A DNA stretch of 64,000 nt from an uncultured Actinomycetes bacterium. GTDB lineage: Bacteria > Actinomycetota > Actinomycetes > Nanopelagicales > Nanopelagicaceae. The stretch lies in the NCBI GenBank assembly GCA_937888825.1, contig CALBFE010000016.1, positions 41,292-105,291 of the forward strand. The letters are read 5' to 3'. A model generated the notes under the pieces. That model was not told where the DNA came from and made no database searches. It was given only the letters and a program-made list of their open reading frames with translations. Shown piece after piece: positions 1 through 64,000 of the stretch; position 1 is the stretch's first letter; each line of letters starts with the position of its first letter. The position numbers were made by a program, and so were the translations under genes.

Positions 1-1451
1 ATGACACCAGTAGTCGTCTATACTTCGAACCATTAACTCTGGAAGATGTGATTGAAGTCGTTCATGCTGAGTCACTAGCCGGTCCGGTTCTTGGTGTTAT
101 CACGCAGTTAGGTGGACAGACTCCTCTCGGACTCGCTGCAGGATTAAAGGCTGCTGGAGTCACGATTCTTGGAACATCACCGGATGCGATCAACTTGGCT
201 GAAGAGCGTGGTGCATTTGGAAATATCCTTAAACAGCAGGGCCTAACGGCTCCAGAGTTCGGCATGGCAGCTTCACAGTTAGAAGCGATCACGATTGCGC
301 AAAGAATTGGCTATCCAGTATTAGTGCGTCCTTCCTTTGTTCTGGGTGGTCGCGGCATGGAAATTGTTTATGACGATGCTGCTTTGGGTGGGTTCATCAC
401 GAGAGCGACAGACATAACGCCAGATCATCCAGTCTTGGTTGATAGATTCTTAGATAGCGCCATTGAAATTGATGTTGATGCACTCTTTGATGGAGAGGAG
501 TTATTTTTGGGTGGCGTAATGGAACACATCGAAGAAGCAGGAATTCATAGTGGAGATAGCGCCTGCGTTCTCCCATCTATGACAGTGACACCAGCGCAAC
601 TGGTAGAAATTCGCCAAGCAACTGAGAAGATTGCTCGTGGTGTGGACGTGCGCGGATTAATCAATATTCAGTTCGCTATCGCTGGAAACACTTTGTATGT
701 GCTTGAAGCCAATCCTCGCGCTTCTCGCACAGTCCCATTTGTTTCAAAAGCAACAGGAGTTCCGCTGGCTAAAGCAGCAGCGCGTATTGCAGTTGGTTCA
801 ACGATCGCCCAGCTACGTGAAGAGAAGATTCTTCCAACAACAGGTGATGGAATTGCTAAAGGAATTTCAGTGAAGGAAGCGGTACTTCCATGGAATCGAT
901 TCCGTAGAAGTGATGGTCGCGGAGTCGATTCGGTACTTGGGCCAGAGATGCGCTCTACTGGAGAAGTAATGGGCATCTCTCCAACTTTTGGTGAAAGTTA
1001 TGCCAAGAGTCAGATTGCAGCATTCGGACCCCTACCAAAGTCGGGCACAGTTTTTATCTCCTTGGCCGACAAAGACAAGGAATCTGGTATCCAAGCAGCC
1101 TTAGGCTTGCAAGAGTGCGGATTTAGAATCCTAGCCACGGAGGGAACTGCAGCCTTTTTAAATACGCATGGCGTAACGTGCGTGACTGTGCGAAAGAACT
1201 CCGAGGGTACTGGGCCAATGGGGGAGAGAACCATTGTCGAAATAATCAACTCTGGGGATATTGATTTAGTAATCAACACACCCGTCGGTAGAGGAACGCG
1301 CCAAGATGGCTGGGCGATTCGAACTGCTTCAGTGCAGCGCTCTATTCCAATTATCACCACCACAGCTGGCTTTAGCGCAGCCGTTGAAGGTATACGATTT
1401 TTACAAAGCAACAACCTTTCCATTAAATCTCTGCAAAAGTGGTTGGGTTGA
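1..1451 (+). CDS. carB: carbamoyl-phosphate synthase large subunit (5' truncated by window edge)
   Basis: Makes carbamoyl phosphate from bicarbonate, ATP and ammonia delivered by CarA, feeding pyrimidine and arginine synthesis. The frame is open from base 3 ([13 protein letters not shown], a segment well known in CarB), so the track's GTG at 48 is internal and the gene runs in from outside the window. About 480 of the usual ~1,100 residues are visible: the second ATP-grasp half ([16 protein letters not shown]) and the C-terminal MGS-like allosteric domain (from about [10 protein letters not shown] to [12 protein letters not shown]). One base separates its stop from pyrK, so it heads a carB-pyrK-pyrD-pyrF transcript. 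Confidence 0.97.
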
Positions 1452-1452
1452 A

Positions 1453-2289
1453 ATGGCTGGCATAAACAAAAGCGCTGCGCAGATTCGCGCAAATGTTGTT
1501 AGTAATAAGCGGGTAGGGCAGTACCACCAACTCATTATCAACATTGGGGATTTAGCTCAAACATGCAGACCTGGAAACTTCGCAGCAATCAATGTTGGCG
1601 GCGAGAATTCACGGATGATTTTGCGCAGAGCTTTCGCAATATCCAGAGTTTCAGCCAATTCGGTCTCTGGCGGAACAATGGAGTTAATCGTTGCTCCCCA
1701 TGGTCAGGGAAGTAAGTGGCTGTGCGCACGAGGTGAAGGTGCGATCTTAGATATCGTCGTTCCACTTGGAACTGCCTTTGGAATTCCAACTGAACCTGTT
1801 CAAGTTTTATTGGTTGGTGGCGGTTATGGCTCAGCGCCTCTTTTTGGTTTAGCTGAAGTTCTCAACGCCAAGGGTTGTCGCGTGGATATGTTGCTTGGGG
1901 CAAGTACGGCGTCAAAGATTTATGCGCCAATGGAAGGCAAGCGCGCGGTTAACTCACTGCGCATCTATACTGAAGATGGTTCTATGGGTCAGAGTGGTCG
2001 TGTAACAGAACCTATTGCTGGACTAATTGCAGATCTCAATATTGCAGTTATTTATTCCTGTGGTCCTATGGCAATGCTGTCAGCTATTGATGAAATCACC
2101 CGCGGTACTGATGTAATCCATCAATGCGCAGTGGAGGAATCAATGGCCTGCGGCATTGGAATTTGCATGACATGCGTATTACCTGTTGCCGATCAAGATG
2201 GAAACATCTCAATGCTGCGCTCATGTATTGATGGGCCAGTAATGGATGGATCTTTTGTGCAGTGGGACAAAGTTGGGAAAGCTCTATGA
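1453..2289 (+). CDS. pyrK: dihydroorotate dehydrogenase electron-transfer subunit PyrK
   Basis: FAD and [2Fe-2S] subunit that passes electrons from class 1B dihydroorotate dehydrogenase to NAD+. The 278-residue protein has a ferredoxin-reductase-like FAD region (MILRRAFAISR), a nucleotide-binding loop (LVGGGYGSAPLFGLA) and the C-terminal cysteine cluster (ESMACGIGICMTC, then RSC) that ligates the iron-sulfur centre. I start at ATG 1453, just after the carB stop, rather than at 1306, where 49 extra codons would lie inside carB. It overlaps pyrD by 4 bases (ATGA), suggesting translational coupling of the two subunits. Confidence 0.93.
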   Translation: MAGINKSAAQIRANVVSNKRVGQYHQLIINIGDLAQTCRPGNFAAINVGGENSRMILRRAFAISRVSANSVSGGTMELIVAPHGQGSKWLCARGEGAILDIVVPLGTAFGIPTEPVQVLLVGGGYGSAPLFGLAEVLNAKGCRVDMLLGASTASKIYAPMEGKRAVNSLRIYTEDGSMGQSGRVTEPIAGLIADLNIAVIYSCGPMAMLSAIDEITRGTDVIHQCAVEESMACGIGICMTCVLPVADQDGNISMLRSCIDGPVMDGSFVQWDKVGKAL

Positions 2290-3224
2290 CGGCTTTAGAT
2301 TTCTCAACGACGCTAGGTAACGCTTGGTTTCCAGCACCGACCTTTACGGCAAGTGGTTGTGCCAGTTCAGGGCGCGAGTTATCTCAATTCTTTGACATCA
2401 CCACAATGGGTGGAGTGGTGACAAAGTCAGTCATGCTCAAAGCCCGTAATGGACGTGCAACACCACGAATGGCTGAAACACCTAGTGGCATGCTCAATTC
2501 CATTGGATTGCAGGGCCCTGGAATAGATGCGTTTCTAGCGAAAGATGTTCCTTATCTTGTTGAACAAAAAGCACGAATAATTATTTCAATTGCAGGTGAA
2601 ACTATTGAAGAGTATTCAACTTTGGCACGGAAATTGCGCTCGGTTTCTGGCATTAGTGCAATAGAAGTCAATATTTCATGTCCCAACGTAGAAAACAGGG
2701 GATTGGTCTTTGCTTGTGACCCTGAGGCATCTAGACGAGTTATCGATGGAGTGCGCAGAACTATTGGCGGTGAGTTACCGATAATTGCGAAGTTATCACC
2801 TGATGTAACTGATCTTGTTTCTATTGCCCGCGGTGTTGTTGATGCTGGCGCAGATGGGTTGGCTTTAATCAACACGGTTTTGGGGATGGTTATCAATCTA
2901 GACACCATGCGCCCACACCTGGGTGGTAAAACGGGCGGTTTATCTGGTCCAGCTATAAAGCCAATTGCAGTTAGAGCGGTTTATCAAGTCCACGCTGAGA
3001 TGCCACAAGTTCCAATCCTTGGCATGGGCGGTATTTCTAGCGGACGTGATGCTCTTGAGATGATTGCCGCTGGTGCTAGCGGAGTGTCAATTGGAACAGC
3101 CAGTTTTGGTAATCCAACTGCGATTGTGTCGATTCAAAATGAACTCAGAGATCTCTTGATAGCTAAAGGATTTACTTCATTGCGCCAAGCAATTGGTTAT
3201 GCACACAGACCGGAGAGCGAGTAG
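2286..3224 (+). CDS. pyrD: dihydroorotate dehydrogenase, class 1B catalytic subunit
   Basis: Oxidises dihydroorotate to orotate in pyrimidine synthesis. FMN-binding TIM barrel of 312 residues. The class 1 active-site loop is visible (VNISCPNVENRG, with the catalytic Cys), as are the FMN phosphate site segments near the end (GMGGISSGRDALEMIAAGAS). The start is ATG 2286, which overlaps the pyrK stop; the track start 2262 lies in pyrK. Pairing with PyrK marks it as the NAD-linked 1B type rather than the membrane quinone-linked class 2 enzyme I would expect in mycobacteria-like actinobacteria. Confidence 0.94.
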   Translation: MTALDFSTTLGNAWFPAPTFTASGCASSGRELSQFFDITTMGGVVTKSVMLKARNGRATPRMAETPSGMLNSIGLQGPGIDAFLAKDVPYLVEQKARIIISIAGETIEEYSTLARKLRSVSGISAIEVNISCPNVENRGLVFACDPEASRRVIDGVRRTIGGELPIIAKLSPDVTDLVSIARGVVDAGADGLALINTVLGMVINLDTMRPHLGGKTGGLSGPAIKPIAVRAVYQVHAEMPQVPILGMGGISSGRDALEMIAAGASGVSIGTASFGNPTAIVSIQNELRDLLIAKGFTSLRQAIGYAHRPESE

Positions 3225-3227
3225 GAA

Positions 3228-3935
3228 ATGAATAAGCCAGCACCTATTGTTCTCGCCGTTGATACCAGTGATTTAGATATTGCCAAGCAATGGGTTAATG
3301 CAACTGATGGGGTTATCTCAGTTGTTAAATTGGGTTTAGAGTTTTATACAACTTTTGGAAACGACGGTATTAAAGCGATAGCAGAGAGTTGTGCTACTGA
3401 TATTTTTCTAGATTTGAAGCTTCACGACATTCCACATACTGTTGCTGCAGCCGCTCGTGCTGTTTCAATCTTGAGGCCTAAGTTTCTCACCGTGCATGCA
3501 TCAGGCGGAAGTGCGATGGTCCAGGCAGCAGCAGATGCAATACCTGCAACTCACATTACAGGTGTGACTATTTTGACTTCGCTCTCTGAAAGAGACGTTA
3601 CGGATATTGGATTCAAATCGCACGCCTTAGATTCAGCCGTTGGCCTGGCAAAAGTAGCCGTAGCGGGAGGAGCCAGGGCAATTGTCTGCTCACCGCTTGA
3701 AATCTTGGCCATTCGCGAAAATCTTGGCGGTGACATAACCATCATCACCCCGGGGGTTAGACCAGCGGACTCTGCTGGCGGTGATGACCAAGCGAGAACT
3801 ATGACACCGCGTGAAGCAATCGATCGCGGAGCAAACTATGTCGTTATTGGCCGTCCGATAACGCAAAGTTTTGTAAATGGTGCTCAAGCCATGCGTGAGC
3901 GAGCAATAGAGCTTGCTGAGCAGATTCTCAATTAA
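3228..3935 (+). CDS. pyrF: orotidine 5'-phosphate decarboxylase (PyrF type 1)
   Basis: Decarboxylates OMP to UMP, the last step of de novo pyrimidine synthesis. The 235-residue protein carries the catalytic D-K-D motif in its type 1 form (FLDLKLHDIPHT), the TVHASGG strand and a C-terminal phosphate-binding segment (VVIGRPIT). Many actinobacteria instead carry the longer type 2 enzyme. It follows pyrD after a 3-base gap and closes the pyrimidine gene run. Confidence 0.95.
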   Translation: MNKPAPIVLAVDTSDLDIAKQWVNATDGVISVVKLGLEFYTTFGNDGIKAIAESCATDIFLDLKLHDIPHTVAAAARAVSILRPKFLTVHASGGSAMVQAAADAIPATHITGVTILTSLSERDVTDIGFKSHALDSAVGLAKVAVAGGARAIVCSPLEILAIRENLGGDITIITPGVRPADSAGGDDQARTMTPREAIDRGANYVVIGRPITQSFVNGAQAMRERAIELAEQILN

Positions 3936-3948
3936 CTACGCATGCGGT

Positions 3949-3954
3949 TAGGGT
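3949..3954 (+). promoter_or_regulatory. -10 element TAGGGT of the mIHF-gmk gene
   Basis: TAGGGT fits TANNNT and lies exactly six bases before the ATG at 3961, so the start codon would be the transcript 5' end (leaderless). Confidence 0.5.
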
Positions 3955-3960
3955 TAGCCC

Positions 3961-4833
3961 ATGGGAGCACCTCCAGTATTAACGCCACAGCAGCGCGCTG
4001 ATGCGCTAGCAAAGGCTGCAGCTTCCAGAAAACGGCGTGCAGAGGTTAAGTCAAAGATTAAATCGGGCGACTACACAATCGATACAGTTCTTGAACTAGC
4101 GCAAAACGATGATGCTGTAGCAAAAATGCGAGTGCGAGAACTATTGGAGGCACTCTCGGGCGTTGGAAAAGTGAGAGCACAAAGCCTTATGGAGAGATTA
4201 AATATCTCACCAACCCGTAGAATTGCAGGACTTGGTCGCCATCAAATTAAGGAACTTCGTAGCGAATTTATGAAAAGCACACATGCAGTTCGTCCTGGCA
4301 AACTTATTGTTCTCTCCGGTCCAGGGGGAGTAGGCAAAAGCACGGTTGCTGCTCTACTTCGTAAATCAGGAGACTTTTGGGTCAGTGTTTCGGCAACAAC
4401 TAGACAACCGCGAAACAATGAGCTTAACGGAATTGATTATTTCTTCATTTCAAGTGAAGAATTTGATCGCAGAATCAAAGAGGATGAGTTCTTAGAATGG
4501 GCCCAATTTGCTGGAAATCGTTATGGCACACCCAGTGTTGAAGTGCAGGATGCACTTTTGCGTGGCGAGAATGTGTTGCTTGAGATTGAAATCGATGGTG
4601 CAAAGCAAGTTAAAGCACATCTGCCACAAGCAATTCTCGTATTTCTAGAGCCACCTTCATGGGAGGAGTTAGTAGCTCGTCTTGAAGGGCGGGGAACCGA
4701 TGATCCAGAGAGAAGGGCTCAGCGGTTGCAGTTGGCCCAAGAAGAGCTTGCTGCAGCCTCATTTTTCGATCATGTCATCGTAAATGACGCCGTCGAGCGG
4801 GTCGTTGCACAACTGGTATCATTGGCCTCTTGA
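3961..4833 (+). CDS. gmk: fused actinobacterial integration host factor (mIHF) - guanylate kinase
   Basis: One uninterrupted 290-codon frame carries two proteins that are separate neighbours in other actinobacteria. Residues ~1-103 look like mIHF, the nucleoid DNA-binding protein (basic start, then [20 protein letters not shown] in an H2TH-like region, then [11 protein letters not shown]). Residues ~111-290 are guanylate kinase, which phosphorylates GMP to GDP: P-loop [10 protein letters not shown] at ~119-128, GMP-site segment SATTRQPR, then GIDYFF and [13 protein letters not shown]. There is no stop or internal frameshift at the join ([16 protein letters not shown]). It lies between pyrF and rpoZ as mihF and gmk do elsewhere. 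An internal ATG at residue 104 could also yield free kinase. Confidence 0.92.
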
Positions 4834-4882
4834 GTCCGCAGACGGATTCTCACAGCAGACTAGATTTAAGCGGGGTATAAAC

Positions 4883-5131
4883 ATGGATGGCATTACAAAT
4901 CCACCTATTGATGAACTTCTAGACAAGAGCGGCTCTAAGTACAGTTTAGTTTTGTATGCAGCTAAGCGTGCTCGTCAGATCAATGCGTATTACTCACAGC
5001 TAGGCGAAGGTCTTCTTGAGTATGTTGGACCGCTAGTGGAGACACATATTCATGAGAAGCCATTATCAATCGCACTTCGCGAGATAAATGAAGGCTTACT
5101 CACGATTGAAAATCTAGAACCAACAGCTTAA
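4883..5131 (+). CDS. rpoZ: RNA polymerase omega subunit
   Basis: Small subunit that chaperones the beta' subunit of RNA polymerase. It has 82 residues from ATG 4883; the track start at 4784 would run into gmk. The omega signature is visible: [29 protein letters not shown], quoted here only as its first part ([15 protein letters not shown]) followed by AAKRARQIN, and a conserved tail [13 protein letters not shown]. It lies between gmk and coaBC, the standard actinobacterial order. Confidence 0.94.
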
Positions 5132-5142
5132 GTACTAGGTCT

Positions 5143-6327
5143 ATGAGCGCCACTAACCGCGAGGTTATCCTCGGTATCGGTGGTGGAATTGCTGCATATA
5201 AATCCGCTGACCTATTGCGACGCCTGCAAGACAATGGCTTCGCCGTAACTGTTGTTCCAACCCCTAATTCACTCAACTTTGTTGGTGTAGCAACGTGGCA
5301 AGCTCTCTCTGGTCGTCCAGTAACAACACAGGTGTGGGAAGACGTAGATCAAGTTCGACATATCTCTTTAGCAAAGCTCGCCGATTTCTTTATTATCGCT
5401 CCAGCAACGGCAGATTTGATTGCACGATTAGCGATGGGCCGGGCCGATGATTTACTCACCAACCTCGTCTTAGCTAGCGCAGTTCCAAAGTTAGTTGTTC
5501 CAGCGATGCATCCGTCGATGTGGCTGGATCCAGCAACGGTTGCAAACATTTCAACGTTGCGAGCTCGTGGTTTTGTTGTCATGGAACCCGAAATTGGACG
5601 TTTAACTGGATCTGACTCAGGTCAAGGGCGTTTCCCGCAGACCCAAGTGATAATCGATAAATTCTTTGCGATGAGTGGAATCAAACGCGACCTTGTTGGC
5701 AAAAAGGTTTTAGTTACAGCCGGGGGAACACGTGAAGCTATTGATCCCGTGCGCTACATTGGAAATAGATCTTCGGGAAAGCAAGGGGTTGCTGTTGCCA
5801 AAGCTGCGGCTGCACGTGGTGCCACGGTGCATCTGATTGCCGCCAATGTTGATGTAGCTGATTGTGATGGGGTGATGACAACGCATGTTGAAAGTGCAGA
5901 GCAGATGCTAGCTGAATTAGAGAAAAGCTTTACTGACACTGACATCTTGGTGATGAGCGCAGCGGTTGCCGATGCTAAACCTAGGAACAGTTCAATAGAA
6001 AAAATTGATAAGAGTGATTTTACCTCTATAGATTTGCAAGTTAATCCTGATCTTCTAGCTACTTTGTCAGCAAAGAAAACCAAGCAAGTGATGGTTGGAT
6101 TTGCAGCTCAAACTAGCGAACTGATTGCATCTGCTAAATCTAAACTCATCTCTAAAGGCTTGGACCTCATATATGTCAATGATGTCACCGGAGGAGCTAT
6201 TTTTGGTCAGGACGAGACTGAGGGTACGATCGTGCTTCGCAATGGGGGATTAATCCCTATCGCACGGCAATCTAAAGACACGCTTGCCCATCATCTACTC
6301 GATTATGCTCTTGAGCAGTTAGGTTAG
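5143..6327 (+). CDS. coaBC: bifunctional phosphopantothenoylcysteine decarboxylase / phosphopantothenate-cysteine ligase
   Basis: Performs two consecutive steps of coenzyme A synthesis. The N-terminal CoaC flavoprotein half opens with [20 protein letters not shown] and carries the PAMHPSM loop (PAMNxxM in most enzymes, here with His). The C-terminal CoaB half has the [20 protein letters not shown] nucleotide site and later [14 protein letters not shown]. At 394 residues it has normal length. It sits 11 bases after rpoZ and 4 before metK. Confidence 0.96.
6320..6325 (+). promoter_or_regulatory. -10 element TAGGTT of metK
   Basis: TAGGTT (TANNNT) lies inside the last codons of coaBC, exactly six bases before the metK ATG, implying an additional leaderless promoter inside the operon. 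Confidence 0.45.
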
Positions 6328-6331
6328 GACA

Positions 6332-7522
6332 ATGTCACAACGTCTATTCACATCAGAATCTGTAACTGAGGGCCATCCGGACAAGATTGCAGATGCAATC
6401 TCTGATGCCGTTCTGGATTCTTTACTATCGCAAGATAGAAAGTCGCGCGTAGCAGTAGAAACACTCATCACAACTGGACAAGTCCACGTTGCTGGTGAAG
6501 TTACAACTGATGGTTATGCCGATGTTATGGGAATTGTTCGCGATACTGTTTTAAATATTGGTTATGACTCATCGGAAAAGGGTTTCGACGGCAATAGCTG
6601 TGGAGTATCTATCTCAATTGGCCAGCAATCTCAGGATATTGCGCAAGGCGTTGATGACGCATACGAGCATCGCGTTGGTTCACAAGTAGACCCACTAGAT
6701 CTACAAGGTGCTGGCGATCAAGGTTTGATGTTTGGTTACGCTTGTGATGATACGAAAGAATTGATGCCCCTTCCTATCTGGTTAGCACACGCTCTTGCTC
6801 AACAGTTAACTAAGGTGCGAAAGTCTGGATTACTGCCTTATCTTCGCCCAGATGGAAAGACTCAAGTGACCATTGAATATGATGGTGACCGCGCAGTAGC
6901 GCTAAATACTGTCGTTATTTCAAGTCAGCATGCTGAAGAAGTAGATGTCGTAAAGCAGCTCACTCCTGAAATTATTGAGCATGTTATTGACCCAATCTTG
7001 GCAACAATCGATTTACCCCGTAAAGATTTGCGCACATTAATTAACCCAACTGGTCGTTTCGTCATTGGTGGTCCTATGGGAGATGCCGGCTTAACTGGGC
7101 GCAAGATTATTGTTGATACTTACGGTGGAATGGCGCGCCACGGTGGGGGAGCATTTAGTGGTAAAGATCCATCTAAGGTGGATCGTTCTGCGGCATATGC
7201 AATGCGATGGGTTGCAAAGAACGTAGTTGCAGCTGGTTTGGCTAGACGCTGTGAAGTACAGGTTGCGTACGCAATTGGTAAGGCGCAGCCTGTAGGAGTA
7301 TTTGTTGAAACTTTCGGAACCGAAACAGTCCCTGTATCTAAGATTCAAAACGCAGTGACAACTGTTTTTGATCTTCGACCAGCTGCCATCATTCGCGATT
7401 TAGATCTATTGCGTCCTATCTATTCACTTACAAGTGCCTACGGACACTTTGGCCGCGAACTTCCAGAGTTTGTTTGGGAACGTACTAATCGTGTTTCAGA
7501 ACTGCAAAACGCAATTAAGTAA
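6332..7522 (+). CDS. metK: S-adenosylmethionine synthetase
   Basis: Makes S-adenosylmethionine from methionine and ATP. The 396-residue protein contains the family marks [20 protein letters not shown] near the N-terminus, [32 protein letters not shown] and the P-loop-like [16 protein letters not shown]. No SAM riboswitch is present upstream, because the gene follows coaBC after only 4 bases. The cytosolic enzyme supplies methyl groups for the methyltransferases in this window (RsmB, TrmI, TlyA). Confidence 0.98.
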
Positions 7523-7527
7523 GCACT

Positions 7528-9411
7528 GTGGCAACGCCACGGCTATTTAGACTTAAGTCGCAGATTGCACCTGCGCATAGTGGTCCTGTGGCAACAGATT
7601 TACCGTATGCACGAGTCTGGGTTGATACAGGTGTGTTTCATCTAGATACCCCATATGACTATGAAGTCCCAGAAAAATATTCTCATTTGGTTAGAACTGG
7701 CGTACGTGTGCAAGTTCCCTTTGGAAGTCGCGAAGTAGAGGGTTTAGTCATTCAACGCGTTGTAGTTCCATACATCACTAATGGTTTGAAATCAATCACA
7801 AAAGTACTCTCACCACACCCTGTTGCTACAACTAAATCGTTAGAGCTAATTGCTCAATGCGCGCAGCGGTGGGCTACAAATCCTTGGGATGTAATACGAA
7901 GTGCTATACCTGCCCGAGTTGCGGCCGTCGATAAGGCCTATGTTTCTAAGGAGTTGCAGGTATCTCGATCAAATAATGAGGCTGATTTATCTTTTCGAGC
8001 ATTTGAACCTCATGATTCTGCATATGCGCAGGTAGCACTCATCGCACGTGAGGCAAGCAGAAAGGGGCAGGTATTAATTGTTGCTCCAGATGAGCGTGAC
8101 ATTCTTGCAATTATTGCCCAGCTCAATGGAGTAGCGGCGTCGATTTTACGTATTGATAGTGGTGCCCCACGTAATGAGAGATACCAGAATTTCTTACACT
8201 CCTTGGAATCTAATAATCAGATTATTATCGGCTCTAGAAGTGCGATATTTACTCCGCTAGCACCAGGATCCGCTCTCATTGTTTTCAAGGAGTCATCTCC
8301 AGATCTCTATGAAGTACGCTCACCGGCCTGGAACGCCCGCGATGTTGCATTAATGCGCAAGTCAATAGATTCTCTCCGGATTATCTTTACCGGATACGTC
8401 CCCTCATTAGATATTTCTGCGCTCATTGATACAAAGAGAATTAGCTATTTGAACTCCAATTCAAAGATCTCGGTAAAAGCATTCACGCCGGTAGATTCTT
8501 CACTACTTCCAGGCCGAATATTTAGCGACATACGCTCGAGTATTTCTCAAGGCCCGGTTCTTTTCCTCTTGCCTCGCAAGGGTTACGCCAATGGAATTCT
8601 TTGTGCGCATTGCAAGAATGTCGCTTTGTGTTCGTGTGGGGGACGACTACATCTGACAAGCAAAAGCGCTGATCCTGCTTGTCGAATCTGTGGCACATTG
8701 ACGAAGGGCTGGAAGTGCAGTTTTTGTACAAGAGATAAGAAGTTTGTAGTGTCCCGAGGGATTGAACGTGCACAAGAGGAAATAGCTCGTGCTTTTCCTA
8801 ACACCCCCATTGTTCTTTCCTTTGGCGATGTCATTAAGGATCACGTTGAATCGAAGCCGTGTATTGTTTTGGCAACCCCGGGTGCAGTTCCACAAGTGAG
8901 TGGGGGATACAGCGCAGTGGTAGTTCTTGAAGGCCTTTCATACTTTAGTCATGATGATTTGCGGGCTAATGAGAGGGCTAATGAGTTTTTCTTTGAGGTT
9001 TCAGGTTCGGTGAAGAAAGGGGGAGTAGTTCTACTTGCGATAGATGATTCTCACCCTATTGTTTCCAGTTTGATTCGTTGGAATCCTTCTACTATCTTGA
9101 AGCGCGAATTAGCGCAACGATCTGAGATTTCTTTCCCACCATCAGTTAATAGCGCTGTCATGATTCTTCCAACTTCGCAGGCAAGTCCAATCGTCGCTGG
9201 CATCAATAGAGCGATCTCTGATTCTCGTTTAGCCAGTGATACGAGAGTGTTAGGGCCAACTAAAATTGATGGTGAATCAAGTAAAGTCGTGATTCTTTAC
9301 TCATCAGATTCAAGGCCAGCTTTAACGGCGTTTTTACATGAGCTGATGCGACGCAGAAGTATCGCTAAGAAGTCGGATTCCAGCCTTCGAATCGATCCAT
9401 ATTCACTTTAG
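7528..9411 (+). CDS. priA: PriA-like primosomal protein N', probably not an active helicase
   Basis: Replication-restart protein. The 627-residue protein starts at GTG 7528. The N-terminal PriA DNA-binding domain is clear (ARVWVDTGVFHLDTPYDYEVP), and a zinc-binding cysteine cluster is retained (CAHCKNVALCSCGG, then CRICG and CSFC). The helicase motifs are eroded: no GxGKT Walker A exists in the expected stretch (EASRKGQVLIVAPDERD) and the DEEH box has become KESS. Actinobacterial PriA proteins are known to lack these motifs, so this is a family trait and the protein probably acts as a loading scaffold. It follows metK after 5 bases. Confidence 0.9.
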   Translation: MATPRLFRLKSQIAPAHSGPVATDLPYARVWVDTGVFHLDTPYDYEVPEKYSHLVRTGVRVQVPFGSREVEGLVIQRVVVPYITNGLKSITKVLSPHPVATTKSLELIAQCAQRWATNPWDVIRSAIPARVAAVDKAYVSKELQVSRSNNEADLSFRAFEPHDSAYAQVALIAREASRKGQVLIVAPDERDILAIIAQLNGVAASILRIDSGAPRNERYQNFLHSLESNNQIIIGSRSAIFTPLAPGSALIVFKESSPDLYEVRSPAWNARDVALMRKSIDSLRIIFTGYVPSLDISALIDTKRISYLNSNSKISVKAFTPVDSSLLPGRIFSDIRSSISQGPVLFLLPRKGYANGILCAHCKNVALCSCGGRLHLTSKSADPACRICGTLTKGWKCSFCTRDKKFVVSRGIERAQEEIARAFPNTPIVLSFGDVIKDHVESKPCIVLATPGAVPQVSGGYSAVVVLEGLSYFSHDDLRANERANEFFFEVSGSVKKGGVVLLAIDDSHPIVSSLIRWNPSTILKRELAQRSEISFPPSVNSAVMILPTSQASPIVAGINRAISDSRLASDTRVLGPTKIDGESSKVVILYSSDSRPALTAFLHELMRRRSIAKKSDSSLRIDPYSL

Positions 9412-9420
9412 TATTTTTGA

Positions 9421-9426
9421 TAGACT
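9421..9426 (+). promoter_or_regulatory. -10 element TAGACT of def
   Basis: TAGACT lies exactly six bases before the def ATG (9433), in the 21-base priA-def gap; it predicts a leaderless def-fmt-rsmB transcript. Confidence 0.5.
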
Positions 9427-9432
9427 TCAGAC

Positions 9433-9993
9433 ATGTCGATTCAAGAAATTCGTTTATTCGGTGACCCAGTGCTTTTAACGCCGGCATCACCTGTAGTCGA
9501 CTTTGATAAAGAGCTCCGCAAGTTGGTTGCAGATCTCACCGACACAATGCTGGAAGCTCCTGGTGCTGGCCTTGCCGCACCGCAAATAGGGGTTCCTTTG
9601 CGAGTGTTTACTTGGCACGTAGATGATGTTCTGGGGCATTTAATTAATCCAACTCTCTCACTTGGTGAGGAGATTCAAGATGGTGAAGAAGGTTGTCTTT
9701 CATTTCCTGAGCTGCGCTATGACGCAAAGCGCGCAATGAATGCAGTTGCTAGGGGCTTTAATATGTTTGGTGAACCTGTTGTAATCGAAGGTACTGAATT
9801 CTTAGCACGCGCTTTACAACATGAAACTGACCATCTCGATGGCATTCTTTTTATAGATCGCTTATCCCCAGAAGTTCGCAAGTTAGCTATGCGTGAAATT
9901 CGTGAATCAGAATGGTTCAACGCACAGAGTGAAAGTGGCACTACACCAAATATTAAGACGTCACCGCACTCGCTTTTCGGACGGAATACTTAA
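9433..9993 (+). CDS. def: peptide deformylase
   Basis: Removes the formyl group from the N-terminal methionine of new proteins. All three metalloprotease motifs are present: GAGLAAPQIG, EEGCLSFPE (usually EGCLS[VF]P) and the metal-binding QHETDHLDG. It has 186 residues, with a short polar C-terminal tail after the last motif. Its stop shares a base with the fmt start (TAATG), so the enzyme pair that adds and removes the formyl group is co-translated. Confidence 0.97.
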   Translation: MSIQEIRLFGDPVLLTPASPVVDFDKELRKLVADLTDTMLEAPGAGLAAPQIGVPLRVFTWHVDDVLGHLINPTLSLGEEIQDGEEGCLSFPELRYDAKRAMNAVARGFNMFGEPVVIEGTEFLARALQHETDHLDGILFIDRLSPEVRKLAMREIRESEWFNAQSESGTTPNIKTSPHSLFGRNT

Positions 9994-10901
9994 TGCGTTT
10001 AGGGGTAGCCGCTACTCCCGAGGTTGCAGTACCCACCCTTAATTGGTTAAAGACCAGTGGGCATACCTTGGTTCGAGTCATCAGCCAACCTGATAAAGCT
10101 TCGGGTCGAGGTCAGGAAATGAACTCCTCGCCTGTAAGCCAGTGGGCAAAAACTAATTCCATCGAATTGATTACGCCAACTACAGTTTCAGAAATAGATG
10201 GTGCCTTGTCAGATCTTGATCTATTGATCACGATTGGATACGGCCGAATTCTGCCAGCGACGACTCTGTTGATACCAAAATTTGGCTGTATTAATCTGCA
10301 TTTCTCTCTCTTACCCAAATATCGAGGCGCAGCACCGGTTCAAAGAGCAATTGAAGCCGGCGAAACAGAGAGTGGAGTGAGCGTCTTTGCACTTGATCCT
10401 GGTATGGATACAGGACCGATATACACATCAATCACAGTTCCAATAGATTCAACTATGCGCAGCTATGAGCTACTAGAAAAACTTTCCACTGTTGGAGTGG
10501 ATGCGGTTAGGGATGCATTGGTTGCTATCGAGGGTGGGGCTACTCCCACTGCGCAAACAGGCCAGCCAACATTGGCTGCAAAAATTACTCGGGAAGAAGC
10601 GAGATTGAATTGGAACTCCTCCGCCGATTCACTTCTCAATAAGATTCGTGCTTTTTATCCGCAACCGCAAGCATGGACTAATTTTCGCGGACAACCTCTT
10701 AAGATATCGGCAGCTAAGATTGGTGAATCTGATCTTAATTTGGAACCCGGTGAATTAAGAGTTGTAGGAAAGGATTGCTGTATAGGATCAGCTCATGGTT
10801 TCCTTATTTTGGAAAGTCTGACTCCTGCAGGTAAAAAAGAAATGTCAGCTTTAGATTGGTCACGAGGAGCACGTTTTGAGAGCACGGAACGCTGTGGTTG
10901 A
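9993..10901 (+). CDS. fmt: methionyl-tRNA formyltransferase
   Basis: Transfers formyl from 10-formyl-THF to initiator Met-tRNA. The 302-residue protein has the catalytic-domain signature FSLLPKYRGAAPVQRAIEAG and ALDPGMDTGPIY, and an OB-like C-terminal domain (FYPQPQAWTNFRGQPLKI). It overlaps def by one base at its start and rsmB at its end. Confidence 0.97.
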   Translation: MRLGVAATPEVAVPTLNWLKTSGHTLVRVISQPDKASGRGQEMNSSPVSQWAKTNSIELITPTTVSEIDGALSDLDLLITIGYGRILPATTLLIPKFGCINLHFSLLPKYRGAAPVQRAIEAGETESGVSVFALDPGMDTGPIYTSITVPIDSTMRSYELLEKLSTVGVDAVRDALVAIEGGATPTAQTGQPTLAAKITREEARLNWNSSADSLLNKIRAFYPQPQAWTNFRGQPLKISAAKIGESDLNLEPGELRVVGKDCCIGSAHGFLILESLTPAGKKEMSALDWSRGARFESTERCG

Positions 10902-12243
10902 GGCCAGACGCAATACCTTCAAAGCTCCTAAGCCAGATGCTGTTCGACTCCTTGCATTCGATCTCATCGCTGAAGTAAATCAAAATGGAGGCTACTCAAA
11001 TCTTCTTTTGCCGGCGGCCCTTAGTGCAACTTCATTAGAAGATCGAGACCGTAACCTAGTTACCGAGCTCGTCTATGGAACTTTGCGTATGCAGGGAAAG
11101 CATGACTGGGTTCTTGGCCAGATTTCGGATAGACCGTGGAATGAAGTTGATTCAGGAATCATTGATGTTGCCCGAATGGGTGTTCACCAGATTCATGAGC
11201 TGCGAATTCCAGATCATGCAGCCGTTTCTGCAACGGTTGAAGTGGCACGTAAGCGTCTAGGGGAGTCTAAGGCCAGCTTTGTTAACGCTCTTTTGCGCTC
11301 TGTTACCCGTAAGAGCTATGACGAATGGTTTGCTCCACTTGATGAGATCACGGATAAGGTTGTAAAACTTTCTATTCAATATTCGCATCCTCACTGGATA
11401 ATCTCTGCATACTTTGATTTATTGAAAGATTGGGAAGCGGTCGAGGCAGAGCTTGCTACGAACAATGTTCCAGCCCTTCCGACCTTAGTTTCTTGGCCTG
11501 GCTATTCGACTCAGGCGGAATTGGTCGAACTAGGGGCTGAAGCAACGATTTATTCGAAGTTAGGTGCTCGCTTAAAGGGTAATCCAGGAAATCTAGATGT
11601 GATTAAGCATCGCCTAGCAGGTGTGCAGGATGAAGGTTCTCAGTTAGTTGCCACTGTTTTTGCCGCAGTGGCTTCTGGTAATTCTTGGTTGGATCTTTGT
11701 GCAGGACCTGGGGGTAAGGCGGCGCTTCTTTCTAGTATCGCCAAGGAACGTGAAATTAATTTCACTGCGAATGAGTTTTCAGCACCTCGCGCAGAATTAG
11801 TAAAAAAAGTTGTCCATGGTGCAACTGTGTGGTGCGGGGATGGACGCGATATCGCAACACACGGACAGACATTCGATGCAGTAATCGTTGATGCGCCTTG
11901 CACGGGTTTAGGGGCGCTGCGCCGAAGACCTGAGGTCAGATGGCGCAGAACCTTAAGTGATCTTCGTGAACTTACTTCGTTGCAAAGAGATCTTCTCGAT
12001 GGTGCAGTAGCTGTGATGAATACTGGGGCTGTCTTGGGATATGCAACATGCTCACCACACCTGGCTGAAACCACTGTGCAAGTTCTAGATATCTTGAAGA
12101 AATATCCAGAGTTGGAACAGTTAGACATTAGCGAGTTTCTTCCGGTCAACTTGAAAGATGCCACCCGTGGCAAATCAATGTCTTTATGGACGCACAAACA
12201 TGGCACGGATGCGATGTTTCTGGCGCTGCTACGAAAGAAGTAG
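10876..12243 (+). CDS. rsmB: 16S rRNA (cytosine-967-C5) methyltransferase
   Basis: SAM-dependent methylation of C967 of 16S rRNA. The N-terminal ~140 residues are a NusB-like RNA-binding domain (DRNLVTELVYGTLRMQGKHD). The C-terminal Rossmann domain has the SAM site WLDLCAGPGGKAALL and the two catalytic cysteines in VDAPCTGLGALRRRPE and GYATCSPH. The start is uncertain: TTG 10876 (track) or GTG 10894, both inside the end of fmt. Confidence 0.94.
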   Translation: MRARNAVVEARRNTFKAPKPDAVRLLAFDLIAEVNQNGGYSNLLLPAALSATSLEDRDRNLVTELVYGTLRMQGKHDWVLGQISDRPWNEVDSGIIDVARMGVHQIHELRIPDHAAVSATVEVARKRLGESKASFVNALLRSVTRKSYDEWFAPLDEITDKVVKLSIQYSHPHWIISAYFDLLKDWEAVEAELATNNVPALPTLVSWPGYSTQAELVELGAEATIYSKLGARLKGNPGNLDVIKHRLAGVQDEGSQLVATVFAAVASGNSWLDLCAGPGGKAALLSSIAKEREINFTANEFSAPRAELVKKVVHGATVWCGDGRDIATHGQTFDAVIVDAPCTGLGALRRRPEVRWRRTLSDLRELTSLQRDLLDGAVAVMNTGAVLGYATCSPHLAETTVQVLDILKKYPELEQLDISEFLPVNLKDATRGKSMSLWTHKHGTDAMFLALLRKK

Positions 12244-12255
12244 CACCATGGCAGT

Positions 12256-12261
12256 TAGGCT
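12256..12261 (+). promoter_or_regulatory. -10 element TAGGCT of rpe
   Basis: TAGGCT is six bases before the rpe ATG (12268); predicted leaderless start. Confidence 0.5.
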
Positions 12262-12267
12262 AGAGAT

Positions 12268-12930
12268 ATGAAGCGTGAGATTCACATAACTCCTAGCATT
12301 CTCAACGCTGATTTTGATAATCTAGAGCGGGAGATCGCCAAGATCTCAAGTGTTTCAGACCTGATACATCTAGATGTTATGGACAATATTTTCGTTCCTA
12401 ACTTCACCTTCGATTTTCAAAGCGCAAGCACAATCATTAAGGGTTGTCCTATTGGTGTGGATGCACATTTAATGGTTGCTGACGTTGATGAAATCGCTCC
12501 GTTCTATGCCCAAGTTGGCTGCGCAAGTGTGACCATTCATGCCGAAGCAGCCAAGAATATTGGTCAGACATTGCGAGCTATTCGTAGTGAAGGAGCACGT
12601 TCTGGTTTAGCGCTTAAGCCAAATACGTCAATAGCCGATTATGAGGAATTTACTGATCTCGTGGACATGTTTTTGATTATGACTGTTGAACCAGGTTTTG
12701 GCGGGCAAAAATTCATGCGCGACATGATGGACAAAGTCCGAGCAACCCGTAAAGTAATTGGAGATCGCCCAATCTGGCTACAAGTTGATGGAGGCATATC
12801 GCTAGAGACTATAGAAATTGCAGTCGAAGCTGGGGCTGACACATTTGTGGCAGGGAGTGCAGTCTTTAAATCTGATGACCCAGCTGCGATGGTGCTCGCT
12901 TTGCGTGATCTTGCACAGGGCGCGAGTTAA
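12268..12930 (+). CDS. rpe: ribulose-phosphate 3-epimerase
   Basis: Interconverts ribulose 5-phosphate and xylulose 5-phosphate in the pentose phosphate pathway. The 220-residue TIM barrel shows PSILNADF at the N-terminus, the metal and acid site HLDVMDN(I)FVPN, DAHLMV, the VEPGFGGQKF loop and QVDGGIS near the C-terminus. It is separated from rsmB and from hisE by short gaps, each with its own predicted -10 element. Confidence 0.97.
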   Translation: MKREIHITPSILNADFDNLEREIAKISSVSDLIHLDVMDNIFVPNFTFDFQSASTIIKGCPIGVDAHLMVADVDEIAPFYAQVGCASVTIHAEAAKNIGQTLRAIRSEGARSGLALKPNTSIADYEEFTDLVDMFLIMTVEPGFGGQKFMRDMMDKVRATRKVIGDRPIWLQVDGGISLETIEIAVEAGADTFVAGSAVFKSDDPAAMVLALRDLAQGAS

Positions 12931-12982
12931 TAGTCACTCTTGATACAGCAAAAATTGGCAATGGTGGGCGAAAGCTCTCTAG

Positions 12983-12988
12983 TAAACT
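12983..12988 (+). promoter_or_regulatory. -10 element TAAACT of hisE-hisG
   Basis: TAAACT is six bases before the hisE ATG (12995). A TTGGCA at 12955-12960 is a possible -35 but its 22-base spacing is too long to rely on. Confidence 0.45.
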
Positions 12989-12994
12989 AAAGCT

Positions 12995-13258
12995 ATGAAA
13001 TCCTTTGAATCTCTATGGGCTGAGTTAAGTGAAAAGGCAGTGCAACGCCCAGAGGGTTCAGGAACTATTGCTGCACTAGATGCTGGTGTTCACGCCATTG
13101 GTAAGAAGATTTTGGAAGAAGCTGGTGAAGTCTGGTTAGCTGCAGAACATGAGAGTGATGAAGCGTTGGCCGAAGAGATTAGCCAGTTGATTTATCACGT
13201 GCAAACATTGATGTTAGCTCGCGGTCTGAGCCTTGATGATGTCTACACCTACTTATAA
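12995..13258 (+). CDS. hisE: phosphoribosyl-ATP diphosphatase
   Basis: Second step of histidine synthesis: hydrolyses PR-ATP to PR-AMP. The 87-residue protein is all helical with the metal-binding motifs [14 protein letters not shown] and [14 protein letters not shown] typical of HisE, and a final LDDVYTYL. It stands with hisG only; the remaining his genes are outside the window. Confidence 0.95.
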
Positions 13259-13275
13259 GTGAATCGAGTCCATAT

Positions 13276-14121
13276 ATGTTGCGCATAGCCGTCCCAAATA
13301 AAGGTTCTCTGGCTGAGGAGTCTATTGCCATCCTAAAAGAAGCTGGATACCGCCAACGTACTGATAGCCGTGATCTAGTTCTTATTGATAACGATAACAG
13401 CGTGGAGTTTTACTACCTTCGTCCACGTGATATTGCAATCTATGTTGGCTCGGGGGAGTTAGAGGCTGGAATTACTGGTCGAGATCTCTTGATTGATTCT
13501 GCGGCGAGTGCTCAAGAACTTCTCTCACTCAATTTTGGAGCATCTACATTTAGATTCGCAGCACCCGCAGATCGTGAGTGGAAAGTATCTGATATTGCGG
13601 GCAAGCGTGTTGCAACAGCCTATCCAGGTTTAGTAAATCACCACTTAGCGCAGTTGAATATCAAAGCTGATGTAGTGCGATTAGATGGCGCAGTTGAAAG
13701 CAGTGTCAGATTAGGTGTTGCAGATCTAATTGCAGATGTTGTCAGTACAGGAAACACCTTACGCCAGGCAGGATTGAAGATATTTGGTGAAGCTATTCTT
13801 ACGAGCGAAGCTGTTGTCATCTCTCGAAAAGATGCGGTTATTCCCGCAGAGCTAGAAATTCTCATTCGACGTCTTCAAGGTGTTGTGACAGCTCGAATGT
13901 ATGTTCTTTTGGACTACGACATTCCTAAGTCACTGGTTGAGAAAGCTTGTGCAATTACGCCAGGTCTAGAGTCGCCAACGATCTCACCTTTGCAAAATGC
14001 TGACTGGGTTGCTGTTCGTGCCATGGTTAAGCGCAAAGAGACTAATGATGTTATGGATAAACTCTGGGGCCTTGGAGCTCGTGGAATATTAGTAACCGAT
14101 ATTCACGCTTGTCGTCTTTAA
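13276..14121 (+). CDS. hisG: ATP phosphoribosyltransferase, long form
   Basis: Commits ATP and PRPP to histidine synthesis. At 281 residues it is the long form: N-terminal periplasmic-binding-protein-like fold beginning LRIAVPNKGSLAEESIAILKE (first part IAVPNKGSLAEE), PRPP loop region DLIADVVSTGNTLR, and a C-terminal ~75-residue regulatory domain (LEILIRRLQGVVTARMYV) that binds histidine in the family. The stop overlaps the stop of the convergent serB by 4 bases. Confidence 0.96.
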   Translation: MLRIAVPNKGSLAEESIAILKEAGYRQRTDSRDLVLIDNDNSVEFYYLRPRDIAIYVGSGELEAGITGRDLLIDSAASAQELLSLNFGASTFRFAAPADREWKVSDIAGKRVATAYPGLVNHHLAQLNIKADVVRLDGAVESSVRLGVADLIADVVSTGNTLRQAGLKIFGEAILTSEAVVISRKDAVIPAELEILIRRLQGVVTARMYVLLDYDIPKSLVEKACAITPGLESPTISPLQNADWVAVRAMVKRKETNDVMDKLWGLGARGILVTDIHACRL

Positions 14122-15317
14122 TCCTTTTCTGACTCGATATCTTCAATGGAAATGCCTAGTAAATAGAGAACTGAATCCAGATATGGCTCAGATAGTGAAC
14201 TATCTGCTGCAGCTTTGACCGCGGGTTTAGCATTAAATGCGATACCTAACCCAGCAGCAGCAATCATGTCTAAATCATTTGCACCATCGCCGATGGCAAT
14301 TGTTTGTTCCATAGAAATAGATTCAAGTGCAGCAAATTCGTGCAAAGCGGCGGCCTTCGCAGCTCGATCAATGACTGGACCAGTAATCTCTCCAGTGAGA
14401 AAACCATTCTCTATTCCTAAGATATTTGCCTTGAAATATTTGATTTCTAGTTTCTTAATTAGCGGAGCTATGACATCGATAAAACCGCCTGAAACAACTG
14501 CAACAGTGTGGCCAAGTTTGTGCAGAGTTGAAATCAGAGTTCGAGCACCAGGAGTGAGCAGTATTTGTTGTTGAACTTCTGCGATAGCACTGACTGGAAG
14601 ACCTTTAAGTAGTGAAACTCTAGCTCTTAACGATTGTTCAAAATCTAATTCACCACGCATAGCCTGATTAGTAATGGCTATAACTGCATCAGCTACACCA
14701 GCCTTAGCTGCTAGAAGATCGATTACTTCTTGCTGGATCAGAGTGGAATCAACGTCTAACTGCACAAGTTTGCGAGCATGACGCTGTAGTCCGCCGGGTA
14801 GAACCGCTATGTCTATGCCACTGCTAGCAGCAATTGGTGAGAGAGTTTGACTCAAAATATCCTTTTTAGCACCAGAGATCACAAACTCAATAGCTGTCAC
14901 TGGGCTTGAAGCCAAGCGAGTGACACGTTCAATATTTGCACCGCTCTGATTTATCCCTGCGGCCAACTCTGAAATTGCTTTCGGATTAATTTGCCTCGAC
15001 AAGATTACGACGTGAACTAGATTGTTTTTGGTAGATATTGCCGACTTTTCCTCGTATGAGAAAAGAGTAGCTATATCCACATCCAAACTAGCCGCACAGC
15101 TTTCCAAATCCGCAGCAATCGCACTCTCATGTGCGGGATTAAGGGCTATTAAAACGGTAAGAATGAGTCGATCTTTAATAACTACCTGTTCGATATCCAC
15201 CACTGTTATGGCAAAGACAGAAAGGACCTCAAAGAGGGATGCAGTAATTCCAGGCTTGTCTACGCCGCTCAGAAGGATCAGACCAGTGTATTGCTCATTA
15301 TCTGCGCTAGTACTCAT
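14118..15317 (-). CDS. serB: phosphoserine phosphatase with N-terminal ACT-type domains
   Basis: Dephosphorylates phosphoserine, the last step of serine synthesis. Residues ~10-170 hold two ACT-like regulatory repeats (GLILLSGVDKPGITASLFEV, then LVHVVILSRQINPKAISELA). Residues ~185-385 are a HAD phosphatase: nucleophile motif LDVDSTLIQQE, VSGGFID, and metal site GDGANDLDM. The 399-residue architecture resembles mycobacterial SerB2. It shares a 4-base overlap with hisG. Confidence 0.95.
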   Translation of the reverse strand: MSTSADNEQYTGLILLSGVDKPGITASLFEVLSVFAITVVDIEQVVIKDRLILTVLIALNPAHESAIAADLESCAASLDVDIATLFSYEEKSAISTKNNLVHVVILSRQINPKAISELAAGINQSGANIERVTRLASSPVTAIEFVISGAKKDILSQTLSPIAASSGIDIAVLPGGLQRHARKLVQLDVDSTLIQQEVIDLLAAKAGVADAVIAITNQAMRGELDFEQSLRARVSLLKGLPVSAIAEVQQQILLTPGARTLISTLHKLGHTVAVVSGGFIDVIAPLIKKLEIKYFKANILGIENGFLTGEITGPVIDRAAKAAALHEFAALESISMEQTIAIGDGANDLDMIAAAGLGIAFNAKPAVKAAADSSLSEPYLDSVLYLLGISIEDIESEKD

Positions 15318-15404
15318 GATGAGACCAAGATTATCTTAAAATCACATCGCGCAATTGCCACTAATCAGGCATTTGTTGCTCTCTAACCAGTATCTTTTTG
15401 CTCT

Positions 15405-16196
15405 ATGACCACATCACCTGTACTCGAGCTGAGGGATGTTTCAGTACGTCGTGGTGAAAAAATCATTCTTGGACCGTTAAATTTTCAAATAGCTCAGGGC
15501 GAGCGTTGGGTCATTCTCGGACCCAATGGCGCCGGTAAATCAACTCTCTTACAGATTCTGGCAACAAAGATTTTCCCAACACATGGAACAGTCACTGTTC
15601 TGGGTAAACAAATGGGTCGGGTTGATCTTTTTGAACTTCGCACGCGTATTGGAATTTGCGGAGCACCAATCGCCCAAGATATTCCAAGTGATGAAAAAGT
15701 GAAGGACGTTGTTTTAACAGCAGCCTATGCAATCTTGGGTAGATGGAATGAAGACTATGACTTATGGGATGAATCTAGAGCTATTGCGTTATTGACCACT
15801 TTCGGTGTGCGCGATCTAGGTGATCGCCTCTATGGATCGCTGAGTGAAGGTGAAAAGAAGCGAACACAGATTGCACGAGCACTGATGGCAGATCCTGAAC
15901 TTCTTTTACTGGATGAACCCGCAGGTGGCTTAGATGTTGGTGGTCGCGAAGATCTCTTGCGTCGCTTTGCTAATTTTGCCGCCGATACAAGCGCTCCAGC
16001 AACGATCTTGGTTACCCACCATATTGAGGAAATACCTGTGGGAACTACGCATGCCTTATTACTCAACGATGGTCAGATCGCAGTGGCTGGGCCAGTTGCC
16101 TCAGTGATTACTTCTGAACACATTTCTGCGATATTCAATGAAAAGATATCTGTCACGCAAGATTCCGGACGTTTTTTCGCACGTTCTTATCAATAG
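15405..16196 (+). CDS. stand-alone ABC ATP-binding protein (YlmA/ModF-like)
   Basis: ATPase subunit with Walker A LGPNGAGKST, signature LSEGEKKRTQIARAL, Walker B LLLLDEPAGGLD and switch TILVTHHIEE. It has 263 residues and one nucleotide-binding domain. No permease or binding protein is adjacent; it is followed 2 bases later by ung. The substrate, if any, cannot be read from the sequence. TATCTT lies eight bases before the ATG, a possible -10 for a nearly leaderless transcript. Confidence 0.88.
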   Translation: MTTSPVLELRDVSVRRGEKIILGPLNFQIAQGERWVILGPNGAGKSTLLQILATKIFPTHGTVTVLGKQMGRVDLFELRTRIGICGAPIAQDIPSDEKVKDVVLTAAYAILGRWNEDYDLWDESRAIALLTTFGVRDLGDRLYGSLSEGEKKRTQIARALMADPELLLLDEPAGGLDVGGREDLLRRFANFAADTSAPATILVTHHIEEIPVGTTHALLLNDGQIAVAGPVASVITSEHISAIFNEKISVTQDSGRFFARSYQ

Positions 16197-16198
16197 CC

Positions 16199-16837
16199 AT
16201 GGCGCTTTTTGACCAACTTCATACTGAGTGGCAAAAGGTATTAGCCGATTATCGACCTCTCATATCCAAAATTGATTCACTCATTGATAAGGATGATGTT
16301 GCCCCTGCGTATGAGAATATTTTTGCCGCATATCAACTGCCACCAAGAGAGGTCAAGGTTGCAATCTTTGGTCAAGATCCTTACCCGAGTCCTGGTTATG
16401 CGCAAGGTTTAGCTTTTTCTGTTACCGCAGATACCCAACCTTTCCCCGCATCGTTGAAAAACATACTTAAAGAGCTGGAGAGCGATTGTGGGGTGAAGGC
16501 CACTAGTGATGGAGATCTACATCGCTGGGCTAATCAGGGTGTTTTTCTGCTCAATCAGATTCTCACAACGCGCCCCACACAATCTCTAGCGCATGAAGAT
16601 TTTGGCTGGCAGGAATTCACTGCAGCGACCGCAAGAGTAGTTGGCGAATCAGGGTCCATTGCAATATTTTGGGGAGTAAAGGCGCAACAGCTCGCTCAAT
16701 ATTTTGATCCAAAGCTCTCAATTAGTTCACCTCACCCAAGTCCATTATCGGCATATAGAGGATTTTTTGGTTCGGCGCCATTCTCTAAAACTAATGCGCT
16801 ACTTCGCATGCAAGGCAAAGAGGAAATTATTTGGTAG
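16199..16837 (+). CDS. ung: uracil-DNA glycosylase, family 1
   Basis: Excises uracil from DNA in base-excision repair. The 212-residue protein shows the catalytic water-activating loop FGQDPYPSPGYAQGLAF, the mid-protein GVFLLNQILTTR, and the DNA-intercalating HPSPLSAYRGFFGS loop. It starts at ATG 16199, 2 bases after the ABC ATPase gene, and is followed by a strong hairpin terminator. Confidence 0.97.
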   Translation: MALFDQLHTEWQKVLADYRPLISKIDSLIDKDDVAPAYENIFAAYQLPPREVKVAIFGQDPYPSPGYAQGLAFSVTADTQPFPASLKNILKELESDCGVKATSDGDLHRWANQGVFLLNQILTTRPTQSLAHEDFGWQEFTAATARVVGESGSIAIFWGVKAQQLAQYFDPKLSISSPHPSPLSAYRGFFGSAPFSKTNALLRMQGKEEIIW

Positions 16838-16842
16838 AAATA

Positions 16843-16876
16843 CTAAGGCCCCGCAGATTTCTCCACGGGGCCTTAG
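16843..16876. terminator. bidirectional hairpin terminator between ung and the purine permease
   Basis: Perfect 11-bp stem CTAAGGCCCCG / CGGGGCCTTAG with a 12-base loop lies between convergent genes. A weak T-rich run (TATTTCT) follows on the minus-strand side only; the plus side lacks a U tract. Confidence 0.75.
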
Positions 16877-16895
16877 TGAGCTAATTACTGTGTAC

Positions 16896-18335
16896 TTAGC
16901 CAATCCACGCTGTGATTGGTGAAGTCATGAAGTAAACAACAAATAGAACTGCAACTAGCCATAGCAATGGATGAATCTCCTTGCGACGGCCCTGAACCGC
17001 ACGAATAAGAACGTGTGATACGAAGCCTGCTCCAATACCTACGGATATGCTGTAAGTAAATGGCATCAAAATGATTGTTAGGAATGCTGGAAGTGCGATT
17101 CCTAGATCAGCCCAGTCAATATCTTTTACTTGAGTCATCATCAAGAAACCGACGATAATCAAAGCGGGAGTTGCCGCTTCGTAAGGGATGATAGCTACAA
17201 GTGGTGATAAGAAGGTAGCGAGCAAGAAACAGACACCAGTAATCACTGATGCAAGTCCTGTGCGAGCACCTTCACCAACACCAGCTGCAGATTCAATGTA
17301 TGAAGTATTCGACGAGATACCTGCAGCTCCACCAGCAGCTGCTGCGATTGAGTCAACAAGCAAGATGCGATCATTGTTTGGCACATTGCCATCCTTATCG
17401 ATCAAGCCAGATTCATGACCGATTGCAGTAACTGTTCCCACTGTGTCAAAGAAGTCAGAGAGTAGGAGTGTGAAAACCAAGAGAATCGCAGAAACCATTG
17501 AAATCTTGCTAAAAGAACCTAATAGATTGAATTGACCTAGAAGGGCGAAATCAGGAGTAGCTGTAATTGCATCAGGAAGTGCTGGAATGTTTAGTCCCCA
17601 GCCCTTTGGATTGCTCTCGGTTGGAGAAATGAAGCTAGGTCCGATTTTGAAAGCGTTCTCAAGAATGATCGCTAGGACAGTTGCTCCAACAATTCCAATC
17701 AGTATCGCACCTTTTGTCTTTCGCACCATCAAAGTGACAATAAGAATTAGACCAAAGATAAAGACCACTATTGGCCATCCAACAAGATTTCCACCATCAC
17801 CTAGCTGCACTGGAACTGGTCCAGTACCGGTACGGCGAACGAAACCTGCGTCAACAAGACCAATCAGAGCAATAAAGAGACCAATACCAACCGAGATTGC
17901 ATACTTAAGTTGCTGAGGAACAGCCTTGAACACAGCAGTTCTAAAGCCAGTAAGAACTAAAACAGTGATGATCAAACCTTCAAGAACAACGAGACCCATT
18001 GCATCGGCCCATGTCATTTGTGATGCGATGCCATATGCAACGAATGTATTTAAGCCAAGACCTGTTGCGATAGCTAATGGGAAATTACCCACAACTCCCA
18101 TCAGGATCGTCAAAATACCTGCAACTAAGGCAGTCGCTGCTGCGATGAGAGGAAGGTTTTGACCGAAGGCGGTGAATCCACCTAGGAACTTTCCATCAGC
18201 GTCAACTGCGCCACCGATAATCAGTGGGTTCAATGCGATGATGTATGCCATTGTGAAGAATGTGACCAGACCGCCACGAACTTCCCGGCCTACAGTAGAA
18301 CCACGTTCTGAGATTTTAAAATACGAATCCAGCAT
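16896..18335 (-). CDS. NCS2 family purine (guanine/hypoxanthine-type) permease
   Basis: Membrane transporter of the AzgA/PbuG branch of NCS2, importing purine bases with protons. The 479-residue protein has about 12-14 hydrophobic segments. Family marks are the N-terminal GREVRGGLVTFFTMAYIIALNP, quoted here as far as FFTMAY, the conserved ESAAGVGEGARTGLASVITG, and SDFFDTVGT in the middle. Exact substrate (guanine, hypoxanthine or adenine) is not decidable. A structured 96-base leader precedes it. The apt gene nearby would salvage imported adenine. Confidence 0.9.
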   Translation of the reverse strand: MLDSYFKISERGSTVGREVRGGLVTFFTMAYIIALNPLIIGGAVDADGKFLGGFTAFGQNLPLIAAATALVAGILTILMGVVGNFPLAIATGLGLNTFVAYGIASQMTWADAMGLVVLEGLIITVLVLTGFRTAVFKAVPQQLKYAISVGIGLFIALIGLVDAGFVRRTGTGPVPVQLGDGGNLVGWPIVVFIFGLILIVTLMVRKTKGAILIGIVGATVLAIILENAFKIGPSFISPTESNPKGWGLNIPALPDAITATPDFALLGQFNLLGSFSKISMVSAILLVFTLLLSDFFDTVGTVTAIGHESGLIDKDGNVPNNDRILLVDSIAAAAGGAAGISSNTSYIESAAGVGEGARTGLASVITGVCFLLATFLSPLVAIIPYEAATPALIIVGFLMMTQVKDIDWADLGIALPAFLTIILMPFTYSISVGIGAGFVSHVLIRAVQGRRKEIHPLLWLVAVLFVVYFMTSPITAWIG

Positions 18336-18431
18336 GAGTAGTGCCTTTCTAATTTTGTTATCGGGGGTGTTTGCGACCCCGTGCGCAGTAAACGGCCTAC
18401 GCAGGCCGAGGGAATACTTTGAGAGTAGTAG
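18336..18431 (-). promoter_or_regulatory. structured leader / intergenic region upstream of the purine permease
   Basis: On the minus strand this stretch holds a hairpin CGGCCT-GCGT-AGGCCG (18393-18408) followed by TTTA, then GGGGT-N7-ACCCC (18364-18380), then AAAGG eight bases before the ATG as ribosome binding site. The first hairpin could end the upstream YczE-type gene; the second lies in the permease leader. I could not fit it to the purine riboswitch consensus. Confidence 0.45.
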
Positions 18432-19100
18432 TTACTTGCTCGTAAGTCGGGATACGACACCTAGGGCAACGGCTATTGATTGACCGATCAAGCCTGCAAA
18501 CAGGAGCGTTCCGAGCCCTACCGTGCCACCCAGCAGCCAGCCCAAAGCGAATACTGTGCTCTCAATTGCCAAACGCACTCTGCCTACGCGAATTCGCGTC
18601 TTGAAGTGAATGCCAGTCATCAATCCATCACGAGGTCCAGGTCCTAGACCGCATGTGATGTAGAGAGCAGATGCCGCCCCAACCATAGCGATTCCTAATA
18701 ATGTGTAAAGAATCCCAACAAAATAATTCTCTTGCAGTGGAATATAGGTGACGCCTATTTCAATTGCTAAGGCGATGATAACAATATTGGAAATAGTTCC
18801 AAAGCCAGGTTTTTCACGAAGAGGAATCCAACCTAAAAGAACGAGCGCACTGATTCCAAAAGTTGACCAACCCATCGTGATATCTAAATTCCTTGATACT
18901 CCCTGCGCCAACACAGACCAAGGCCCATTACCGATATTGCTTTGGATGACGAAGGCATCACCAATACCGAAAATGAAAAGCCCTACCCATAAAATTAATA
19001 CGCGGGTGAAACCTAGATCCCATTTGGAGTGTGCGGTCCATGGAGTAAGTGGAACGGTGCGGTGCGGACGTAGGAACTCCATGAACGCATTCGATGACAT
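18432..19100 (-). CDS. YczE/YitT-type integral membrane protein
   Basis: Unknown function. A 222-residue protein with about five to six hydrophobic segments. The segment CGLGPGPRDGLMTG is the recognisable mark of the YczE/YyaS family. It contains no catalytic motif I can name. It is transcribed divergently from the DUF554 gene and may be co-oriented with, but terminated before, the purine permease. Confidence 0.75.
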   Translation of the reverse strand: MSSNAFMEFLRPHRTVPLTPWTAHSKWDLGFTRVLILWVGLFIFGIGDAFVIQSNIGNGPWSVLAQGVSRNLDITMGWSTFGISALVLLGWIPLREKPGFGTISNIVIIALAIEIGVTYIPLQENYFVGILYTLLGIAMVGAASALYITCGLGPGPRDGLMTGIHFKTRIRVGRVRLAIESTVFALGWLLGGTVGLGTLLFAGLIGQSIAVALGVVSRLTSK

Positions 19101-19106
19101 TGGGGG

Positions 19107-19112
19107 AGTCTA
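19107..19112 (-). promoter_or_regulatory. -10 element TAGACT of the YczE-type gene
   Basis: Minus-strand TAGACT is exactly six bases before ATG 19100; divergent with the DUF554 promoter 27 bases away. Confidence 0.5.
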
Positions 19113-19138
19113 GTGCAACCACTCATGCCATATCAGGC

Positions 19139-19144
19139 TATTCT
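19139..19144 (+). promoter_or_regulatory. -10 element TATTCT of the DUF554 gene
   Basis: TATTCT is six bases before ATG 19151, supporting that start rather than the track's 19094. Confidence 0.5.
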
Positions 19145-19150
19145 TTAACA

Positions 19151-19885
19151 ATGTTTCCAGGTATTGGCACGCTCATCAATGTATTTGCAATCATTGGAGG
19201 AGCAGGGCTCGGTATTTTTGTTGGACATAGACTGCATTCAAAGACAAGAACTCTACTGACAGATGTATTAGGTCTTGCAACACTTCTAGGGGCTGCATCG
19301 GCGTTGATACCTATGTGGTCATCGCGCTATGTTGATTCATTGCCAGCGGGTTGGCCTTTACTAGTTGTACTTGGTTCGCTTATCTTCGGTGGTTTGATCG
19401 GTTCTGCACTGGGATTAGAAGATCGCTTAGATCATTTAGGTGAGAATTTACGGAAGAAGTTCAAAGCATCCCAGGAGAGCCCGTTCGTAGAGGGATTTGT
19501 TACAGCATCTCTTCTTTTTGCAATTGGACCTCTTGCGATTTTGGGCAGCATTAGCGATGGAATGTCGAATGGAATTGATCAACTCTTACTAAAAAGCACA
19601 CTCGACTTCTTTGCGGCGATGGCTTTTGCTTCATCCCTTGGTTGGGGAGTGGCTGTAGCTGCGATCCCTGTTGCCTTGTATCAAGGTTTTTGGACAGTCA
19701 TCGGATTAGCTCTAGGAGAAATCCTGGATGGATACCAAGTTGATGCCATGACAATCGTCGGAGGTGTTCTACTCATTGCAATAGGTCTGCGTCTACTCAA
19801 CATTAAACATGTGGCAGTCGGTAATTTACTTCCAGCCCTTGCAATAGCACCGCTACTTGCGATGCTTGTCCATTCTTTTATCTAG
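19151..19885 (+). CDS. DUF554 (YdfK-like) membrane protein
   Basis: Function unknown; predicted inner-membrane protein of 244 residues with about seven hydrophobic segments. It opens MFPGIGTLINVFAIIGGAGL, the usual N-terminus of the DUF554 family, and keeps the FAIGPLAILGSISDG motif. The track start at 19094 would overlap the divergent neighbour and its promoter, so ATG 19151 is chosen. Its stop shares CTAG with the convergent alcohol dehydrogenase. Confidence 0.85.
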   Translation: MFPGIGTLINVFAIIGGAGLGIFVGHRLHSKTRTLLTDVLGLATLLGAASALIPMWSSRYVDSLPAGWPLLVVLGSLIFGGLIGSALGLEDRLDHLGENLRKKFKASQESPFVEGFVTASLLFAIGPLAILGSISDGMSNGIDQLLLKSTLDFFAAMAFASSLGWGVAVAAIPVALYQGFWTVIGLALGEILDGYQVDAMTIVGGVLLIAIGLRLLNIKHVAVGNLLPALAIAPLLAMLVHSFI

Positions 19886-20922
19886 AACGTTGCTGCATCT
19901 ATAACGAAGCGGTATTTAACATCGCTGGCAATAGTGCGCTCATACGCTGTATTGGCGTATGAAGCCTCAATAACTTCGACGTCGCTGAGGATTGAATGCT
20001 CACCGCAGAAATCCAACATCTCCTGCATCTCTGGTATTCCGCCAATCATCGATCCAGCCAAGCGTCTGCGACCATTGAGCAACGCTCCAGCGTTGACCTC
20101 ATAAGGCTTTCCTGGAAGACCAATAATTACGAGTGTGCCATCAAGTCTGAGCAGATCTAGGTACTCATTGATTTCCAAAAATGCACTCACGGTGTTAAGA
20201 ACTAGATCAAAAGATTTCGTAAGGGGCTTGAGTGCATTCGGAGCACTGGTATCAACAAAGTGTTTGGCCCCCATCGCCAGAGCATCTTCTTTCTTTGAAG
20301 GCGAATGTGAAAGTACAGTTACTTCAGCTCCCATTGCAACGGCAAATTTCACTCCCATGTGTCCAAGTCCACCGAGGCCCATGACGGCAACTTTGCTTTT
20401 GGACGTGACATTCCATTTACGCAGTGGTGAATACAAAGTGATTCCAGCACATAAAAGTGGGGCTACTCCATCGAGTGCGAGGTTTGCTGGAATATGAACA
20501 GCGTAATCTTCGTTTATGACAAAGACATTTGAATAACCACCCAGTGCAACAGTCTTACCGTCTCGCTCCATTGTGTTGTAAGTGCCAGTCATGCCTTCTT
20601 CGCAGTACTGCTGTAACCCAGCAAGGCAGCTTGCGCACTTTCTACATGAATCAATAAACACTCCGACACCAATGCGATCCCCGACTGCAAACTTTGTAAC
20701 TGAGCTACCGGTTGCACTGACTGTTCCCGCAATTTCATGGCCAGGAACCATGGGAAAAATGGCTGGACCCCATTCTTCGCGGACTTGATGAATATCTGAG
20801 TGGCATATCCCTGCATAAGCGATATCTAGAGCAACATCGTGAGCGCCAAGTTCACGTCGTTCAAATTCATAGGAGGTCAGTTTGGCTTTGGCGGATAGCG
20901 CTGCTAAACCACGTGCCTTCAT
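19882..20922 (-). CDS. zinc-dependent alcohol dehydrogenase, YahK/cinnamyl-alcohol-dehydrogenase type
   Basis: NADP(H)-dependent aldehyde reductase or alcohol dehydrogenase. The 346-residue protein has the catalytic zinc ligands CHSDIH and GHEIAG, the structural zinc cysteines CRKCASCLAGLQQYC, and a Rossmann motif GLGGLGHMGVKFA. The QYCEEGMTGTYN stretch is typical of the YahK/AdhC branch. An AAGGAG ribosome binding site lies five bases before the ATG, unlike the leaderless genes around it. Physiological substrate is unknown. Confidence 0.9.
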   Translation of the reverse strand: MKARGLAALSAKAKLTSYEFERRELGAHDVALDIAYAGICHSDIHQVREEWGPAIFPMVPGHEIAGTVSATGSSVTKFAVGDRIGVGVFIDSCRKCASCLAGLQQYCEEGMTGTYNTMERDGKTVALGGYSNVFVINEDYAVHIPANLALDGVAPLLCAGITLYSPLRKWNVTSKSKVAVMGLGGLGHMGVKFAVAMGAEVTVLSHSPSKKEDALAMGAKHFVDTSAPNALKPLTKSFDLVLNTVSAFLEINEYLDLLRLDGTLVIIGLPGKPYEVNAGALLNGRRRLAGSMIGGIPEMQEMLDFCGEHSILSDVEVIEASYANTAYERTIASDVKYRFVIDAATF

Positions 20923-20940
20923 TGTTGCTCCTTGAATCGA

Positions 20941-21594
20941 CTATTGATTGAACGGTAGAGGTTGCGAAGATACATGACCTGCGCGAGAAACGCGAGCTGT
21001 AACTTGGCGCATATGGTGTCGACGACATAAAACTTCGTAACCCACTTCACTACCAGGTGAGACATCTCCAACAACTACTTGTTCACCCTCAACAACCATC
21101 ACACCACCTATCGTTCTAGCGTTATGTGTTGCACGTGATCCGCACCAGCACAGCGCCTCTACCTGCAATGTATTCACGCGATCTGCTAACTCAACCAATC
21201 GCGCCGAACCAGGAAAGAGCATCGTGCGAAAGTCACTTAAGATTCCAAAAGCATAAACATCGATTCCAAGCCCATCGACGATGCGGGCTAGCTGTTCGAT
21301 TTGCAGACGCTCATAAAACTGGGCTTCATCACAAATGATGTAATCAATGCGATCGCCAGCAGATAGTGCATCAACGACAAACTTGTGAATATCCAACGCT
21401 GGGATGACTTCAATTGCTGGGCTAGAAAGACCTAAACGTGAAGAGATGATTCCGCTTCCGGCGCGATCCTTATTGGTGAAAATTAAACCGGTTCTGCCGC
21501 GACTTTGATGATTATGCGCAGTCTGCAGGGCAAGAGTGGATTTTCCGCTATCCATTGTTCCGCAGTAGTAGGTCAGTTCAGCCATGGAAGGCAT
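20941..21594 (-). CDS. tdk: thymidine kinase, type II
   Basis: Phosphorylates thymidine for dTTP salvage. The ~214-217-residue protein has P-loop GTMDSGKST, the acidic site YIICDEAQFY, and zinc-ligand pairs (CWCG and CRRHH). Two starts are possible: ATG 21594 (MPSMAEL) or ATG 21585 (MAELTYYCG); the latter matches the usual family N-terminus better. It is downstream of the acyltransferase on the same strand. Confidence 0.94.
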   Translation of the reverse strand: MPSMAELTYYCGTMDSGKSTLALQTAHNHQSRGRTGLIFTNKDRAGSGIISSRLGLSSPAIEVIPALDIHKFVVDALSAGDRIDYIICDEAQFYERLQIEQLARIVDGLGIDVYAFGILSDFRTMLFPGSARLVELADRVNTLQVEALCWCGSRATHNARTIGGVMVVEGEQVVVGDVSPGSEVGYEVLCRRHHMRQVTARVSRAGHVSSQPLPFNQ

Positions 21595-21606
21595 CTTGCC
21601 ACAGAG

Positions 21607-23457
21607 TTAGGCAAAGAGCCCCTTTGCGATAAGTGCTTGCTCAATTTTTGGTAGCAATCTCAAGGACATTTTAACTGAGATGTGAGATGCGTCGCGATAA
21701 GCCACAATTCCATCGATGATCGCGGGGCAGTATGAGGAGCACAACCACGGTGTTGGATCAATTACTTCGAAGCCAGCAATAACCGAGACGCGAGATCTTT
21801 CAGTGGAATCACAGACACTGGAATTGCGAGAGGCTAAGCAATTAGGAATATCACGCAAAGGTCTTGGAGTGTCACTGATATAGATCAAGTGGTCAGTTGA
21901 ACCCTTCAAGTCATTGAGAAGTTTTCTTTGACCGTCTCGCCACCACTGTTGGCGGCTCACGTTACTTTTTGCAGGAGTGAAGTATTGGAAACTGCTGGTA
22001 ATGACCGCCATTGGTTTTATCTTGGCAATTCTCGCAATAGAGTTTTGACGCCATTTGGTGCAGTGCGCCATTTTGAAGGCACCTTGATCCGGACGCTTGG
22101 CATCAACTGCCGAACATGCAGACTTAGTCAAAGATATGAGTTTGAATCCGCGTTCATTAGCTAATTCCTCAAGCGTTGGGAACCATTGAGCAGCGTGGGA
22201 ATCCCCGTAGAGAACTATAGTTTTGGGGGAATTCTTGTTTCCGTAAGTACAATGTCCTGATTTAGTTTCACCATAGTTAACATGGCAACCATCACTATAT
22301 ACGTCCGGCTTCTGCACCACCGTTACTAAATCAAATTGGTAAGAAATATCGCCTCTAGTTGTGATGATTGATGATGCGCTCAAAGCTATTACAACTCCTG
22401 CAACGAGTGAAACTGCCGTTGTGATAGCAGCGCCTTTATAGACAGTTCGAGTTGAAAGATTCTTATGACGAAAAGGTTCTTCCACGAATTTACTGGTCAA
22501 GTGGGCAAGAATGATCGTCAAGAGAATGCATAAGAAGCGCTCATAGAAACGTAGCGGTCTTCCAAGAGCGCTGCTGGGCAATACTAATGTCGGCCAATGC
22601 CAAAGGTATAGCGGGTAAGAGATCGCACCTAACCATTGGCTCAAACGTGCATTAGATAGATCATTAAACAGTGGTGGCCAGTATTTGATCGAAGCAATCA
22701 GTGCGACCGTAGCCAATACTGGAAGCAGCGCATTTTTGCCTGGGAAAGCAGTGTGTTCATTAAAGTTAAGTGAAGAGAATGCAATTCCGAAGAAACCTAA
22801 CCATGGAAGGATTCGAATCTTCTTTTTCGTCTCCGGAATAAAAAGAAGTAGCGCTCCAAAACCTAACTCCCAAGCACGTGTGGGCAAAGAATAAAACGCC
22901 CAGATAGGTGCAACTTGTGTGAGATAGATGGAGAGAAGGAGGGAAGCTAAGGTTGTGATCGCGATCCCAGCAAAAATAACTTTTTTGCCATAACGTGCGA
23001 GGAATAGGATAAAGAGCGGCCATACCAGATAGAACTGTTCTTCAACAGCTAGTGACCAATAGTGAATAAATGGTGATGGGGTAGCATTTAGATTCTGGTA
23101 ATCATTTTGCCACCAGGCAAATAGATAGTTAGAAATATAGGCCGCAGCGGCAAAGAGATCTCTGCCTAGGGAGCCACGGGTAATTGGGGGAAAGAGAATC
23201 CAGGCAAAGATTGCTGTAACAAAAAGTACGAATACCGATGTCGGTAGGAGACGTTTAATACGACGTTGATAGAAGGTTTTTAGATTTAGAGTTCCAGTAT
23301 TTTCGATTTCTCGCAGTATGAGTCCAGTAATTAGATAGCCAGAGATTACATAGAAGATGTCGACACCGATAAATCCGCCAGGGATAAGCCGGGCATGAAA
23401 TACAGTTACCAGTATTGCGGCAAGGGCGCGAAGACCTTGAATCTGGGTAATGCGCAC
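21607..23457 (-). CDS. OafA/YrhL-type acyltransferase with SGNH domain
   Basis: Membrane O-acyltransferase that moves acyl (usually acetyl) groups onto envelope polysaccharide or lipid. Residues ~1-360 form an acyltransferase-3 domain with about ten membrane segments; markers are IQGLRALAAILVTVFHARL at the start and YWSLAVEEQFYLVWPLF. Residues ~370-616 form a periplasmic SGNH hydrolase-like domain with VLYGDSHAAQWFPTL; the final block may be DASHISVKMS. It starts at GTG 23457, 2 bases after apt ends. No polysaccharide genes are adjacent, so the acceptor is unknown. Confidence 0.88.
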   Translation of the reverse strand: MRITQIQGLRALAAILVTVFHARLIPGGFIGVDIFYVISGYLITGLILREIENTGTLNLKTFYQRRIKRLLPTSVFVLFVTAIFAWILFPPITRGSLGRDLFAAAAYISNYLFAWWQNDYQNLNATPSPFIHYWSLAVEEQFYLVWPLFILFLARYGKKVIFAGIAITTLASLLLSIYLTQVAPIWAFYSLPTRAWELGFGALLLFIPETKKKIRILPWLGFFGIAFSSLNFNEHTAFPGKNALLPVLATVALIASIKYWPPLFNDLSNARLSQWLGAISYPLYLWHWPTLVLPSSALGRPLRFYERFLCILLTIILAHLTSKFVEEPFRHKNLSTRTVYKGAAITTAVSLVAGVVIALSASSIITTRGDISYQFDLVTVVQKPDVYSDGCHVNYGETKSGHCTYGNKNSPKTIVLYGDSHAAQWFPTLEELANERGFKLISLTKSACSAVDAKRPDQGAFKMAHCTKWRQNSIARIAKIKPMAVITSSFQYFTPAKSNVSRQQWWRDGQRKLLNDLKGSTDHLIYISDTPRPLRDIPNCLASRNSSVCDSTERSRVSVIAGFEVIDPTPWLCSSYCPAIIDGIVAYRDASHISVKMSLRLLPKIEQALIAKGLFA

Positions 23458-23459
23458 TA

Positions 23460-23987
23460 TTAAGAAATTACCAGTGAGTGAACTGGAATCTGTGGATACT
23501 TAGCAGCTAGGCGAGCACGACCCTCAAGAGCTTGGATTTCTAGTAAAGCCAATATTTGATAAACACTTCCACCCGCACGATTAACAAGTTGAATTGCTGC
23601 GTCAAGTGTTCCACCAGTTGCCAGTACATCATCGATCAGGAGCACTTCGCCGGCAAAGGGAATTGCATCAACATGTATCTCTAAAACATCATTGCCATAT
23701 TCAAGTCCATAGCTTTGCGAGAAGGTGGTGTGGGGGAGTTTGCCCGCTTTACGGATTGGAACAAATCCAGTTTTCATTTTATTGGCTAGAGCAGAAGCGA
23801 AGATAAAGCCTCTGGCTTCAATGCCTGCGATAGAAGTTTCTGGGCGCGCAAATTGTGCAAAGTGATCGGTGACAGCCGAGAATGCCGCCCCATCTGCAAG
23901 AAGAGGAGTGATGTCTTGAAAGAGGATCCCAGGTTTTGGATAATCAGGGATTGCTCTGATGAGTGAGACAGCCTCATCGATCTTCAT
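23460..23987 (-). CDS. apt: adenine phosphoribosyltransferase
   Basis: Salvages adenine to AMP with PRPP. The 175-residue protein has the N-terminal IRAIPDYPKPGILFQDITP, GIEARGFIF, and the PRPP loop EVLLIDDVLATGGTLDAA. It is the promoter-proximal gene of an apt-acyltransferase-tdk string on the minus strand. Confidence 0.96.
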   Translation of the reverse strand: MKIDEAVSLIRAIPDYPKPGILFQDITPLLADGAAFSAVTDHFAQFARPETSIAGIEARGFIFASALANKMKTGFVPIRKAGKLPHTTFSQSYGLEYGNDVLEIHVDAIPFAGEVLLIDDVLATGGTLDAAIQLVNRAGGSVYQILALLEIQALEGRARLAAKYPQIPVHSLVIS

Positions 23988-23993
23988 ATGCTC

Positions 23994-23999
23994 ATCCTA
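23994..23999 (-). promoter_or_regulatory. -10 element TAGGAT of apt
   Basis: Minus-strand TAGGAT is exactly six bases before the apt ATG, just 7 bases past the tRNA-Leu 3' end. Confidence 0.45.
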
Positions 24000-24006
24000 A
24001 CGAATG

Positions 24007-24090
24007 TGTCCGAGAGGGGACTTGAACCCCTAATCCCTTACGGGAACTAACACCTCAAGCTAGCGCGTCTGCCAATTCCGCCACCCGGAC
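24007..24090 (-). tRNA. tRNA-Leu (anticodon GAG)
   Basis: 84-base class II tRNA. The acceptor stem GTCCGGG pairs with CTCGGAC (one G-T), followed by discriminator A; CCA is not encoded. The anticodon arm is CTAGC-TTGAGGT-GTTAG giving GAG (reads CUC/CUU). A long variable arm (TTCCCGTAAGGGA) and T-arm GGGGTTCAAGTCCCC are present. Confidence 0.97.
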
Positions 24091-24133
24091 TAAGTGCTGG
24101 GAAAGGATAGCAATTGGGTGAGAGAATGGCGAA

Positions 24134-25447
24134 ATGACTACAACATCGCGCACTGAACTTGAAAATGAAGCTATCCGTATTTGCCAGGAATTGATCCGAA
24201 TTCCTTCCGTCAATTTTGGTGATGGGAAAGGCGATGAAAAGCAAGTTGCTGAACATGTGATGAAGCTGCTGACCGAGGTTGGAATTGAAGCCACTATGTA
24301 TGAGGCAGCACCTGGTCGTTGTAATGTGATTGCACGCATTAAGGGAACAGATTCGTCGCGGCCTGGTTTGGTTGTTCATGGTCATATAGATGTTGTGCCT
24401 GCAAATGCCGATGATTGGTCCGTAGATCCTTTCAGCGGAGAGATTCGCGATGGGATGATCTGGGGCCGTGGGGCAGTAGATATGAAAAATATGGATGCGA
24501 TGATTCTGGCGACGGTGCGTGATTGGGCGCGAACTGGTTACAAACCAAAGCGTGACATTGTTTTAGCTTTCTTTGCTGATGAAGAAGCTGGAAGTATCTA
24601 TGGTTCCCATTGGATGGTTGATAAGCACCCAGAAGTATTTGCTGGATGTACTGAAGCGGTTTCAGAGGTTGGTGGATTCTCAGTAACAGTTGCTGGCGGA
24701 AAACGTCTCTATCTCATTGAAACTGCTGAAAAGGGCATTCACTGGATGAGGCTCACCGCGCACGGACGCGCAGGACACGGTTCTGTTACAAATAATGAAA
24801 ACGCAATCACTCGTTTAAGTGAAGCGGTCGCAAAGATTGGTAATCACCAATGGCCACAACGTTATAGCGCAACTGTTAAGGCGTTTTTCAAAAAGGTTGC
24901 TGCAGAGACCGGCAAGGAGTACAACGAAAAGGATTTAACACCACTTCTGAGTGAATTGGGTTTTGCTGCACGTATGGTTGGAGCAACTCTACAAAACACA
25001 GCTAATCCAACAATGCTTGAAGCTGGATACAAAGCTAACGTAATTCCGGGATCAGCCAGCGCAGTCGTAGATGGTCGTTTCATTCCTGGTTTTGAAAACG
25101 AGTTGAATGAAACAATCAAATCTCTCATTGGCCCAGATATCACCATCGAAACTATTACTACCGATAAAGCTTTAGAAGTACCTTTTGAGGGCGATCTTGT
25201 TGATGCGATGTGCGCAGCGATTATGATTGAAGATCCCGAAGGTGTCCCAGTTCCATATGTCATGAGCGGTGGAACTGATAACAAAGCGCTAGCTGAACTT
25301 GGAATTATTGGTTACGGATTCTCACCACTTAAACTCGATGCGGACTTTGATTTCATGGCGCTATTTCATGGAGTTGATGAGCGAGTGCCAATTGAGGGTC
25401 TTACTTTTGGTGTTCGAGTACTGAAAGATTTTCTAGAACACGCCTAA
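24134..25447 (+). CDS. M20 family metallopeptidase / dipeptidase
   Basis: Zinc-dependent peptidase or deacylase of the M20/M25/M40 group. The 437-residue protein has the metal and catalytic motifs VVHGHIDVVPA, WGRGAVDMKNMDA and FFADEEAGSIYG, the dimerisation-domain histidine (AGHGS), and a late MSGGTDNKAL. The precise substrate (dipeptide or N-acyl amino acid) cannot be told. It runs convergent into the aldo/keto reductase with a 4-base stop overlap. Confidence 0.92.
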   Translation: MTTTSRTELENEAIRICQELIRIPSVNFGDGKGDEKQVAEHVMKLLTEVGIEATMYEAAPGRCNVIARIKGTDSSRPGLVVHGHIDVVPANADDWSVDPFSGEIRDGMIWGRGAVDMKNMDAMILATVRDWARTGYKPKRDIVLAFFADEEAGSIYGSHWMVDKHPEVFAGCTEAVSEVGGFSVTVAGGKRLYLIETAEKGIHWMRLTAHGRAGHGSVTNNENAITRLSEAVAKIGNHQWPQRYSATVKAFFKKVAAETGKEYNEKDLTPLLSELGFAARMVGATLQNTANPTMLEAGYKANVIPGSASAVVDGRFIPGFENELNETIKSLIGPDITIETITTDKALEVPFEGDLVDAMCAAIMIEDPEGVPVPYVMSGGTDNKALAELGIIGYGFSPLKLDADFDFMALFHGVDERVPIEGLTFGVRVLKDFLEHA

Positions 25448-26388
25448 GCGCTGACGTCATCAAGGGCGTTGCGAACAATGTCTGGGAGAGAAATCTCTTC
25501 ACTTTGTAATACGCCACGTATTTGAGCGCCGGTTCTAGCACCAATGATTGTGCTGGTTACACCAGGAGCATCTCTTACCCACGCCAGTGCTACCTCAAGA
25601 GGTGAATACCCCAACCCGCTTGCAGCAACACACACCGCTTCAACGATGCTGCTACTTCTTGAATCAAGATAGAGAGCAATGTCTTTTGCAAAATGTGGTG
25701 CAGCCCCGCGCGAATCACTCGGAATTCCATTGCGATATTTACCGGTGAGTACACCACGTGCTAGTGGTGCCCAAGCAACGAAACCAACACCACAAGCTTG
25801 TGCACTATCTAGAATCTCCATCTCAACATCGCGATTGAGTAATGAGTACTCGCTTTGAATCGTAGTAATCGGTGCTTTTGCTGAATTAGTAATTTGTTTG
25901 GTTGCAGATTGTGCTAGTTGCCATCCTGTGAAATTTGAAATGCCAACATAGCGCGCACGGCCGGTGCTATAGGCATAGTCGAGTGCAGAGAGTGTGTCAT
26001 CAATAGGTGAAAATGGATCCCATGTGTGAACCTGCCAAATATCTACAAAATTGGTGCCTAGTCTGCTGAGTGAACGGTCCAATTCAGCAATAAGAGCGTG
26101 CCGTGAATTATCAACTGTGCGCACGCCATCAGGAAAAGTCAGGCCTGCTTTAGTGGCTATGACAACTTCGTCGCGTTGAAAAAGAGTTCCGATGAGTCCA
26201 CCGATTACCCGCTCGCTATCGCCATCTCCATACGTCGCGGCGGTATCAACGAAGTTTCCACCAGCATCGATGAAAGCACGGCATTGATCGGCGGCTTCAT
26301 GTTCGTCGGTGTCACGACCCCATGTCATAGTTCCTAGCGCTAATCGAGAGAGCATGAGCCCGCTGTTGCCCGCTTTTCTCATCTGCAT
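25444..26388 (-). CDS. aldo/keto reductase
   Basis: NADPH-dependent carbonyl reductase of the AKR superfamily, 314 residues. The catalytic tetrad can be placed: Asp and Tyr in FVDTAATYGDGDSE, Lys in VIATKAG, His in WQVHTWD. The cofactor region near the C-terminus reads TSTIIGARTGAQI. The Tyr-based AKR families closest in style are YghZ/AKR11-like. Substrate unknown. Confidence 0.92.
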   Translation of the reverse strand: MQMRKAGNSGLMLSRLALGTMTWGRDTDEHEAADQCRAFIDAGGNFVDTAATYGDGDSERVIGGLIGTLFQRDEVVIATKAGLTFPDGVRTVDNSRHALIAELDRSLSRLGTNFVDIWQVHTWDPFSPIDDTLSALDYAYSTGRARYVGISNFTGWQLAQSATKQITNSAKAPITTIQSEYSLLNRDVEMEILDSAQACGVGFVAWAPLARGVLTGKYRNGIPSDSRGAAPHFAKDIALYLDSRSSSIVEAVCVAASGLGYSPLEVALAWVRDAPGVTSTIIGARTGAQIRGVLQSEEISLPDIVRNALDDVSA

Positions 26389-26394
26389 GGAGAG

Positions 26395-26400
26395 ACCCTA
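26395..26400 (-). promoter_or_regulatory. -10 element TAGGGT of the aldo/keto reductase gene
   Basis: Minus-strand TAGGGT six bases before ATG 26388; leaderless arrangement, divergent from the phosphatase-like gene. Confidence 0.5.
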
Positions 26401-26426
26401 GCAAGTCATGAGAGTAAAACCTGCGA

Positions 26427-26432
26427 TAGCCT
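26427..26432 (+). promoter_or_regulatory. -10 element TAGCCT of the histidine phosphatase gene
   Basis: TAGCCT lies seven bases before ATG 26440, one base longer than the common N6 spacing here. Confidence 0.4.
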
Positions 26433-26439
26433 TTGCGAT

Positions 26440-27111
26440 ATGCAGATAGTTTTGATAAGACATGCCCATTCCCAAGCAAATGCTCGAGGGGTCTTATCTG
26501 GGCGTCTTCCTAATATCTCACTTTCTGAAAAGGGAATGAAGCAATCCCATGAGCTTGCCGCCAGATTAGGTTCATTTCCTATTTCCGGTATCCGTATCAG
26601 TCCCATGCAAAGATGCCACGAAACAATTGCGCCTTGGCTCAGCGCGCTACCAAAGTCGAGCCTGAAGTTCCTGGTTAAAGATGAGAATCTCACCGAAGTT
26701 GATTATGGAAGTTGGAGTGGGAAGAAATTATCCGTTCTTTCGCGAAATAAATTATGGAAGACTGTTCAAGGTAATCCCTCTGCGATGTATTTTCCGGAAG
26801 GTGAAGGCTTAGCTCATATGCAGCAAAGGGCTATGACAGCAGTTCACGAGTCCTTGAACGTCAAAAGGAGTGGAGTTGCTGTGCTAGTGAGTCATGGTGA
26901 TGTCATCAAAGCCATTGTCGCTAGCGCCCTTGGGATGCATCTAGATGATTTCCAACGCATTGTTATTGATCCAGCCTCTGTAACCATTTTGGATTATTCG
27001 AATGGAAAAGCCCGTTTAACGCTGATGAATGATTCTCGTTCTGTTCTACACGATGTTTTAGCAGGTCCAAAGCGTAGTAAAAACCTACTGGGTGGTGGGG
27101 CAGGAAAATGA
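26440..27111 (+). CDS. histidine phosphatase (phosphoglycerate mutase-like, MSMEG_4193 type)
   Basis: Branch-1 histidine phosphatase of 223 residues. The catalytic loop is LIRHAHSQAN (RHG in most relatives, here RHA), with DENLTEVDYGSWSGK and a second histidine in VLVSHGDVIKAIV. The gene order phosphatase-DUF3090-SCO1664 type-mshC is conserved in actinobacteria, where its substrate is not established. It overlaps DUF3090 by 4 bases (ATGA). Confidence 0.88.
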   Translation: MQIVLIRHAHSQANARGVLSGRLPNISLSEKGMKQSHELAARLGSFPISGIRISPMQRCHETIAPWLSALPKSSLKFLVKDENLTEVDYGSWSGKKLSVLSRNKLWKTVQGNPSAMYFPEGEGLAHMQQRAMTAVHESLNVKRSGVAVLVSHGDVIKAIVASALGMHLDDFQRIVIDPASVTILDYSNGKARLTLMNDSRSVLHDVLAGPKRSKNLLGGGAGK

Positions 27112-27617
27112 GCTATGAGTTCAAGAACGTAGACCGCTTCATTTGTGGAACTGTGGGTGAACCGGGTGAGCGAGAGTTTTATCTTCAAGTTCGTGCTGGT
27201 TCAGCCCTTGTCAGTGCATCCCTTGAAAAAGCTCAAACTTCTACGCTGGCCCAGCGGTTAGAGATCCTGTGCAAGCAAGTTGTTAAAGAAGATGTGACAT
27301 TAGTTGTCGATCGAGTGGAGCGCGATGATGCAGCCCTTGAGTCACCAGTGGATAAAGACTTCGTCATAGGCGCGATATCTATTGCTTGGGACGATGCTTC
27401 AAAGAAAGTATGTGTGGAACTGTTTTCAATAAAGGAGATTGAAGTCCAGGACGAAGTACCGGAGATAACGTTAAACATCACCCTTGGCCAAGCGAAAGCT
27501 TTTATTGCCCGCACAAACGCTGTAGTAAATGCCGGTCGTGTTCCATGTCCATTCTGCTCTCTGCCAATTGATCCACGTGGTCATTTATGTCCTAGGGCAA
27601 ATGGCTACAGACGATAA
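27108..27617 (+). CDS. DUF3090 family protein
   Basis: Conserved actinobacterial protein of unknown function, 169 residues. It has a characteristic opening (YEFKNVDRFICGTVGEPGER) and a C-terminal cysteine module CPFCSLPIDPRGHLCPRANG, probably metal-binding. It overlaps the next gene by 17 bases. The tight coupling with the SCO1664-type protein and mshC suggests linked function, but this is inference. Confidence 0.9.
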   Translation: MSYEFKNVDRFICGTVGEPGEREFYLQVRAGSALVSASLEKAQTSTLAQRLEILCKQVVKEDVTLVVDRVERDDAALESPVDKDFVIGAISIAWDDASKKVCVELFSIKEIEVQDEVPEITLNITLGQAKAFIARTNAVVNAGRVPCPFCSLPIDPRGHLCPRANGYRR

Positions 27618-28305
27618 GCGCTCGATTCTGACTTTCGGAGAAATGTCAGTTACAGGTCGATTAGTTGATGCATCGAATGCAACGTTATTTGCAACCGTTA
27701 CACACCAAAAGACCGAAATTACATGCATCTATAAACCAGTTGCGGGGGAGCGCCCGTTATGGGATTTCCCGGATGGAACCCTCGCCGATCGCGAATACGC
27801 AGCTTTCCGAGTGAGTGAATTTCTTGGTTTGGATTTAGTTCCGCTAACCATTTTGCGCGAAGGTCCTTATGGAATCGGAATGGTGCAAGAGTGGATAGAT
27901 ATCGATGAATCAATCGATCTTGCCGAATTTTTCTCTCAAGACTTACCCCAACTTCGCTCGATGGCCTTTTTCGATGCAATCATCAACAATACTGATCGCA
28001 AGATCGGGCATTTATTGCCTGATGAAGCTGGACATGTTTTTGGATGTGACCATGGAGTTACTTTTCACGAAGAGGACAAGCTGCGAACAGTGTTGTGGCA
28101 ATGGGCCGGGGATGAACTAAGCGCTGATGAATTCAAGGCGTTAAAATCGATCAAAGATGCTCTTGGCAAAGAATTGGATTTATCGCCTTATTTAACACAA
28201 GTGGAAATCAACGCTTTACTCGCACGAGTGCTGAGGTTGCTAGAAACCGGTGTGATGCCTATACCTAATCCGGAGTGGCCCGCTATTCCGTGGCCTGCTT
28301 TCTAG
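27601..28305 (+). CDS. SCO1664 family protein (PI3/PI4-kinase-like fold)
   Basis: Conserved actinobacterial protein, 234 residues from ATG 27601; the track start 27529 is inside DUF3090. Kinase-like features include a lysine strand CIYKPVAGERPLWDFPDGTL, a catalytic-loop-like AIINNTDRKIGHLL and a metal-site-like VFGCDHGVTFH, reminiscent of HipA/PI-kinase folds. Activity is not established. It precedes mshC by 24 bases. Confidence 0.87.
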   Translation: MATDDKRSILTFGEMSVTGRLVDASNATLFATVTHQKTEITCIYKPVAGERPLWDFPDGTLADREYAAFRVSEFLGLDLVPLTILREGPYGIGMVQEWIDIDESIDLAEFFSQDLPQLRSMAFFDAIINNTDRKIGHLLPDEAGHVFGCDHGVTFHEEDKLRTVLWQWAGDELSADEFKALKSIKDALGKELDLSPYLTQVEINALLARVLRLLETGVMPIPNPEWPAIPWPAF

Positions 28306-28317
28306 CGGCAAAGTTAC

Positions 28318-28323
28318 TAGAAT
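28318..28323 (+). promoter_or_regulatory. -10 element TAGAAT of mshC
   Basis: TAGAAT, close to TATAAT, lies six bases before the mshC ATG (28330). Confidence 0.5.
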
Positions 28324-28329
28324 CCACCC

Positions 28330-29571
28330 ATGAAATCTTGGCCTTTAGTTGCAGTTCCACAACTAAACAAATCCTTCAATTTTCCTCAGATTTCACTCAC
28401 TAATACTAAAACACTAAAAAAGGAACTGGTTACCAAAAAAGATCTCTATCGCATGTATGTCTGTGGCATCACACCATATGACGCCACCCATCTTGGCCAC
28501 GCATCTACATATTTAACTTTTGACCTGATCAATCGCTATTTACGTGCAAGTGGTTCAGAAGTTGTTTATGTCCAAAATATTACAGATATTGATGATCCAT
28601 TACTTGAACGGGCCACACGAGATAATTTAGATTGGGAAGATCTAGCGACTTCACAGATTGATCTTTTCAGAGGCGATATGGTGAATTTGCGGGTAATTCC
28701 ACCCGCTCACTACATCGGAGCAGTGGAAGCTATAGATCTAGTCAGTGAAGCGGTCACAGCTCTACAAGCCGCTGGATCGATCTATGCAATTGAACAGGAT
28801 CTGTTTTTTAAGAATTATTCATCGCCTGACTTTGGCTCTCTTTCACATCTTGATAAAGAAACGATGAAAGATATCTTTTCCCAGCGTGGTGGAAACCCAA
28901 CTCTGGCTGGAAAGATTGATCCGTTGGATTGTTTGGTGTGGATGGCAAAGCGTGAGAATGAACCCGGTTGGCCCTCAATTCATGGAGTTGGACGACCAGG
29001 TTGGCACATCGAGTGCACAGCAATCGCCTTGAAATATTTAGCCCCGATTCAATCAGATCCAACTTGCATCGACATTCAAGGTGGTGGAAGTGATTTGATC
29101 TTCCCGCACCATGAAATGTGCGCTTCACAAGCCAAAGTGTTAACAGGTAAAGATCTCGCATCGACCTATGTTCATGCAGCGATGATTGGCCTTGACGGTG
29201 AAAAGATGAGTAAGAGTAAGGGGAATTTGGTTTTTGTATCAAAGCTCATTAACTCTGGCACAGATCCCATGGCTATTCGCTTTGCTTTAATGTCAGAGCA
29301 TTATCGATTAGATCGAATGTGGACCGATGAGCTGCTGGAAAGTGCAACAAAGCGGGTTGCGAATATACGAAAGGCCTTTACTTCAGCCGAAGTTGCACCA
29401 ACAAAGCCAGTAATCGAGAAGATGATTCTGGCCTTGAGCAATGACTTAGACACACCAACTGCTCTAGCCCACCTCGACAAGTGGGCATTAGATTCAATAA
29501 GCGGGGTGAGCGGTGGGGAGGCCAAGGAGCTGGCTACAGCGTTAGATGCACTACTAGGTTTAGTGCTTTAA
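28330..29571 (+). CDS. mshC: cysteine:GlcN-Ins ligase MshC (mycothiol synthesis)
   Basis: ATP-dependent ligation of cysteine to glucosaminyl-inositol, the penultimate mycothiol step. It is a cysteinyl-tRNA synthetase relative of 413 residues that lacks the C-terminal anticodon-binding part. Visible motifs are YVCGITPYDATHLGHA (zinc Cys and HxGH), the zinc ligands GWHIECTA and HHEMC, and the activation loop KMSKSKGNLV. The wording of these motifs and the DUF3090/SCO1664/PAC2 neighbourhood separate it from CysS. The stop shares TTAA with the convergent PAC2 gene. Confidence 0.93.
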   Translation: MKSWPLVAVPQLNKSFNFPQISLTNTKTLKKELVTKKDLYRMYVCGITPYDATHLGHASTYLTFDLINRYLRASGSEVVYVQNITDIDDPLLERATRDNLDWEDLATSQIDLFRGDMVNLRVIPPAHYIGAVEAIDLVSEAVTALQAAGSIYAIEQDLFFKNYSSPDFGSLSHLDKETMKDIFSQRGGNPTLAGKIDPLDCLVWMAKRENEPGWPSIHGVGRPGWHIECTAIALKYLAPIQSDPTCIDIQGGGSDLIFPHHEMCASQAKVLTGKDLASTYVHAAMIGLDGEKMSKSKGNLVFVSKLINSGTDPMAIRFALMSEHYRLDRMWTDELLESATKRVANIRKAFTSAEVAPTKPVIEKMILALSNDLDTPTALAHLDKWALDSISGVSGGEAKELATALDALLGLVL

Positions 29572-30431
29572 TCTTTAGTTCTGCGCCTTAAATATCGCTC
29601 AAACTCTTTTGCTATTGAATCTCCAGACACATCAGGAAGCTCAGCAGCATCTTTAGAATCCTCTAACGCTTTCACATACTCAGCAACATCATTATCTTCC
29701 TTTGCCATTTCAGTAACATCTTTTTCCCATTCATCAGCAGCTTCAGCTAGATCTGCAGGCGGGATAGATATTTCTAAGAAATCTTCAAGAGAGTTAACAA
29801 GTGAGAGTGTGGCTTTGGGTGAAGGTGAATTGGATGCATAGTGGGGGATAGCAGCCCAAAGTGAGACTGCATCAATTCCTCGTCGCATACATCCATCACC
29901 AATAATTCCTAGGATTCCGGTTGGTCCTTCATAACTAGATACCTCAACGCCAAGACGTGTCGCTAAATCTGGATGCGCACTGCTTCCACTCACTGAAATA
30001 GGGCGTGAATGTGGAACATCGGCCAACATCGATCCCAGAGTGACAATCAAAGAGACTTCTAGGTCATCGGCCAAGTCAAGAAGTTCACGTGTGAAACTCT
30101 TCCAACGCATGGAGGGTTCAGTACCTTTCACAACGACTAAATCGCGGTCATAATCAGGCAGAACAACTCCAAAGATCTCAGTTGTTGGCCAAGTGATATT
30201 ACGTATTTGTGAATCATCTACATAGATATGTGGCCGATTTACTTGAAAATCATAAAACTCTTCCGATTCAATATCTGCAATGAGCTCTGGAACTACATCG
30301 TTAGGTTCATTTTGCCAAGCAGAAAGTAGATGCTCTATGGCACCTGTTGCGGCTTCGCCAGCGTCATTCCATCCAGAAAATGCCATCACCATAATCGGGT
30401 TACGAAGGGCTGGGATGTGGTGTATCTCCAT
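29568..30431 (-). CDS. PAC2 family protein
   Basis: Protein with the fold of the eukaryotic proteasome-assembly chaperone PAC2, widespread in actinobacteria and without an assigned role. I use ATG 30431 (MEIHHIPALRNPIMVMAFSG), giving 287 residues; the track start at 30590 would overlap the promoter of the divergent gene. The conserved GWNDAGEAATGA segment follows. The C-terminal ~70 residues are acidic. A TAAGGT lies eight bases before the chosen start. No proteasome genes are present in this window. Confidence 0.85.
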   Translation of the reverse strand: MEIHHIPALRNPIMVMAFSGWNDAGEAATGAIEHLLSAWQNEPNDVVPELIADIESEEFYDFQVNRPHIYVDDSQIRNITWPTTEIFGVVLPDYDRDLVVVKGTEPSMRWKSFTRELLDLADDLEVSLIVTLGSMLADVPHSRPISVSGSSAHPDLATRLGVEVSSYEGPTGILGIIGDGCMRRGIDAVSLWAAIPHYASNSPSPKATLSLVNSLEDFLEISIPPADLAEAADEWEKDVTEMAKEDNDVAEYVKALEDSKDAAELPDVSGDSIAKEFERYLRRRTKD

Positions 30432-30492
30432 AGGACTAAACCTTAGGGTAATCTTGCGGGCTTGTGCTAGATATAAATCTTTGAGGAGACAA

Positions 30493-31164
30493 GTGAAGGT
30501 TTTTTTTGACGCAGTCTTCTTTGATATGGATGGCTTACTGGTTGATTCTGAACCCGAGTGGCTCAAATCTGAGAGGGAAATTACAGCCATATATGGATAT
30601 CAATGGCTACCTGAGGACCAGGTGGCCTGCTTGGGTGGGCCGCTCTCTCGCGTTGGCGACTATATGCATCAGAAATGCAACCAGGCACAGACACCCCAGT
30701 TCTTCACGGACAAACTCATAGAAGTGCAATCGGCAAAGATGCGATCACACTCCCCTTTTATGCCGGGGGCTTTTGAGCTGGTTAAGGAGCTCCAACTCGC
30801 TGGGGTTAAAACAGGGTTAGTCTCAGCAAGTCCACGAATCATCGTTGATGCGGTATTGGACAATGTTGGAACAGATCTCTTTCCTTTTTCTATTTCAAGT
30901 GATGACGTCACAAATACAAAGCCCCACCCAGATGCTTATCTCAAAGCCGCGCAGTTAACGAATAGTGATATCGCAAATTGTTTAGTATTTGAAGATTCAT
31001 TAACTGGTGCTGGCGCCGCTACGAGCAGTGGTGCATGGCTTGTGGCTGTCCCTCACTTAGTTCAAGTGGAAGAATCTGCACGTGTGCGAGTCATTAAATC
31101 CCTTGAGCAGCTTGACTTTGCAAAGTTACAATCTCTGCATACGGATTTTTCAGCAAAGATTTAG
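30493..31164 (+). CDS. HAD superfamily hydrolase (beta-phosphoglucomutase-like)
   Basis: 223-residue phosphatase/phosphomutase with nucleophile motif FFDMDGLLVDSEPEW, threonine/serine motif GLVSASPR and metal site VFEDSLTGAGAA with preceding KPHPDAY. The start is taken as GTG 30493 because GAGGAG lies five bases upstream; the track start at 30280 is inside the divergent PAC2 gene. Substrate unknown. It converges on the RecB-like nuclease with a 4-base overlap. Confidence 0.9.
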   Translation: MKVFFDAVFFDMDGLLVDSEPEWLKSEREITAIYGYQWLPEDQVACLGGPLSRVGDYMHQKCNQAQTPQFFTDKLIEVQSAKMRSHSPFMPGAFELVKELQLAGVKTGLVSASPRIIVDAVLDNVGTDLFPFSISSDDVTNTKPHPDAYLKAAQLTNSDIANCLVFEDSLTGAGAATSSGAWLVAVPHLVQVEESARVRVIKSLEQLDFAKLQSLHTDFSAKI

Positions 31165-31934
31165 CTCGTGTGAGCAGGACAGATACTTTTGAAAAAGCAC
31201 CAATCGCATAAACGACTTGGTTTAGGTGGCCAGTAATCCTTTTCAATTGAGGCGAAGATATCGCTGGCGACGCGCTTGAGTACTTTTTCAGTTGCTGCTA
31301 GATCAGTCAATGTCGGTGTGCTCTTTACTACTTTCCCGTCGCCCAAATAAATGAGTTGCAGTAGACGTGGAAGTACATTGTGAGTCTTAAAATAAAGGAG
31401 TGCGTAAACGCGCAGTTGGAAGAGGGCTTTCTCTTCCCATCCTGGCTTGGGGGCTTTTCCAGTTTTGTAATCCACAATGCGCACTTCACCTGTTGGCGCA
31501 ACATCTAGACGATCTACATAACCATGCAGATAAATCTCATCTGAGAAATCATTTTCGAGGTGTAATTCACGGTGCGTTGCTTCAAAGCTTTGTGGATCTT
31601 CTAAGGTGAAGTAGGTGCGCAAGAGTGATTCTGCTCGATCAAACCATTCCTTCTCATTGGTAACCATTTCCATCAGCTCTGGTTTTTCGGCCATTTGTGC
31701 TTGCCAACGTGAGGGCAAAAGCTCAATTGCACTCTGCGGCGTTCTATCTGCCGGAGCATTTTCAAAAAGATCGTGCAAAACTGTGTGAACTAATGTTCCC
31801 CGCTCAGCATCCAGTGAAGGCGGTTGCGGCAGCTGATCGATGACACGGTATTTATAGAGTTGAGGACAGTTCTCAAACTCACTTACCCGACTAGGGGATA
31901 GGCGCAGTGGTTGGTTACTCACGTACGGCAACAT
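31161..31934 (-). CDS. RecB-family PD-(D/E)XK nuclease
   Basis: 257-residue stand-alone nuclease domain similar to the exonuclease part of RecB/AddB/Cas4. It opens RLSPSRVSEFENCPQLYKYR, with active-site motifs LHGYVDRLDV and VRIVDYKTGK, and a C-terminal cysteine pair (CDWCFFKSIC) with an earlier Cys in NCPQ that could hold an Fe-S cluster. It is conserved beside trmI in actinobacteria, so a repair or housekeeping role is likelier than defence. Confidence 0.87.
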   Translation of the reverse strand: MLPYVSNQPLRLSPSRVSEFENCPQLYKYRVIDQLPQPPSLDAERGTLVHTVLHDLFENAPADRTPQSAIELLPSRWQAQMAEKPELMEMVTNEKEWFDRAESLLRTYFTLEDPQSFEATHRELHLENDFSDEIYLHGYVDRLDVAPTGEVRIVDYKTGKAPKPGWEEKALFQLRVYALLYFKTHNVLPRLLQLIYLGDGKVVKSTPTLTDLAATEKVLKRVASDIFASIEKDYWPPKPSRLCDWCFFKSICPAHTS

Positions 31935-31961
31935 ACCCGCACTTACTACACATATTTGACC

Positions 31962-31967
31962 TAAGAT
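31962..31967 (+). promoter_or_regulatory. -10 element TAAGAT of trmI-pafBC
   Basis: TAAGAT is six bases before GTG 31974, predicting a leaderless message beginning with GTG. Confidence 0.5.
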
Positions 31968-31973
31968 GCTCCC

Positions 31974-32825
31974 GTGTCGAATCTAGGTTTCTTTGCTGCG
32001 GGTGATCGCATTCAACTCACCGACCCCAAAGGAAAGCTCTATAGCTTCACGATAGTTCCAGGCAAGGAATGGCACACACACAAAGGCTGGATTACCCATG
32101 ATGATCTCATTGGGATGCCTGAAGGTTCAGTTGTGAGCACGACTGCTGGTTTGAAGTTCACGGCCTTTAAGCCACTGCTGGCTGACTATGTATTAACAAT
32201 GCCACGCGGTGCAACGATTGTTTATCCAAAAGATGCCGCGATGATTATTGGATTAGCCGATATCTATCCAGGAGCACGAGTGCTTGAAGCTGGAGTTGGT
32301 AGCGGTGCTCTCACTATTTCATTGTTAAGAGCTGCTGGTGAAAAGGGATACCTTCATTCAGTTGAGCGAAGAGCTGATTTTGCAGAAAATGCTCGTTCCA
32401 ATGTTGATGCATATTTCGAAGCTCCACCTAGTAATTGGAAATTAACTGTGGGGGACTTGCAGGATCAAACCTTTGATAGTGAGTTTGATCGGGTTATTTT
32501 AGACATGCTGGCTCCATGGGAGTGCGTTGATATCGCTGCCCGTGCTTTGCGTCCAGGCGGTGTCTTTATGTCATATGTCGCAACTACCACACAGTTATCT
32601 GCCACCGCTGAAGCAATAAAGGAAGATGGTCGATTCACCGAGCCTGAGAGCAGTGAAACTTTGGTTCGTGGATGGCACCATGAAGGTTTAGCAGTTCGTC
32701 CGCAACAGCGAATGATTGGGCATACGGGATTTTTGATTCAAAGTCGCCGCATGGCCCCTGGCGTTGAAGTGTTGGCTCGTCGTCGCAGGCCATCAAAAGG
32801 TGCATACGGTGTCGCGGAAGAGTGA
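31974..32825 (+). CDS. trmI: tRNA (adenine-58-N1) methyltransferase
   Basis: SAM-dependent m1A58 methylation in the tRNA T-loop. The 283-residue protein has the SAM site ARVLEAGVGSGALTISLLRA, ILDMLAPWE (the catalytic-pocket Asp) and the C-terminal RMIGHTGFL. It starts at GTG 31974. Its last 17 bases overlap pafB. In other actinobacteria the proteasome/Pup genes lie close downstream of this gene. Confidence 0.94.
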   Translation: MSNLGFFAAGDRIQLTDPKGKLYSFTIVPGKEWHTHKGWITHDDLIGMPEGSVVSTTAGLKFTAFKPLLADYVLTMPRGATIVYPKDAAMIIGLADIYPGARVLEAGVGSGALTISLLRAAGEKGYLHSVERRADFAENARSNVDAYFEAPPSNWKLTVGDLQDQTFDSEFDRVILDMLAPWECVDIAARALRPGGVFMSYVATTTQLSATAEAIKEDGRFTEPESSETLVRGWHHEGLAVRPQQRMIGHTGFLIQSRRMAPGVEVLARRRRPSKGAYGVAEE

Positions 32826-33750
32826 GCGTTTAGTAAATCTAACAATCGCCCTGCTTGCTACGAAGAGATACCTGACTAAAACAGAGATTTACAACTCAGT
32901 TGAAGGTTATGAGGGTACTCCGGAGACAAAAGAGAGAATGTTTGAACGCGATAAAGATGATCTACGTTCACTTGGAATTGAAATTGAAGTGGGTAGTTTT
33001 GATCCATTGTTTAATGATGAAGCCGGCTACAAGATCAAACAAGAAAAGTATCAGTTTGAACTGGGTGACATCTCATCTATTGAGGTTTCACTTCTGTCTT
33101 TAGCAGCCCAAGCTTGGCAAGAAGCATCATTTGGTGATGTAGCGCAAAGAGTGCTTTTGAAGCTTCGTTCTATTGGTATCCCCAGTGATGAGCTATCCAT
33201 TCCCGCAACTGTTCATAAACTCAATGACGGTGGACAGGATCTGTCTCTGATTACAAAAGCGATAGCGCAAAGTCAGCTTCTAGCTTTTGCTTATCTGGAT
33301 TCGAGCTTGAAGATCAATATGAGAAGCGTTGTTCCGATTGCTCTATCTACTCGCAATGGCTTGTGGTACTTGTCGGGTGTAGATCAAGAGATTCAAGAGA
33401 TACGAACCTTTCGAGTAGATCGAATAAGTAGCGCAATAACAGCCAGTGAGGGACCAAGTGATTTTGAAACTCCAACTGGATTTGATCCAAGCAAAGCTCT
33501 TTCAGATTCACCGACGCATGATTTTGCTTTGATTGATGTCCGTGTGGGTAAAGCGTCCTCCCTTCGCGCTTTGGCAATCTCGACACAATCATTGGGGGAG
33601 TGGGATCAAATCAAGATTCCAATTTTAAGCCTAGATTCGCTCTGTTCTATAGTTTTGTGGCATGGCCCTGATGCTTTCGTTCAGGAACCAGCAGAGTTAA
33701 GAGATCTTGTCGTTGAGCATCTTGTAGCCTTAGTGGAAAATCATGGTTAG
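32809..33750 (+). CDS. pafB: PafB, WYL-domain transcriptional regulator
   Basis: Partner of PafC in the mycobacterial-type DNA-damage response activator. The 313-residue protein has an N-terminal winged helix (SERLVNLTIALLATKRYLTK) and a central WYL domain (LWYLSGVDQEIQEIRTFRVD). The track start at 32764 is deep in trmI; GTG 32809 gives the usual N-terminus. It overlaps pafC by 8 bases. PafBC is named for the proteasome accessory locus, but no pafA, prcBA, pup, dop or mpa gene is adjacent. Confidence 0.9.
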   Translation: MSRKSERLVNLTIALLATKRYLTKTEIYNSVEGYEGTPETKERMFERDKDDLRSLGIEIEVGSFDPLFNDEAGYKIKQEKYQFELGDISSIEVSLLSLAAQAWQEASFGDVAQRVLLKLRSIGIPSDELSIPATVHKLNDGGQDLSLITKAIAQSQLLAFAYLDSSLKINMRSVVPIALSTRNGLWYLSGVDQEIQEIRTFRVDRISSAITASEGPSDFETPTGFDPSKALSDSPTHDFALIDVRVGKASSLRALAISTQSLGEWDQIKIPILSLDSLCSIVLWHGPDAFVQEPAELRDLVVEHLVALVENHG

Positions 33751-34660
33751 AAAATTTTCGGCACCGCTTGAGCGCACAGCGCGACTTTTAGATCTTGTTC
33801 CATATATCAGTTCTCATCAAGGGATCTCATTAAAAGAGCTTTCAAAGGTCTTTAAAGTGGAGCAAACTCAGATGACTAGTGACCTAACGACGCTGTGGAT
33901 GTGCGGGCTCCCTGGCTATACACCTCTGGAACTCATGGATTTAGATTTTGAATCTGGTTTTGTAACTATTCACAATGCGGAAACCTTATCGAAGCCTCGC
34001 TCCATTACCTTTGATGAAGGGGTCGCTCTTGTTCTTGGTTTAGATTTACTACGTTCAGCTCTGTCACCCGAGAGGAGCGATCTCTTGGACAGAATCGATC
34101 TCTTGTCGCAACGTCTAGCTGGATTGATTAAACTTCCGTCGGCATTATCTGCAACTTCGGTTGTCAATCAAGAAGTCTCGGCAGCAATTACTGATGCGTT
34201 GAAATCGAGAATGGGCCTTGAAATCACTTACCATTCTCTTTACCGCGATGAACTCAGTACCCGAATTATTCTTCCCATCGAAATTGTTGAAACCGACGGT
34301 CAGCTTTATCTCAGTTCCTACTGTTACACAGCCTCAGACTTTAGAGAGTTCCGTATCGACCGAATTCAAGGCGCAAGCGTCCAAGCGGGTCTACAAGAGA
34401 TTCCGAAGAATTCTGCCCAGCAATTAAGTTATACCTGCACAATCAAGGTCCTAACTCCAACTCGTGCTATAGCTGAACGGTTCAAACAAAGTGAACTTCA
34501 AGTTAACACTGCCTTTGATTTTAAAACTTACTCATTCCAGTGGATTGAGCGCTCCATCATGGCCTCTGGAAGAACAGTCTGCTTGCAGTCACCCCCTGAT
34601 GTTAGAAAATCAGTAGCAGTAATGGCTCAAACGATGCTGGATCGATACAAAGCTCGCTGA
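33743..34660 (+). CDS. pafC: PafC, WYL-domain transcriptional regulator
   Basis: Second subunit of the PafBC activator. It has 305 residues with an N-terminal helix-turn-helix (LERTARLLDLVPYISSHQGI) and a WYL-like domain (LYLSSYCYTASDFREFRIDR). It overlaps pafB by 8 bases, consistent with equal production of the two subunits. It is followed 67 bases later by tatA. Confidence 0.9.
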   Translation: MVRKFSAPLERTARLLDLVPYISSHQGISLKELSKVFKVEQTQMTSDLTTLWMCGLPGYTPLELMDLDFESGFVTIHNAETLSKPRSITFDEGVALVLGLDLLRSALSPERSDLLDRIDLLSQRLAGLIKLPSALSATSVVNQEVSAAITDALKSRMGLEITYHSLYRDELSTRIILPIEIVETDGQLYLSSYCYTASDFREFRIDRIQGASVQAGLQEIPKNSAQQLSYTCTIKVLTPTRAIAERFKQSELQVNTAFDFKTYSFQWIERSIMASGRTVCLQSPPDVRKSVAVMAQTMLDRYKAR

Positions 34661-34727
34661 AATCGCCTACCCATTCAAAGGAATCTGATGTAACCTAGAG
34701 CCAAATATTAGCCAAGGAGTTAACGTT

Positions 34728-34910
34728 ATGAATTTGGGTCCAAGAGAGATCGTCGTCCTTCTCATTGTTGTACTTGTTTTGTTCGGCGCGAAGCGTTTGC
34801 CGGATTCAGCCCGCTCACTTGGTCGCTCCATGCGCATTTTCAAGAGCGAAATGAAGGAAATGAAAGCTGATGACGGCGTGATCGAAGAAGACGGCAAAAC
34901 CGAGAAGTAG
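34728..34910 (+). CDS. tatA: Sec-independent translocase subunit TatA
   Basis: Pore-forming component of the twin-arginine export system. The 60-residue protein has one N-terminal membrane helix ([20 protein letters not shown]), the conserved FGxKRLPD hinge, an amphipathic helix ([14 protein letters not shown]) and an acidic tail. AAGGAG lies nine bases before the ATG, so this gene has a leader. TAACCT at 34692-34697 is a possible -10. tatC follows 4 bases later. Confidence 0.95.
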
Positions 34911-34914
34911 ATAA

Positions 34915-35730
34915 ATGGCATCTGTTAATGAAGCACGGATGCCCCTTCTAGATCACTTACGCGAATTTCGAAAACGAGTTCTTCGTTCTGCGATTGCAGT
35001 GTTGGTTGCATTTGGCGGAGGGTGGTATTTCTACGATCCAATCATTGTCACCTTAGCTAAACCAGTGTGCGACTTAAAAGCTGCCCAGCAATCTGGTGCA
35101 GCTAGTTGTGGTGCTCTCTACATCAGCGGTGTTCTTGGTCCACTTGATTTACAGATTAAGGTCGCACTGCTAACAGGCATTATTGTCTCGGCACCTTTTT
35201 GGCTTTACCAACTTTGGGCCTTTATTGCCCCTGCGCTCCATAGAAAAGAAAGACGCACGAGTGTTCTCTTCGTTGCAGCGGCAACCCCATTTTTCGCGAT
35301 GGGTGCCACGCTAGGTTATTTCATTCTTCCTGTTGCAATTAAAGCTCTTTTCGGATTCACTCCCAATTCAATTAGCAACTTGGTTAGGTTTGACGATTAT
35401 TTAGATTTCGTTCTCAGAGTCATTCTCTTTGTGGGACTTGCTTTCGAACTACCAATATTCCTTCTGACATTTAATTTAATTGGATTTCTCCGCGGCAAAA
35501 CAATTTTGAAACCATGGAGAATTTGGATTTTCATAATATTCTTCTTTGTTGCAGCACTATCACCGACAGCAGATCCCTTAAGCATGGTTCTCTTATCTGG
35601 ACCCTTGATTCTTTTCTACTTTATGGCTGGATTAATTGCCGTACTAGTCGATCGGCGACGTGATAAGAAAGCGGTTTCCGTCGAAACGGGTAGTCCTGCC
35701 ATTGACGCACCAACATCCATTAAGGAATAG
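34915..35730 (+). CDS. tatC: Sec-independent translocase subunit TatC
   Basis: Receptor for twin-arginine signal peptides. It has 271 residues with six membrane segments, the N-terminal MPLLDHLREFRKRVLRS motif and the cytoplasmic FELPIFLLTFNLIGFL region. The C-terminus is a short charged tail (DRRRDKKAVSV). The order pafB-pafC-tatA-tatC-(...)-helY is shared with mycobacteria. Confidence 0.96.
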   Translation: MASVNEARMPLLDHLREFRKRVLRSAIAVLVAFGGGWYFYDPIIVTLAKPVCDLKAAQQSGAASCGALYISGVLGPLDLQIKVALLTGIIVSAPFWLYQLWAFIAPALHRKERRTSVLFVAAATPFFAMGATLGYFILPVAIKALFGFTPNSISNLVRFDDYLDFVLRVILFVGLAFELPIFLLTFNLIGFLRGKTILKPWRIWIFIIFFFVAALSPTADPLSMVLLSGPLILFYFMAGLIAVLVDRRRDKKAVSVETGSPAIDAPTSIKE

Positions 35731-35734
35731 CCGA

Positions 35735-35740
35735 TAGGGT
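35735..35740 (+). promoter_or_regulatory. -10 element TAGGGT of the lipid kinase gene
   Basis: TAGGGT is six bases before ATG 35747. Confidence 0.5.
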
Positions 35741-35746
35741 CTTCCC

Positions 35747-36616
35747 ATGTGGGCCGTAGTTATCAATCCAGTTTCTGGCCAAGGCAAAGGTGCTCGAATC
35801 GGAACCCATGTTGCCGGTTATCTCAATAGCCGTGGGATTAAATATGAAATCATTATTGGGCGCAACGGCATAGACCAGGCAGATTTGCTTCAAAGATTCC
35901 TTGATCGCAATCCAGAGTGCAGTGGTGTTATAGCAGTGGGTGGAGATGGGCTACTTCATCTAGTTCTACAAAAAATCACTCCAGCACAAGTGCCGTTAGC
36001 TTTGATTCCTGCAGGTACAGGAAATGATTTCGTTCGAACTTTGGGTTGGTTACCTGATGATGTCGATGCGATTCTTGAAGCAACCTTGTCTAAGAAAGCG
36101 CGTTCTGTGGACCTAGGTTTAGTAGATGGGGAGTGGTTCGCAGCTATTTTATCTACAGGCTTTGATTCCATAGTAAATGAAAAGGCCAACACGATGTCAT
36201 GGCCAAAGGGGCCAAACAAATACAACGTAGCTATTGCCATTGAACTTCCTAGATTTGCCCCTCGTCATTACGAAATCGTTCTCGATGATCGAACGATCTC
36301 TACACAGGCGATGCTCATAGCGGTTGCCAATGGTCGCTCCTACGGTGGTGGAATGTTGGTTTGTCCTCAGGCAGAGATAACCGATGGTTATTTTGACGTA
36401 ATGGTTCTGCATCCCGTCTCGAAATTGGAGTTTATAAAGGTTTTTCCAAGAGTTTTCAAAGGAACGCACATCACGCATCCAGCAGTTGAAATCGTGCGTA
36501 GTAAGAGCGTGAAAATCACAGCCGATGCAGTGGCATATGCCGATGGGGAACGTGTAGGTCAACTACCAGTCAGCGCTCAATGTATGCCAGGTGCTCTAAT
36601 GACGTGGATGCCATGA
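35747..36616 (+). CDS. diacylglycerol/lipid kinase-like protein (DAGK catalytic domain)
   Basis: 289-residue member of the DgkB/YegS lipid kinase family. N-terminal nucleotide-binding part: VINPVSGQGKG and AVGGDGLLHLVLQ, where the usual GGDGT has Leu in place of Thr, then PAGTGNDFVRTLG. The C-terminal beta-rich part has the DGYFDV motif. Lipid substrate unknown. It overlaps helY by 4 bases (ATGA). Confidence 0.88.
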   Translation: MWAVVINPVSGQGKGARIGTHVAGYLNSRGIKYEIIIGRNGIDQADLLQRFLDRNPECSGVIAVGGDGLLHLVLQKITPAQVPLALIPAGTGNDFVRTLGWLPDDVDAILEATLSKKARSVDLGLVDGEWFAAILSTGFDSIVNEKANTMSWPKGPNKYNVAIAIELPRFAPRHYEIVLDDRTISTQAMLIAVANGRSYGGGMLVCPQAEITDGYFDVMVLHPVSKLEFIKVFPRVFKGTHITHPAVEIVRSKSVKITADAVAYADGERVGQLPVSAQCMPGALMTWMP

Positions 36617-38988
36617 CAACTCCGGCAGAGAAATTCGCTGCAGCTAAAGTGCGCAATCAATACAAAGAGACAACGGCGTTTGTTCAGAGCTTTGATTTTG
36701 AGTTTGACCCTTTTCAGGTTGCTGCTTGTCACGCCGTGGAAGAGGGGAGTGGTGTTCTAGTTGCGGCCCCAACTGGTGCTGGAAAGACGGTCGTTGGTGA
36801 ATTCGCCGCCCATCTTGCTCTCAAGCTAGGCAAGAAGTGTTTCTACACCACACCAATTAAAGCTCTTTCAAACCAGAAGTACTCAGAGTTTGTTGCAATG
36901 TTTGGTGAAGATCGAGTCGGTCTGCTCACTGGAGATACGAGTATTAATGGTGAAGCAGATGTGTTAGTGATGACTACAGAAGTTTTGCGCAACATGCTAT
37001 ATGCCGGCTCCAATACTTTGACCAACTTGGGTTATGTGGTGATGGATGAAGTCCACTACTTGGCTGACAAATTCCGTGGCGCGGTATGGGAGGAAGTGCT
37101 CATCCATTTAATGGAGAGTGTGCAAGTGATTTCTCTATCGGCAACGGTTTCAAATGCTGAGGAGTTTGGTGAATGGTTGGCAGAAGTACGAGGCAATACC
37201 CAAGTCATTGTCAGTGAAATTCGCCCCATACCGCTCTATCAGCATGTTCTTATCGGTAATCGACTTCTGGATCTTTTTGAAAAACCTGGACAGATAAACC
37301 CCGAAATTTTGCAACGAGAGCGTGAAGCCGTGCGCAAAGCATCTTTAAGCAGAAATCGGCGAGGAAGATTTAATGAAGCTCAAGATCGATTATCACGCGC
37401 TGACATCATAGAAAAACTGTCCAATCAGAATTTACTGCCAGCGATAACATTTATCTTCTCACGAGTAGGCTGCGACGCTGCGGTTAAACAGTGCTTGCAT
37501 GCGGGATTACGTTTAACTTCTACTGCCGAGCGTGAAGAAATACGCGCGACAGCTCTGAAGTACACACAAAACATCGCAGAAGAAGATCTTGAAGTTTTAG
37601 GTTTCGATGATTGGCTCACCGCTCTCGAACGTGGAATAGCAGCCCACCATGCGGGGCTTCTTCCAAGTTTTAAGTCTGCAGTTGAGGAGTTGTTTCAAAA
37701 GGGGCTCATCAAGGCAGTCTTTGCCACAGAGACTCTGGCACTTGGAATCAACATGCCAGCTCGCACTGTTGTGTTAGAGAAGTTGATTAAGTACAACGGT
37801 GAGTCTCACGTGCCAATTACGCCCGGGGAATATACCCAACTCACAGGACGTGCAGGCCGTCGCGGAATAGATATTGAAGGTAACGCCGTCATTCAGTGGT
37901 CTCCAACTGTTGATTCTGCCTCAGCGGCTGGTTTGGCATCAACTCGTACCTATCCTCTTCGTTCATCTTTCGCACCGACCTACAACATGTCAATCAATCT
38001 CATTGCACGATTCGGTCGTGAACGAGCCAGGCGGTCTCTAGAGTCATCATTCGCCCAGTTCCAAGCAGACCGCGCGGTAGTTGGTTTGTCTAGGCAGATT
38101 GCTAAAAATGAAAGTGCGATGCAAGAACTGCTTTCCCAAGCCGTGTGCCATTTAGGAGATTTCCTTGAGTATGCGGGGATTCGTCGCGAAATCAAAGAGG
38201 TAGAAACTCTTCTCTCTAAGCGAGATCACAAAAAAACTTTTGATAACAGACAGCGAGCACGTTTAGAAGGTGACCTCACTGATTTGCGTAAAGGACTTCG
38301 CAATCACAGCTGCCATGCGTGTGCTCAGCGCGAGGATCATTCACGATTTGCTGAAAAAGCTGGACGACTCAGCCGGGAAAATGATGGTCTTCATACGCGT
38401 GTTCAAAGTCGTACCCACGTTATTGCGAAGACTTTTGATCAGATATGTCAGGTTCTCACACATCTTGGTTACATCGAAGGGGAGAAGCCAACTACCCAAG
38501 GAAAAATCCTCACAAAGATCTATGCTGAATCTGATCTACTTTTAACTGAGGCAATACGTCGCGGAGTTCTAGATGAACTGAATGCTCCTGAACTGCTCTC
38601 AGTTGTTTCCACAATGATCTTTGAGTCACGAAACGCTGACAACGTTGCTCCCAAAATGCCGAGTCCGCGCGTATCAAACGCCCTTGCTGATGTTATTTCC
38701 ATCTGGGCTGAGTTAGAAGAGCTTGAAACTGAGTATGGTGTAAAGACTCAGCGCCAACCAGATGCCGGTTTTTGTTGGGTTTCATATCGCTGGGCAAATG
38801 GAAACTCCTTACAAAACGTTCTCAAGGGAACTGATATGTCAGTTGGCGATTTTGTTCGTTCAACTAAACAGTTATCTGATCTGCTTAATCAAATCGCTGC
38901 TGCAAGTGAAAAACTTCGACCAGTATGCAAGGATGCCGTTAAGCGCATCGACAGGGGAGTGGTTGCATTCCTTATGGGAGATTTATGA
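36613..38988 (+). CDS. helY: HelY/Ski2-like DEAD-box helicase
   Basis: Superfamily 2 RNA/DNA helicase related to Ski2/Mtr4, conserved in actinobacteria. It has 791 residues from ATG 36613. Motifs in order: AAPTGAGKTVVGEF (I), TTPIKALSNQKY (Ia), VMDEVHYLAD (II, DEVH), SLSATVSNAEEF (III), TFIFSRVGCD (IV), TETLALGINMPART and QLTGRAGRRGID (VI), then a DSHCT-like C-terminal region. The track's 11 extra residues lie inside the lipid kinase gene. It may act in RNA turnover. Confidence 0.92.
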   Translation: MTTPAEKFAAAKVRNQYKETTAFVQSFDFEFDPFQVAACHAVEEGSGVLVAAPTGAGKTVVGEFAAHLALKLGKKCFYTTPIKALSNQKYSEFVAMFGEDRVGLLTGDTSINGEADVLVMTTEVLRNMLYAGSNTLTNLGYVVMDEVHYLADKFRGAVWEEVLIHLMESVQVISLSATVSNAEEFGEWLAEVRGNTQVIVSEIRPIPLYQHVLIGNRLLDLFEKPGQINPEILQREREAVRKASLSRNRRGRFNEAQDRLSRADIIEKLSNQNLLPAITFIFSRVGCDAAVKQCLHAGLRLTSTAEREEIRATALKYTQNIAEEDLEVLGFDDWLTALERGIAAHHAGLLPSFKSAVEELFQKGLIKAVFATETLALGINMPARTVVLEKLIKYNGESHVPITPGEYTQLTGRAGRRGIDIEGNAVIQWSPTVDSASAAGLASTRTYPLRSSFAPTYNMSINLIARFGRERARRSLESSFAQFQADRAVVGLSRQIAKNESAMQELLSQAVCHLGDFLEYAGIRREIKEVETLLSKRDHKKTFDNRQRARLEGDLTDLRKGLRNHSCHACAQREDHSRFAEKAGRLSRENDGLHTRVQSRTHVIAKTFDQICQVLTHLGYIEGEKPTTQGKILTKIYAESDLLLTEAIRRGVLDELNAPELLSVVSTMIFESRNADNVAPKMPSPRVSNALADVISIWAELEELETEYGVKTQRQPDAGFCWVSYRWANGNSLQNVLKGTDMSVGDFVRSTKQLSDLLNQIAAASEKLRPVCKDAVKRIDRGVVAFLMGDL

Positions 38989-39887
38989 CATTAATGCTTC
39001 TCGATAGCGCATCGCTCTGGTATCGCGCCTATTACGGAATGCCTGACACTCTCACAGCACCTGATGGAACACCGGTGAATGCAATTCGTGGTTATGTGGA
39101 TATGACTGCAAGATTGATGTCAGTTTATAAACCTAATCGATTGGTTGCATGCCTGGATGGGGATTGGCGCCCGAGTTGGAGAGTGGAACTTTTCCCAGAT
39201 TACAAAGCCAACAGATTAGAGGAAGAAGGCGATGAGGAAGAAGAGCCAGAAACTCTCACCCCTCAGATTCCTATTCTTTTAGAGCTTCTTGATCTCTTTG
39301 GAATCCCAGTGGTTGGCGTTGATGATTATGAAGCCGATGATGTTATGGCTACCTATGCCGAGATTGAAAAAGGACCTATTCGAATCGTCACGGGCGATAG
39401 AGATCTCTTTCAAATGGTCGATGACAAACGTGATATCAAAGTTGTCTATTTGGCTAAAGGTATTTCTCAGCATGATCTAGTTGATTATGCATACGTCGCA
39501 AATAAATATGGAATTCCTGGCGATCGCTATGCCTTATTTGCAATGTTTCGCGGCGATCCATCCGATGGATTACCAGGGGTTCGAGGAATTGGCGAAAAGG
39601 GAGCTGCGTTAATTGCCAACGCCTTTTCGAATGTGGATGAGGCTATGGCAGGAGCTCTCGCAGCACACGAATCGTTGCCGCCCGCTTTAGCTAAGAAGAT
39701 CATTGCCGGCGCTGATTATCTAAAGATTGCCCCAACAGTTGTTCAGGTTGCTCGCAATGCACCGCTTCCTCACGTTGATTTAGCAATGCCTAAAGCTCCA
39801 AAGGATTTATCAGAGATTTACCAATTCAAGGAACGCTATGGATTAGGCGCCAGCGTTGATCGTTTGATCAGTGCGCTAGGTTGGTAA
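38985..39887 (+). CDS. 5'-3' exonuclease (PolI N-domain/FEN-like)
   Basis: Flap-type nuclease of 300 residues, similar to the stand-alone 5'-3' exonuclease found beside helY in mycobacteria. Metal-binding acidic clusters are visible: LLDSASLWYRAYYG, DDYEADDVMATYAE, VTGDRDLFQMV and the H3TH segment PGVRGIGEKGAALI. It overlaps helY by 4 bases and lnt by 7. Likely removes RNA primers or flaps, backing up DNA polymerase I. Confidence 0.92.
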   Translation: MTLMLLDSASLWYRAYYGMPDTLTAPDGTPVNAIRGYVDMTARLMSVYKPNRLVACLDGDWRPSWRVELFPDYKANRLEEEGDEEEEPETLTPQIPILLELLDLFGIPVVGVDDYEADDVMATYAEIEKGPIRIVTGDRDLFQMVDDKRDIKVVYLAKGISQHDLVDYAYVANKYGIPGDRYALFAMFRGDPSDGLPGVRGIGEKGAALIANAFSNVDEAMAGALAAHESLPPALAKKIIAGADYLKIAPTVVQVARNAPLPHVDLAMPKAPKDLSEIYQFKERYGLGASVDRLISALGW

Positions 39888-41254
39888 ATCTTCTTCTATC
39901 TGCCCTTAGCGGACTACTTCTAAGCGCAGCATTTGAACCAATTGCGTTGTGGTGGTTAGCTCCGATTGCACTTGCCTTAGCGATGTATGCACTAGCCAGT
40001 AGTGAGCGTAAATATCTGAGTGTCTTGGCCTTTGCCCTCACATTTAATCTCGTCTTATTGCATTGGACCAGTATCTATGTCGGCTCTTTGCCATGGATCA
40101 TCCTGGCCACAGGATTAACTCTGTTTTATCTACCTTTAGTGGCAGTTAAACGCCTTGGAATCTCCTTCTTTCCACTCATATTCATTGTCTTAGAAGAGAT
40201 CCGCAACCATTTTCCTTTTCAAGGTTTTGGTTGGGCAAGAATCGCTTACTCTCAAGCCGATGCGCCTTATGCAAAGATTGCAGCTCATGGGGGAGCGGTC
40301 GCACTTTCAGCCATCACTGTTTTGTTAGGATTATTTATTCACCATATCTCTAAAAAAGAACTGCAGTTTTTGATTTTATTACCAATTGTTTTAGTCTTAA
40401 TACCTATCAATGTGGATATAAATCAAACAACACGAGCATTACTTATTCAAGGTAATGTTCCTAAGTTAGGTTTAGATTTTAACTCTAGAGCTACAGAGGT
40501 TTTTAATAATCATGTTGAAGAAACAGAAATTGCCTTACAAAGCGAGAAAGAAGTCGACTTTATACTCTGGCCTGAAAATGCAGTTGATGTTGATCCATTT
40601 CGAAACCCAGAAATCTTTGAAACACTCAATACTTTTACCACCCCATTAATAGTTGGGGCCATTGTCAATAGAGATAGGGAGATTCTCAATACCTCAATAT
40701 TGTGGACAAAAGAGAAGCAGAATGTCTATATAAAGCAACACCTGACACCTTTTGGGGAATACATCCCATTGCGCTCATTAGCCTCCAAAGTCTCACCATT
40801 AGTTGATAATGTGCGTGACTTTAGTGCCGGAAATGAGTCGACAATATTCACCATTGGCGCTGCAAAGATTGCACCGATTATCTGTTTCGAGTTACTCGAT
40901 GATCAGATCATGCAGGATGGAGCCAAGTCATCCAATATCTTGGCTGTGCAGACTAATAGTGCAACCTTTGGAGATTCAGCAGAAAGTGCCCAGCAGCTGC
41001 AAATAACTCGAGTGAGGGCTATAGAGCATTTACGAAATGTTCTTTCAGTCTCAACAACGGGATACTCAGCAGTTATCGATTACAACGGAAAAGTTCTACA
41101 GACGACTCAGATGGGAACTGCCGAACATCTTTATGCCGAAGTTGGTCTAATTTCGAGCACATCGCCACGGGATAGATATGGGGATTGGGCCTTAGTTATG
41201 ACGCTGATCTGGCTGCTGATAGCTGCCCGTGGAGCGTATATATACCGCCGATAA
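39881..41254 (+). CDS. lnt: apolipoprotein N-acyltransferase
   Basis: Adds the third acyl chain to lipoproteins at the membrane. The first ~180 residues hold about six membrane segments (e.g. FQGFGWARIAYSQADA loop). The nitrilase-like domain follows with the Glu-Lys-Cys triad in WPENAVDVD, LTPFGEYIPL (preceded by KQH) and PIICFELLDD. It is 457 residues from TTG 39881, overlapping the exonuclease gene. No polyprenyl-phosphate mannose synthase domain is fused. Its last codons and stop form the left arm of the candidate dif site. Confidence 0.9.
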   Translation: MVNLLLSALSGLLLSAAFEPIALWWLAPIALALAMYALASSERKYLSVLAFALTFNLVLLHWTSIYVGSLPWIILATGLTLFYLPLVAVKRLGISFFPLIFIVLEEIRNHFPFQGFGWARIAYSQADAPYAKIAAHGGAVALSAITVLLGLFIHHISKKELQFLILLPIVLVLIPINVDINQTTRALLIQGNVPKLGLDFNSRATEVFNNHVEETEIALQSEKEVDFILWPENAVDVDPFRNPEIFETLNTFTTPLIVGAIVNRDREILNTSILWTKEKQNVYIKQHLTPFGEYIPLRSLASKVSPLVDNVRDFSAGNESTIFTIGAAKIAPIICFELLDDQIMQDGAKSSNILAVQTNSATFGDSAESAQQLQITRVRAIEHLRNVLSVSTTGYSAVIDYNGKVLQTTQMGTAEHLYAEVGLISSTSPRDRYGDWALVMTLIWLLIAARGAYIYRR

Positions 41255-41271
41255 GTTACATTATGTAAAGT
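41244..41271 (+). other. dif: candidate XerC/XerD dif recombination site (replication terminus)
   Basis: 28 bases with the 11-6-11 layout of chromosome dimer-resolution sites: left arm ACCGCCGATAA, centre GTTACA, right arm TTATGTAAAGT. The right (XerD) arm differs from E. coli TTATGTTAAAT by two bases and from B. subtilis TTATGTAAACT by one; the arms are inverted around the centre (ATAA / TTAT). It lies between convergent lnt and gcvP, overlapping the end of lnt and the last base of the gcvP stop, at the place where gene orientation switches. XerD is encoded 13.5 kb away. Confidence 0.85.
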
Positions 41272-44132
41272 TATGCAAACTCGGATATGGGTGGGCAGGA
41301 ACAAATGAGGTTCCTATCCCCGTGAGCGCCATCGATACGGCCCACTGTAGGCCAGTACTTACCTTGCATTCCGATAATTTCACCGCTCACAAGACCATTT
41401 CGTACTGATGGAAGCCCGCCAGTTTCACGTGAGTATGAGCGGTCCCAATCACCTGCCAAAACACTTTCTATGGTGTGTGGAGCATGACGCAAAGCTGACT
41501 CCTCCGCCGAGATCTTTCCATCCATGATCTCCATAATTTCACCGTGAATTGCAGTCATCGCAGCAATAAAGCGGTCAATTTCGGCGATGTCTTCACTCTC
41601 GGTTGGCTCAATCATGAAAGTTCCAGCGACAGGAAAACTCATTGTTGGAGCATGGAATCCATAATCCATTAATCGCTTAGCTATGTCATCTACAGTTACG
41701 CCACTAACCTTGGTGATCTCTCGTAAATCCAAAATGCATTCGTGTGCAACACGCCCATGCTCACCTGTGTAAAGAACTGGGAACATTGGATTCAACTTTG
41801 CTGCCATGTAGTTAGCAGACAAGATCGCAATAGATGTTGCAAGTGTGAGGCCTTCCCCACCCATCATGCGAATGTATGCCCATGAGATAGGCAAAATACT
41901 CGCAGAACCAAATGGCGCACCACTAATTGGTCCAGGACCGGTTGCAGGTCCTGATAATTCATCCAATGGATGATTAGGTAAGAATGGCGCTAAGTGAGCG
42001 CGGGAAATAACTGGTCCAACACCTGGTCCCCCACCACCGTGTGGAATACAAAAAGTTTTATGTAAATTCAAATGCGAAACATCTGCACCGAACTTTCCGG
42101 GTTGAGCTAAACCAACTAATGCATTCAAATTTGCACCATCAACATAAACCTGGCCACCAGCATCATGGACAAGTCCACATAGTTCGGTAATTGCAGATTC
42201 AAAAACACCATGTGTGGATGGATATGTGACCATGATGGCGGCCAATGACTGTGCGTGCTGAGAAATCTTCACCTTTAAATCATCAATGCTCACGTTTCCA
42301 TGCTCATCGCACTCAATAACCACAACCTGCATTCCAGCCATAACTGCGCTGGCAGCATTGGTGCCATGGGCAGAAGATGGAATCAAACAAATAGTGCGAG
42401 CTTGATCACCACGGGAATCGTGGTAATTACGAATAGCCAATAATCCAGCAAACTCCCCCTGGCTTCCGGCGTTAGGTTGCAGCGAGACTGCGTCATAGCC
42501 AGTGATTTTTATAAGCCAATCTGAGAGTTGTGCAATCAATTCTCGAAATCCTGCGTTTTGTTTTGCTGGGGCAAATGGATGCAAAGATGAGAACTCAGGC
42601 CACGTCACAGCTTCCATCTCTGTTGTGGCATTGAGCTTCATAGTGCAAGAGCCCAGCGGAATCATGGTGCGATCCAGGGCCAAGTCTCGATCAGAAAGGG
42701 TGCGCAGATAGCGCAGCATCGATGTTTCAGAGCGCATGGTGTTAAAGATTGGGTGGCGCAAATATGTAGATGTACGGGTTGCAAAATCAGGAATCGATTT
42801 ACTGGCAACCCCTACTGCCCCACTTCCGAAGATCTCACACAAATCCTTGAGTGTCTTTGTATCCGTAGTTTCATCTAAGGAAACTCCCACGTGTGTTCCA
42901 TCTACGACTCTGAGATTAATCTTTTTTCCATCTGCCTTCTTATGAAGTGTGACGGCATCCTTAACTTCAATGAGAAGAGTGTCGAAGTAGTTTGAGTGAA
43001 CAACTTTATGCCCAGATGCGCTCACTGAGTTTGCTAACTCTTGTGTCTGTCTGTTCACGCGAGATGCAATTATTTTCAATCCTGTTGGTCCGTGCCACAT
43101 GGCATAGAAGGCACTCATGACGGCTAAGAGAACTTGTGCGGTGCAGATATTGCTCGTCGCTTTGTCACGACGAATATGCTGCTCACGTGTCTGAAGAGCC
43201 AAGCGAAAAGCTGGATTTCCATGCGAGTCAACACTCTGTCCAACTAAGCGTCCTGGCAATGATCGCTCTAAACCTTCACGGACCGACATGAAACCAGCAT
43301 GTGGTCCACCAAAGCCCATAGGTACTCCAAAGCGCTGGGCTGAACCAACTGCAATATCAGCGCCCCACTCCCCTGGCGGCGTTAACAAAGTGAGTGCAAG
43401 CAAATCTGTAGCTGCAATGAGCAAACCTTCTTTTGCATGAACCCATGTGGCAAGTTGGCTGTAATCAATGATTTCACCGTGAGTATTTGGATATTGAACA
43501 AGGACTCCGAATACTTCAGAATTCGCCGGTACCTCGGAAAGATCGACTACTTCAACCTTAATACCTTGTGGCCTAGCGCGTGTCTGTACCACTGCAATAG
43601 TTTGTGGATGCACATTGACATCAATAAGAAATACCGCATCATCACTTCCCTTATAAACACGACGGGCTAGCGTCATAGCTTCAGCTGCTGCTGTGCTTTC
43701 ATCCAACATAGAGGCATTGGCTATTGATAGAGCTGTTAAATCGCAGACCACGGTTTGAAAAGCGAACAGAGCTTCTAATCGCCCTTGTGAAATCTCTGGT
43801 TGATACGGCGTATAAGCGGTATACCAAGCAGGGTTTTCCATAACGTTTCGCAAAATTACAGGCGGAATAATAGTTCCGTAATAGCCGGTACCAATCACAT
43901 TGCGATACACATCATTTTTATCTGCAAGTGCGCGTAGTTCTGCAATAACATCTACTTCATTGAGGGCTGTTGGAAGCGTTTGACTTAACCTTTTGGTCAT
44001 TGCAATATTTTGAGGAACAACATCTGCTATAAAATCTGCCATTGAGGAATAGCCAAGTTCCATCAACATCGTTTGGGCCTGATCCTCTGAAGGACCGATG
44101 TGTCGACGTGAAAACGCGTCGTAGTCAACCAT
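41271..44132 (-). CDS. gcvP: glycine dehydrogenase (decarboxylating), P-protein
   Basis: PLP enzyme of the glycine cleavage system; decarboxylates glycine and loads the aminomethyl group onto GcvH. About 953 residues as a single fused chain of two homologous halves. The N-terminus reads [12 protein letters not shown]; the PLP lysine lies in [18 protein letters not shown]. The track starts at ATG 44141, but AGGGG ends directly against that codon and is nine bases from ATG 44132, so the second start is preferred. The partner gcvH lies 2.4 kb downstream on the same strand. Confidence 0.97.
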
Positions 44133-44156
44133 GTCCAACATCCCCTACCCATACAA

Positions 44157-44176
44157 AGGGGCCTTCAATGGCCCCT
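44157..44176 (-). terminator. hairpin terminator between merR gene and gcvP
   Basis: On the minus strand AGGGGCC-ATTGAA-GGCCCCT is followed by TTTGTATG, a short T-rich run. It lies after the MerR stop and just before the gcvP ribosome binding site, so it could separate or attenuate the two. Confidence 0.6.
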
Positions 44177-44197
44177 ATGAGATAAGGATAGGTCTTT

Positions 44198-44704
44198 TCA
44201 AGCGCCTTTGCTCTTGCGACGTAGGGAAAGTTCATCGTTAGATTCAACACCCACGCTTTGACCACTGATCTCACCTTGCAAGAGTGAGAGAGAACCCTCC
44301 ACCTCATGCCACACTTTTCCAACAGCGATACCAAATACTCCTTGGCCACCTGCCAGCAAGTCGATGATGTCATCTGGGCTCGAGCACTCATAGATAGATG
44401 CACCATCACTCATCAACGTCATGCTCTCCAGCTCAGTTACTCCTCTGCTGCGAAGGTGATCAACAGCGGTACGAATGTTTTGCAGCGATACGCCGGCATC
44501 TAATAGACGCTTAACGATTTTTAATACGAGAATGTCTCTAAACCCATATAGACGTTGAGTTCCTGAACCGCTTGCAGTTCTAATGCTTGGCTCAACTAAA
44601 CCTGTGCGTGCCCAATAATCTAACTGGCGGTATGTAATACCGGCGGCAGAACAAGCAGTAGCGCCACGGTAGCCAATTTCTAGTTCATGGGAAGTCACAG
44701 GCAA
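44198..44704 (-). CDS. MerR family regulator (Rv1830-type)
   Basis: 168-residue regulator with an N-terminal MerR winged helix containing GYRGATACSAAGITYRQLDY and RLYGFRDILVLKIVKRLLDA. The C-terminal half lacks cysteines in a metal-site pattern. The order MerR-DUF151-MerR-FHA-gcvH with gcvP nearby matches mycobacteria. The start is TTG 44704 or GTG 44698. The 102-base upstream gap holds possible operators. Confidence 0.88.
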   Translation of the reverse strand: MPVTSHELEIGYRGATACSAAGITYRQLDYWARTGLVEPSIRTASGSGTQRLYGFRDILVLKIVKRLLDAGVSLQNIRTAVDHLRSRGVTELESMTLMSDGASIYECSSPDDIIDLLAGGQGVFGIAVGKVWHEVEGSLSLLQGEISGQSVGVESNDELSLRRKSKGA

Positions 44705-44760
44705 ACTCGTTTCTCTTGGGGAGTGATGTAAATGTAGGGCAGCAAGGCTCCCCGTTCAAT

Positions 44761-44799
44761 GACCGACACGGTCGTAACCTCTACTTGAGATTGAGGGTT
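44761..44799 (-). promoter_or_regulatory. candidate operators upstream of the MerR gene
   Basis: Two inverted repeats in the 102-base gap: GACCG-ACA-CGGTC (44761-44773) and AACCTC-N11-GAGGGTT (44776-44799). The second resembles the long-spaced half-sites of MerR operators; binding by either MerR protein of this cluster is a guess. Confidence 0.35.
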
Positions 44800-44806
44800 T
44801 AGTCCC

Positions 44807-45301
44807 CTAGCCCGCAAAATCCTCGGGGTTAATCTGGTCTAAGAACTCTCTAAAGCGCTCAACTTCCCGGTTTTCATCCCCTGGAGCTGCCTCGGCCGGA
44901 ATCTCAATTCCGATTTCATCGAGTAGTTCTGAGCTAGCCAAAATATTGGCTGAAGCTCTAAGGGCTAAAGCGATGGCATCTGAGGGCCTGGCAGAGATGG
45001 TGTGCGTGGTGTCAGCGCTATCTCTGACTATGAGGTTGGCATAAAAAACACCTTCATCTATATGGGTAATGTGAACTGCCGTCAGGGTGGCTTGGAGCTC
45101 TTCAACAATGTTTTGAGTTAAATCATGAGTTAAAGGTCGTGGTGGCTGAACACCTTGCTGAGCAAAAGCGATAGCCGTTGCCTCTACTGCCCCAACCCAA
45201 ATGGGCAGAAATCGAGTTCCATCAATTTCTTTAAGTAAGACGATGGGCTGATTGGAAGGCATTTCGACTCGAACGCCGATGACCTCCATGGAAATCATCA
45301 T
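44807..45301 (-). CDS. bifunctional nuclease-family protein (DUF151)
   Basis: 164 residues (160 if ATG 45289 is used, MEVIGVRVEMPSNQP, which matches the family N-terminus better). Conserved DUF151 segments are FLPIWVGAVEATAIAFAQQG and SARPSDAIALALRA. Plant and archaeal-type relatives show nuclease activity; the role of the bacterial protein is not established. It sits between the two MerR genes. Confidence 0.9.
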   Translation of the reverse strand: MMISMEVIGVRVEMPSNQPIVLLKEIDGTRFLPIWVGAVEATAIAFAQQGVQPPRPLTHDLTQNIVEELQATLTAVHITHIDEGVFYANLIVRDSADTTHTISARPSDAIALALRASANILASSELLDEIGIEIPAEAAPGDENREVERFREFLDQINPEDFAG

Positions 45302-45304
45302 TGG

Positions 45305-46030
45305 TTATGAACGAAGGCGATGAAGTCCGCCGCGGACAAGTGCTGCATGCAGACGAATAGAAAGAGATGCGATCTCCTTTTGAACTTCTTCAGCACGGGC
45401 CTTTGAATCGGCGCTCTTTTGTCTAGTCAAAGGAGTGATGACTTGCTCAATTAATCCAATTTCACGATCTGCTGCAGATTTAAAGGAGCGCAAGTGACGA
45501 GCTTCAATTCCAAAACCAGCCATCTCTGTTACAGCCTTAGCAATAGCTAGAGCGTCTCCATCGTAGTGACGACCACGAATGGTGATCAGGCCAAAGCCCT
45601 CTAGTTCAACTAGTTGATCTTCTTTGAGCCCTGAGTTCTTCAAGAGTTCATCGCGAGAAAGACGCATCTCTGAAACTTCACCAAATGTGCTGGGTGCCAT
45701 CTCTCCATCAATTGTTGCCAGGCCAAGAGTTGGTCGAGGTGCTGCAACTGAACCAGTAGCTGCTGGAACAAGGCCACGATCAATTGCATCTAAATTGTCT
45801 TTAATAACTTTAAGGGGCAAGTACTGATCACGTTGAGCAAGAAGCACATAGCGCAGACGTTCTAGATCAGATGTTGTGAACTTGCGGTAACCAGATGGTG
45901 TTCGCTGCGGCTCAATCAAACCTTCAGATTCTAGGAAGCGAATCTTTGAGATTGTTATATCTGCAAAATCTGGGCGAAGTCTGTTTAGAACTTCACCAAT
46001 GCTCAGATACGCGCGAGCTGGAACTGCCAT
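45305..46030 (-). CDS. ftsR: MerR family regulator, FtsR/Rv1828-type
   Basis: 241-residue MerR-type regulator. N-terminal DNA-binding domain: YLSIGEVLNRLRPDFADITI and RTPSGYRKFTTSDLERLRYV. The longer C-terminal domain matches the Rv1828/FtsR group, whose corynebacterial member regulates ftsZ. AGGGGAG lies eight bases before the ATG. It follows the FHA gene after 16 bases. Confidence 0.87.
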   Translation of the reverse strand: MAVPARAYLSIGEVLNRLRPDFADITISKIRFLESEGLIEPQRTPSGYRKFTTSDLERLRYVLLAQRDQYLPLKVIKDNLDAIDRGLVPAATGSVAAPRPTLGLATIDGEMAPSTFGEVSEMRLSRDELLKNSGLKEDQLVELEGFGLITIRGRHYDGDALAIAKAVTEMAGFGIEARHLRSFKSAADREIGLIEQVITPLTRQKSADSKARAEEVQKEIASLSIRLHAALVRGGLHRLRS

Positions 46031-46046
46031 TGAAATTCTCCCCTAA

Positions 46047-46496
46047 TTATTTTCTGCCAGAAACAAATAGCAGATGGAACTTGCCAATTTGAATCTGATC
46101 TCCGGAATGTAGTGCGTGTTCTGTTACTGAAGAGTTGTTGACATATGTGCCATTTAAAGAACCACTGTCTTTGAGTGAAAATCCTGAAGAGGCACTTTCA
46201 ATCTTTGCGTGGGATCTAGAGACTGTTACATCGTCTAAGAAAACATCACTGCCAGATGAGCGACCAATGCTTGCACCTTGTGCAGTAATCAAAAATCTAG
46301 AACCAAGATTTGATCCTCGATTAATAATCAACATCGCTTTTTCTGCTGACTGTGCGATTTCTTCGATAATGCTGCGATCTGCGGCTGAGACAGTGGCTAG
46401 AAACTCATCAAGAGCTCCAGCTGGGGAATGACTGGCTGTGCGTGGACCTAGGTGCAAAGTGGTGGTGAGTTCGCTGGGCGTTTGTTCTGCCTTCAC
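46047..46496 (-). CDS. garA: FHA-domain protein, GarA/OdhI-like
   Basis: In mycobacteria and corynebacteria this protein inhibits 2-oxoglutarate dehydrogenase until phosphorylated, so it sets the balance between TCA flux and glutamate synthesis. FHA core here: NRGSNLGSRFLI, VFLDDVTVSRSHAK, GSLNGTYVN, DQIQIGKFHLLF, all very close to GarA. The N-terminal tail has ELTTTLHLG where GarA has the ETTS phosphorylation motif. I choose GTG 46496 (MKAEQTP...; GGGGGAG seven bases upstream), giving 149 residues; the track's TTG 46559 adds 21 unlikely residues. Confidence 0.88.
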   Translation of the reverse strand: MKAEQTPSELTTTLHLGPRTASHSPAGALDEFLATVSAADRSIIEEIAQSAEKAMLIINRGSNLGSRFLITAQGASIGRSSGSDVFLDDVTVSRSHAKIESASSGFSLKDSGSLNGTYVNNSSVTEHALHSGDQIQIGKFHLLFVSGRK

Positions 46497-46515
46497 TTGT
46501 CTCTCCCCCTTCACC

Positions 46516-46532
46516 GTCAACCTGAGGCTGAC
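46516..46532 (-). promoter_or_regulatory. imperfect palindrome upstream of the FHA gene
   Basis: GTCAACCTGAGGCTGAC matches its own reverse complement at 14 of 17 positions and lies 20-36 bases before the proposed FHA start. Its AACCT/GAGG halves recall the repeat upstream of the MerR gene; a shared regulator is possible. Confidence 0.35.
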
Positions 46533-46555
46533 ACTAAAGGGGTGAGAGGATTTGG

Positions 46556-46930
46556 TCAAGCCGTAATGTGGACGTAACCCGCAGCATCCATCAGGTCAAC
46601 AGGCGTACCTGTTACCTCAACCTTGACCAACCAGCCAGCACCATAGGGATCGCTGTTGACAAGCTCTGGGGTTTGAGAAAGTGCGCCATTAATTTCACTC
46701 ACAACGCCACTAACGGCTGCGAAAATCTCTGATACTGATTTTGTAGATTCAATTTCTCCACAAACTTTGCCGGCGGTAAGGGTTTCGCCAACTTTCGGAA
46801 GTTGAACATAGACAATGTCACCGAGCGCACCCTGCGCAAAATCAGTAATTCCCATTGTGTAGAGATTTCCAGTTGAACTTACCCACTCATGCTCTTTGGT
46901 GTACTGCAAACCCTCAGGAATTGATGACAC
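46556..46930 (-). CDS. gcvH: glycine cleavage system H protein
   Basis: Lipoyl carrier of the glycine cleavage system. The 124-residue protein has LQYTKEHEWVSS at the start, GDIVYVQLPKVG, and the lipoyl-lysine loop GEIESTKSVSEI. It starts at GTG 46930 within the end of the pgsA-like gene (17-base overlap). The partner GcvP is in the same minus-strand region; gcvT is not in the window. Confidence 0.96.
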   Translation of the reverse strand: MSSIPEGLQYTKEHEWVSSTGNLYTMGITDFAQGALGDIVYVQLPKVGETLTAGKVCGEIESTKSVSEIFAAVSGVVSEINGALSQTPELVNSDPYGAGWLVKVEVTGTPVDLMDAAGYVHITA

Positions 46931-47486
46931 GTGTTCCTCTCATTTGCGAAAAGCCTTCGCGTCCATAACTTATACCTGTCGCAATGTAGAGGGCAATCCC
47001 CCAGATGGCAAAACTCCATCCCAGAACGAAAGCAATCGTTCCGAGAGGAGTGTCACTTTTAGCTAAGAGTAAAAAAGGGAAGGCATACATAAGATTGAAG
47101 GTTGCCGCCTTGCCCAAATAAGTAACTGTGAAAGGCGCCAGACCTCTTGATTTCATTATCAGCGTTATAAGGCCTAGAACTAAATCTCGGGCTATGAGTA
47201 AGACGATGATCCAGGCCGGAACTATGTCGCGGATTAGAAAGACGATCAGAATCGTCAAGATGTATAGGCGATCAATTGCTGGATCAGCTAATTCTCCAAA
47301 GCGAGAAGTTTGATTCCAGGCTCTGGCTAACTTTCCATCGAAGTAGTCAGTGGCTCCCCCGATAGCTAAAACCACAATCGCCCACCCATCTGCCTCGATA
47401 GAAAGAGTGAGATAAACGAAAAGTGGAATACCTAGAAAGCGCAGAAACGTTAAAGCATTAGGAATTGATAGAAGCGATGAATTCAT
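46914..47486 (-). CDS. CDP-alcohol phosphatidyltransferase (PgsA-like)
   Basis: 190-residue integral membrane enzyme, probably phosphatidylglycerophosphate synthase or a relative. The CDP-alcohol motif can be traced in GGATDYFDGKLARAWNQTS, reading D-x2-D-G-x2-A-R, with a following GELADPAIDRLYI that supplies the second acidic pair. About five membrane segments. It follows the cmk-der gene after 3 bases, and its end overlaps gcvH. Confidence 0.88.
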   Translation of the reverse strand: MNSSLLSIPNALTFLRFLGIPLFVYLTLSIEADGWAIVVLAIGGATDYFDGKLARAWNQTSRFGELADPAIDRLYILTILIVFLIRDIVPAWIIVLLIARDLVLGLITLIMKSRGLAPFTVTYLGKAATFNLMYAFPFLLLAKSDTPLGTIAFVLGWSFAIWGIALYIATGISYGREGFSQMRGTRVINS

Positions 47487-47489
47487 TGC

Positions 47490-49445
47490 TCACTCTCGCT
47501 CTTTAACCCTGATCGCTACTTGTACTGGAGTGCCAGGAAATGAGAACTCCTCACGCAATCTACGTTCAATGAATCGGCGATATGAAGCCTCAATCCAGCC
47601 ATTAGAAAAGACTACGAACTTAGGAGGCGCGATTCCAGCCTGGGTGGCGTAGTAAACCTTTGGTTGCTTTCCACCACGAACCGGAGGCGGCGTTGCACCG
47701 ATAAGAGCTCCAAGGAATGAGTTGAGCTTGGCCGTTGGAACGCGCTTTTCCCAACTATCAAGTGCTGTGCGAAGCGCCGGTGCTAGACGATCTCGGTGCC
47801 ATCCAGTTTTGGCGGCCACGTTTACTCGCTGTGCCCATTCCACTTGATCCAGGTGGCGATCAATCTCGCGATCCAACTGATCTCTGCGATCTTCATCAAC
47901 TAAGTCCCACTTATTCATCACTATCACCATGGCTTTTCCAGCCTCTTCCACCATTGTGATCACACGCAAATCCTGCTCAGTGATTGGCTCTGATGCATCT
48001 AAAACCACGACTGCCACCTCACAGCGCTCAAGGGCTGTCTGTGTTCGAAGGGATGCGTAGTAATCAGTACCTGATGCCTGGTTAGCGCGCTTTTTCAATC
48101 CTGCGGTGTCGATAAATCTCCAGATCGATCCACCAAATTCAATTAGCTCATCAACTGGATCTCTAGTTGTTCCTGCAACATCATCAACGATAGATCTATT
48201 CTCACCAGCTAAAGCATTGAGCAATGATGACTTACCAACATTTGGTCGACCAATGAGTGCAACTTTGCGATAACCATCCTGAGTTTGTGCTCCCCCAACT
48301 TCAGGAAGCTCAGCAACAATATGATCAAGTAAATCTCCAGAACCACGGCCGTGAAGTGCTGAAACGAAATATGGTTCACCAAGTCCTAGTGACCACAAGC
48401 CATGAGCTTCTGATTCTTCGCGCTCTCCATCAACTTTGTTACCAATTAAAATTAGAGGCTTCTTTGCTTTGCGCAGATGCTGAACCAAAATGTCATCTTC
48501 ATCTAAAGCGCCAACTTGAGCATCAACAACAAATGCAAGTACATCAGCTTCTTGCATTGCTATTTCTGCACCAGCACTTACCTGAACAGAGATACCGTCA
48601 GGTTTTGCTTCCCAACCGCCAGTGTCCATGATGATGAAACGACGACCGCCCCATTCGCATTCATACTGCACACGATCACGTGTCACACCAGGTGTGTCTT
48701 CAACAATTGCTTCTCTTCGTCCTAAGAATCTGTTAATCAATGTTGATTTACCAACGTTAGGTCGGCCCAAGATTGCAACGATTGGTAATCCTAGAAGTGA
48801 GCGTTGGCGGAGTAATTCCCAAATTCGCTCCACTGTTTCATCTAAATCCAGATTAGTTGAATCCACTTCTACTGCATCAAATGCCATAACCAACGGTGAA
48901 ACGGTGCGATTAGTGTCGATGGAGTCACGATTTTCTAAAGAGCTTTTAACATCAACAGATTTATCATCTGTTTCATTCTCACGGCGATAAGCGCGAGCAT
49001 CCAAATCAGCTGTTAAATAGATCTTAAGAGCCGCATCTGGAACTACCACCGTTCCAATGTCACGTCCCTCAACAACTATTCCACGTGGTGCCTGAGAAAT
49101 AATTTTCCGTTGGATGCCAAGAAGTTCGTCGCGAATTTGTGGCATCGCACTAATGCGACTGACATTCTCAGTTACTGATGTGCCGCGGATCGCGTGAGTA
49201 ATCTGTGTATCGCCTGCAAATACATCTGGAGAATTGGGATCTGAGACAAATCTAATTGGCACGCTCTTAAGTGCTTTAAGAATTTCTACAGCTTCAGTGC
49301 AGTTATTTTCTAATGCAATCCAAGTAACTGCGCGATAGAGCGCACCAGTATCTAAATAATTCCATCCAGCACGAATTGCTATTGCTTTAGATGTGCTGGA
49401 TTTACCTGCGCCACTCGGGCCATCAATTGCTACGACTATGCCCAT
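47490..49445 (-). CDS. der: fused cytidylate kinase - GTPase Der
   Basis: One 651-residue frame. Residues ~1-215 are cytidylate kinase (P-loop [33 protein letters not shown]-type LID region [10 protein letters not shown]). Residues ~222-651 are Der/EngA, the ribosome-assembly GTPase, with two G domains ([15 protein letters not shown] with DTPGVTRD, and [15 protein letters not shown] with [12 protein letters not shown]) and a KH-like end. This fusion is known in several actinobacteria. It joins CMP/dCMP phosphorylation with 50S maturation on one chain. Confidence 0.96.
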
Positions 49446-49451
49446 GTGATG

Positions 49452-49457
49452 AGCCTA
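49452..49457 (-). promoter_or_regulatory. -10 element TAGGCT of cmk-der
   Basis: Minus-strand TAGGCT is six bases before ATG 49445, in the 15-base gap after tyrA. Confidence 0.45.
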
Positions 49458-49460
49458 CTT

Positions 49461-50513
49461 CTATTTACGAACCGGATGAACGTTCCACCCGATCATTGAG
49501 AGATGATTTGATAACTTCACAGCATCATCTGCAGAAAGTGCCAAAGTGATTAATGCATTGAGTTGTCCTGGTGAGTGTTCAATTACTAAATCTTCAACGT
49601 TTACAGACATTACTGCGCATTCATTGAAGATTGCGCCTAATTGACCTGGTTTGTCATCGATGACAATTGGAACGTAGGTGTATTCACGTGCTTTTCCACC
49701 ATGTTTACCTGGAATCAAATTTCTTCCGTCACGACCTTTGCGCATAAAGGCGGCAATTTTGTCCTGATCATCAACTGAATCAATCATTGCGCCTAACTCT
49801 GTGTGCAAATTTGTAAGTAACGCTTTTATCTCTTGAGAATTTGAATTGATAATCTCTTTCCATAAATTCTCATCCGATGCCGCAATGCGTGTGGTGTCGC
49901 GAAGTCCGGCTCCAGCTAGATCTAGCCATTCAGGGGCAACACCATGCAGTGAGCCCGCCAAGAGTGTGGCCGTGATCTGCGGAAGGTGGGAAACTCTTGC
50001 GACGGCGGCATCGTGCGAAGCCGCATCTAGTTCGACGCAGGTAGCCCCGAGGAGTTGGATGAGCCATTTAACTTTTGCTATCGCCTCGGGATCAGTTTGC
50101 GAATCCGGAGTGATGATCCAGCTCCTGGAGAGAAAGAGATCGGCGCGAGCTGACTCTGCTCCCCCGACTTCGCGGCCAGCCATTGGGTGAGTACCTACGA
50201 ATTGGCTCAAAGGTAGCGCTGATGACTTAACCTTTTCTATAGGTTCAACTTTTACACTACATACATCTATAAAAGTCGAGTTTGGGTTTAGTGCATACTG
50301 CTCATTTATGACCTGGGATAGGGCGCTGAGCGGAGTTGCCAGAATAATAAGCTCCGGCTCGGAAATTGTGACAGCTCCTGTTAAATCCTCTGCTAAACCC
50401 TGATTACGACTATCCACGTCGATCATCTCAACGGCTATATTTTTGGCTGCAAGAGCCAACCCGATGGAGGTGCCAATGAGGCCAGCCCCCACAATTCGAA
50501 CCGAGTGCACCAT
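49461..50513 (-). CDS. tyrA: prephenate dehydrogenase
   Basis: NAD(P)-dependent conversion of prephenate to 4-hydroxyphenylpyruvate in tyrosine synthesis. The 350-residue protein has the Rossmann start VRIVGAGLIGTSIGLALA, catalytic histidine region VGTHPMAGREVGGAE, RVSHLPQITATLLAG, and a C-terminal ACT-type domain (IVIDDKPGQLGAIFNECAVM) likely used for feedback control. Its ATG touches the aroH stop. Confidence 0.94.
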   Translation of the reverse strand: MVHSVRIVGAGLIGTSIGLALAAKNIAVEMIDVDSRNQGLAEDLTGAVTISEPELIILATPLSALSQVINEQYALNPNSTFIDVCSVKVEPIEKVKSSALPLSQFVGTHPMAGREVGGAESARADLFLSRSWIITPDSQTDPEAIAKVKWLIQLLGATCVELDAASHDAAVARVSHLPQITATLLAGSLHGVAPEWLDLAGAGLRDTTRIAASDENLWKEIINSNSQEIKALLTNLHTELGAMIDSVDDQDKIAAFMRKGRDGRNLIPGKHGGKAREYTYVPIVIDDKPGQLGAIFNECAVMSVNVEDLVIEHSPGQLNALITLALSADDAVKLSNHLSMIGWNVHPVRK

Positions 50514-50875
50514 TACTGAGCTATATCTCGGCGCAGGGCTACTGCCCCGTGTAGATAGATATGAGAGATCTCTTCATGGCTCTTCCCGCTCTCAACGTGG
50601 AGCATGGCACGAATAACCATCGCTAAGGCCCCAGGAACATCTACCTCAACAGAGCCAATTAGCGGCACAGAGGCAAAGCCAATCTCGCGACACGCAGCAG
50701 CCGGAAAGGCAGCCGTTAAATCTGGGGTCGAAGTGAAAAAAACAGATACAACGTCACTGGGAGTCAGAGTGTTGGCATCCAAAATCGCCTGAATCAGCTC
50801 TTTAACCCCTGCGGCTATGGCCTCGGGGTTATTTGCGCTCACTTGTGTGGCGCCACGTATAGCTCTGATCGACAT
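50513..50875 (-). CDS. aroH: chorismate mutase, AroH class
   Basis: Converts chorismate to prephenate, directly supplying TyrA encoded next. The 120-residue protein reads IRAIRGATQVSANNPEAI, FFTSTPDLTAAFPAAA and a C-terminal YLHGAVALRRD, the trimeric Bacillus-type fold. ATG 50875 is used; the track frame extends upstream to 51010 only because no stop intervenes. A -10 element lies six bases before this ATG. Confidence 0.93.
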   Translation of the reverse strand: MSIRAIRGATQVSANNPEAIAAGVKELIQAILDANTLTPSDVVSVFFTSTPDLTAAFPAAACREIGFASVPLIGSVEVDVPGALAMVIRAMLHVESGKSHEEISHIYLHGAVALRRDIAQ

Positions 50876-50881
50876 GGGATA

Positions 50882-50887
50882 AGGGTA
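50882..50887 (-). promoter_or_regulatory. -10 element TACCCT of aroH-tyrA
   Basis: Minus-strand TACCCT is six bases before ATG 50875, confirming that start and placing the repeat array upstream of the promoter. Confidence 0.5.
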
Positions 50888-50905
50888 CCTTTCTTGGTCA
50901 CTTTT

Positions 50906-51132
50906 TCGCTCGATTTTGAATGCTTCTAAGATAGTAAAAGTATTTATCGATAAAACCTCTTTACGATAATTCTTCCAATTGGCCTGCTGATCTACTCCCT
51001 CATAGCTCAAATTGCTGTTATCGATTTGTCGCTACTACCAAGCGATTTTGTGCTTACTCAATGTCGATATATTGCTATTCGTGGAAATATTATCGATAAA
51101 CAGATTTAACTGTATTTGACCTATTATCGATT
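50906..51132. repeat. AT-rich array of ATCGATAA-type repeats
   Basis: The 270-base gap between rluB and aroH holds four TTATCGAT copies (50944, 51018, 51090, 51124); the first is the 12-bp palindrome TTTATCGATAAA and the third is TTATCGATAA. Shorter relatives are TCGATA (51064), ACGATAA (~50963), ATCG-containing AAAATCGC (~51040) and AAAATCGAG (~50911). Unit spacing ranges from about 18 to 57 bases. No ORF is supported here. It may be an operator array or a partition/nucleoid protein site. Confidence 0.65.
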
Positions 51133-51145
51133 TAGCGTAAAAACG

Positions 51146-51859
51146 TTAAAGCCCTAAAACGTTACGGAGATTTGTTAACTCTCCTTCATTGAGGTTTCGC
51201 CAGCGCCCCTCTGGGGTGTCTCCCAAGGAGATCGGACCAAAGTGAGTTCGGATCAGTCGGAGGACCTGAACATCAACTGCCTCCATGAGCCGGCGAATAA
51301 TGTGGTACCTACCCTCGTGAATCGAGACCTCGAGCCAGGTTGGAGAGAGCTCTTTATAGGTCAAAACACGACCCATTCCATCCTCTAATTCGATGCCTTT
51401 GAGCAGGATTTTATCGATTCCAGTCGGCAGCTTTCCCTCGTGTTCGATGATGTAAGTCTTCTCAAGGCCAAAAGATGGGTGGGTGGCTCGGAAAGTGAGG
51501 TCTCCATCATTGGTCAAAAGGATCAATCCTTCGGAGTCTTTATCAAGGCGCCCAACGTGAAAAAGGCGCTCTTTTCGAAGGTCGATGAAATCACTCAGTG
51601 AAGGTCTGCCATCTGGGTCATACATGGTTGACAAAACACCCTTAGGTTTATGAAGAACCAAATAAGACTTAGACACTGAACGGGTAATTGTCTCACCATC
51701 TACCATGACTTGACTTAATTCAGGGTCAAATTTAGAGCCCATCTCACGAATCGTTAGTCCATCTACGGAAACTCGGCCAGATTCAATGAGCTCATCTGCG
51801 CCTCGGCGGCTGGTAATACCCGCATCAGCAATTATCTTATTAAGGCGCATCTGGCCCAT
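51146..51859 (-). CDS. rluB: 23S rRNA pseudouridine synthase RluB-type
   Basis: Isomerises a uridine in 23S rRNA. The 237-residue protein has an N-terminal S4 RNA-binding domain (RLNKIIADAGITSRRGADEL) and the RsuA-type catalytic motif VGRLDKDSEGLILLTNDGD with the active Asp. GGAGG lies six bases before ATG 51859, inside the arm of a hairpin. The position beside scpB and scpA is standard. Confidence 0.95.
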   Translation of the reverse strand: MGQMRLNKIIADAGITSRRGADELIESGRVSVDGLTIREMGSKFDPELSQVMVDGETITRSVSKSYLVLHKPKGVLSTMYDPDGRPSLSDFIDLRKERLFHVGRLDKDSEGLILLTNDGDLTFRATHPSFGLEKTYIIEHEGKLPTGIDKILLKGIELEDGMGRVLTYKELSPTWLEVSIHEGRYHIIRRLMEAVDVQVLRLIRTHFGPISLGDTPEGRWRNLNEGELTNLRNVLGL

Positions 51860-51860
51860 G

Positions 51861-51894
51861 GCTATCCTCCCGACAGTCAGGGGTGAAGGATAGC
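51861..51894 (-). promoter_or_regulatory. hairpin that could mask the rluB ribosome binding site
   Basis: On the minus strand GCTATCCT and AGGATAGC are perfect 8-bp complements separated by 18 bases. The right arm contains part of the GGAGG ribosome binding site and ends one base before the rluB ATG. There is no T run, so it is not a normal terminator. Confidence 0.4.
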
Positions 51895-51901
51895 GCGGAA
51901 G

Positions 51902-52453
51902 TTAGTCAGTTAGCGAATCAAGGATTTCATCTAGCCCATCAAGATTTGGCAGGTATGGAGCCAAGGCAGGCAGATCTTCTAGGGAGTTAAGACCTAAACG
52001 CTCTAGGAAGTAGCTAGTCGTTTTATAGAGAATTGCTCCGCTCTCATGTTCAATGCCCGACTCCTCCACTAAACCTCGAGTCACCAAGGTCTTCATAACT
52101 GCCTCGACGTTAACCCCGCGAATGGCTGAAACCCGAGCTCGTGAAACTGGTTGGCGATAAGCAATAACGGAAAGGGTCTCAAGGGCAGCTTGGGTTAAGC
52201 GAGATTGCTGGCCATCTAGGACAAATTTCTCAACGGCGGTGTTGTAGTCAGGGTTGCTATAGAAGCGCCATCCCCCGTTAATTTTACGAAGGGAGAAACC
52301 TCGATCATCATAAGTAGTGACCAGGTGGGCCAGGGCGGCTTCAACTTCATCAACGCTCTTCTCTAGAACCTGGGCCAAAATGATCTCCGAAACAGGCTCA
52401 TCAACGACCATCAGGATCGCTTCGATAGAACGTTCAACTTCTACATTAGACAT
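51902..52453 (-). CDS. scpB: segregation and condensation protein B
   Basis: Regulatory subunit of the SMC condensin, made of two winged-helix domains. 183 residues from ATG 52453; the track start (52480) lies inside scpA. Family segments are VERSIEAILMVVDEPVSE and QAALETLSVIAYRQPVSRA followed by RGVNVEAVMKTLVTRGLV. It overlaps scpA by 8 bases. Confidence 0.95.
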   Translation of the reverse strand: MSNVEVERSIEAILMVVDEPVSEIILAQVLEKSVDEVEAALAHLVTTYDDRGFSLRKINGGWRFYSNPDYNTAVEKFVLDGQQSRLTQAALETLSVIAYRQPVSRARVSAIRGVNVEAVMKTLVTRGLVEESGIEHESGAILYKTTSYFLERLGLNSLEDLPALAPYLPNLDGLDEILDSLTD

Positions 52454-53318
52454 TCGTACTACCTTCTGTTTGGTCCGCATCTTCTAAAACTACGGGTATA
52501 TCAAACTCGTCAGTCACCTCAACTTCACCAGACTCTGAACCGGTCCAGGAGATCTGCAGCTCTCCTAGGGCTATTACCTGGTCAAAGCGCAAAACCCCTT
52601 GGCGATAGAGATCGAGCAGAGCCAGGAATCGAGCCACAATCACCAAAGTGTTTTCGGCATCTGAAACCAAATTTCTAAAACTCATCGACTTGAATCTGCG
52701 CAAAGCCTCAATCACAACTCGAGACTCTTCTGCCACACTGACCATTTGCTGATAGAGATGCTCCATACTCACAACTGGTGAAACTTTAGGAGTCAGAACG
52801 CGATCGGCGATAGCGGCAAAGCGCTGTGGCCCCACTCCGATGAGTACTTCGGGAAGCAGAGCGCTCAACGTTGGATCCAGAGCGACAACACGAGGGAAGA
52901 ACTTATCGGCCGTAGTGATGCGCTCACTAAAGGTTGCTGCGATCTCCTTGAAGGCTCGGTACTGAAGCAGGCGGGCAAAGAGAATGTCGCGAGCCTCAAG
53001 AAGAGCGAGATCTTCCTCGTCATCTACTTCACCACTTGGCAAAAGCCTTGCCGCTTTCAAATCTAACAAGGTTGCAGCCACAACTAGGAATTCTGTGGCC
53101 TGATCTAAGCGCCAGCCCTCTCCTGAGGCCTCCAGAGCCCGAATAAAGGCTATGAATTCATCGGTTACCAAGCTCAGAGATATCTCAGTGATATCCATCT
53201 TGTGGCGAGAAATAAGTTGTAGGAGTAGGTCAAAAGGACCATCGAAGTTATCGAGGTGGACGGAGAAAGCCCCAGCTACGGCGTTAACATCCTTTGATTC
53301 CTCCAGTGATAAATCCAT
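52446..53318 (-). CDS. scpA: segregation and condensation protein A
   Basis: Kleisin subunit that bridges the SMC heads in chromosome condensation. The 290-residue protein reads FSVHLDNFDGPFDLLLQLIS at the N-terminal SMC-binding domain and carries LVVAATLLDLKAARLLP and the C-terminal winged helix (LALLDLYRQGVLRFDQ). smc itself is outside the window. Confidence 0.95.
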   Translation of the reverse strand: MDLSLEESKDVNAVAGAFSVHLDNFDGPFDLLLQLISRHKMDITEISLSLVTDEFIAFIRALEASGEGWRLDQATEFLVVAATLLDLKAARLLPSGEVDDEEDLALLEARDILFARLLQYRAFKEIAATFSERITTADKFFPRVVALDPTLSALLPEVLIGVGPQRFAAIADRVLTPKVSPVVSMEHLYQQMVSVAEESRVVIEALRRFKSMSFRNLVSDAENTLVIVARFLALLDLYRQGVLRFDQVIALGELQISWTGSESGEVEVTDEFDIPVVLEDADQTEGSTNV

Positions 53319-53324
53319 GGCGCC

Positions 53325-53330
53325 ACCCTA
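53325..53330 (-). promoter_or_regulatory. -10 element TAGGGT of scpA
   Basis: Minus-strand TAGGGT is six bases before ATG 53318, divergent from parA. Confidence 0.5.
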
Positions 53331-53399
53331 CTTCACAGTTGCTCCAGTTCTAGGTAGCGCGTAGGCTCGCGCTCAATTCACTGAAAAGAGGTTTGACGC

Positions 53400-54284
53400 T
53401 TGAACGCTAAATCGACAAAGCAAGAAGATGTAGCAACTACTGCAACTCTTCTCGGCAAAAGTGCGGCAAGTATCCCTACACCTGCTCCAATTACCGAGCA
53501 TGGGAATGCAAAAGTGGTAGCGATCTTCAACCAAAAAGGTGGAGTCGGTAAGACCACTACAACAATTAATCTTGGCGCATCCCTAGCCGAAATGGGTCGT
53601 CGCGTTCTACTCGTGGATTTTGATCCTCAAGGTGGTCTCTCACTTGGTCTAGGTGTTAATGCCCATTCACTTCCACTGGAACAAACTGTTTATTACGCAC
53701 TGATGACTCCAACTGCAAATGTGGATTCAATCATTCTTAAGTCTGCAGTGCCCGGACTTGATTTCTTACCTGCCAACCGCGACCTTGGAACAGCTGAAAC
53801 CACGTTGGGCGCAGAAATTGGCGGCCAGCAATATCTCAAGCGCGCATTGGGTTCAGTGCGCGATTACTACGACGTTATCTTGATTGACTGCCAACCAACA
53901 ATGGGTCAGCTAACGATCAACGCGCTGGTTGCAGCCGATGAAGTTATTGTTCCTTTGCAATGTGAATATTTCGCTCTTCATGGATTCATTGAACTTAAAG
54001 GCAACTTGGACAAGGTTAAAAACTTCCTTAATCCAAATTTACGTCTTGTTGGTATTTTGGCGACAATGTATGACAAGAAGACTTCACATAATCGTCAAGT
54101 TCTAGAGCGTATTCTGGAGCAGTTCCCACAAGATGTATTTGAAACAATTATTGCTAAGACGATTCGTTTCCCAGAAACAACTGTTGTTGGTGAACCAATC
54201 ACCACATATGCAACCAGCTCAGGTGGCGCAGCTTCATACCGCCGTCTAGCGAGAGAACTTATTGCCCGAGGAGGCGCACGATGA
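53400..54284 (+). CDS. parA: ParA/Soj-type partition ATPase
   Basis: Deviant Walker-A ATPase of 294 residues with VVAIFNQKGGVGKTTTTINL, the GxVDFDPQGG switch (LVDFDPQGGLSLGLG) and DVILIDCQPTMGQLT. The ~45-residue N-terminal extension is polar and could bind DNA. It starts at TTG 53400, with GAAAAGAGG about nine bases upstream; TAGGCT at 53362-53367 is a possible -10. It sits beside scpAB as in other actinobacteria and is distinct from the origin-linked parAB, which is not here. It is coupled to the next gene by a 4-base overlap. Confidence 0.93.
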   Translation: MNAKSTKQEDVATTATLLGKSAASIPTPAPITEHGNAKVVAIFNQKGGVGKTTTTINLGASLAEMGRRVLLVDFDPQGGLSLGLGVNAHSLPLEQTVYYALMTPTANVDSIILKSAVPGLDFLPANRDLGTAETTLGAEIGGQQYLKRALGSVRDYYDVILIDCQPTMGQLTINALVAADEVIVPLQCEYFALHGFIELKGNLDKVKNFLNPNLRLVGILATMYDKKTSHNRQVLERILEQFPQDVFETIIAKTIRFPETTVVGEPITTYATSSGGAASYRRLARELIARGGAR

Positions 54285-54691
54285 CACGTAGAGCAAATCT
54301 TCCAGGTGCTGATGAACTTTTCCGTTCAACGGCTCCAGCGCTAAGTGCAGTCCCTGCACAAAGTGAAACTCTGACACCGCTTGTGCCACCAGCCATTGCA
54401 ACTCCTAAAGCGCCATCAAGCAAAAAAGGTGTTCGCACAATCGCACGTCGTCGCGTAACAACAGTAGATCGTTCACCGTCTGGACGTGAGCGCCATGATG
54501 AGAAGATCACTGTTTACCTATCCCCTGACGAACTCTTTGAATTAGATCAGGCACGTTTACAACTTCGTGGAGATCTTGGATTAGCCGTTGATCGCGGTCG
54601 CATTGTGCGCGAATCAATCGCAGTAATCATTGCTGATCTTGAAGCAAAAGGTGATCAAAGTATTCTTGCCCGCCGTTTACGCGGACTCTAA
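54281..54691 (+). CDS. small basic protein with ribbon-helix-helix-like C-terminus, ParA partner
   Basis: Not a family I can name. 136 residues: the first ~60 are Pro/Ala/Thr-rich and basic, probably disordered (PPAIATPKAPSSKKG, RTIARRRVT). The last ~70 look like a ribbon-helix-helix fold: strand KITVYLSPDE, helix LFELDQARLQLR, then RGRIVRESIAVIIADLE. Together with the ATGA overlap with parA, this resembles plasmid ParA/RHH partition pairs, where the small protein binds DNA repeats. DNA binding is inferred only from the pattern. Confidence 0.72.
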   Translation: MTRRANLPGADELFRSTAPALSAVPAQSETLTPLVPPAIATPKAPSSKKGVRTIARRRVTTVDRSPSGRERHDEKITVYLSPDELFELDQARLQLRGDLGLAVDRGRIVRESIAVIIADLEAKGDQSILARRLRGL

Positions 54692-54697
54692 GAACTA

Positions 54698-55627
54698 CTA
54701 ATCGCGTGCTCGCGGATGAGCTAGTGAATAACTTTCTCTCACTTTATCGATAGTTATGAGGGTATAAATCTGCGTTGTTGTGACAGAGGAATGTCCTAGT
54801 AGTTCTTGCACCACACGGATGTCTGCGCCTCCATCTAATAGATGCGTGGCATAGGAGTGCCTAAACACGTGAGGCGAAACGTGAGCCTCTATTCCTGCAT
54901 CCTTAGCTGCTCTAATCACCATATTCCAGGCGGACTGTCGAGTTAACCGCACTCCCCTGGAGTTAAGAAATAGCGCGATATTTGTCTTTGAATTCTTAGC
55001 TGCAAGCATGGGACGTATACGAACTAAGTAATCAGTGATTGCCTTGGTAGCAAAGGAACCAAGTGGAACTATTCGCTCCTTGGAACCCTTACCGCGCAAT
55101 TTCAAAGTCGTAATCTCGCCATCGACGCTTTGTGCACTTGCAATATCTGCAATATTAATTCCCACTAATTCCGAAACACGAGCACCGCTGCTATATAAAA
55201 GCTCAATCATGGCCTGATCTCGCAAAGTTATCGGCTCACTTTCCCTATACGCAGCTTTTATCAATGACATGATTTGATCGATTGTTAACGCCTTTGGCAG
55301 TCGTCGCTTTGATTGGCTTGGAGACATCTCAAAAGTTGGATTAGCTATTCCGAATTCACTCATGGCATGTTTGAAAAATGATCTCAAAGTTGAATTGATG
55401 CGACTGATGCTTGCAGGAGAAGAATCTGCGCCTTTGAGAAATACTTCAAAATCAGAGATAACTTGTGGATCAACATCGCCTAACGGTTTTCCGTTAAGGA
55501 AGTTTTCAAACTTAACTAAATCCCTTCGATAAGCCACGATTGTGTGAACAGATAAACCACGTTCAATAGTTAAATGATTAAGAAACGAAGTAGAAACTAA
55601 ATCAAAGTTCAACGCTTGCATATCCAT
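54698..55627 (-). CDS. xerD: tyrosine recombinase XerD
   Basis: Site-specific recombinase that resolves chromosome dimers at dif. The 309-residue protein has an N-terminal SAM-like core-binding domain (FLNHLTIERGLSVHTIVAYR) and a catalytic domain with Arg (SSGARVSELVGI), Lys (RGKGSKERIVPLG), His-x-x-Arg (SPHVFRHSYATHLL), His (LLGHSSVTTTQ) and the Tyr in TQIYTLI. Context between parA and ald is conserved; it is not a phage integrase. Start ATG 55627 or 55621, inside ald by 26 or 20 bases. Confidence 0.95.
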   Translation of the reverse strand: MDMQALNFDLVSTSFLNHLTIERGLSVHTIVAYRRDLVKFENFLNGKPLGDVDPQVISDFEVFLKGADSSPASISRINSTLRSFFKHAMSEFGIANPTFEMSPSQSKRRLPKALTIDQIMSLIKAAYRESEPITLRDQAMIELLYSSGARVSELVGINIADIASAQSVDGEITTLKLRGKGSKERIVPLGSFATKAITDYLVRIRPMLAAKNSKTNIALFLNSRGVRLTRQSAWNMVIRAAKDAGIEAHVSPHVFRHSYATHLLDGGADIRVVQELLGHSSVTTTQIYTLITIDKVRESYSLAHPRARD

Positions 55628-56699
55628 GAGCTTTGGCTACGGCTTGATAATAGATCCGCCCATTATGAACATTGAGTCCTTTAGCTAAGTTGGGATCGTC
55701 TGCGCATGCCTTTTCCCAGCCATGATTGGCAATAGCTAAGGCATAAGGCAAGGTGGCATTTGTGAGGGCATACGTGCTTGCAACCGGGACTGCGCCTGGC
55801 ATATTGGCAACGCAGTAGAAAATAGAGTTGTGGACTTGATACGTTGGCTCTGCATGTGTTGTCGCGCGAGAATCTTCAAAGCACCCGCCTTGATCAATTG
55901 CGATATCTACTAAAACTGAACCAGATTTCATCTGTGCCACTAAAGCGTTTGAAACCAATTTCGGAGCTTTAGCCCCATGGACAAGTACTGCCCCGATAAC
56001 TAAATCCGCCAGTTTCACTTCGCGCTCAATCGCATGCTTTGACGCAGTTAATGTCTTAATACGACCGCCATAAATCGTGTCGATGTATTGCAGACGAGAA
56101 ACTGAACGATCAATGATTGTCACATCTGCACCCATTCCCACAGCAATAACTGCAGCGTTTAACCCAGCAACGCCCCCGCCAATAACTAGGACTTTACCCA
56201 GTGCCACTCCTGGTACTCCCCCGAGTAATACACCTCGGCCACCATGGGGACGTTGCAATGCAGTAGCACCTACTTGTGTCGCAAGTCGTCCAGCAACTTC
56301 ACTCATGGGAGTTAGCAATGGCAGTTGTCCATCAACTTCAACGGTCTCATATGCAATTGCAGTTATTTTACTAGCCACTAACGCATCCGTGCACGCCTTA
56401 GATGCAGCAAGGTGAAGATAGGTAAACAATGTTTGATTTTTACGAAGTAGTGAATATTCACTTTCAATAGGTTCCTTAACTTTAAGAACCAAATCAGCTT
56501 TTGCCCAGACGTCGCTGGCTTGTGCAAGGATGCTCGCACCGACTGCGATAAAATCTTGATCGGTGATAGCAGATCCCAGACCTGCGTCGGCTTCAATAAC
56601 TACTTGATGACCGGCTGCAACAAACTCGCTAACGCCTTCTGGTGTGATAGCAACTCGTGATTCGTGGATCTTTATCTCTTTTGGTATTCCAACGATCAT
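55602..56699 (-). CDS. ald: alanine dehydrogenase
   Basis: NAD-dependent interconversion of L-alanine and pyruvate plus ammonia. The 365-residue protein opens VGIPKEIKIHESRVAITPEG and has TYLHLAASK, the substrate-site LTPMSEVAGRLATQVGA, Rossmann GGGVAGLNAAVIAVGMGADV and NMPGAVPVASTYALTNATLP. Usual length. The gene begins right after pyrG ends (56699/56700). Confidence 0.96.
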   Translation of the reverse strand: MIVGIPKEIKIHESRVAITPEGVSEFVAAGHQVVIEADAGLGSAITDQDFIAVGASILAQASDVWAKADLVLKVKEPIESEYSLLRKNQTLFTYLHLAASKACTDALVASKITAIAYETVEVDGQLPLLTPMSEVAGRLATQVGATALQRPHGGRGVLLGGVPGVALGKVLVIGGGVAGLNAAVIAVGMGADVTIIDRSVSRLQYIDTIYGGRIKTLTASKHAIEREVKLADLVIGAVLVHGAKAPKLVSNALVAQMKSGSVLVDIAIDQGGCFEDSRATTHAEPTYQVHNSIFYCVANMPGAVPVASTYALTNATLPYALAIANHGWEKACADDPNLAKGLNVHNGRIYYQAVAKAHGYASVEL

Positions 56700-58352
56700 T
56701 TACTTACCTTTCGCTGCTACCGCCGCTTTAATCAATCCAACAAAGAGTGGGTGTGGCTTAGTTGGACGTGAACGTAGCTCAGGATGAGCCTGTGTTCCTA
56801 CGTAGTAAGGATGCACCTCTCGAGGCAGTTCCACAAACTCCACCAAGTCACGCTGCGTAAACATGCCTGAAAAAACTAACCCAGCCTTTGAAATCTTCTC
56901 ACGATACTCATTGTTGACTTCATAGCGATGACGATGACGCTCTGATATCTCAAGTGATCCATACGTATCTGCAACTACTGAGCCTTTAAGCAGATCTGCT
57001 TTGTAGAGACCTAAACGCATTGTGCCGCCCATGTCGCCTTCGCCTGCAACAACATGTTTTTGATCATCCATAGTTGCAATCACTGGTGTTCCAGAATTGG
57101 AGAACTCAGCAGAAATGGCATCCTTTATGCCAGCTAGGTTTCTAGCAGCTTCAATCACCATACACTGCAACCCTAAACACAATCCCAGCGTTGGAATCTT
57201 GTTTTCACGAGCAAATTTAAGCGCGCCAACTTTTCCTTCAATGCCTCGAATTCCAAAACCCCCAGGAACGACAATGGCATCTAAGCCACCCAGATGCTTC
57301 TTTGCACCCTCGGCGCTTTCGCACTCATCACTTGCTATCCAAACAATTTCGATCTTTGCTTCATTAGCAAAGCCACCGGCGCGTAGAGCTTCAGAGACTG
57401 AAAGGTAGGCATCAGGCAGATCAATATATTTTCCTACTAAGCCGACTCGCACATGGTGCTTTGGATGATGAACTTTTTGCAGCAAGACATCCCACTCCCC
57501 CCACACCACTTCATGTCCACCCAGGTCAAGGCGCTTTACAACGTAGGAATCTAAGCCTTCAGAGTGCAACACCTTAGGAATGTCATAAATTGATGGTGCA
57601 TCCATTGCAGCTACTACGGCTTCTAAATCAACGTCACACATCAGTGAAATCTTCTTCTTAACTCCCAGTGGTATCTCGCGATCTGAACGCAAAACAATTG
57701 CATCCGGAGCAATACCAATGCTGCGAAGGGCTGCTACGGAGTGCTGTGTTGGCTTGGTTTTTAGTTCACCTGAAGGGCCAATGTATGGAACAAGGGAAAT
57801 GTGTAAATAGAAAACATTGTCGCGGCCGACTTCTTGGCGAATCTGTCGAATGGATTCCAGGAATGGTTGAGATTCAATATCTCCCACTGTTCCGCCAACC
57901 TCAGTGATGACCAAATCAATATCAGGTGCTGCCATTGCGCGGATGCGCTCTTTAATCTCATTGGTGATGTGTGGAATAACTTGAACTGTTTCCCCTAAAT
58001 ACTCACCGCGGCGCTCTCTTGCAATAACTCGTGAATAAACCTGACCAGTTGTGACGTTAGCTGATCCGTGCAAATTAGTATCAAGGAATCTTTCGTAGTG
58101 ACCGATATCTAAATCGGTTTCAGCACCATCATCGGTTACGAATACTTCACCGTGTTGAAATGGATTCATCGTGCCTGGATCAACATTGAGATATGGATCG
58201 AGCTTTTGCATCGTTACCCGGATGCCACGAGCTACTAATAACCTGCCGAGTGATGAGGCGGTGAGTCCTTTGCCGAGTGAAGAGGCGACTCCGCCAGTTA
58301 CAAATAAGTGTTTAGTCACATGAGGTTGGCCCATGGAAGACCAACCTATCAT
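56700..58352 (-). CDS. pyrG: CTP synthase
   Basis: Aminates UTP to CTP using glutamine. The 550-residue protein has an N-terminal synthetase domain ([39 protein letters not shown]) and a class I glutamine amidotransferase domain with the catalytic Cys in [14 protein letters not shown] and His-Glu in [12 protein letters not shown]. The start is ATG 58352 or ATG 58334 (MGQPHVTK); the second fits the family better. Confidence 0.97.
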
Positions 58353-58360
58353 CGAATTTA

Positions 58361-60088
58361 CTATCGCTTCGACAGGGGCAGTTCTAGGAGTTCGGTGGCG
58401 TGTTCACGCGCGCTTGTTGAGCTCTCCATTCCCGCCAACATGCGGGCAATCTCCTCGATGCGATCCTCTTTGACTACTTTTCGAACGTTGCTCTCGGTAA
58501 CAGAACCATCTGAGTTCTTAGTCACGACAAAATGTGAATCAGCCCAAGCGGCAACTTGAGGCAGGTGTGTTACCACAATGACTTGTGCATGCTCAGAGAG
58601 TGCATGCAAACGTCGTCCAACTTCAATTGCAGCTTTACCGCCAACCCCAGCATCTACTTCATCAAAAACATATGTTCCAACTGGATGTGTAGCAGCAAGA
58701 ACTACTTCTAGAGCCAACATCACTCGAGACATTTCACCACCACTTGCACCTTTAGCAAGTGGAACAAGCGGTCCATCTTTATGTCCGCGAATAAGCATTG
58801 CTATCTCATCACAACCGAGCGCGCTGAAATCAGATTCTTTTAATGCGTCGTAGTCAGCACTTTCAAGCTGGCAATGAAAGGAAGTGTGTGGCATAGAAAG
58901 TTGCTGAATCTCCTTTGTCACTTGTTCAGATAACTTGCCTGCACTTTGCGTGCGGATGCTTGTGAGTAATTTCGCTGTTGTTACTAGCTTTTTTTTGATC
59001 CCGCTTAGTTCAGTTTCCAACTCCTTTAAACGCTCATCACCGCCTTCAAGATCAGCAATTGCATTCTTTGAACTCTCAAAGCGCTCGATAAGAGCGATTA
59101 ACTCATCGTCGGCAGATTGTGAACCGCCATATTTTTTTATGAGCGCATTAATTTCAGCTTTTCGGCTATTTAAATAATCTAAGCGAGCAGGGTCGGCCTC
59201 TAAATTAGATATATATGAGGCTAAAACTCCCTTTGCATCATCAACTAAGAAAAATGCTTCGCTCACCTTTTGATAGAGCTCCTCGATTTGAGGATCTTTG
59301 GCTCGCACCAAATCAAGTGATTTCCTAGCTATTCCAAGTGTTGTCAGAGAACCTGACTCCTCTTCCTCAATAACTGAAGAGGCGCTTTGTGCAGCCAATC
59401 GCAAATCCTCAACGCTTGATAAGCGCCCTATCTCGGTAGTGATCTGTTGTAGCTCGCCCCGCTCCAATTTCAATTTACCCATAACAGTTGCAAACTCACG
59501 TAGTTCACTTAACTGTGCATCCCTTGAATCAATGCTTTTCTTCATCGCAGAAATTCGGGACTTAAGCTCGTGATAGTTGGCCAACTCGCTTTGATAATTC
59601 ATCAACGCACTATTTAACTCTTTGCCACCAAATCGATCGAGTAAATCGCGCTGCTTGGCGGCCTTAGTCATGTTCAAGTTAGCGGCTTGAGCATGCACCT
59701 CTACCAGATTCTCACTGGCCGCAGCTAAGACGCTAGATGGAACTGCTATTGCATTACTCGTTGCTTTACTTTTGCCATCTGCGTTAACAGTTCTTGTAAG
59801 AATCAACTGTCCATCTTCAACTTCTAATCCTGCTTCTTCAAAAGAAGCATGCAGAGACTTTGGCACACTGAAGCTTCCACTTGCGACTAACCGTTCGCTG
59901 CCCTTTCGTACCAGTGAACTATCGCTTTTTCCCCCCAGAATTAGATTCAAAGCGGTCAGAATCATTGTTTTGCCTGCGCCAGTTTCACCCGTTAAAACAG
60001 TTAAACCCGGGGATATTTCAAGGATGGAGTGCTCAATAACTCCAATAGAGCGAATAGATATTTCTTCTAGAAATGTGCGATCACTCAC
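58361..60088 (-). CDS. recN: DNA repair protein RecN
   Basis: SMC-like ATPase acting early in double-strand-break repair. It has 575 residues from GTG 60088 ([20 protein letters not shown]); the track start at 60136 lies in nadK. Walker A is [20 protein letters not shown], signature [16 protein letters not shown], Walker [13 protein letters not shown]; the middle (~150-430) is coiled coil. It overlaps nadK by 8 bases. Confidence 0.96.
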
Positions 60089-60938
60089 CGCGCCAGCCCT
60101 CAACGGGAAGTTTGAATTTGGCCACCAATCGATCACTAAATACAGTATTAGTTAAATGTGCCAACTTAACAACGTGAGAATCCTTGGTGATAACGACACG
60201 ATCACCTGATAGCAACTCAAACTTGCGCAATGAATCGGCAGATAAAACTGCCTCTTTTGATTCCACTTTCACAACAATTTCAGATTGTGGAGAGATAACT
60301 AGTGGACGCGAGAACAAAGCATGAGCTGAGATTGGCAACACCACGAGTGCATCTACTTCAGGCCAGACCACAGGTCCTCCGGCAGAGAAAGCGTAAGCAG
60401 TTGAGCCAGTTGGCGTGGAACAGATCAAGCCATCACAGCCCCAACGTGAAATAGGACGACCATCAATTTCAAGAAAAAGTTCCACCATCGTTGATCGCTC
60501 GCGCTCTACCGTTACTTCATTGAGTGCCCAGCCCTCGGCAACAGTTTCGCCATCTCGTTTAACTGCATATTGCAAAACCATTCGCGAATCCAAAACATAT
60601 TCACGCTTTGTGATTGCTGAAACAATTGTCAAAAGAGTGGGCTTCTCAACTTCGGCTAAAAATCCAACATGTCCCAAATTCACGCCCAACAATGGAATTT
60701 CCTGCCCGCGCGCAACTTCTGCAGCGCGCAACATTGTGCCATCTCCACCTAAAACAACAGCTACCTCAAGTTGTGGCAAAGATTCGACATCACGCTTAAC
60801 AACTCCTGGAATTGCTACATCGGAGATTGTGAACAGTGAAAATCCAGCAGCTACAAAATCTTTCGCAAGAACCGTCGCCGCATCTACTGCTTCCTTACGT
60901 GAAGGGTTGCAGACAAGTAAAAGATTGCGCTCACTCAT
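60081..60938 (-). CDS. nadK: NAD kinase
   Basis: Phosphorylates NAD+ to NADP+. The 285-residue protein has the catalytic VVLGGDGTMLRAAEVARG, GVNLGHVGFLAEVE, ALNEVTVERE and DGLICSTPTGSTAYAFSAGG. It is located between tlyA and recN as in mycobacteria, with 0-base spacing to tlyA and an 8-base overlap with recN. Confidence 0.97.
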   Translation of the reverse strand: MSERNLLLVCNPSRKEAVDAATVLAKDFVAAGFSLFTISDVAIPGVVKRDVESLPQLEVAVVLGGDGTMLRAAEVARGQEIPLLGVNLGHVGFLAEVEKPTLLTIVSAITKREYVLDSRMVLQYAVKRDGETVAEGWALNEVTVERERSTMVELFLEIDGRPISRWGCDGLICSTPTGSTAYAFSAGGPVVWPEVDALVVLPISAHALFSRPLVISPQSEIVVKVESKEAVLSADSLRKFELLSGDRVVITKDSHVVKLAHLTNTVFSDRLVAKFKLPVEGWRGE

Positions 60939-61727
60939 TTATTGCGGTCCTATCGCTATCGCTTGATCAAGTGCCTCATGATTAATCTCTGGGGCTCCTC
61001 GACGCAGCCACAAAAAATACTCAACATTTCCAGCTGGTCCAGGTAATGGACTAGCTGCAATGCCTAAGGTTCCAAGACCGACATCATAAGCAGAATCTGC
61101 CACCTCTATAACTGCAGCCTTTCTAAGGGCCGGATCACGCACAACTCCCCCTGCTCCAAGCTTTTCGCGACCCACTTCAAACTGTGGTTTCACCATCACG
61201 ACGAAATCAGCTTCTGGCTTTGAGACTGCGGCTAAGGCTGGCAGTACAAGAGTGAGGGAAATAAATGAAAGATCTGCGACGACTAAGTCAATGGGATCTC
61301 CAATCACTTCACCTGTTAGATGACGGATATTCGTGCGATCATGAATTACTACGCGTGGATCTTGGCGGAGCTCCCACGCCAGTTGCCCATAACCGACATC
61401 TACTGCAACAACCTTCTCGGCTCCCCTGCGCAGTAATACGTCGGTAAATCCCCCGGTTGATGCCCCTGCATCTAAACACCTTTTGCCCACAACTTCGACA
61501 CCGGCAAATGCATCAAGTGCGCCAGCTAATTTATGCCCGCCTCTGGAAACAAAATCATCTCTTTTCCCATGCAGTTTTATGGAAGTTTCCGCATCGACCA
61601 TTGTTGCTGGCTTTGTTGCTGGAATTCCATTGACTAAAACTGATCTGGCTTCAATCAAATCCGATGCCTGTTCGCGCGAACGGGCTAAATCCCGGCGCAC
61701 CAACTCAGCATCAAGACGGATTTTCAC
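60939..61727 (-). CDS. tlyA: TlyA-type rRNA 2'-O-methyltransferase
   Basis: S4 plus FtsJ-type methyltransferase that 2'-O-methylates 16S and, in mycobacteria, 23S rRNA. The 262-residue protein has an N-terminal S4 domain (RLDAELVRRDLARSREQASD) and a SAM site CLDAGASTGGFTDVLLRRGA with DLVVADLSFISL. It starts at GTG 61727. Older annotations call relatives haemolysin A; that name is misleading. Confidence 0.95.
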   Translation of the reverse strand: MKIRLDAELVRRDLARSREQASDLIEARSVLVNGIPATKPATMVDAETSIKLHGKRDDFVSRGGHKLAGALDAFAGVEVVGKRCLDAGASTGGFTDVLLRRGAEKVVAVDVGYGQLAWELRQDPRVVIHDRTNIRHLTGEVIGDPIDLVVADLSFISLTLVLPALAAVSKPEADFVVMVKPQFEVGREKLGAGGVVRDPALRKAAVIEVADSAYDVGLGTLGIAASPLPGPAGNVEYFLWLRRGAPEINHEALDQAIAIGPQ

Positions 61728-61736
61728 GCGCTCTAC

Positions 61737-61898
61737 TTACAACCCATCGATAGATGAAAGTGCAATAGATAGTTTCTGATGCAATTGTTCATAGCGATCA
61801 CCATGATCGTTAACGTTCATTGAATCGATTTCTACCAATTCACTTCGAATCTCTTCTACTAAATTCTCACCTTGTGTGTACTCAGAGGCAGTTGTCAT
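61737..61898 (-). CDS. 53-residue conserved hypothetical between tlyA and the coiled-coil protein
   Basis: Too short for the ORF track. The minus-strand frame opens at ATG 61898 (overlapping the upstream gene's stop as ATGA) and closes at TAA 61737. The product is acidic and helical: TTASEYTQGENLVEEIRSEL at the start and a tail RYEQLHQKLSIALSSIDGL. It fills an otherwise empty gap and lies 9 bases before tlyA; mycobacteria also have a tiny gene at this position (Rv1693, from memory). Function unknown. Confidence 0.75.
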   Translation of the reverse strand: MTTASEYTQGENLVEEIRSELVEIDSMNVNDHGDRYEQLHQKLSIALSSIDGL

Positions 61899-62203
61899 TT
61901 CTTGCTCGCCTTCTTTGTCGCAGCTTTTTTCACAGTTTTCTTCTTGGGTGCTGCCGCCTTCTTAACGGGCTTGCTCATCTTCAAACGAGCAACTTCCTCT
62001 TTCAAAGCTTCGAATTCACCGCGCTTAACAAATCCCATCTTAGAAACTGAGCGCTCAACTTCATCTTCAACTTTAATCTTTAGCGCTTCGCCACCTTCAC
62101 GCAGCCACTGATTAACCGTTGAAGCTACCTCTGAAGCGTTCTTGTCTCCATCACTTACTTTATTCAGATATGTGCGCAGTGTTGAAAATATGTCATTGGC
62201 CAT
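61895..62203 (-). CDS. coiled-coil protein with BMFP/UbiK-like core and Lys/Ala-rich tail
   Basis: 102 residues, function unknown. Residues ~50-76 (GFVKRGEFEALKEEVARLK) resemble the C-terminal helix of the BMFP/UbiK family (LVSREEFD followed by a coiled coil). Residues ~77-102 form a basic tail of KKAAAPKKK and KKAATKKASKK repeats, like a linker-histone end, which could bind nucleic acid or anionic membrane. TAGGCT lies seven bases before the ATG. It overlaps the 53-residue gene by 4 bases. Confidence 0.75.
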   Translation of the reverse strand: MANDIFSTLRTYLNKVSDGDKNASEVASTVNQWLREGGEALKIKVEDEVERSVSKMGFVKRGEFEALKEEVARLKMSKPVKKAAAPKKKTVKKAATKKASKK

Positions 62204-62217
62204 AGCGACAAGCCTAC

Positions 62218-62604
62218 CTAAATTCGAGAAATCTCAACGGCTTCAACCTGCCAACGGCTTGCAAGTCCACCTGCACCGCGCCAAAAACGCCTATGAATAG
62301 CACCTGACACTTCAATCCATTCATCCGGTTTTAACGTCAGCGCGATACGACGTGATTTTGCGCTCCATGCAGCGATATCCAAGGTGTCAACACCATCGCG
62401 GCGCTGCCTGGAAACAATGAGTCGAAACTCAACAATCTTGTCCCCCGATGGCAGTTCTTTCTCAAGAGCCTGGGCCGAAACACGACCCCTTAATAGGAGA
62501 TCGTTAAGTGAATAATCTTCTTCTTCGACTGCACCAACTGGACTCTTCTTTTTAGCTTTCGTAACGCTCATGGCATAACTCATCTCTTCTTTTGTTGGAA
62601 GCAT
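62218..62604 (-). CDS. single-stranded-DNA-binding protein-like OB-fold protein
   Basis: 128 residues. The OB-fold strands are recognisable: LLLRGRVSAQALEKELPSGD, VEFRLIVSRQRRDGVDTLDI, AWSAKSRRIA, EWIEVSGAIHRRFWRGAGG. It is shorter than the main SSB and lacks the acidic C-terminal tip that recruits partners, ending EISRI. It is probably an accessory SSB paralogue. The start may be ATG 62604 or a later ATG (62583 or 62571). Confidence 0.78.
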   Translation of the reverse strand: MLPTKEEMSYAMSVTKAKKKSPVGAVEEEDYSLNDLLLRGRVSAQALEKELPSGDKIVEFRLIVSRQRRDGVDTLDIAAWSAKSRRIALTLKPDEWIEVSGAIHRRFWRGAGGLASRWQVEAVEISRI

Positions 62605-62665
62605 GATGGTTACCAGAACAACTGACAGAGAAGGCGAAAAGAACTTAGATGGTGTGGATAATTAT

Positions 62666-63526
62666 TTACAGGCAACGCTCAGAGGCATCAGTTGCCTCCT
62701 CGGTATCGATCTCTGCACACTTTGAAAACCACTCTTGCGACTCTTCATTTCGCCCTGCTGCCTCAAGTGCATCGGCGTAGGCATATCGCAATCGCACAGC
62801 CCACTCCTCTTGTTCGTTCTTGAGCTCCTTGCACGTAAGTGTGACAACAGCTGCATCAAATTCGCCAAGATCACGGCGCGCACCAGATGCAACGATTCGC
62901 ATTTCAATCTCTTCAGGTTTAGCTAATCGCTTTACCTCATCAGAACCCGCTAAATGCAATGCTTTTAGAGGATTTCCAAGACCACGTTCGCAATCTGCCA
63001 TTACCGGCCACATCGAAACATCACCTGAGATTCGATGCGATGCACGTAGTTCCTTTAGCGCAATTTCATAATGGCCGGCGCGATAGGCGGCATATCCAGC
63101 AGATTCGCGGACAACAGCTAAGCGACCTGCGTGGTGGGCAGCAGCAACTCCATGTTTATGTGCGCGCTGTGGGTCATCTTCTGCATATAAATTCACACAC
63201 GCTAAATGTCTGGCAACAACTTTTGCATTTTCAGCAGAAAGAGAAAGAAGTTCGGCGCGTAAAGATTTATCTAGCTCTTCACCAGTAATCTCATCTGGAA
63301 TATCTGGTTCAAAAATACGTGGACGCAAACGCGATTGGTCGCGATCCATTGGCGCAGGTCTTGCTCCTCGTGGATCTGAACCATCACGCGTTTGGCGCGG
63401 AGCTCCTTGGCGATTTGAAGATCCCCCGCGAGCAGGCAAATCTTCACGCCGGCGTGCATTATTTGGCCCCGATGGGCGAGATGAAGCAGGACGTGATGGA
63501 CGTTCATTTTTATCTTCCATTGTCAT
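62666..63526 (-). CDS. TPR-like protein with disordered Arg/Pro-rich N-terminus
   Basis: Function unknown; about 284-286 residues. The first ~75 are low complexity and basic (RPSRPASSRPSGPNNARRRE). The rest is helical repeat: HLACVNLYAEDDPQRAHKHG, YAAYRAGHYEIALKELRASH, AYADALEAAGRNEESQEWF, a TPR-like pattern. GGAG lies seven bases before the second ATG (63520), which is the likelier start. A similar TPR gene accompanies tlyA in mycobacteria (from memory). Confidence 0.8.
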   Translation of the reverse strand: MTMEDKNERPSRPASSRPSGPNNARRREDLPARGGSSNRQGAPRQTRDGSDPRGARPAPMDRDQSRLRPRIFEPDIPDEITGEELDKSLRAELLSLSAENAKVVARHLACVNLYAEDDPQRAHKHGVAAAHHAGRLAVVRESAGYAAYRAGHYEIALKELRASHRISGDVSMWPVMADCERGLGNPLKALHLAGSDEVKRLAKPEEIEMRIVASGARRDLGEFDAAVVTLTCKELKNEQEEWAVRLRYAYADALEAAGRNEESQEWFSKCAEIDTEEATDASERCL

Positions 63527-63565
63527 ACTCCAACCTGTATTTACTAATTAAATGATAGAGAAATA

Positions 63566-63597
63566 AAAAAGGGGCGCTCGTTAAAGCGCCCCTTTTT
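63566..63597 (-). terminator. rRNA operon terminator
   Basis: AAAAAGGGGCGCT / AGCGCCCCTTTTT forms a perfect 13-bp stem with a 6-base loop. On the minus strand it follows the 5S gene and ends in a T run, a classic intrinsic terminator. Confidence 0.93.
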
Positions 63598-63607
63598 ATA
63601 AAAGAAG

Positions 63608-63723
63608 TCCGGCGACGTTCTACTCTCCCACAAGGTCACCCTTGCAGTACCATCGACGCTGAGAGGCTTAACTTCCGGGTTCGGAATGGGACCGGGTGTT
63701 TCCCTCTCGCTATGGTCGCCGAA
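63608..63723 (-). rRNA. rrf: 5S ribosomal RNA
   Basis: About 116 bases on the minus strand. The ends pair (TTCGGCGAC with GTCGCCGGA), and the conserved internal segments CCCATTCCGAACCCGGAAG and AAGCCTCTCAGCG are present. The exact ends are approximate by 1-2 bases. Confidence 0.96.
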
Positions 63724-63745
63724 ACGCTATTGAGTTTTCGGTCTA

Positions 63746-63775
63746 AAATAAAAAGGGGTCAAAGCCTTTTTATTT
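63746..63775 (-). other. hairpin in the 23S-5S spacer
   Basis: AAATAAAAAGG / CCTTTTTATTT gives an 11-bp stem with an 8-base loop, lying between 23S and 5S. It is probably a processing stem; it also resembles a terminator but precedes the 5S gene. Confidence 0.5.
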
Positions 63776-63783
63776 GATCGTGG

Positions 63784-63805
63784 ATCTCGAGACCGTATCT
63801 CGAGA
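63784..63805 (-). repeat. two tandem palindromes in the 23S-5S spacer
   Basis: ATCTCGAGA occurs twice, 4 bases apart (63784-63792 and 63797-63805); each contains the palindrome TCTCGAGA. The copies could pair with each other as part of rRNA processing. Confidence 0.5.
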
Positions 63806-63841
63806 GCCACACAGTGGACGCGTAGCAACTTTGTAGTTAAA

Positions 63842-64000
<159 letters not shown>

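Follow-up and report, generated by a model that had tools for sequence, protein, structure and literature searches.

A protein fusion of the nucleoid-associated factor mIHF and guanylate kinase in Nanopelagicaceae

The window, a 64,000-nucleotide stretch from an uncultured member of the Nanopelagicaceae, carries at 3961-4833 (+) a single stop-free frame of 290 codons encoding a protein of 290 amino acids. Because the frame starts two codons after an in-frame TAG, no longer version of it exists. We assigned residues 1-103 (3961-4269, +) to an mIHF (actinobacterial integration host factor) domain and residues 113-290 (4297-4830, +) to a complete guanylate kinase (Gmk). Both halves scored above the curated cut-offs of their families. 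The NCBIfam model actino_IHF (NF041260) matched residues 5-103 with 124.6 bits (cut-off, 60), and guanyl_kin (TIGR03263) matched residues 113-288 with 219.3 bits (equivalog cut-off, 160.45); in Pfam, H2TH_5 (PF22525) covered residues 33-103 (89.7 bits; cut-off, 27) and Guanylate_kin residues 114-287 (149.9 bits; cut-off, 25.2). Between the two model matches lies a linker of nine residues, MKSTHAVRP (residues 104-112; 4270-4296, +), delimited by the loci of relatives and by low pLDDT. Its first codon, codon 104 (4270-4272, +), is an ATG in the context GAATTTATGAAA and constitutes a candidate start without a Shine-Dalgarno sequence. A first-pass annotation of this DNA had proposed an in-frame fusion with these domain boundaries and this internal ATG; with an open frame of 290 residues and both models above their cut-offs, we confirm a genuine mIHF-guanylate kinase fusion.

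Both domains retain the signatures of their families. The PF22525 match and alignment place the S13-like H2TH fold, with its RR-x(2)-GLG DNA-contact region, in the fused mIHF domain, where TRRIAGLG aligns to SRRVRGLG of sIHF and TRRLRGLG of mIHF. Residues R23, R26, R86, G90, G92, and Q95 were invariant in an alignment of 73 diverse fused proteins. In the kinase domain, alignment with Staphylococcus aureus Gmk showed that the P-loop (GPGGVGKST) is kept, as are the residues that form the GMP site in known Gmk, and the P-loop together with GMP-binding and lid residues (residue 144, R148, R151, Y160, E179, Y188, G189-T190, R240, R244, and R255) was at least 95% conserved. PDB relatives of residues 3-104 were sIHF (4itq, also 6bek) and mIHF (6tob), and those of residues 112-288 were many Gmk structures. 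An AlphaFold2 model built with 73 fused relatives contained two well-folded domains (mean pLDDT, 94.1; pTM, 0.70), with pLDDT falling to 68 at residues 101-110; the predicted architecture is thus of two well-ordered domains with a flexible connection between them. The best PDB match of this model in Foldseek was Gmk of Mycobacterium tuberculosis (Rv1389).

The mIHF half belongs to the same family as mIHF of M. tuberculosis (Rv1388) and sIHF of Streptomyces coelicolor (SCO1480), both by NF041260 and by sequence similarity to 6tob and 4itq, and the genes for those proteins likewise immediately precede gmk and rpoZ (PMC6155035). However, they are free-standing proteins of ∼105 amino acids, whereas their counterpart in the window is the N-terminal part of a 290-residue polypeptide. 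M. tuberculosis Gmk (PDB 1s4q, 1znw) in turn shares the whole enzyme domain, with the P-loop and substrate residues conserved, but has a short tail, whereas the window protein has an N-terminal mIHF domain.

A query search of the window's genome (1.37 Mb, 99% complete) returned this locus as the sole mIHF and the sole Gmk. We found one HU homologue in this genome and in each of seven related genomes (two in genome G095), and Lsr2 was not detected in any of these eight. The fused mIHF is thus one of few recognised nucleoid proteins in the window's genome. The neighbours of the fusion show conserved synteny, with pyrF (orotidine-5′-phosphate decarboxylase; 3228-3935, +) upstream and rpoZ (RNA polymerase omega; 4883-5131, +) downstream; the gene order in M. 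tuberculosis is mihF-gmk-rpoZ (PMC6155035).

The fusion is not confined to a single genome. Read codon by codon, none of 185 fused-type loci from 11 Nanopelagicaceae genera (g1, g25, g26, g27, g32, g33, g34, g35, g36, g39, and g40) had an interrupted frame, and one contained an ambiguous residue. The fusion query matched 272 of 296 genomes of the order, and the best ∼150 of these 272 matches were uninterrupted save at contig ends. Complete genomes and single-contig assemblies are among those with the open fused frame, including the complete genome of IMCC19121 (CP015605), matched at 96% identity. Between close pairs, dN/dS was ∼0.02-0.1 in the mIHF and Gmk domains alike, which indicates strong purifying selection on both. 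Fusion is the rule in most of the Nanopelagicaceae, and it occurs independently in Microbacteriaceae. Six lake metagenome loci (L051, L053, L054, L056, L057, and L059), from assemblies that bear the names Streptomyces griseus, Bifidobacterium breve, or Streptomycetaceae, are acI (Nanopelagicaceae) loci with 66-79% identity to the window, and these names look wrong.

Six other genera of the family (g28, g29, g30, g31, g37, and g38) have two separate genes. The pairs match the window in genes, order, and neighbours and differ in lying in two frames, or in one frame with a stop. The conserved stop between the domains that the first-pass annotation had thought possible in relatives thus does occur, but on these other branches of the family, while every full-length close relative of the window has the open frame. 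Also borne out was its statement that in most actinobacteria mihF and gmk are neighbours without being joined: among the other families sampled from the class and the phylum, nearly all have them as separate genes. In the unfused family members, the two genes mostly overlap or abut, with an ATGA junction in many g31 and g38 genomes, TGATG or TAATG in others, and a GTG at most 4 nt from the stop in g29. At four loci (L098-L101), the junction is TAG-ATG, and nothing but one in-frame TAG, immediately ahead of the ATG, keeps the genes apart. Short gene overlaps couple translation through termination-reinitiation (PMC10666635). With overlapping or abutting, coupled pairs in the unfused relatives, stop loss is the simplest origin of the fusion.

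To keep the fusion trait out of the phylogeny, we built a tree from the neighbouring genes pyrD, pyrF, rpoZ, and dfp, with the fused gene left out. Two fused groups were recovered: clade A, with the window (g1, g35, g39, and g40; 100% SH-aLRT), and its sister clade B (g25, g26, g27, g32, and g34; 89% SH-aLRT). Constraining A and B to one group gave a better tree that was not rejected (p-AU 0.689), and the four-gene tree alone cannot separate one A+B fusion from two. Genus g33 was left unplaced on account of a very long branch. Genus g36, with a linker of 20-21 residues, groups with the unfused g31, and its fusion is probably of separate origin. Linkers are otherwise short, with 5-11 residues in clade A and 9 in 76 of 78 clade B loci.

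The linker of the sister clade carries a conserved start codon with a ribosome-binding site. In 70 clade B proteins (g25, g26, g32, and g34; less than 95% identical), an NTG stood at codon 105 or 106 in 64. Codon 105 was TTG, GTG, or ATG in 51 of the 70, where the amino acids and the codon use of the genes themselves predict 17.3, and 13 of the 19 without a start at 105 had ATG at 106. The z score of codon 105 (8.9) was the highest of 49 comparable Leu/Val columns (next highest, 5.6; spread, 2.3). Glu102 was encoded by GAG in 65 of 70 proteins, the highest fraction among 20 Glu columns, and the resulting pattern, (A/G)GAG-N6-NTG-(A), fits a ribosome-binding site followed by a start. Residue 105 underwent at least nine changes among Leu, Val, Met, and Ile on the tree, and its codon underwent 20 changes, compared with 28-45 at ordinary columns. 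On this strong evidence, all of it from sequence, the sister clade probably makes both the fusion and a free Gmk. At a separate site near the end of gmk, Leu288 (codon at 4822-4824), TTG was also well above expectation (28 of 46 Leu/Val codons in clade A and 30 of 55 in clade B), and this codon may belong to an overlapping signal for the downstream rpoZ. A promoter scan found nothing at the domain junction or at codon 288.

Re-initiation at ATG104, as the first-pass annotation had suggested for the window, fared less well. The idea found convincing backing in a conserved internal start in the sister clade only, but at codon 105/106 rather than at 104. Within the window's own subclade, ATG is kept at codon 104 in 39 of 42 genomes and replaced by TTG in two more (41 of 42 in all), but neighbouring subclades have no start there, and we found no conserved linker start codon with a ribosome-binding site in the window's species. 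Outside the subclade, position 104 is occupied by S, P, A, T, or K; codon 105 is a start codon in only 5 of 93 clade A genomes, and 18 of the 93 have no ATG, GTG, or TTG anywhere in codons 96-116. In those 18 genomes, the only sources left for Gmk are the fused polypeptide and its processing, and the window's lineage would by implication depend on an obligate fusion.

Production of a free Gmk from ATG104 alongside the fusion in the window's species is an alternative that we consider rather unlikely. The ATG followed by AAA or AAG in 39 of 42 genomes, with TTG in two others, is better conserved than the linker around it, and the strong start of the sister clade lies at nearly the same place. 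However, the window sequence, GAATTTATG, holds no Shine-Dalgarno at usable distance (3 nt spacing at best), and in the subclade GAATTT or GAGTTT directly precedes codon 104, too close to serve as one. The variability of position 104 beyond the subclade and the startless clade A genomes argue against it as well. Nor did RNA structure lend support, since the stretch near codon 105 is not unusually unstructured and gave no unfolding signal. Internal initiation in the window's species is therefore possible but unsupported.

The fusion also occurs outside the family. All 20 sampled genomes of group f36 are fused, one of them split at contig ends, and further fusions were found in two genomes of f34/g103 and in one genome of f52 (G893). 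A database Gmk of 280-300 residues with an N-terminal mIHF domain, the search proposed in the first-pass annotation, turned up in Microbacterium sp. NIBRBAC000506063: WP_223172673.1 has 298 amino acids, scores 69.6 bits with the actino_IHF model (cut-off, 60), and is named in RefSeq only as “guanylate kinase.” Fusion proteins of the sister clade pass the same cut-off. From 71% identity over 157 residues to this named record, we infer that f36 represents Microbacteriaceae. The Microbacterium protein and the f36 genomes share the domain order of the window, and the Microbacterium locus (L337) also shares its operon context, pyrF - fusion - rpoZ - metK, but their fusion differs in a more diverged mIHF domain (69.6 bits), a longer linker, and an independent origin. 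The f36 linkers contain no conserved internal start codon. The fusion arose repeatedly and independently, in the Nanopelagicaceae, in the Microbacteriaceae, and in the two smaller lineages (f34/g103 and f52/G893).

Two side observations concern loci of these groups. At L337 (NZ_CP072877.1, 437140-443610), a 465-kb “plasmid” bears pyrF, gmk, rpoZ, and metK, pyrF is split in two genes, and two Fic genes lie between gmk and rpoZ; this “plasmid” may be a piece of the chromosome. Further, with the fusion query, mIHF was not detected upstream of gmk or elsewhere in three f5 genomes (G040, G326, and G374) and six f34 genomes (G357, G467, G498, G514, G551, and G565); at mIHF-less loci (L176, L223, L226, and L243-L246), gmk is flanked by pyrF and rpoZ. 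In these genomes, mIHF would have been lost or strongly diverged.

Guanylate kinase is essential in bacteria generally. Since the fusion is the genome's only Gmk, its predicted kinase activity is likely, and because the two domains are the only copies of genes expected to be needed and keep their signature residues, both should be active in a protein translated as such in the cell. In our preferred reading, which we consider probable, the locus specifies a single bifunctional protein of 290 residues, in which an N-terminal mIHF domain and a short flexible linker precede a catalytically complete Gmk (GMP to GDP), and which would be the cell's sole source of both. It would have arisen when the stop codon between already overlapping, translationally coupled mihF and gmk was lost. 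In the period just after the genes were joined, the former start of gmk probably persisted as an internal start that yielded a free Gmk next to the fusion; the sister clade would have kept it, and the window's clade would have lost it and now rely mainly or wholly on the fusion.

The consequences for dosage and localisation depend on mIHF, a nucleoid-associated protein that binds and bends DNA (PMC3724605, PMC6155035) and that is essential in M. tuberculosis and among the ten most abundant proteins there (PMC6155035). Given that abundance, tying the two in equimolar amounts would either raise Gmk far above its usual level or bring mIHF far below its own. The internal start of clade B would allow Gmk to exceed mIHF, not mIHF to exceed Gmk. 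It is plausible that the kinase is held on the nucleoid in a 1:1 ratio with mIHF. A selected role for this localisation, in which mIHF would bring GMP kinase to the nucleoid so that GDP and dGDP are made beside replication and transcription, is nevertheless doubtful. Fusions that recur and last through whole families speak for such a role, as do the strong constraint on both domains and a flexible linker that would leave each of them able to work. However, across actinobacteria the two genes are neighbours and often overlap, so their proximity by itself would lead one to expect repeated fusion. Moreover, the sister clade appears to keep a free Gmk, which would defeat exclusive tethering, and in cells this small GDP spreads quickly by diffusion. 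The main benefit more likely lay in the fixed co-expression that followed loss of the stop.

Cleavage in the linker to give separate mIHF and Gmk is very unlikely. A short linker of variable sequence and lower predicted confidence speaks for it, but this linker holds no conserved cleavage motif, clade A linkers have almost no sequence in common, and the internal start of the sister clade would be needless. A sequencing or assembly error that deleted the stop, which the first-pass annotation had allowed for, can be dismissed: nothing at the window locus points to one, the 185 fused-type loci with the same open frame come from many laboratories and platforms, and the codon changes in relatives are typical of real coding sequence. 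One apparent fusion elsewhere, in G922 (L227), did prove to be caused by a run of N across the junction, and we discarded it; a stop is present in G895, of the same genus.

Although the two families and the operon are well known, we found no description of an mIHF-Gmk fusion in the literature (open-licence papers). The fusion seems undescribed even though it is present in public records, because databases list the fused proteins only as “guanylate kinase.” The NCBI type of the actino_IHF model, “equivalog_domain,” suggests that curators have met the domain inside longer proteins. For annotation, mihF appears to be missing from fused genomes although it is present within a “guanylate kinase.”

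Taken together, we tentatively propose, with somewhat less than even confidence, an undescribed and repeatedly evolved fusion of a nucleoid protein and a nucleotide kinase caught at two stages: the sister genera would also make free Gmk from an internal start, and the window's clade and the Microbacteriaceae would have lost that start, the obligate fusion holding GMP kinase on the chromosome. The loci provide a clear stepwise case of the passage from coupled genes to a fused gene. A nucleoid protein that is essential in mycobacteria and an essential enzyme would thus form one molecule in abundant freshwater bacteria and, separately, in Microbacteriaceae, which raises the questions of whether a metabolic enzyme is carried on the nucleoid and of how the cell manages when an enzyme is fixed at 1:1 with a DNA-binding protein that is normally very abundant.
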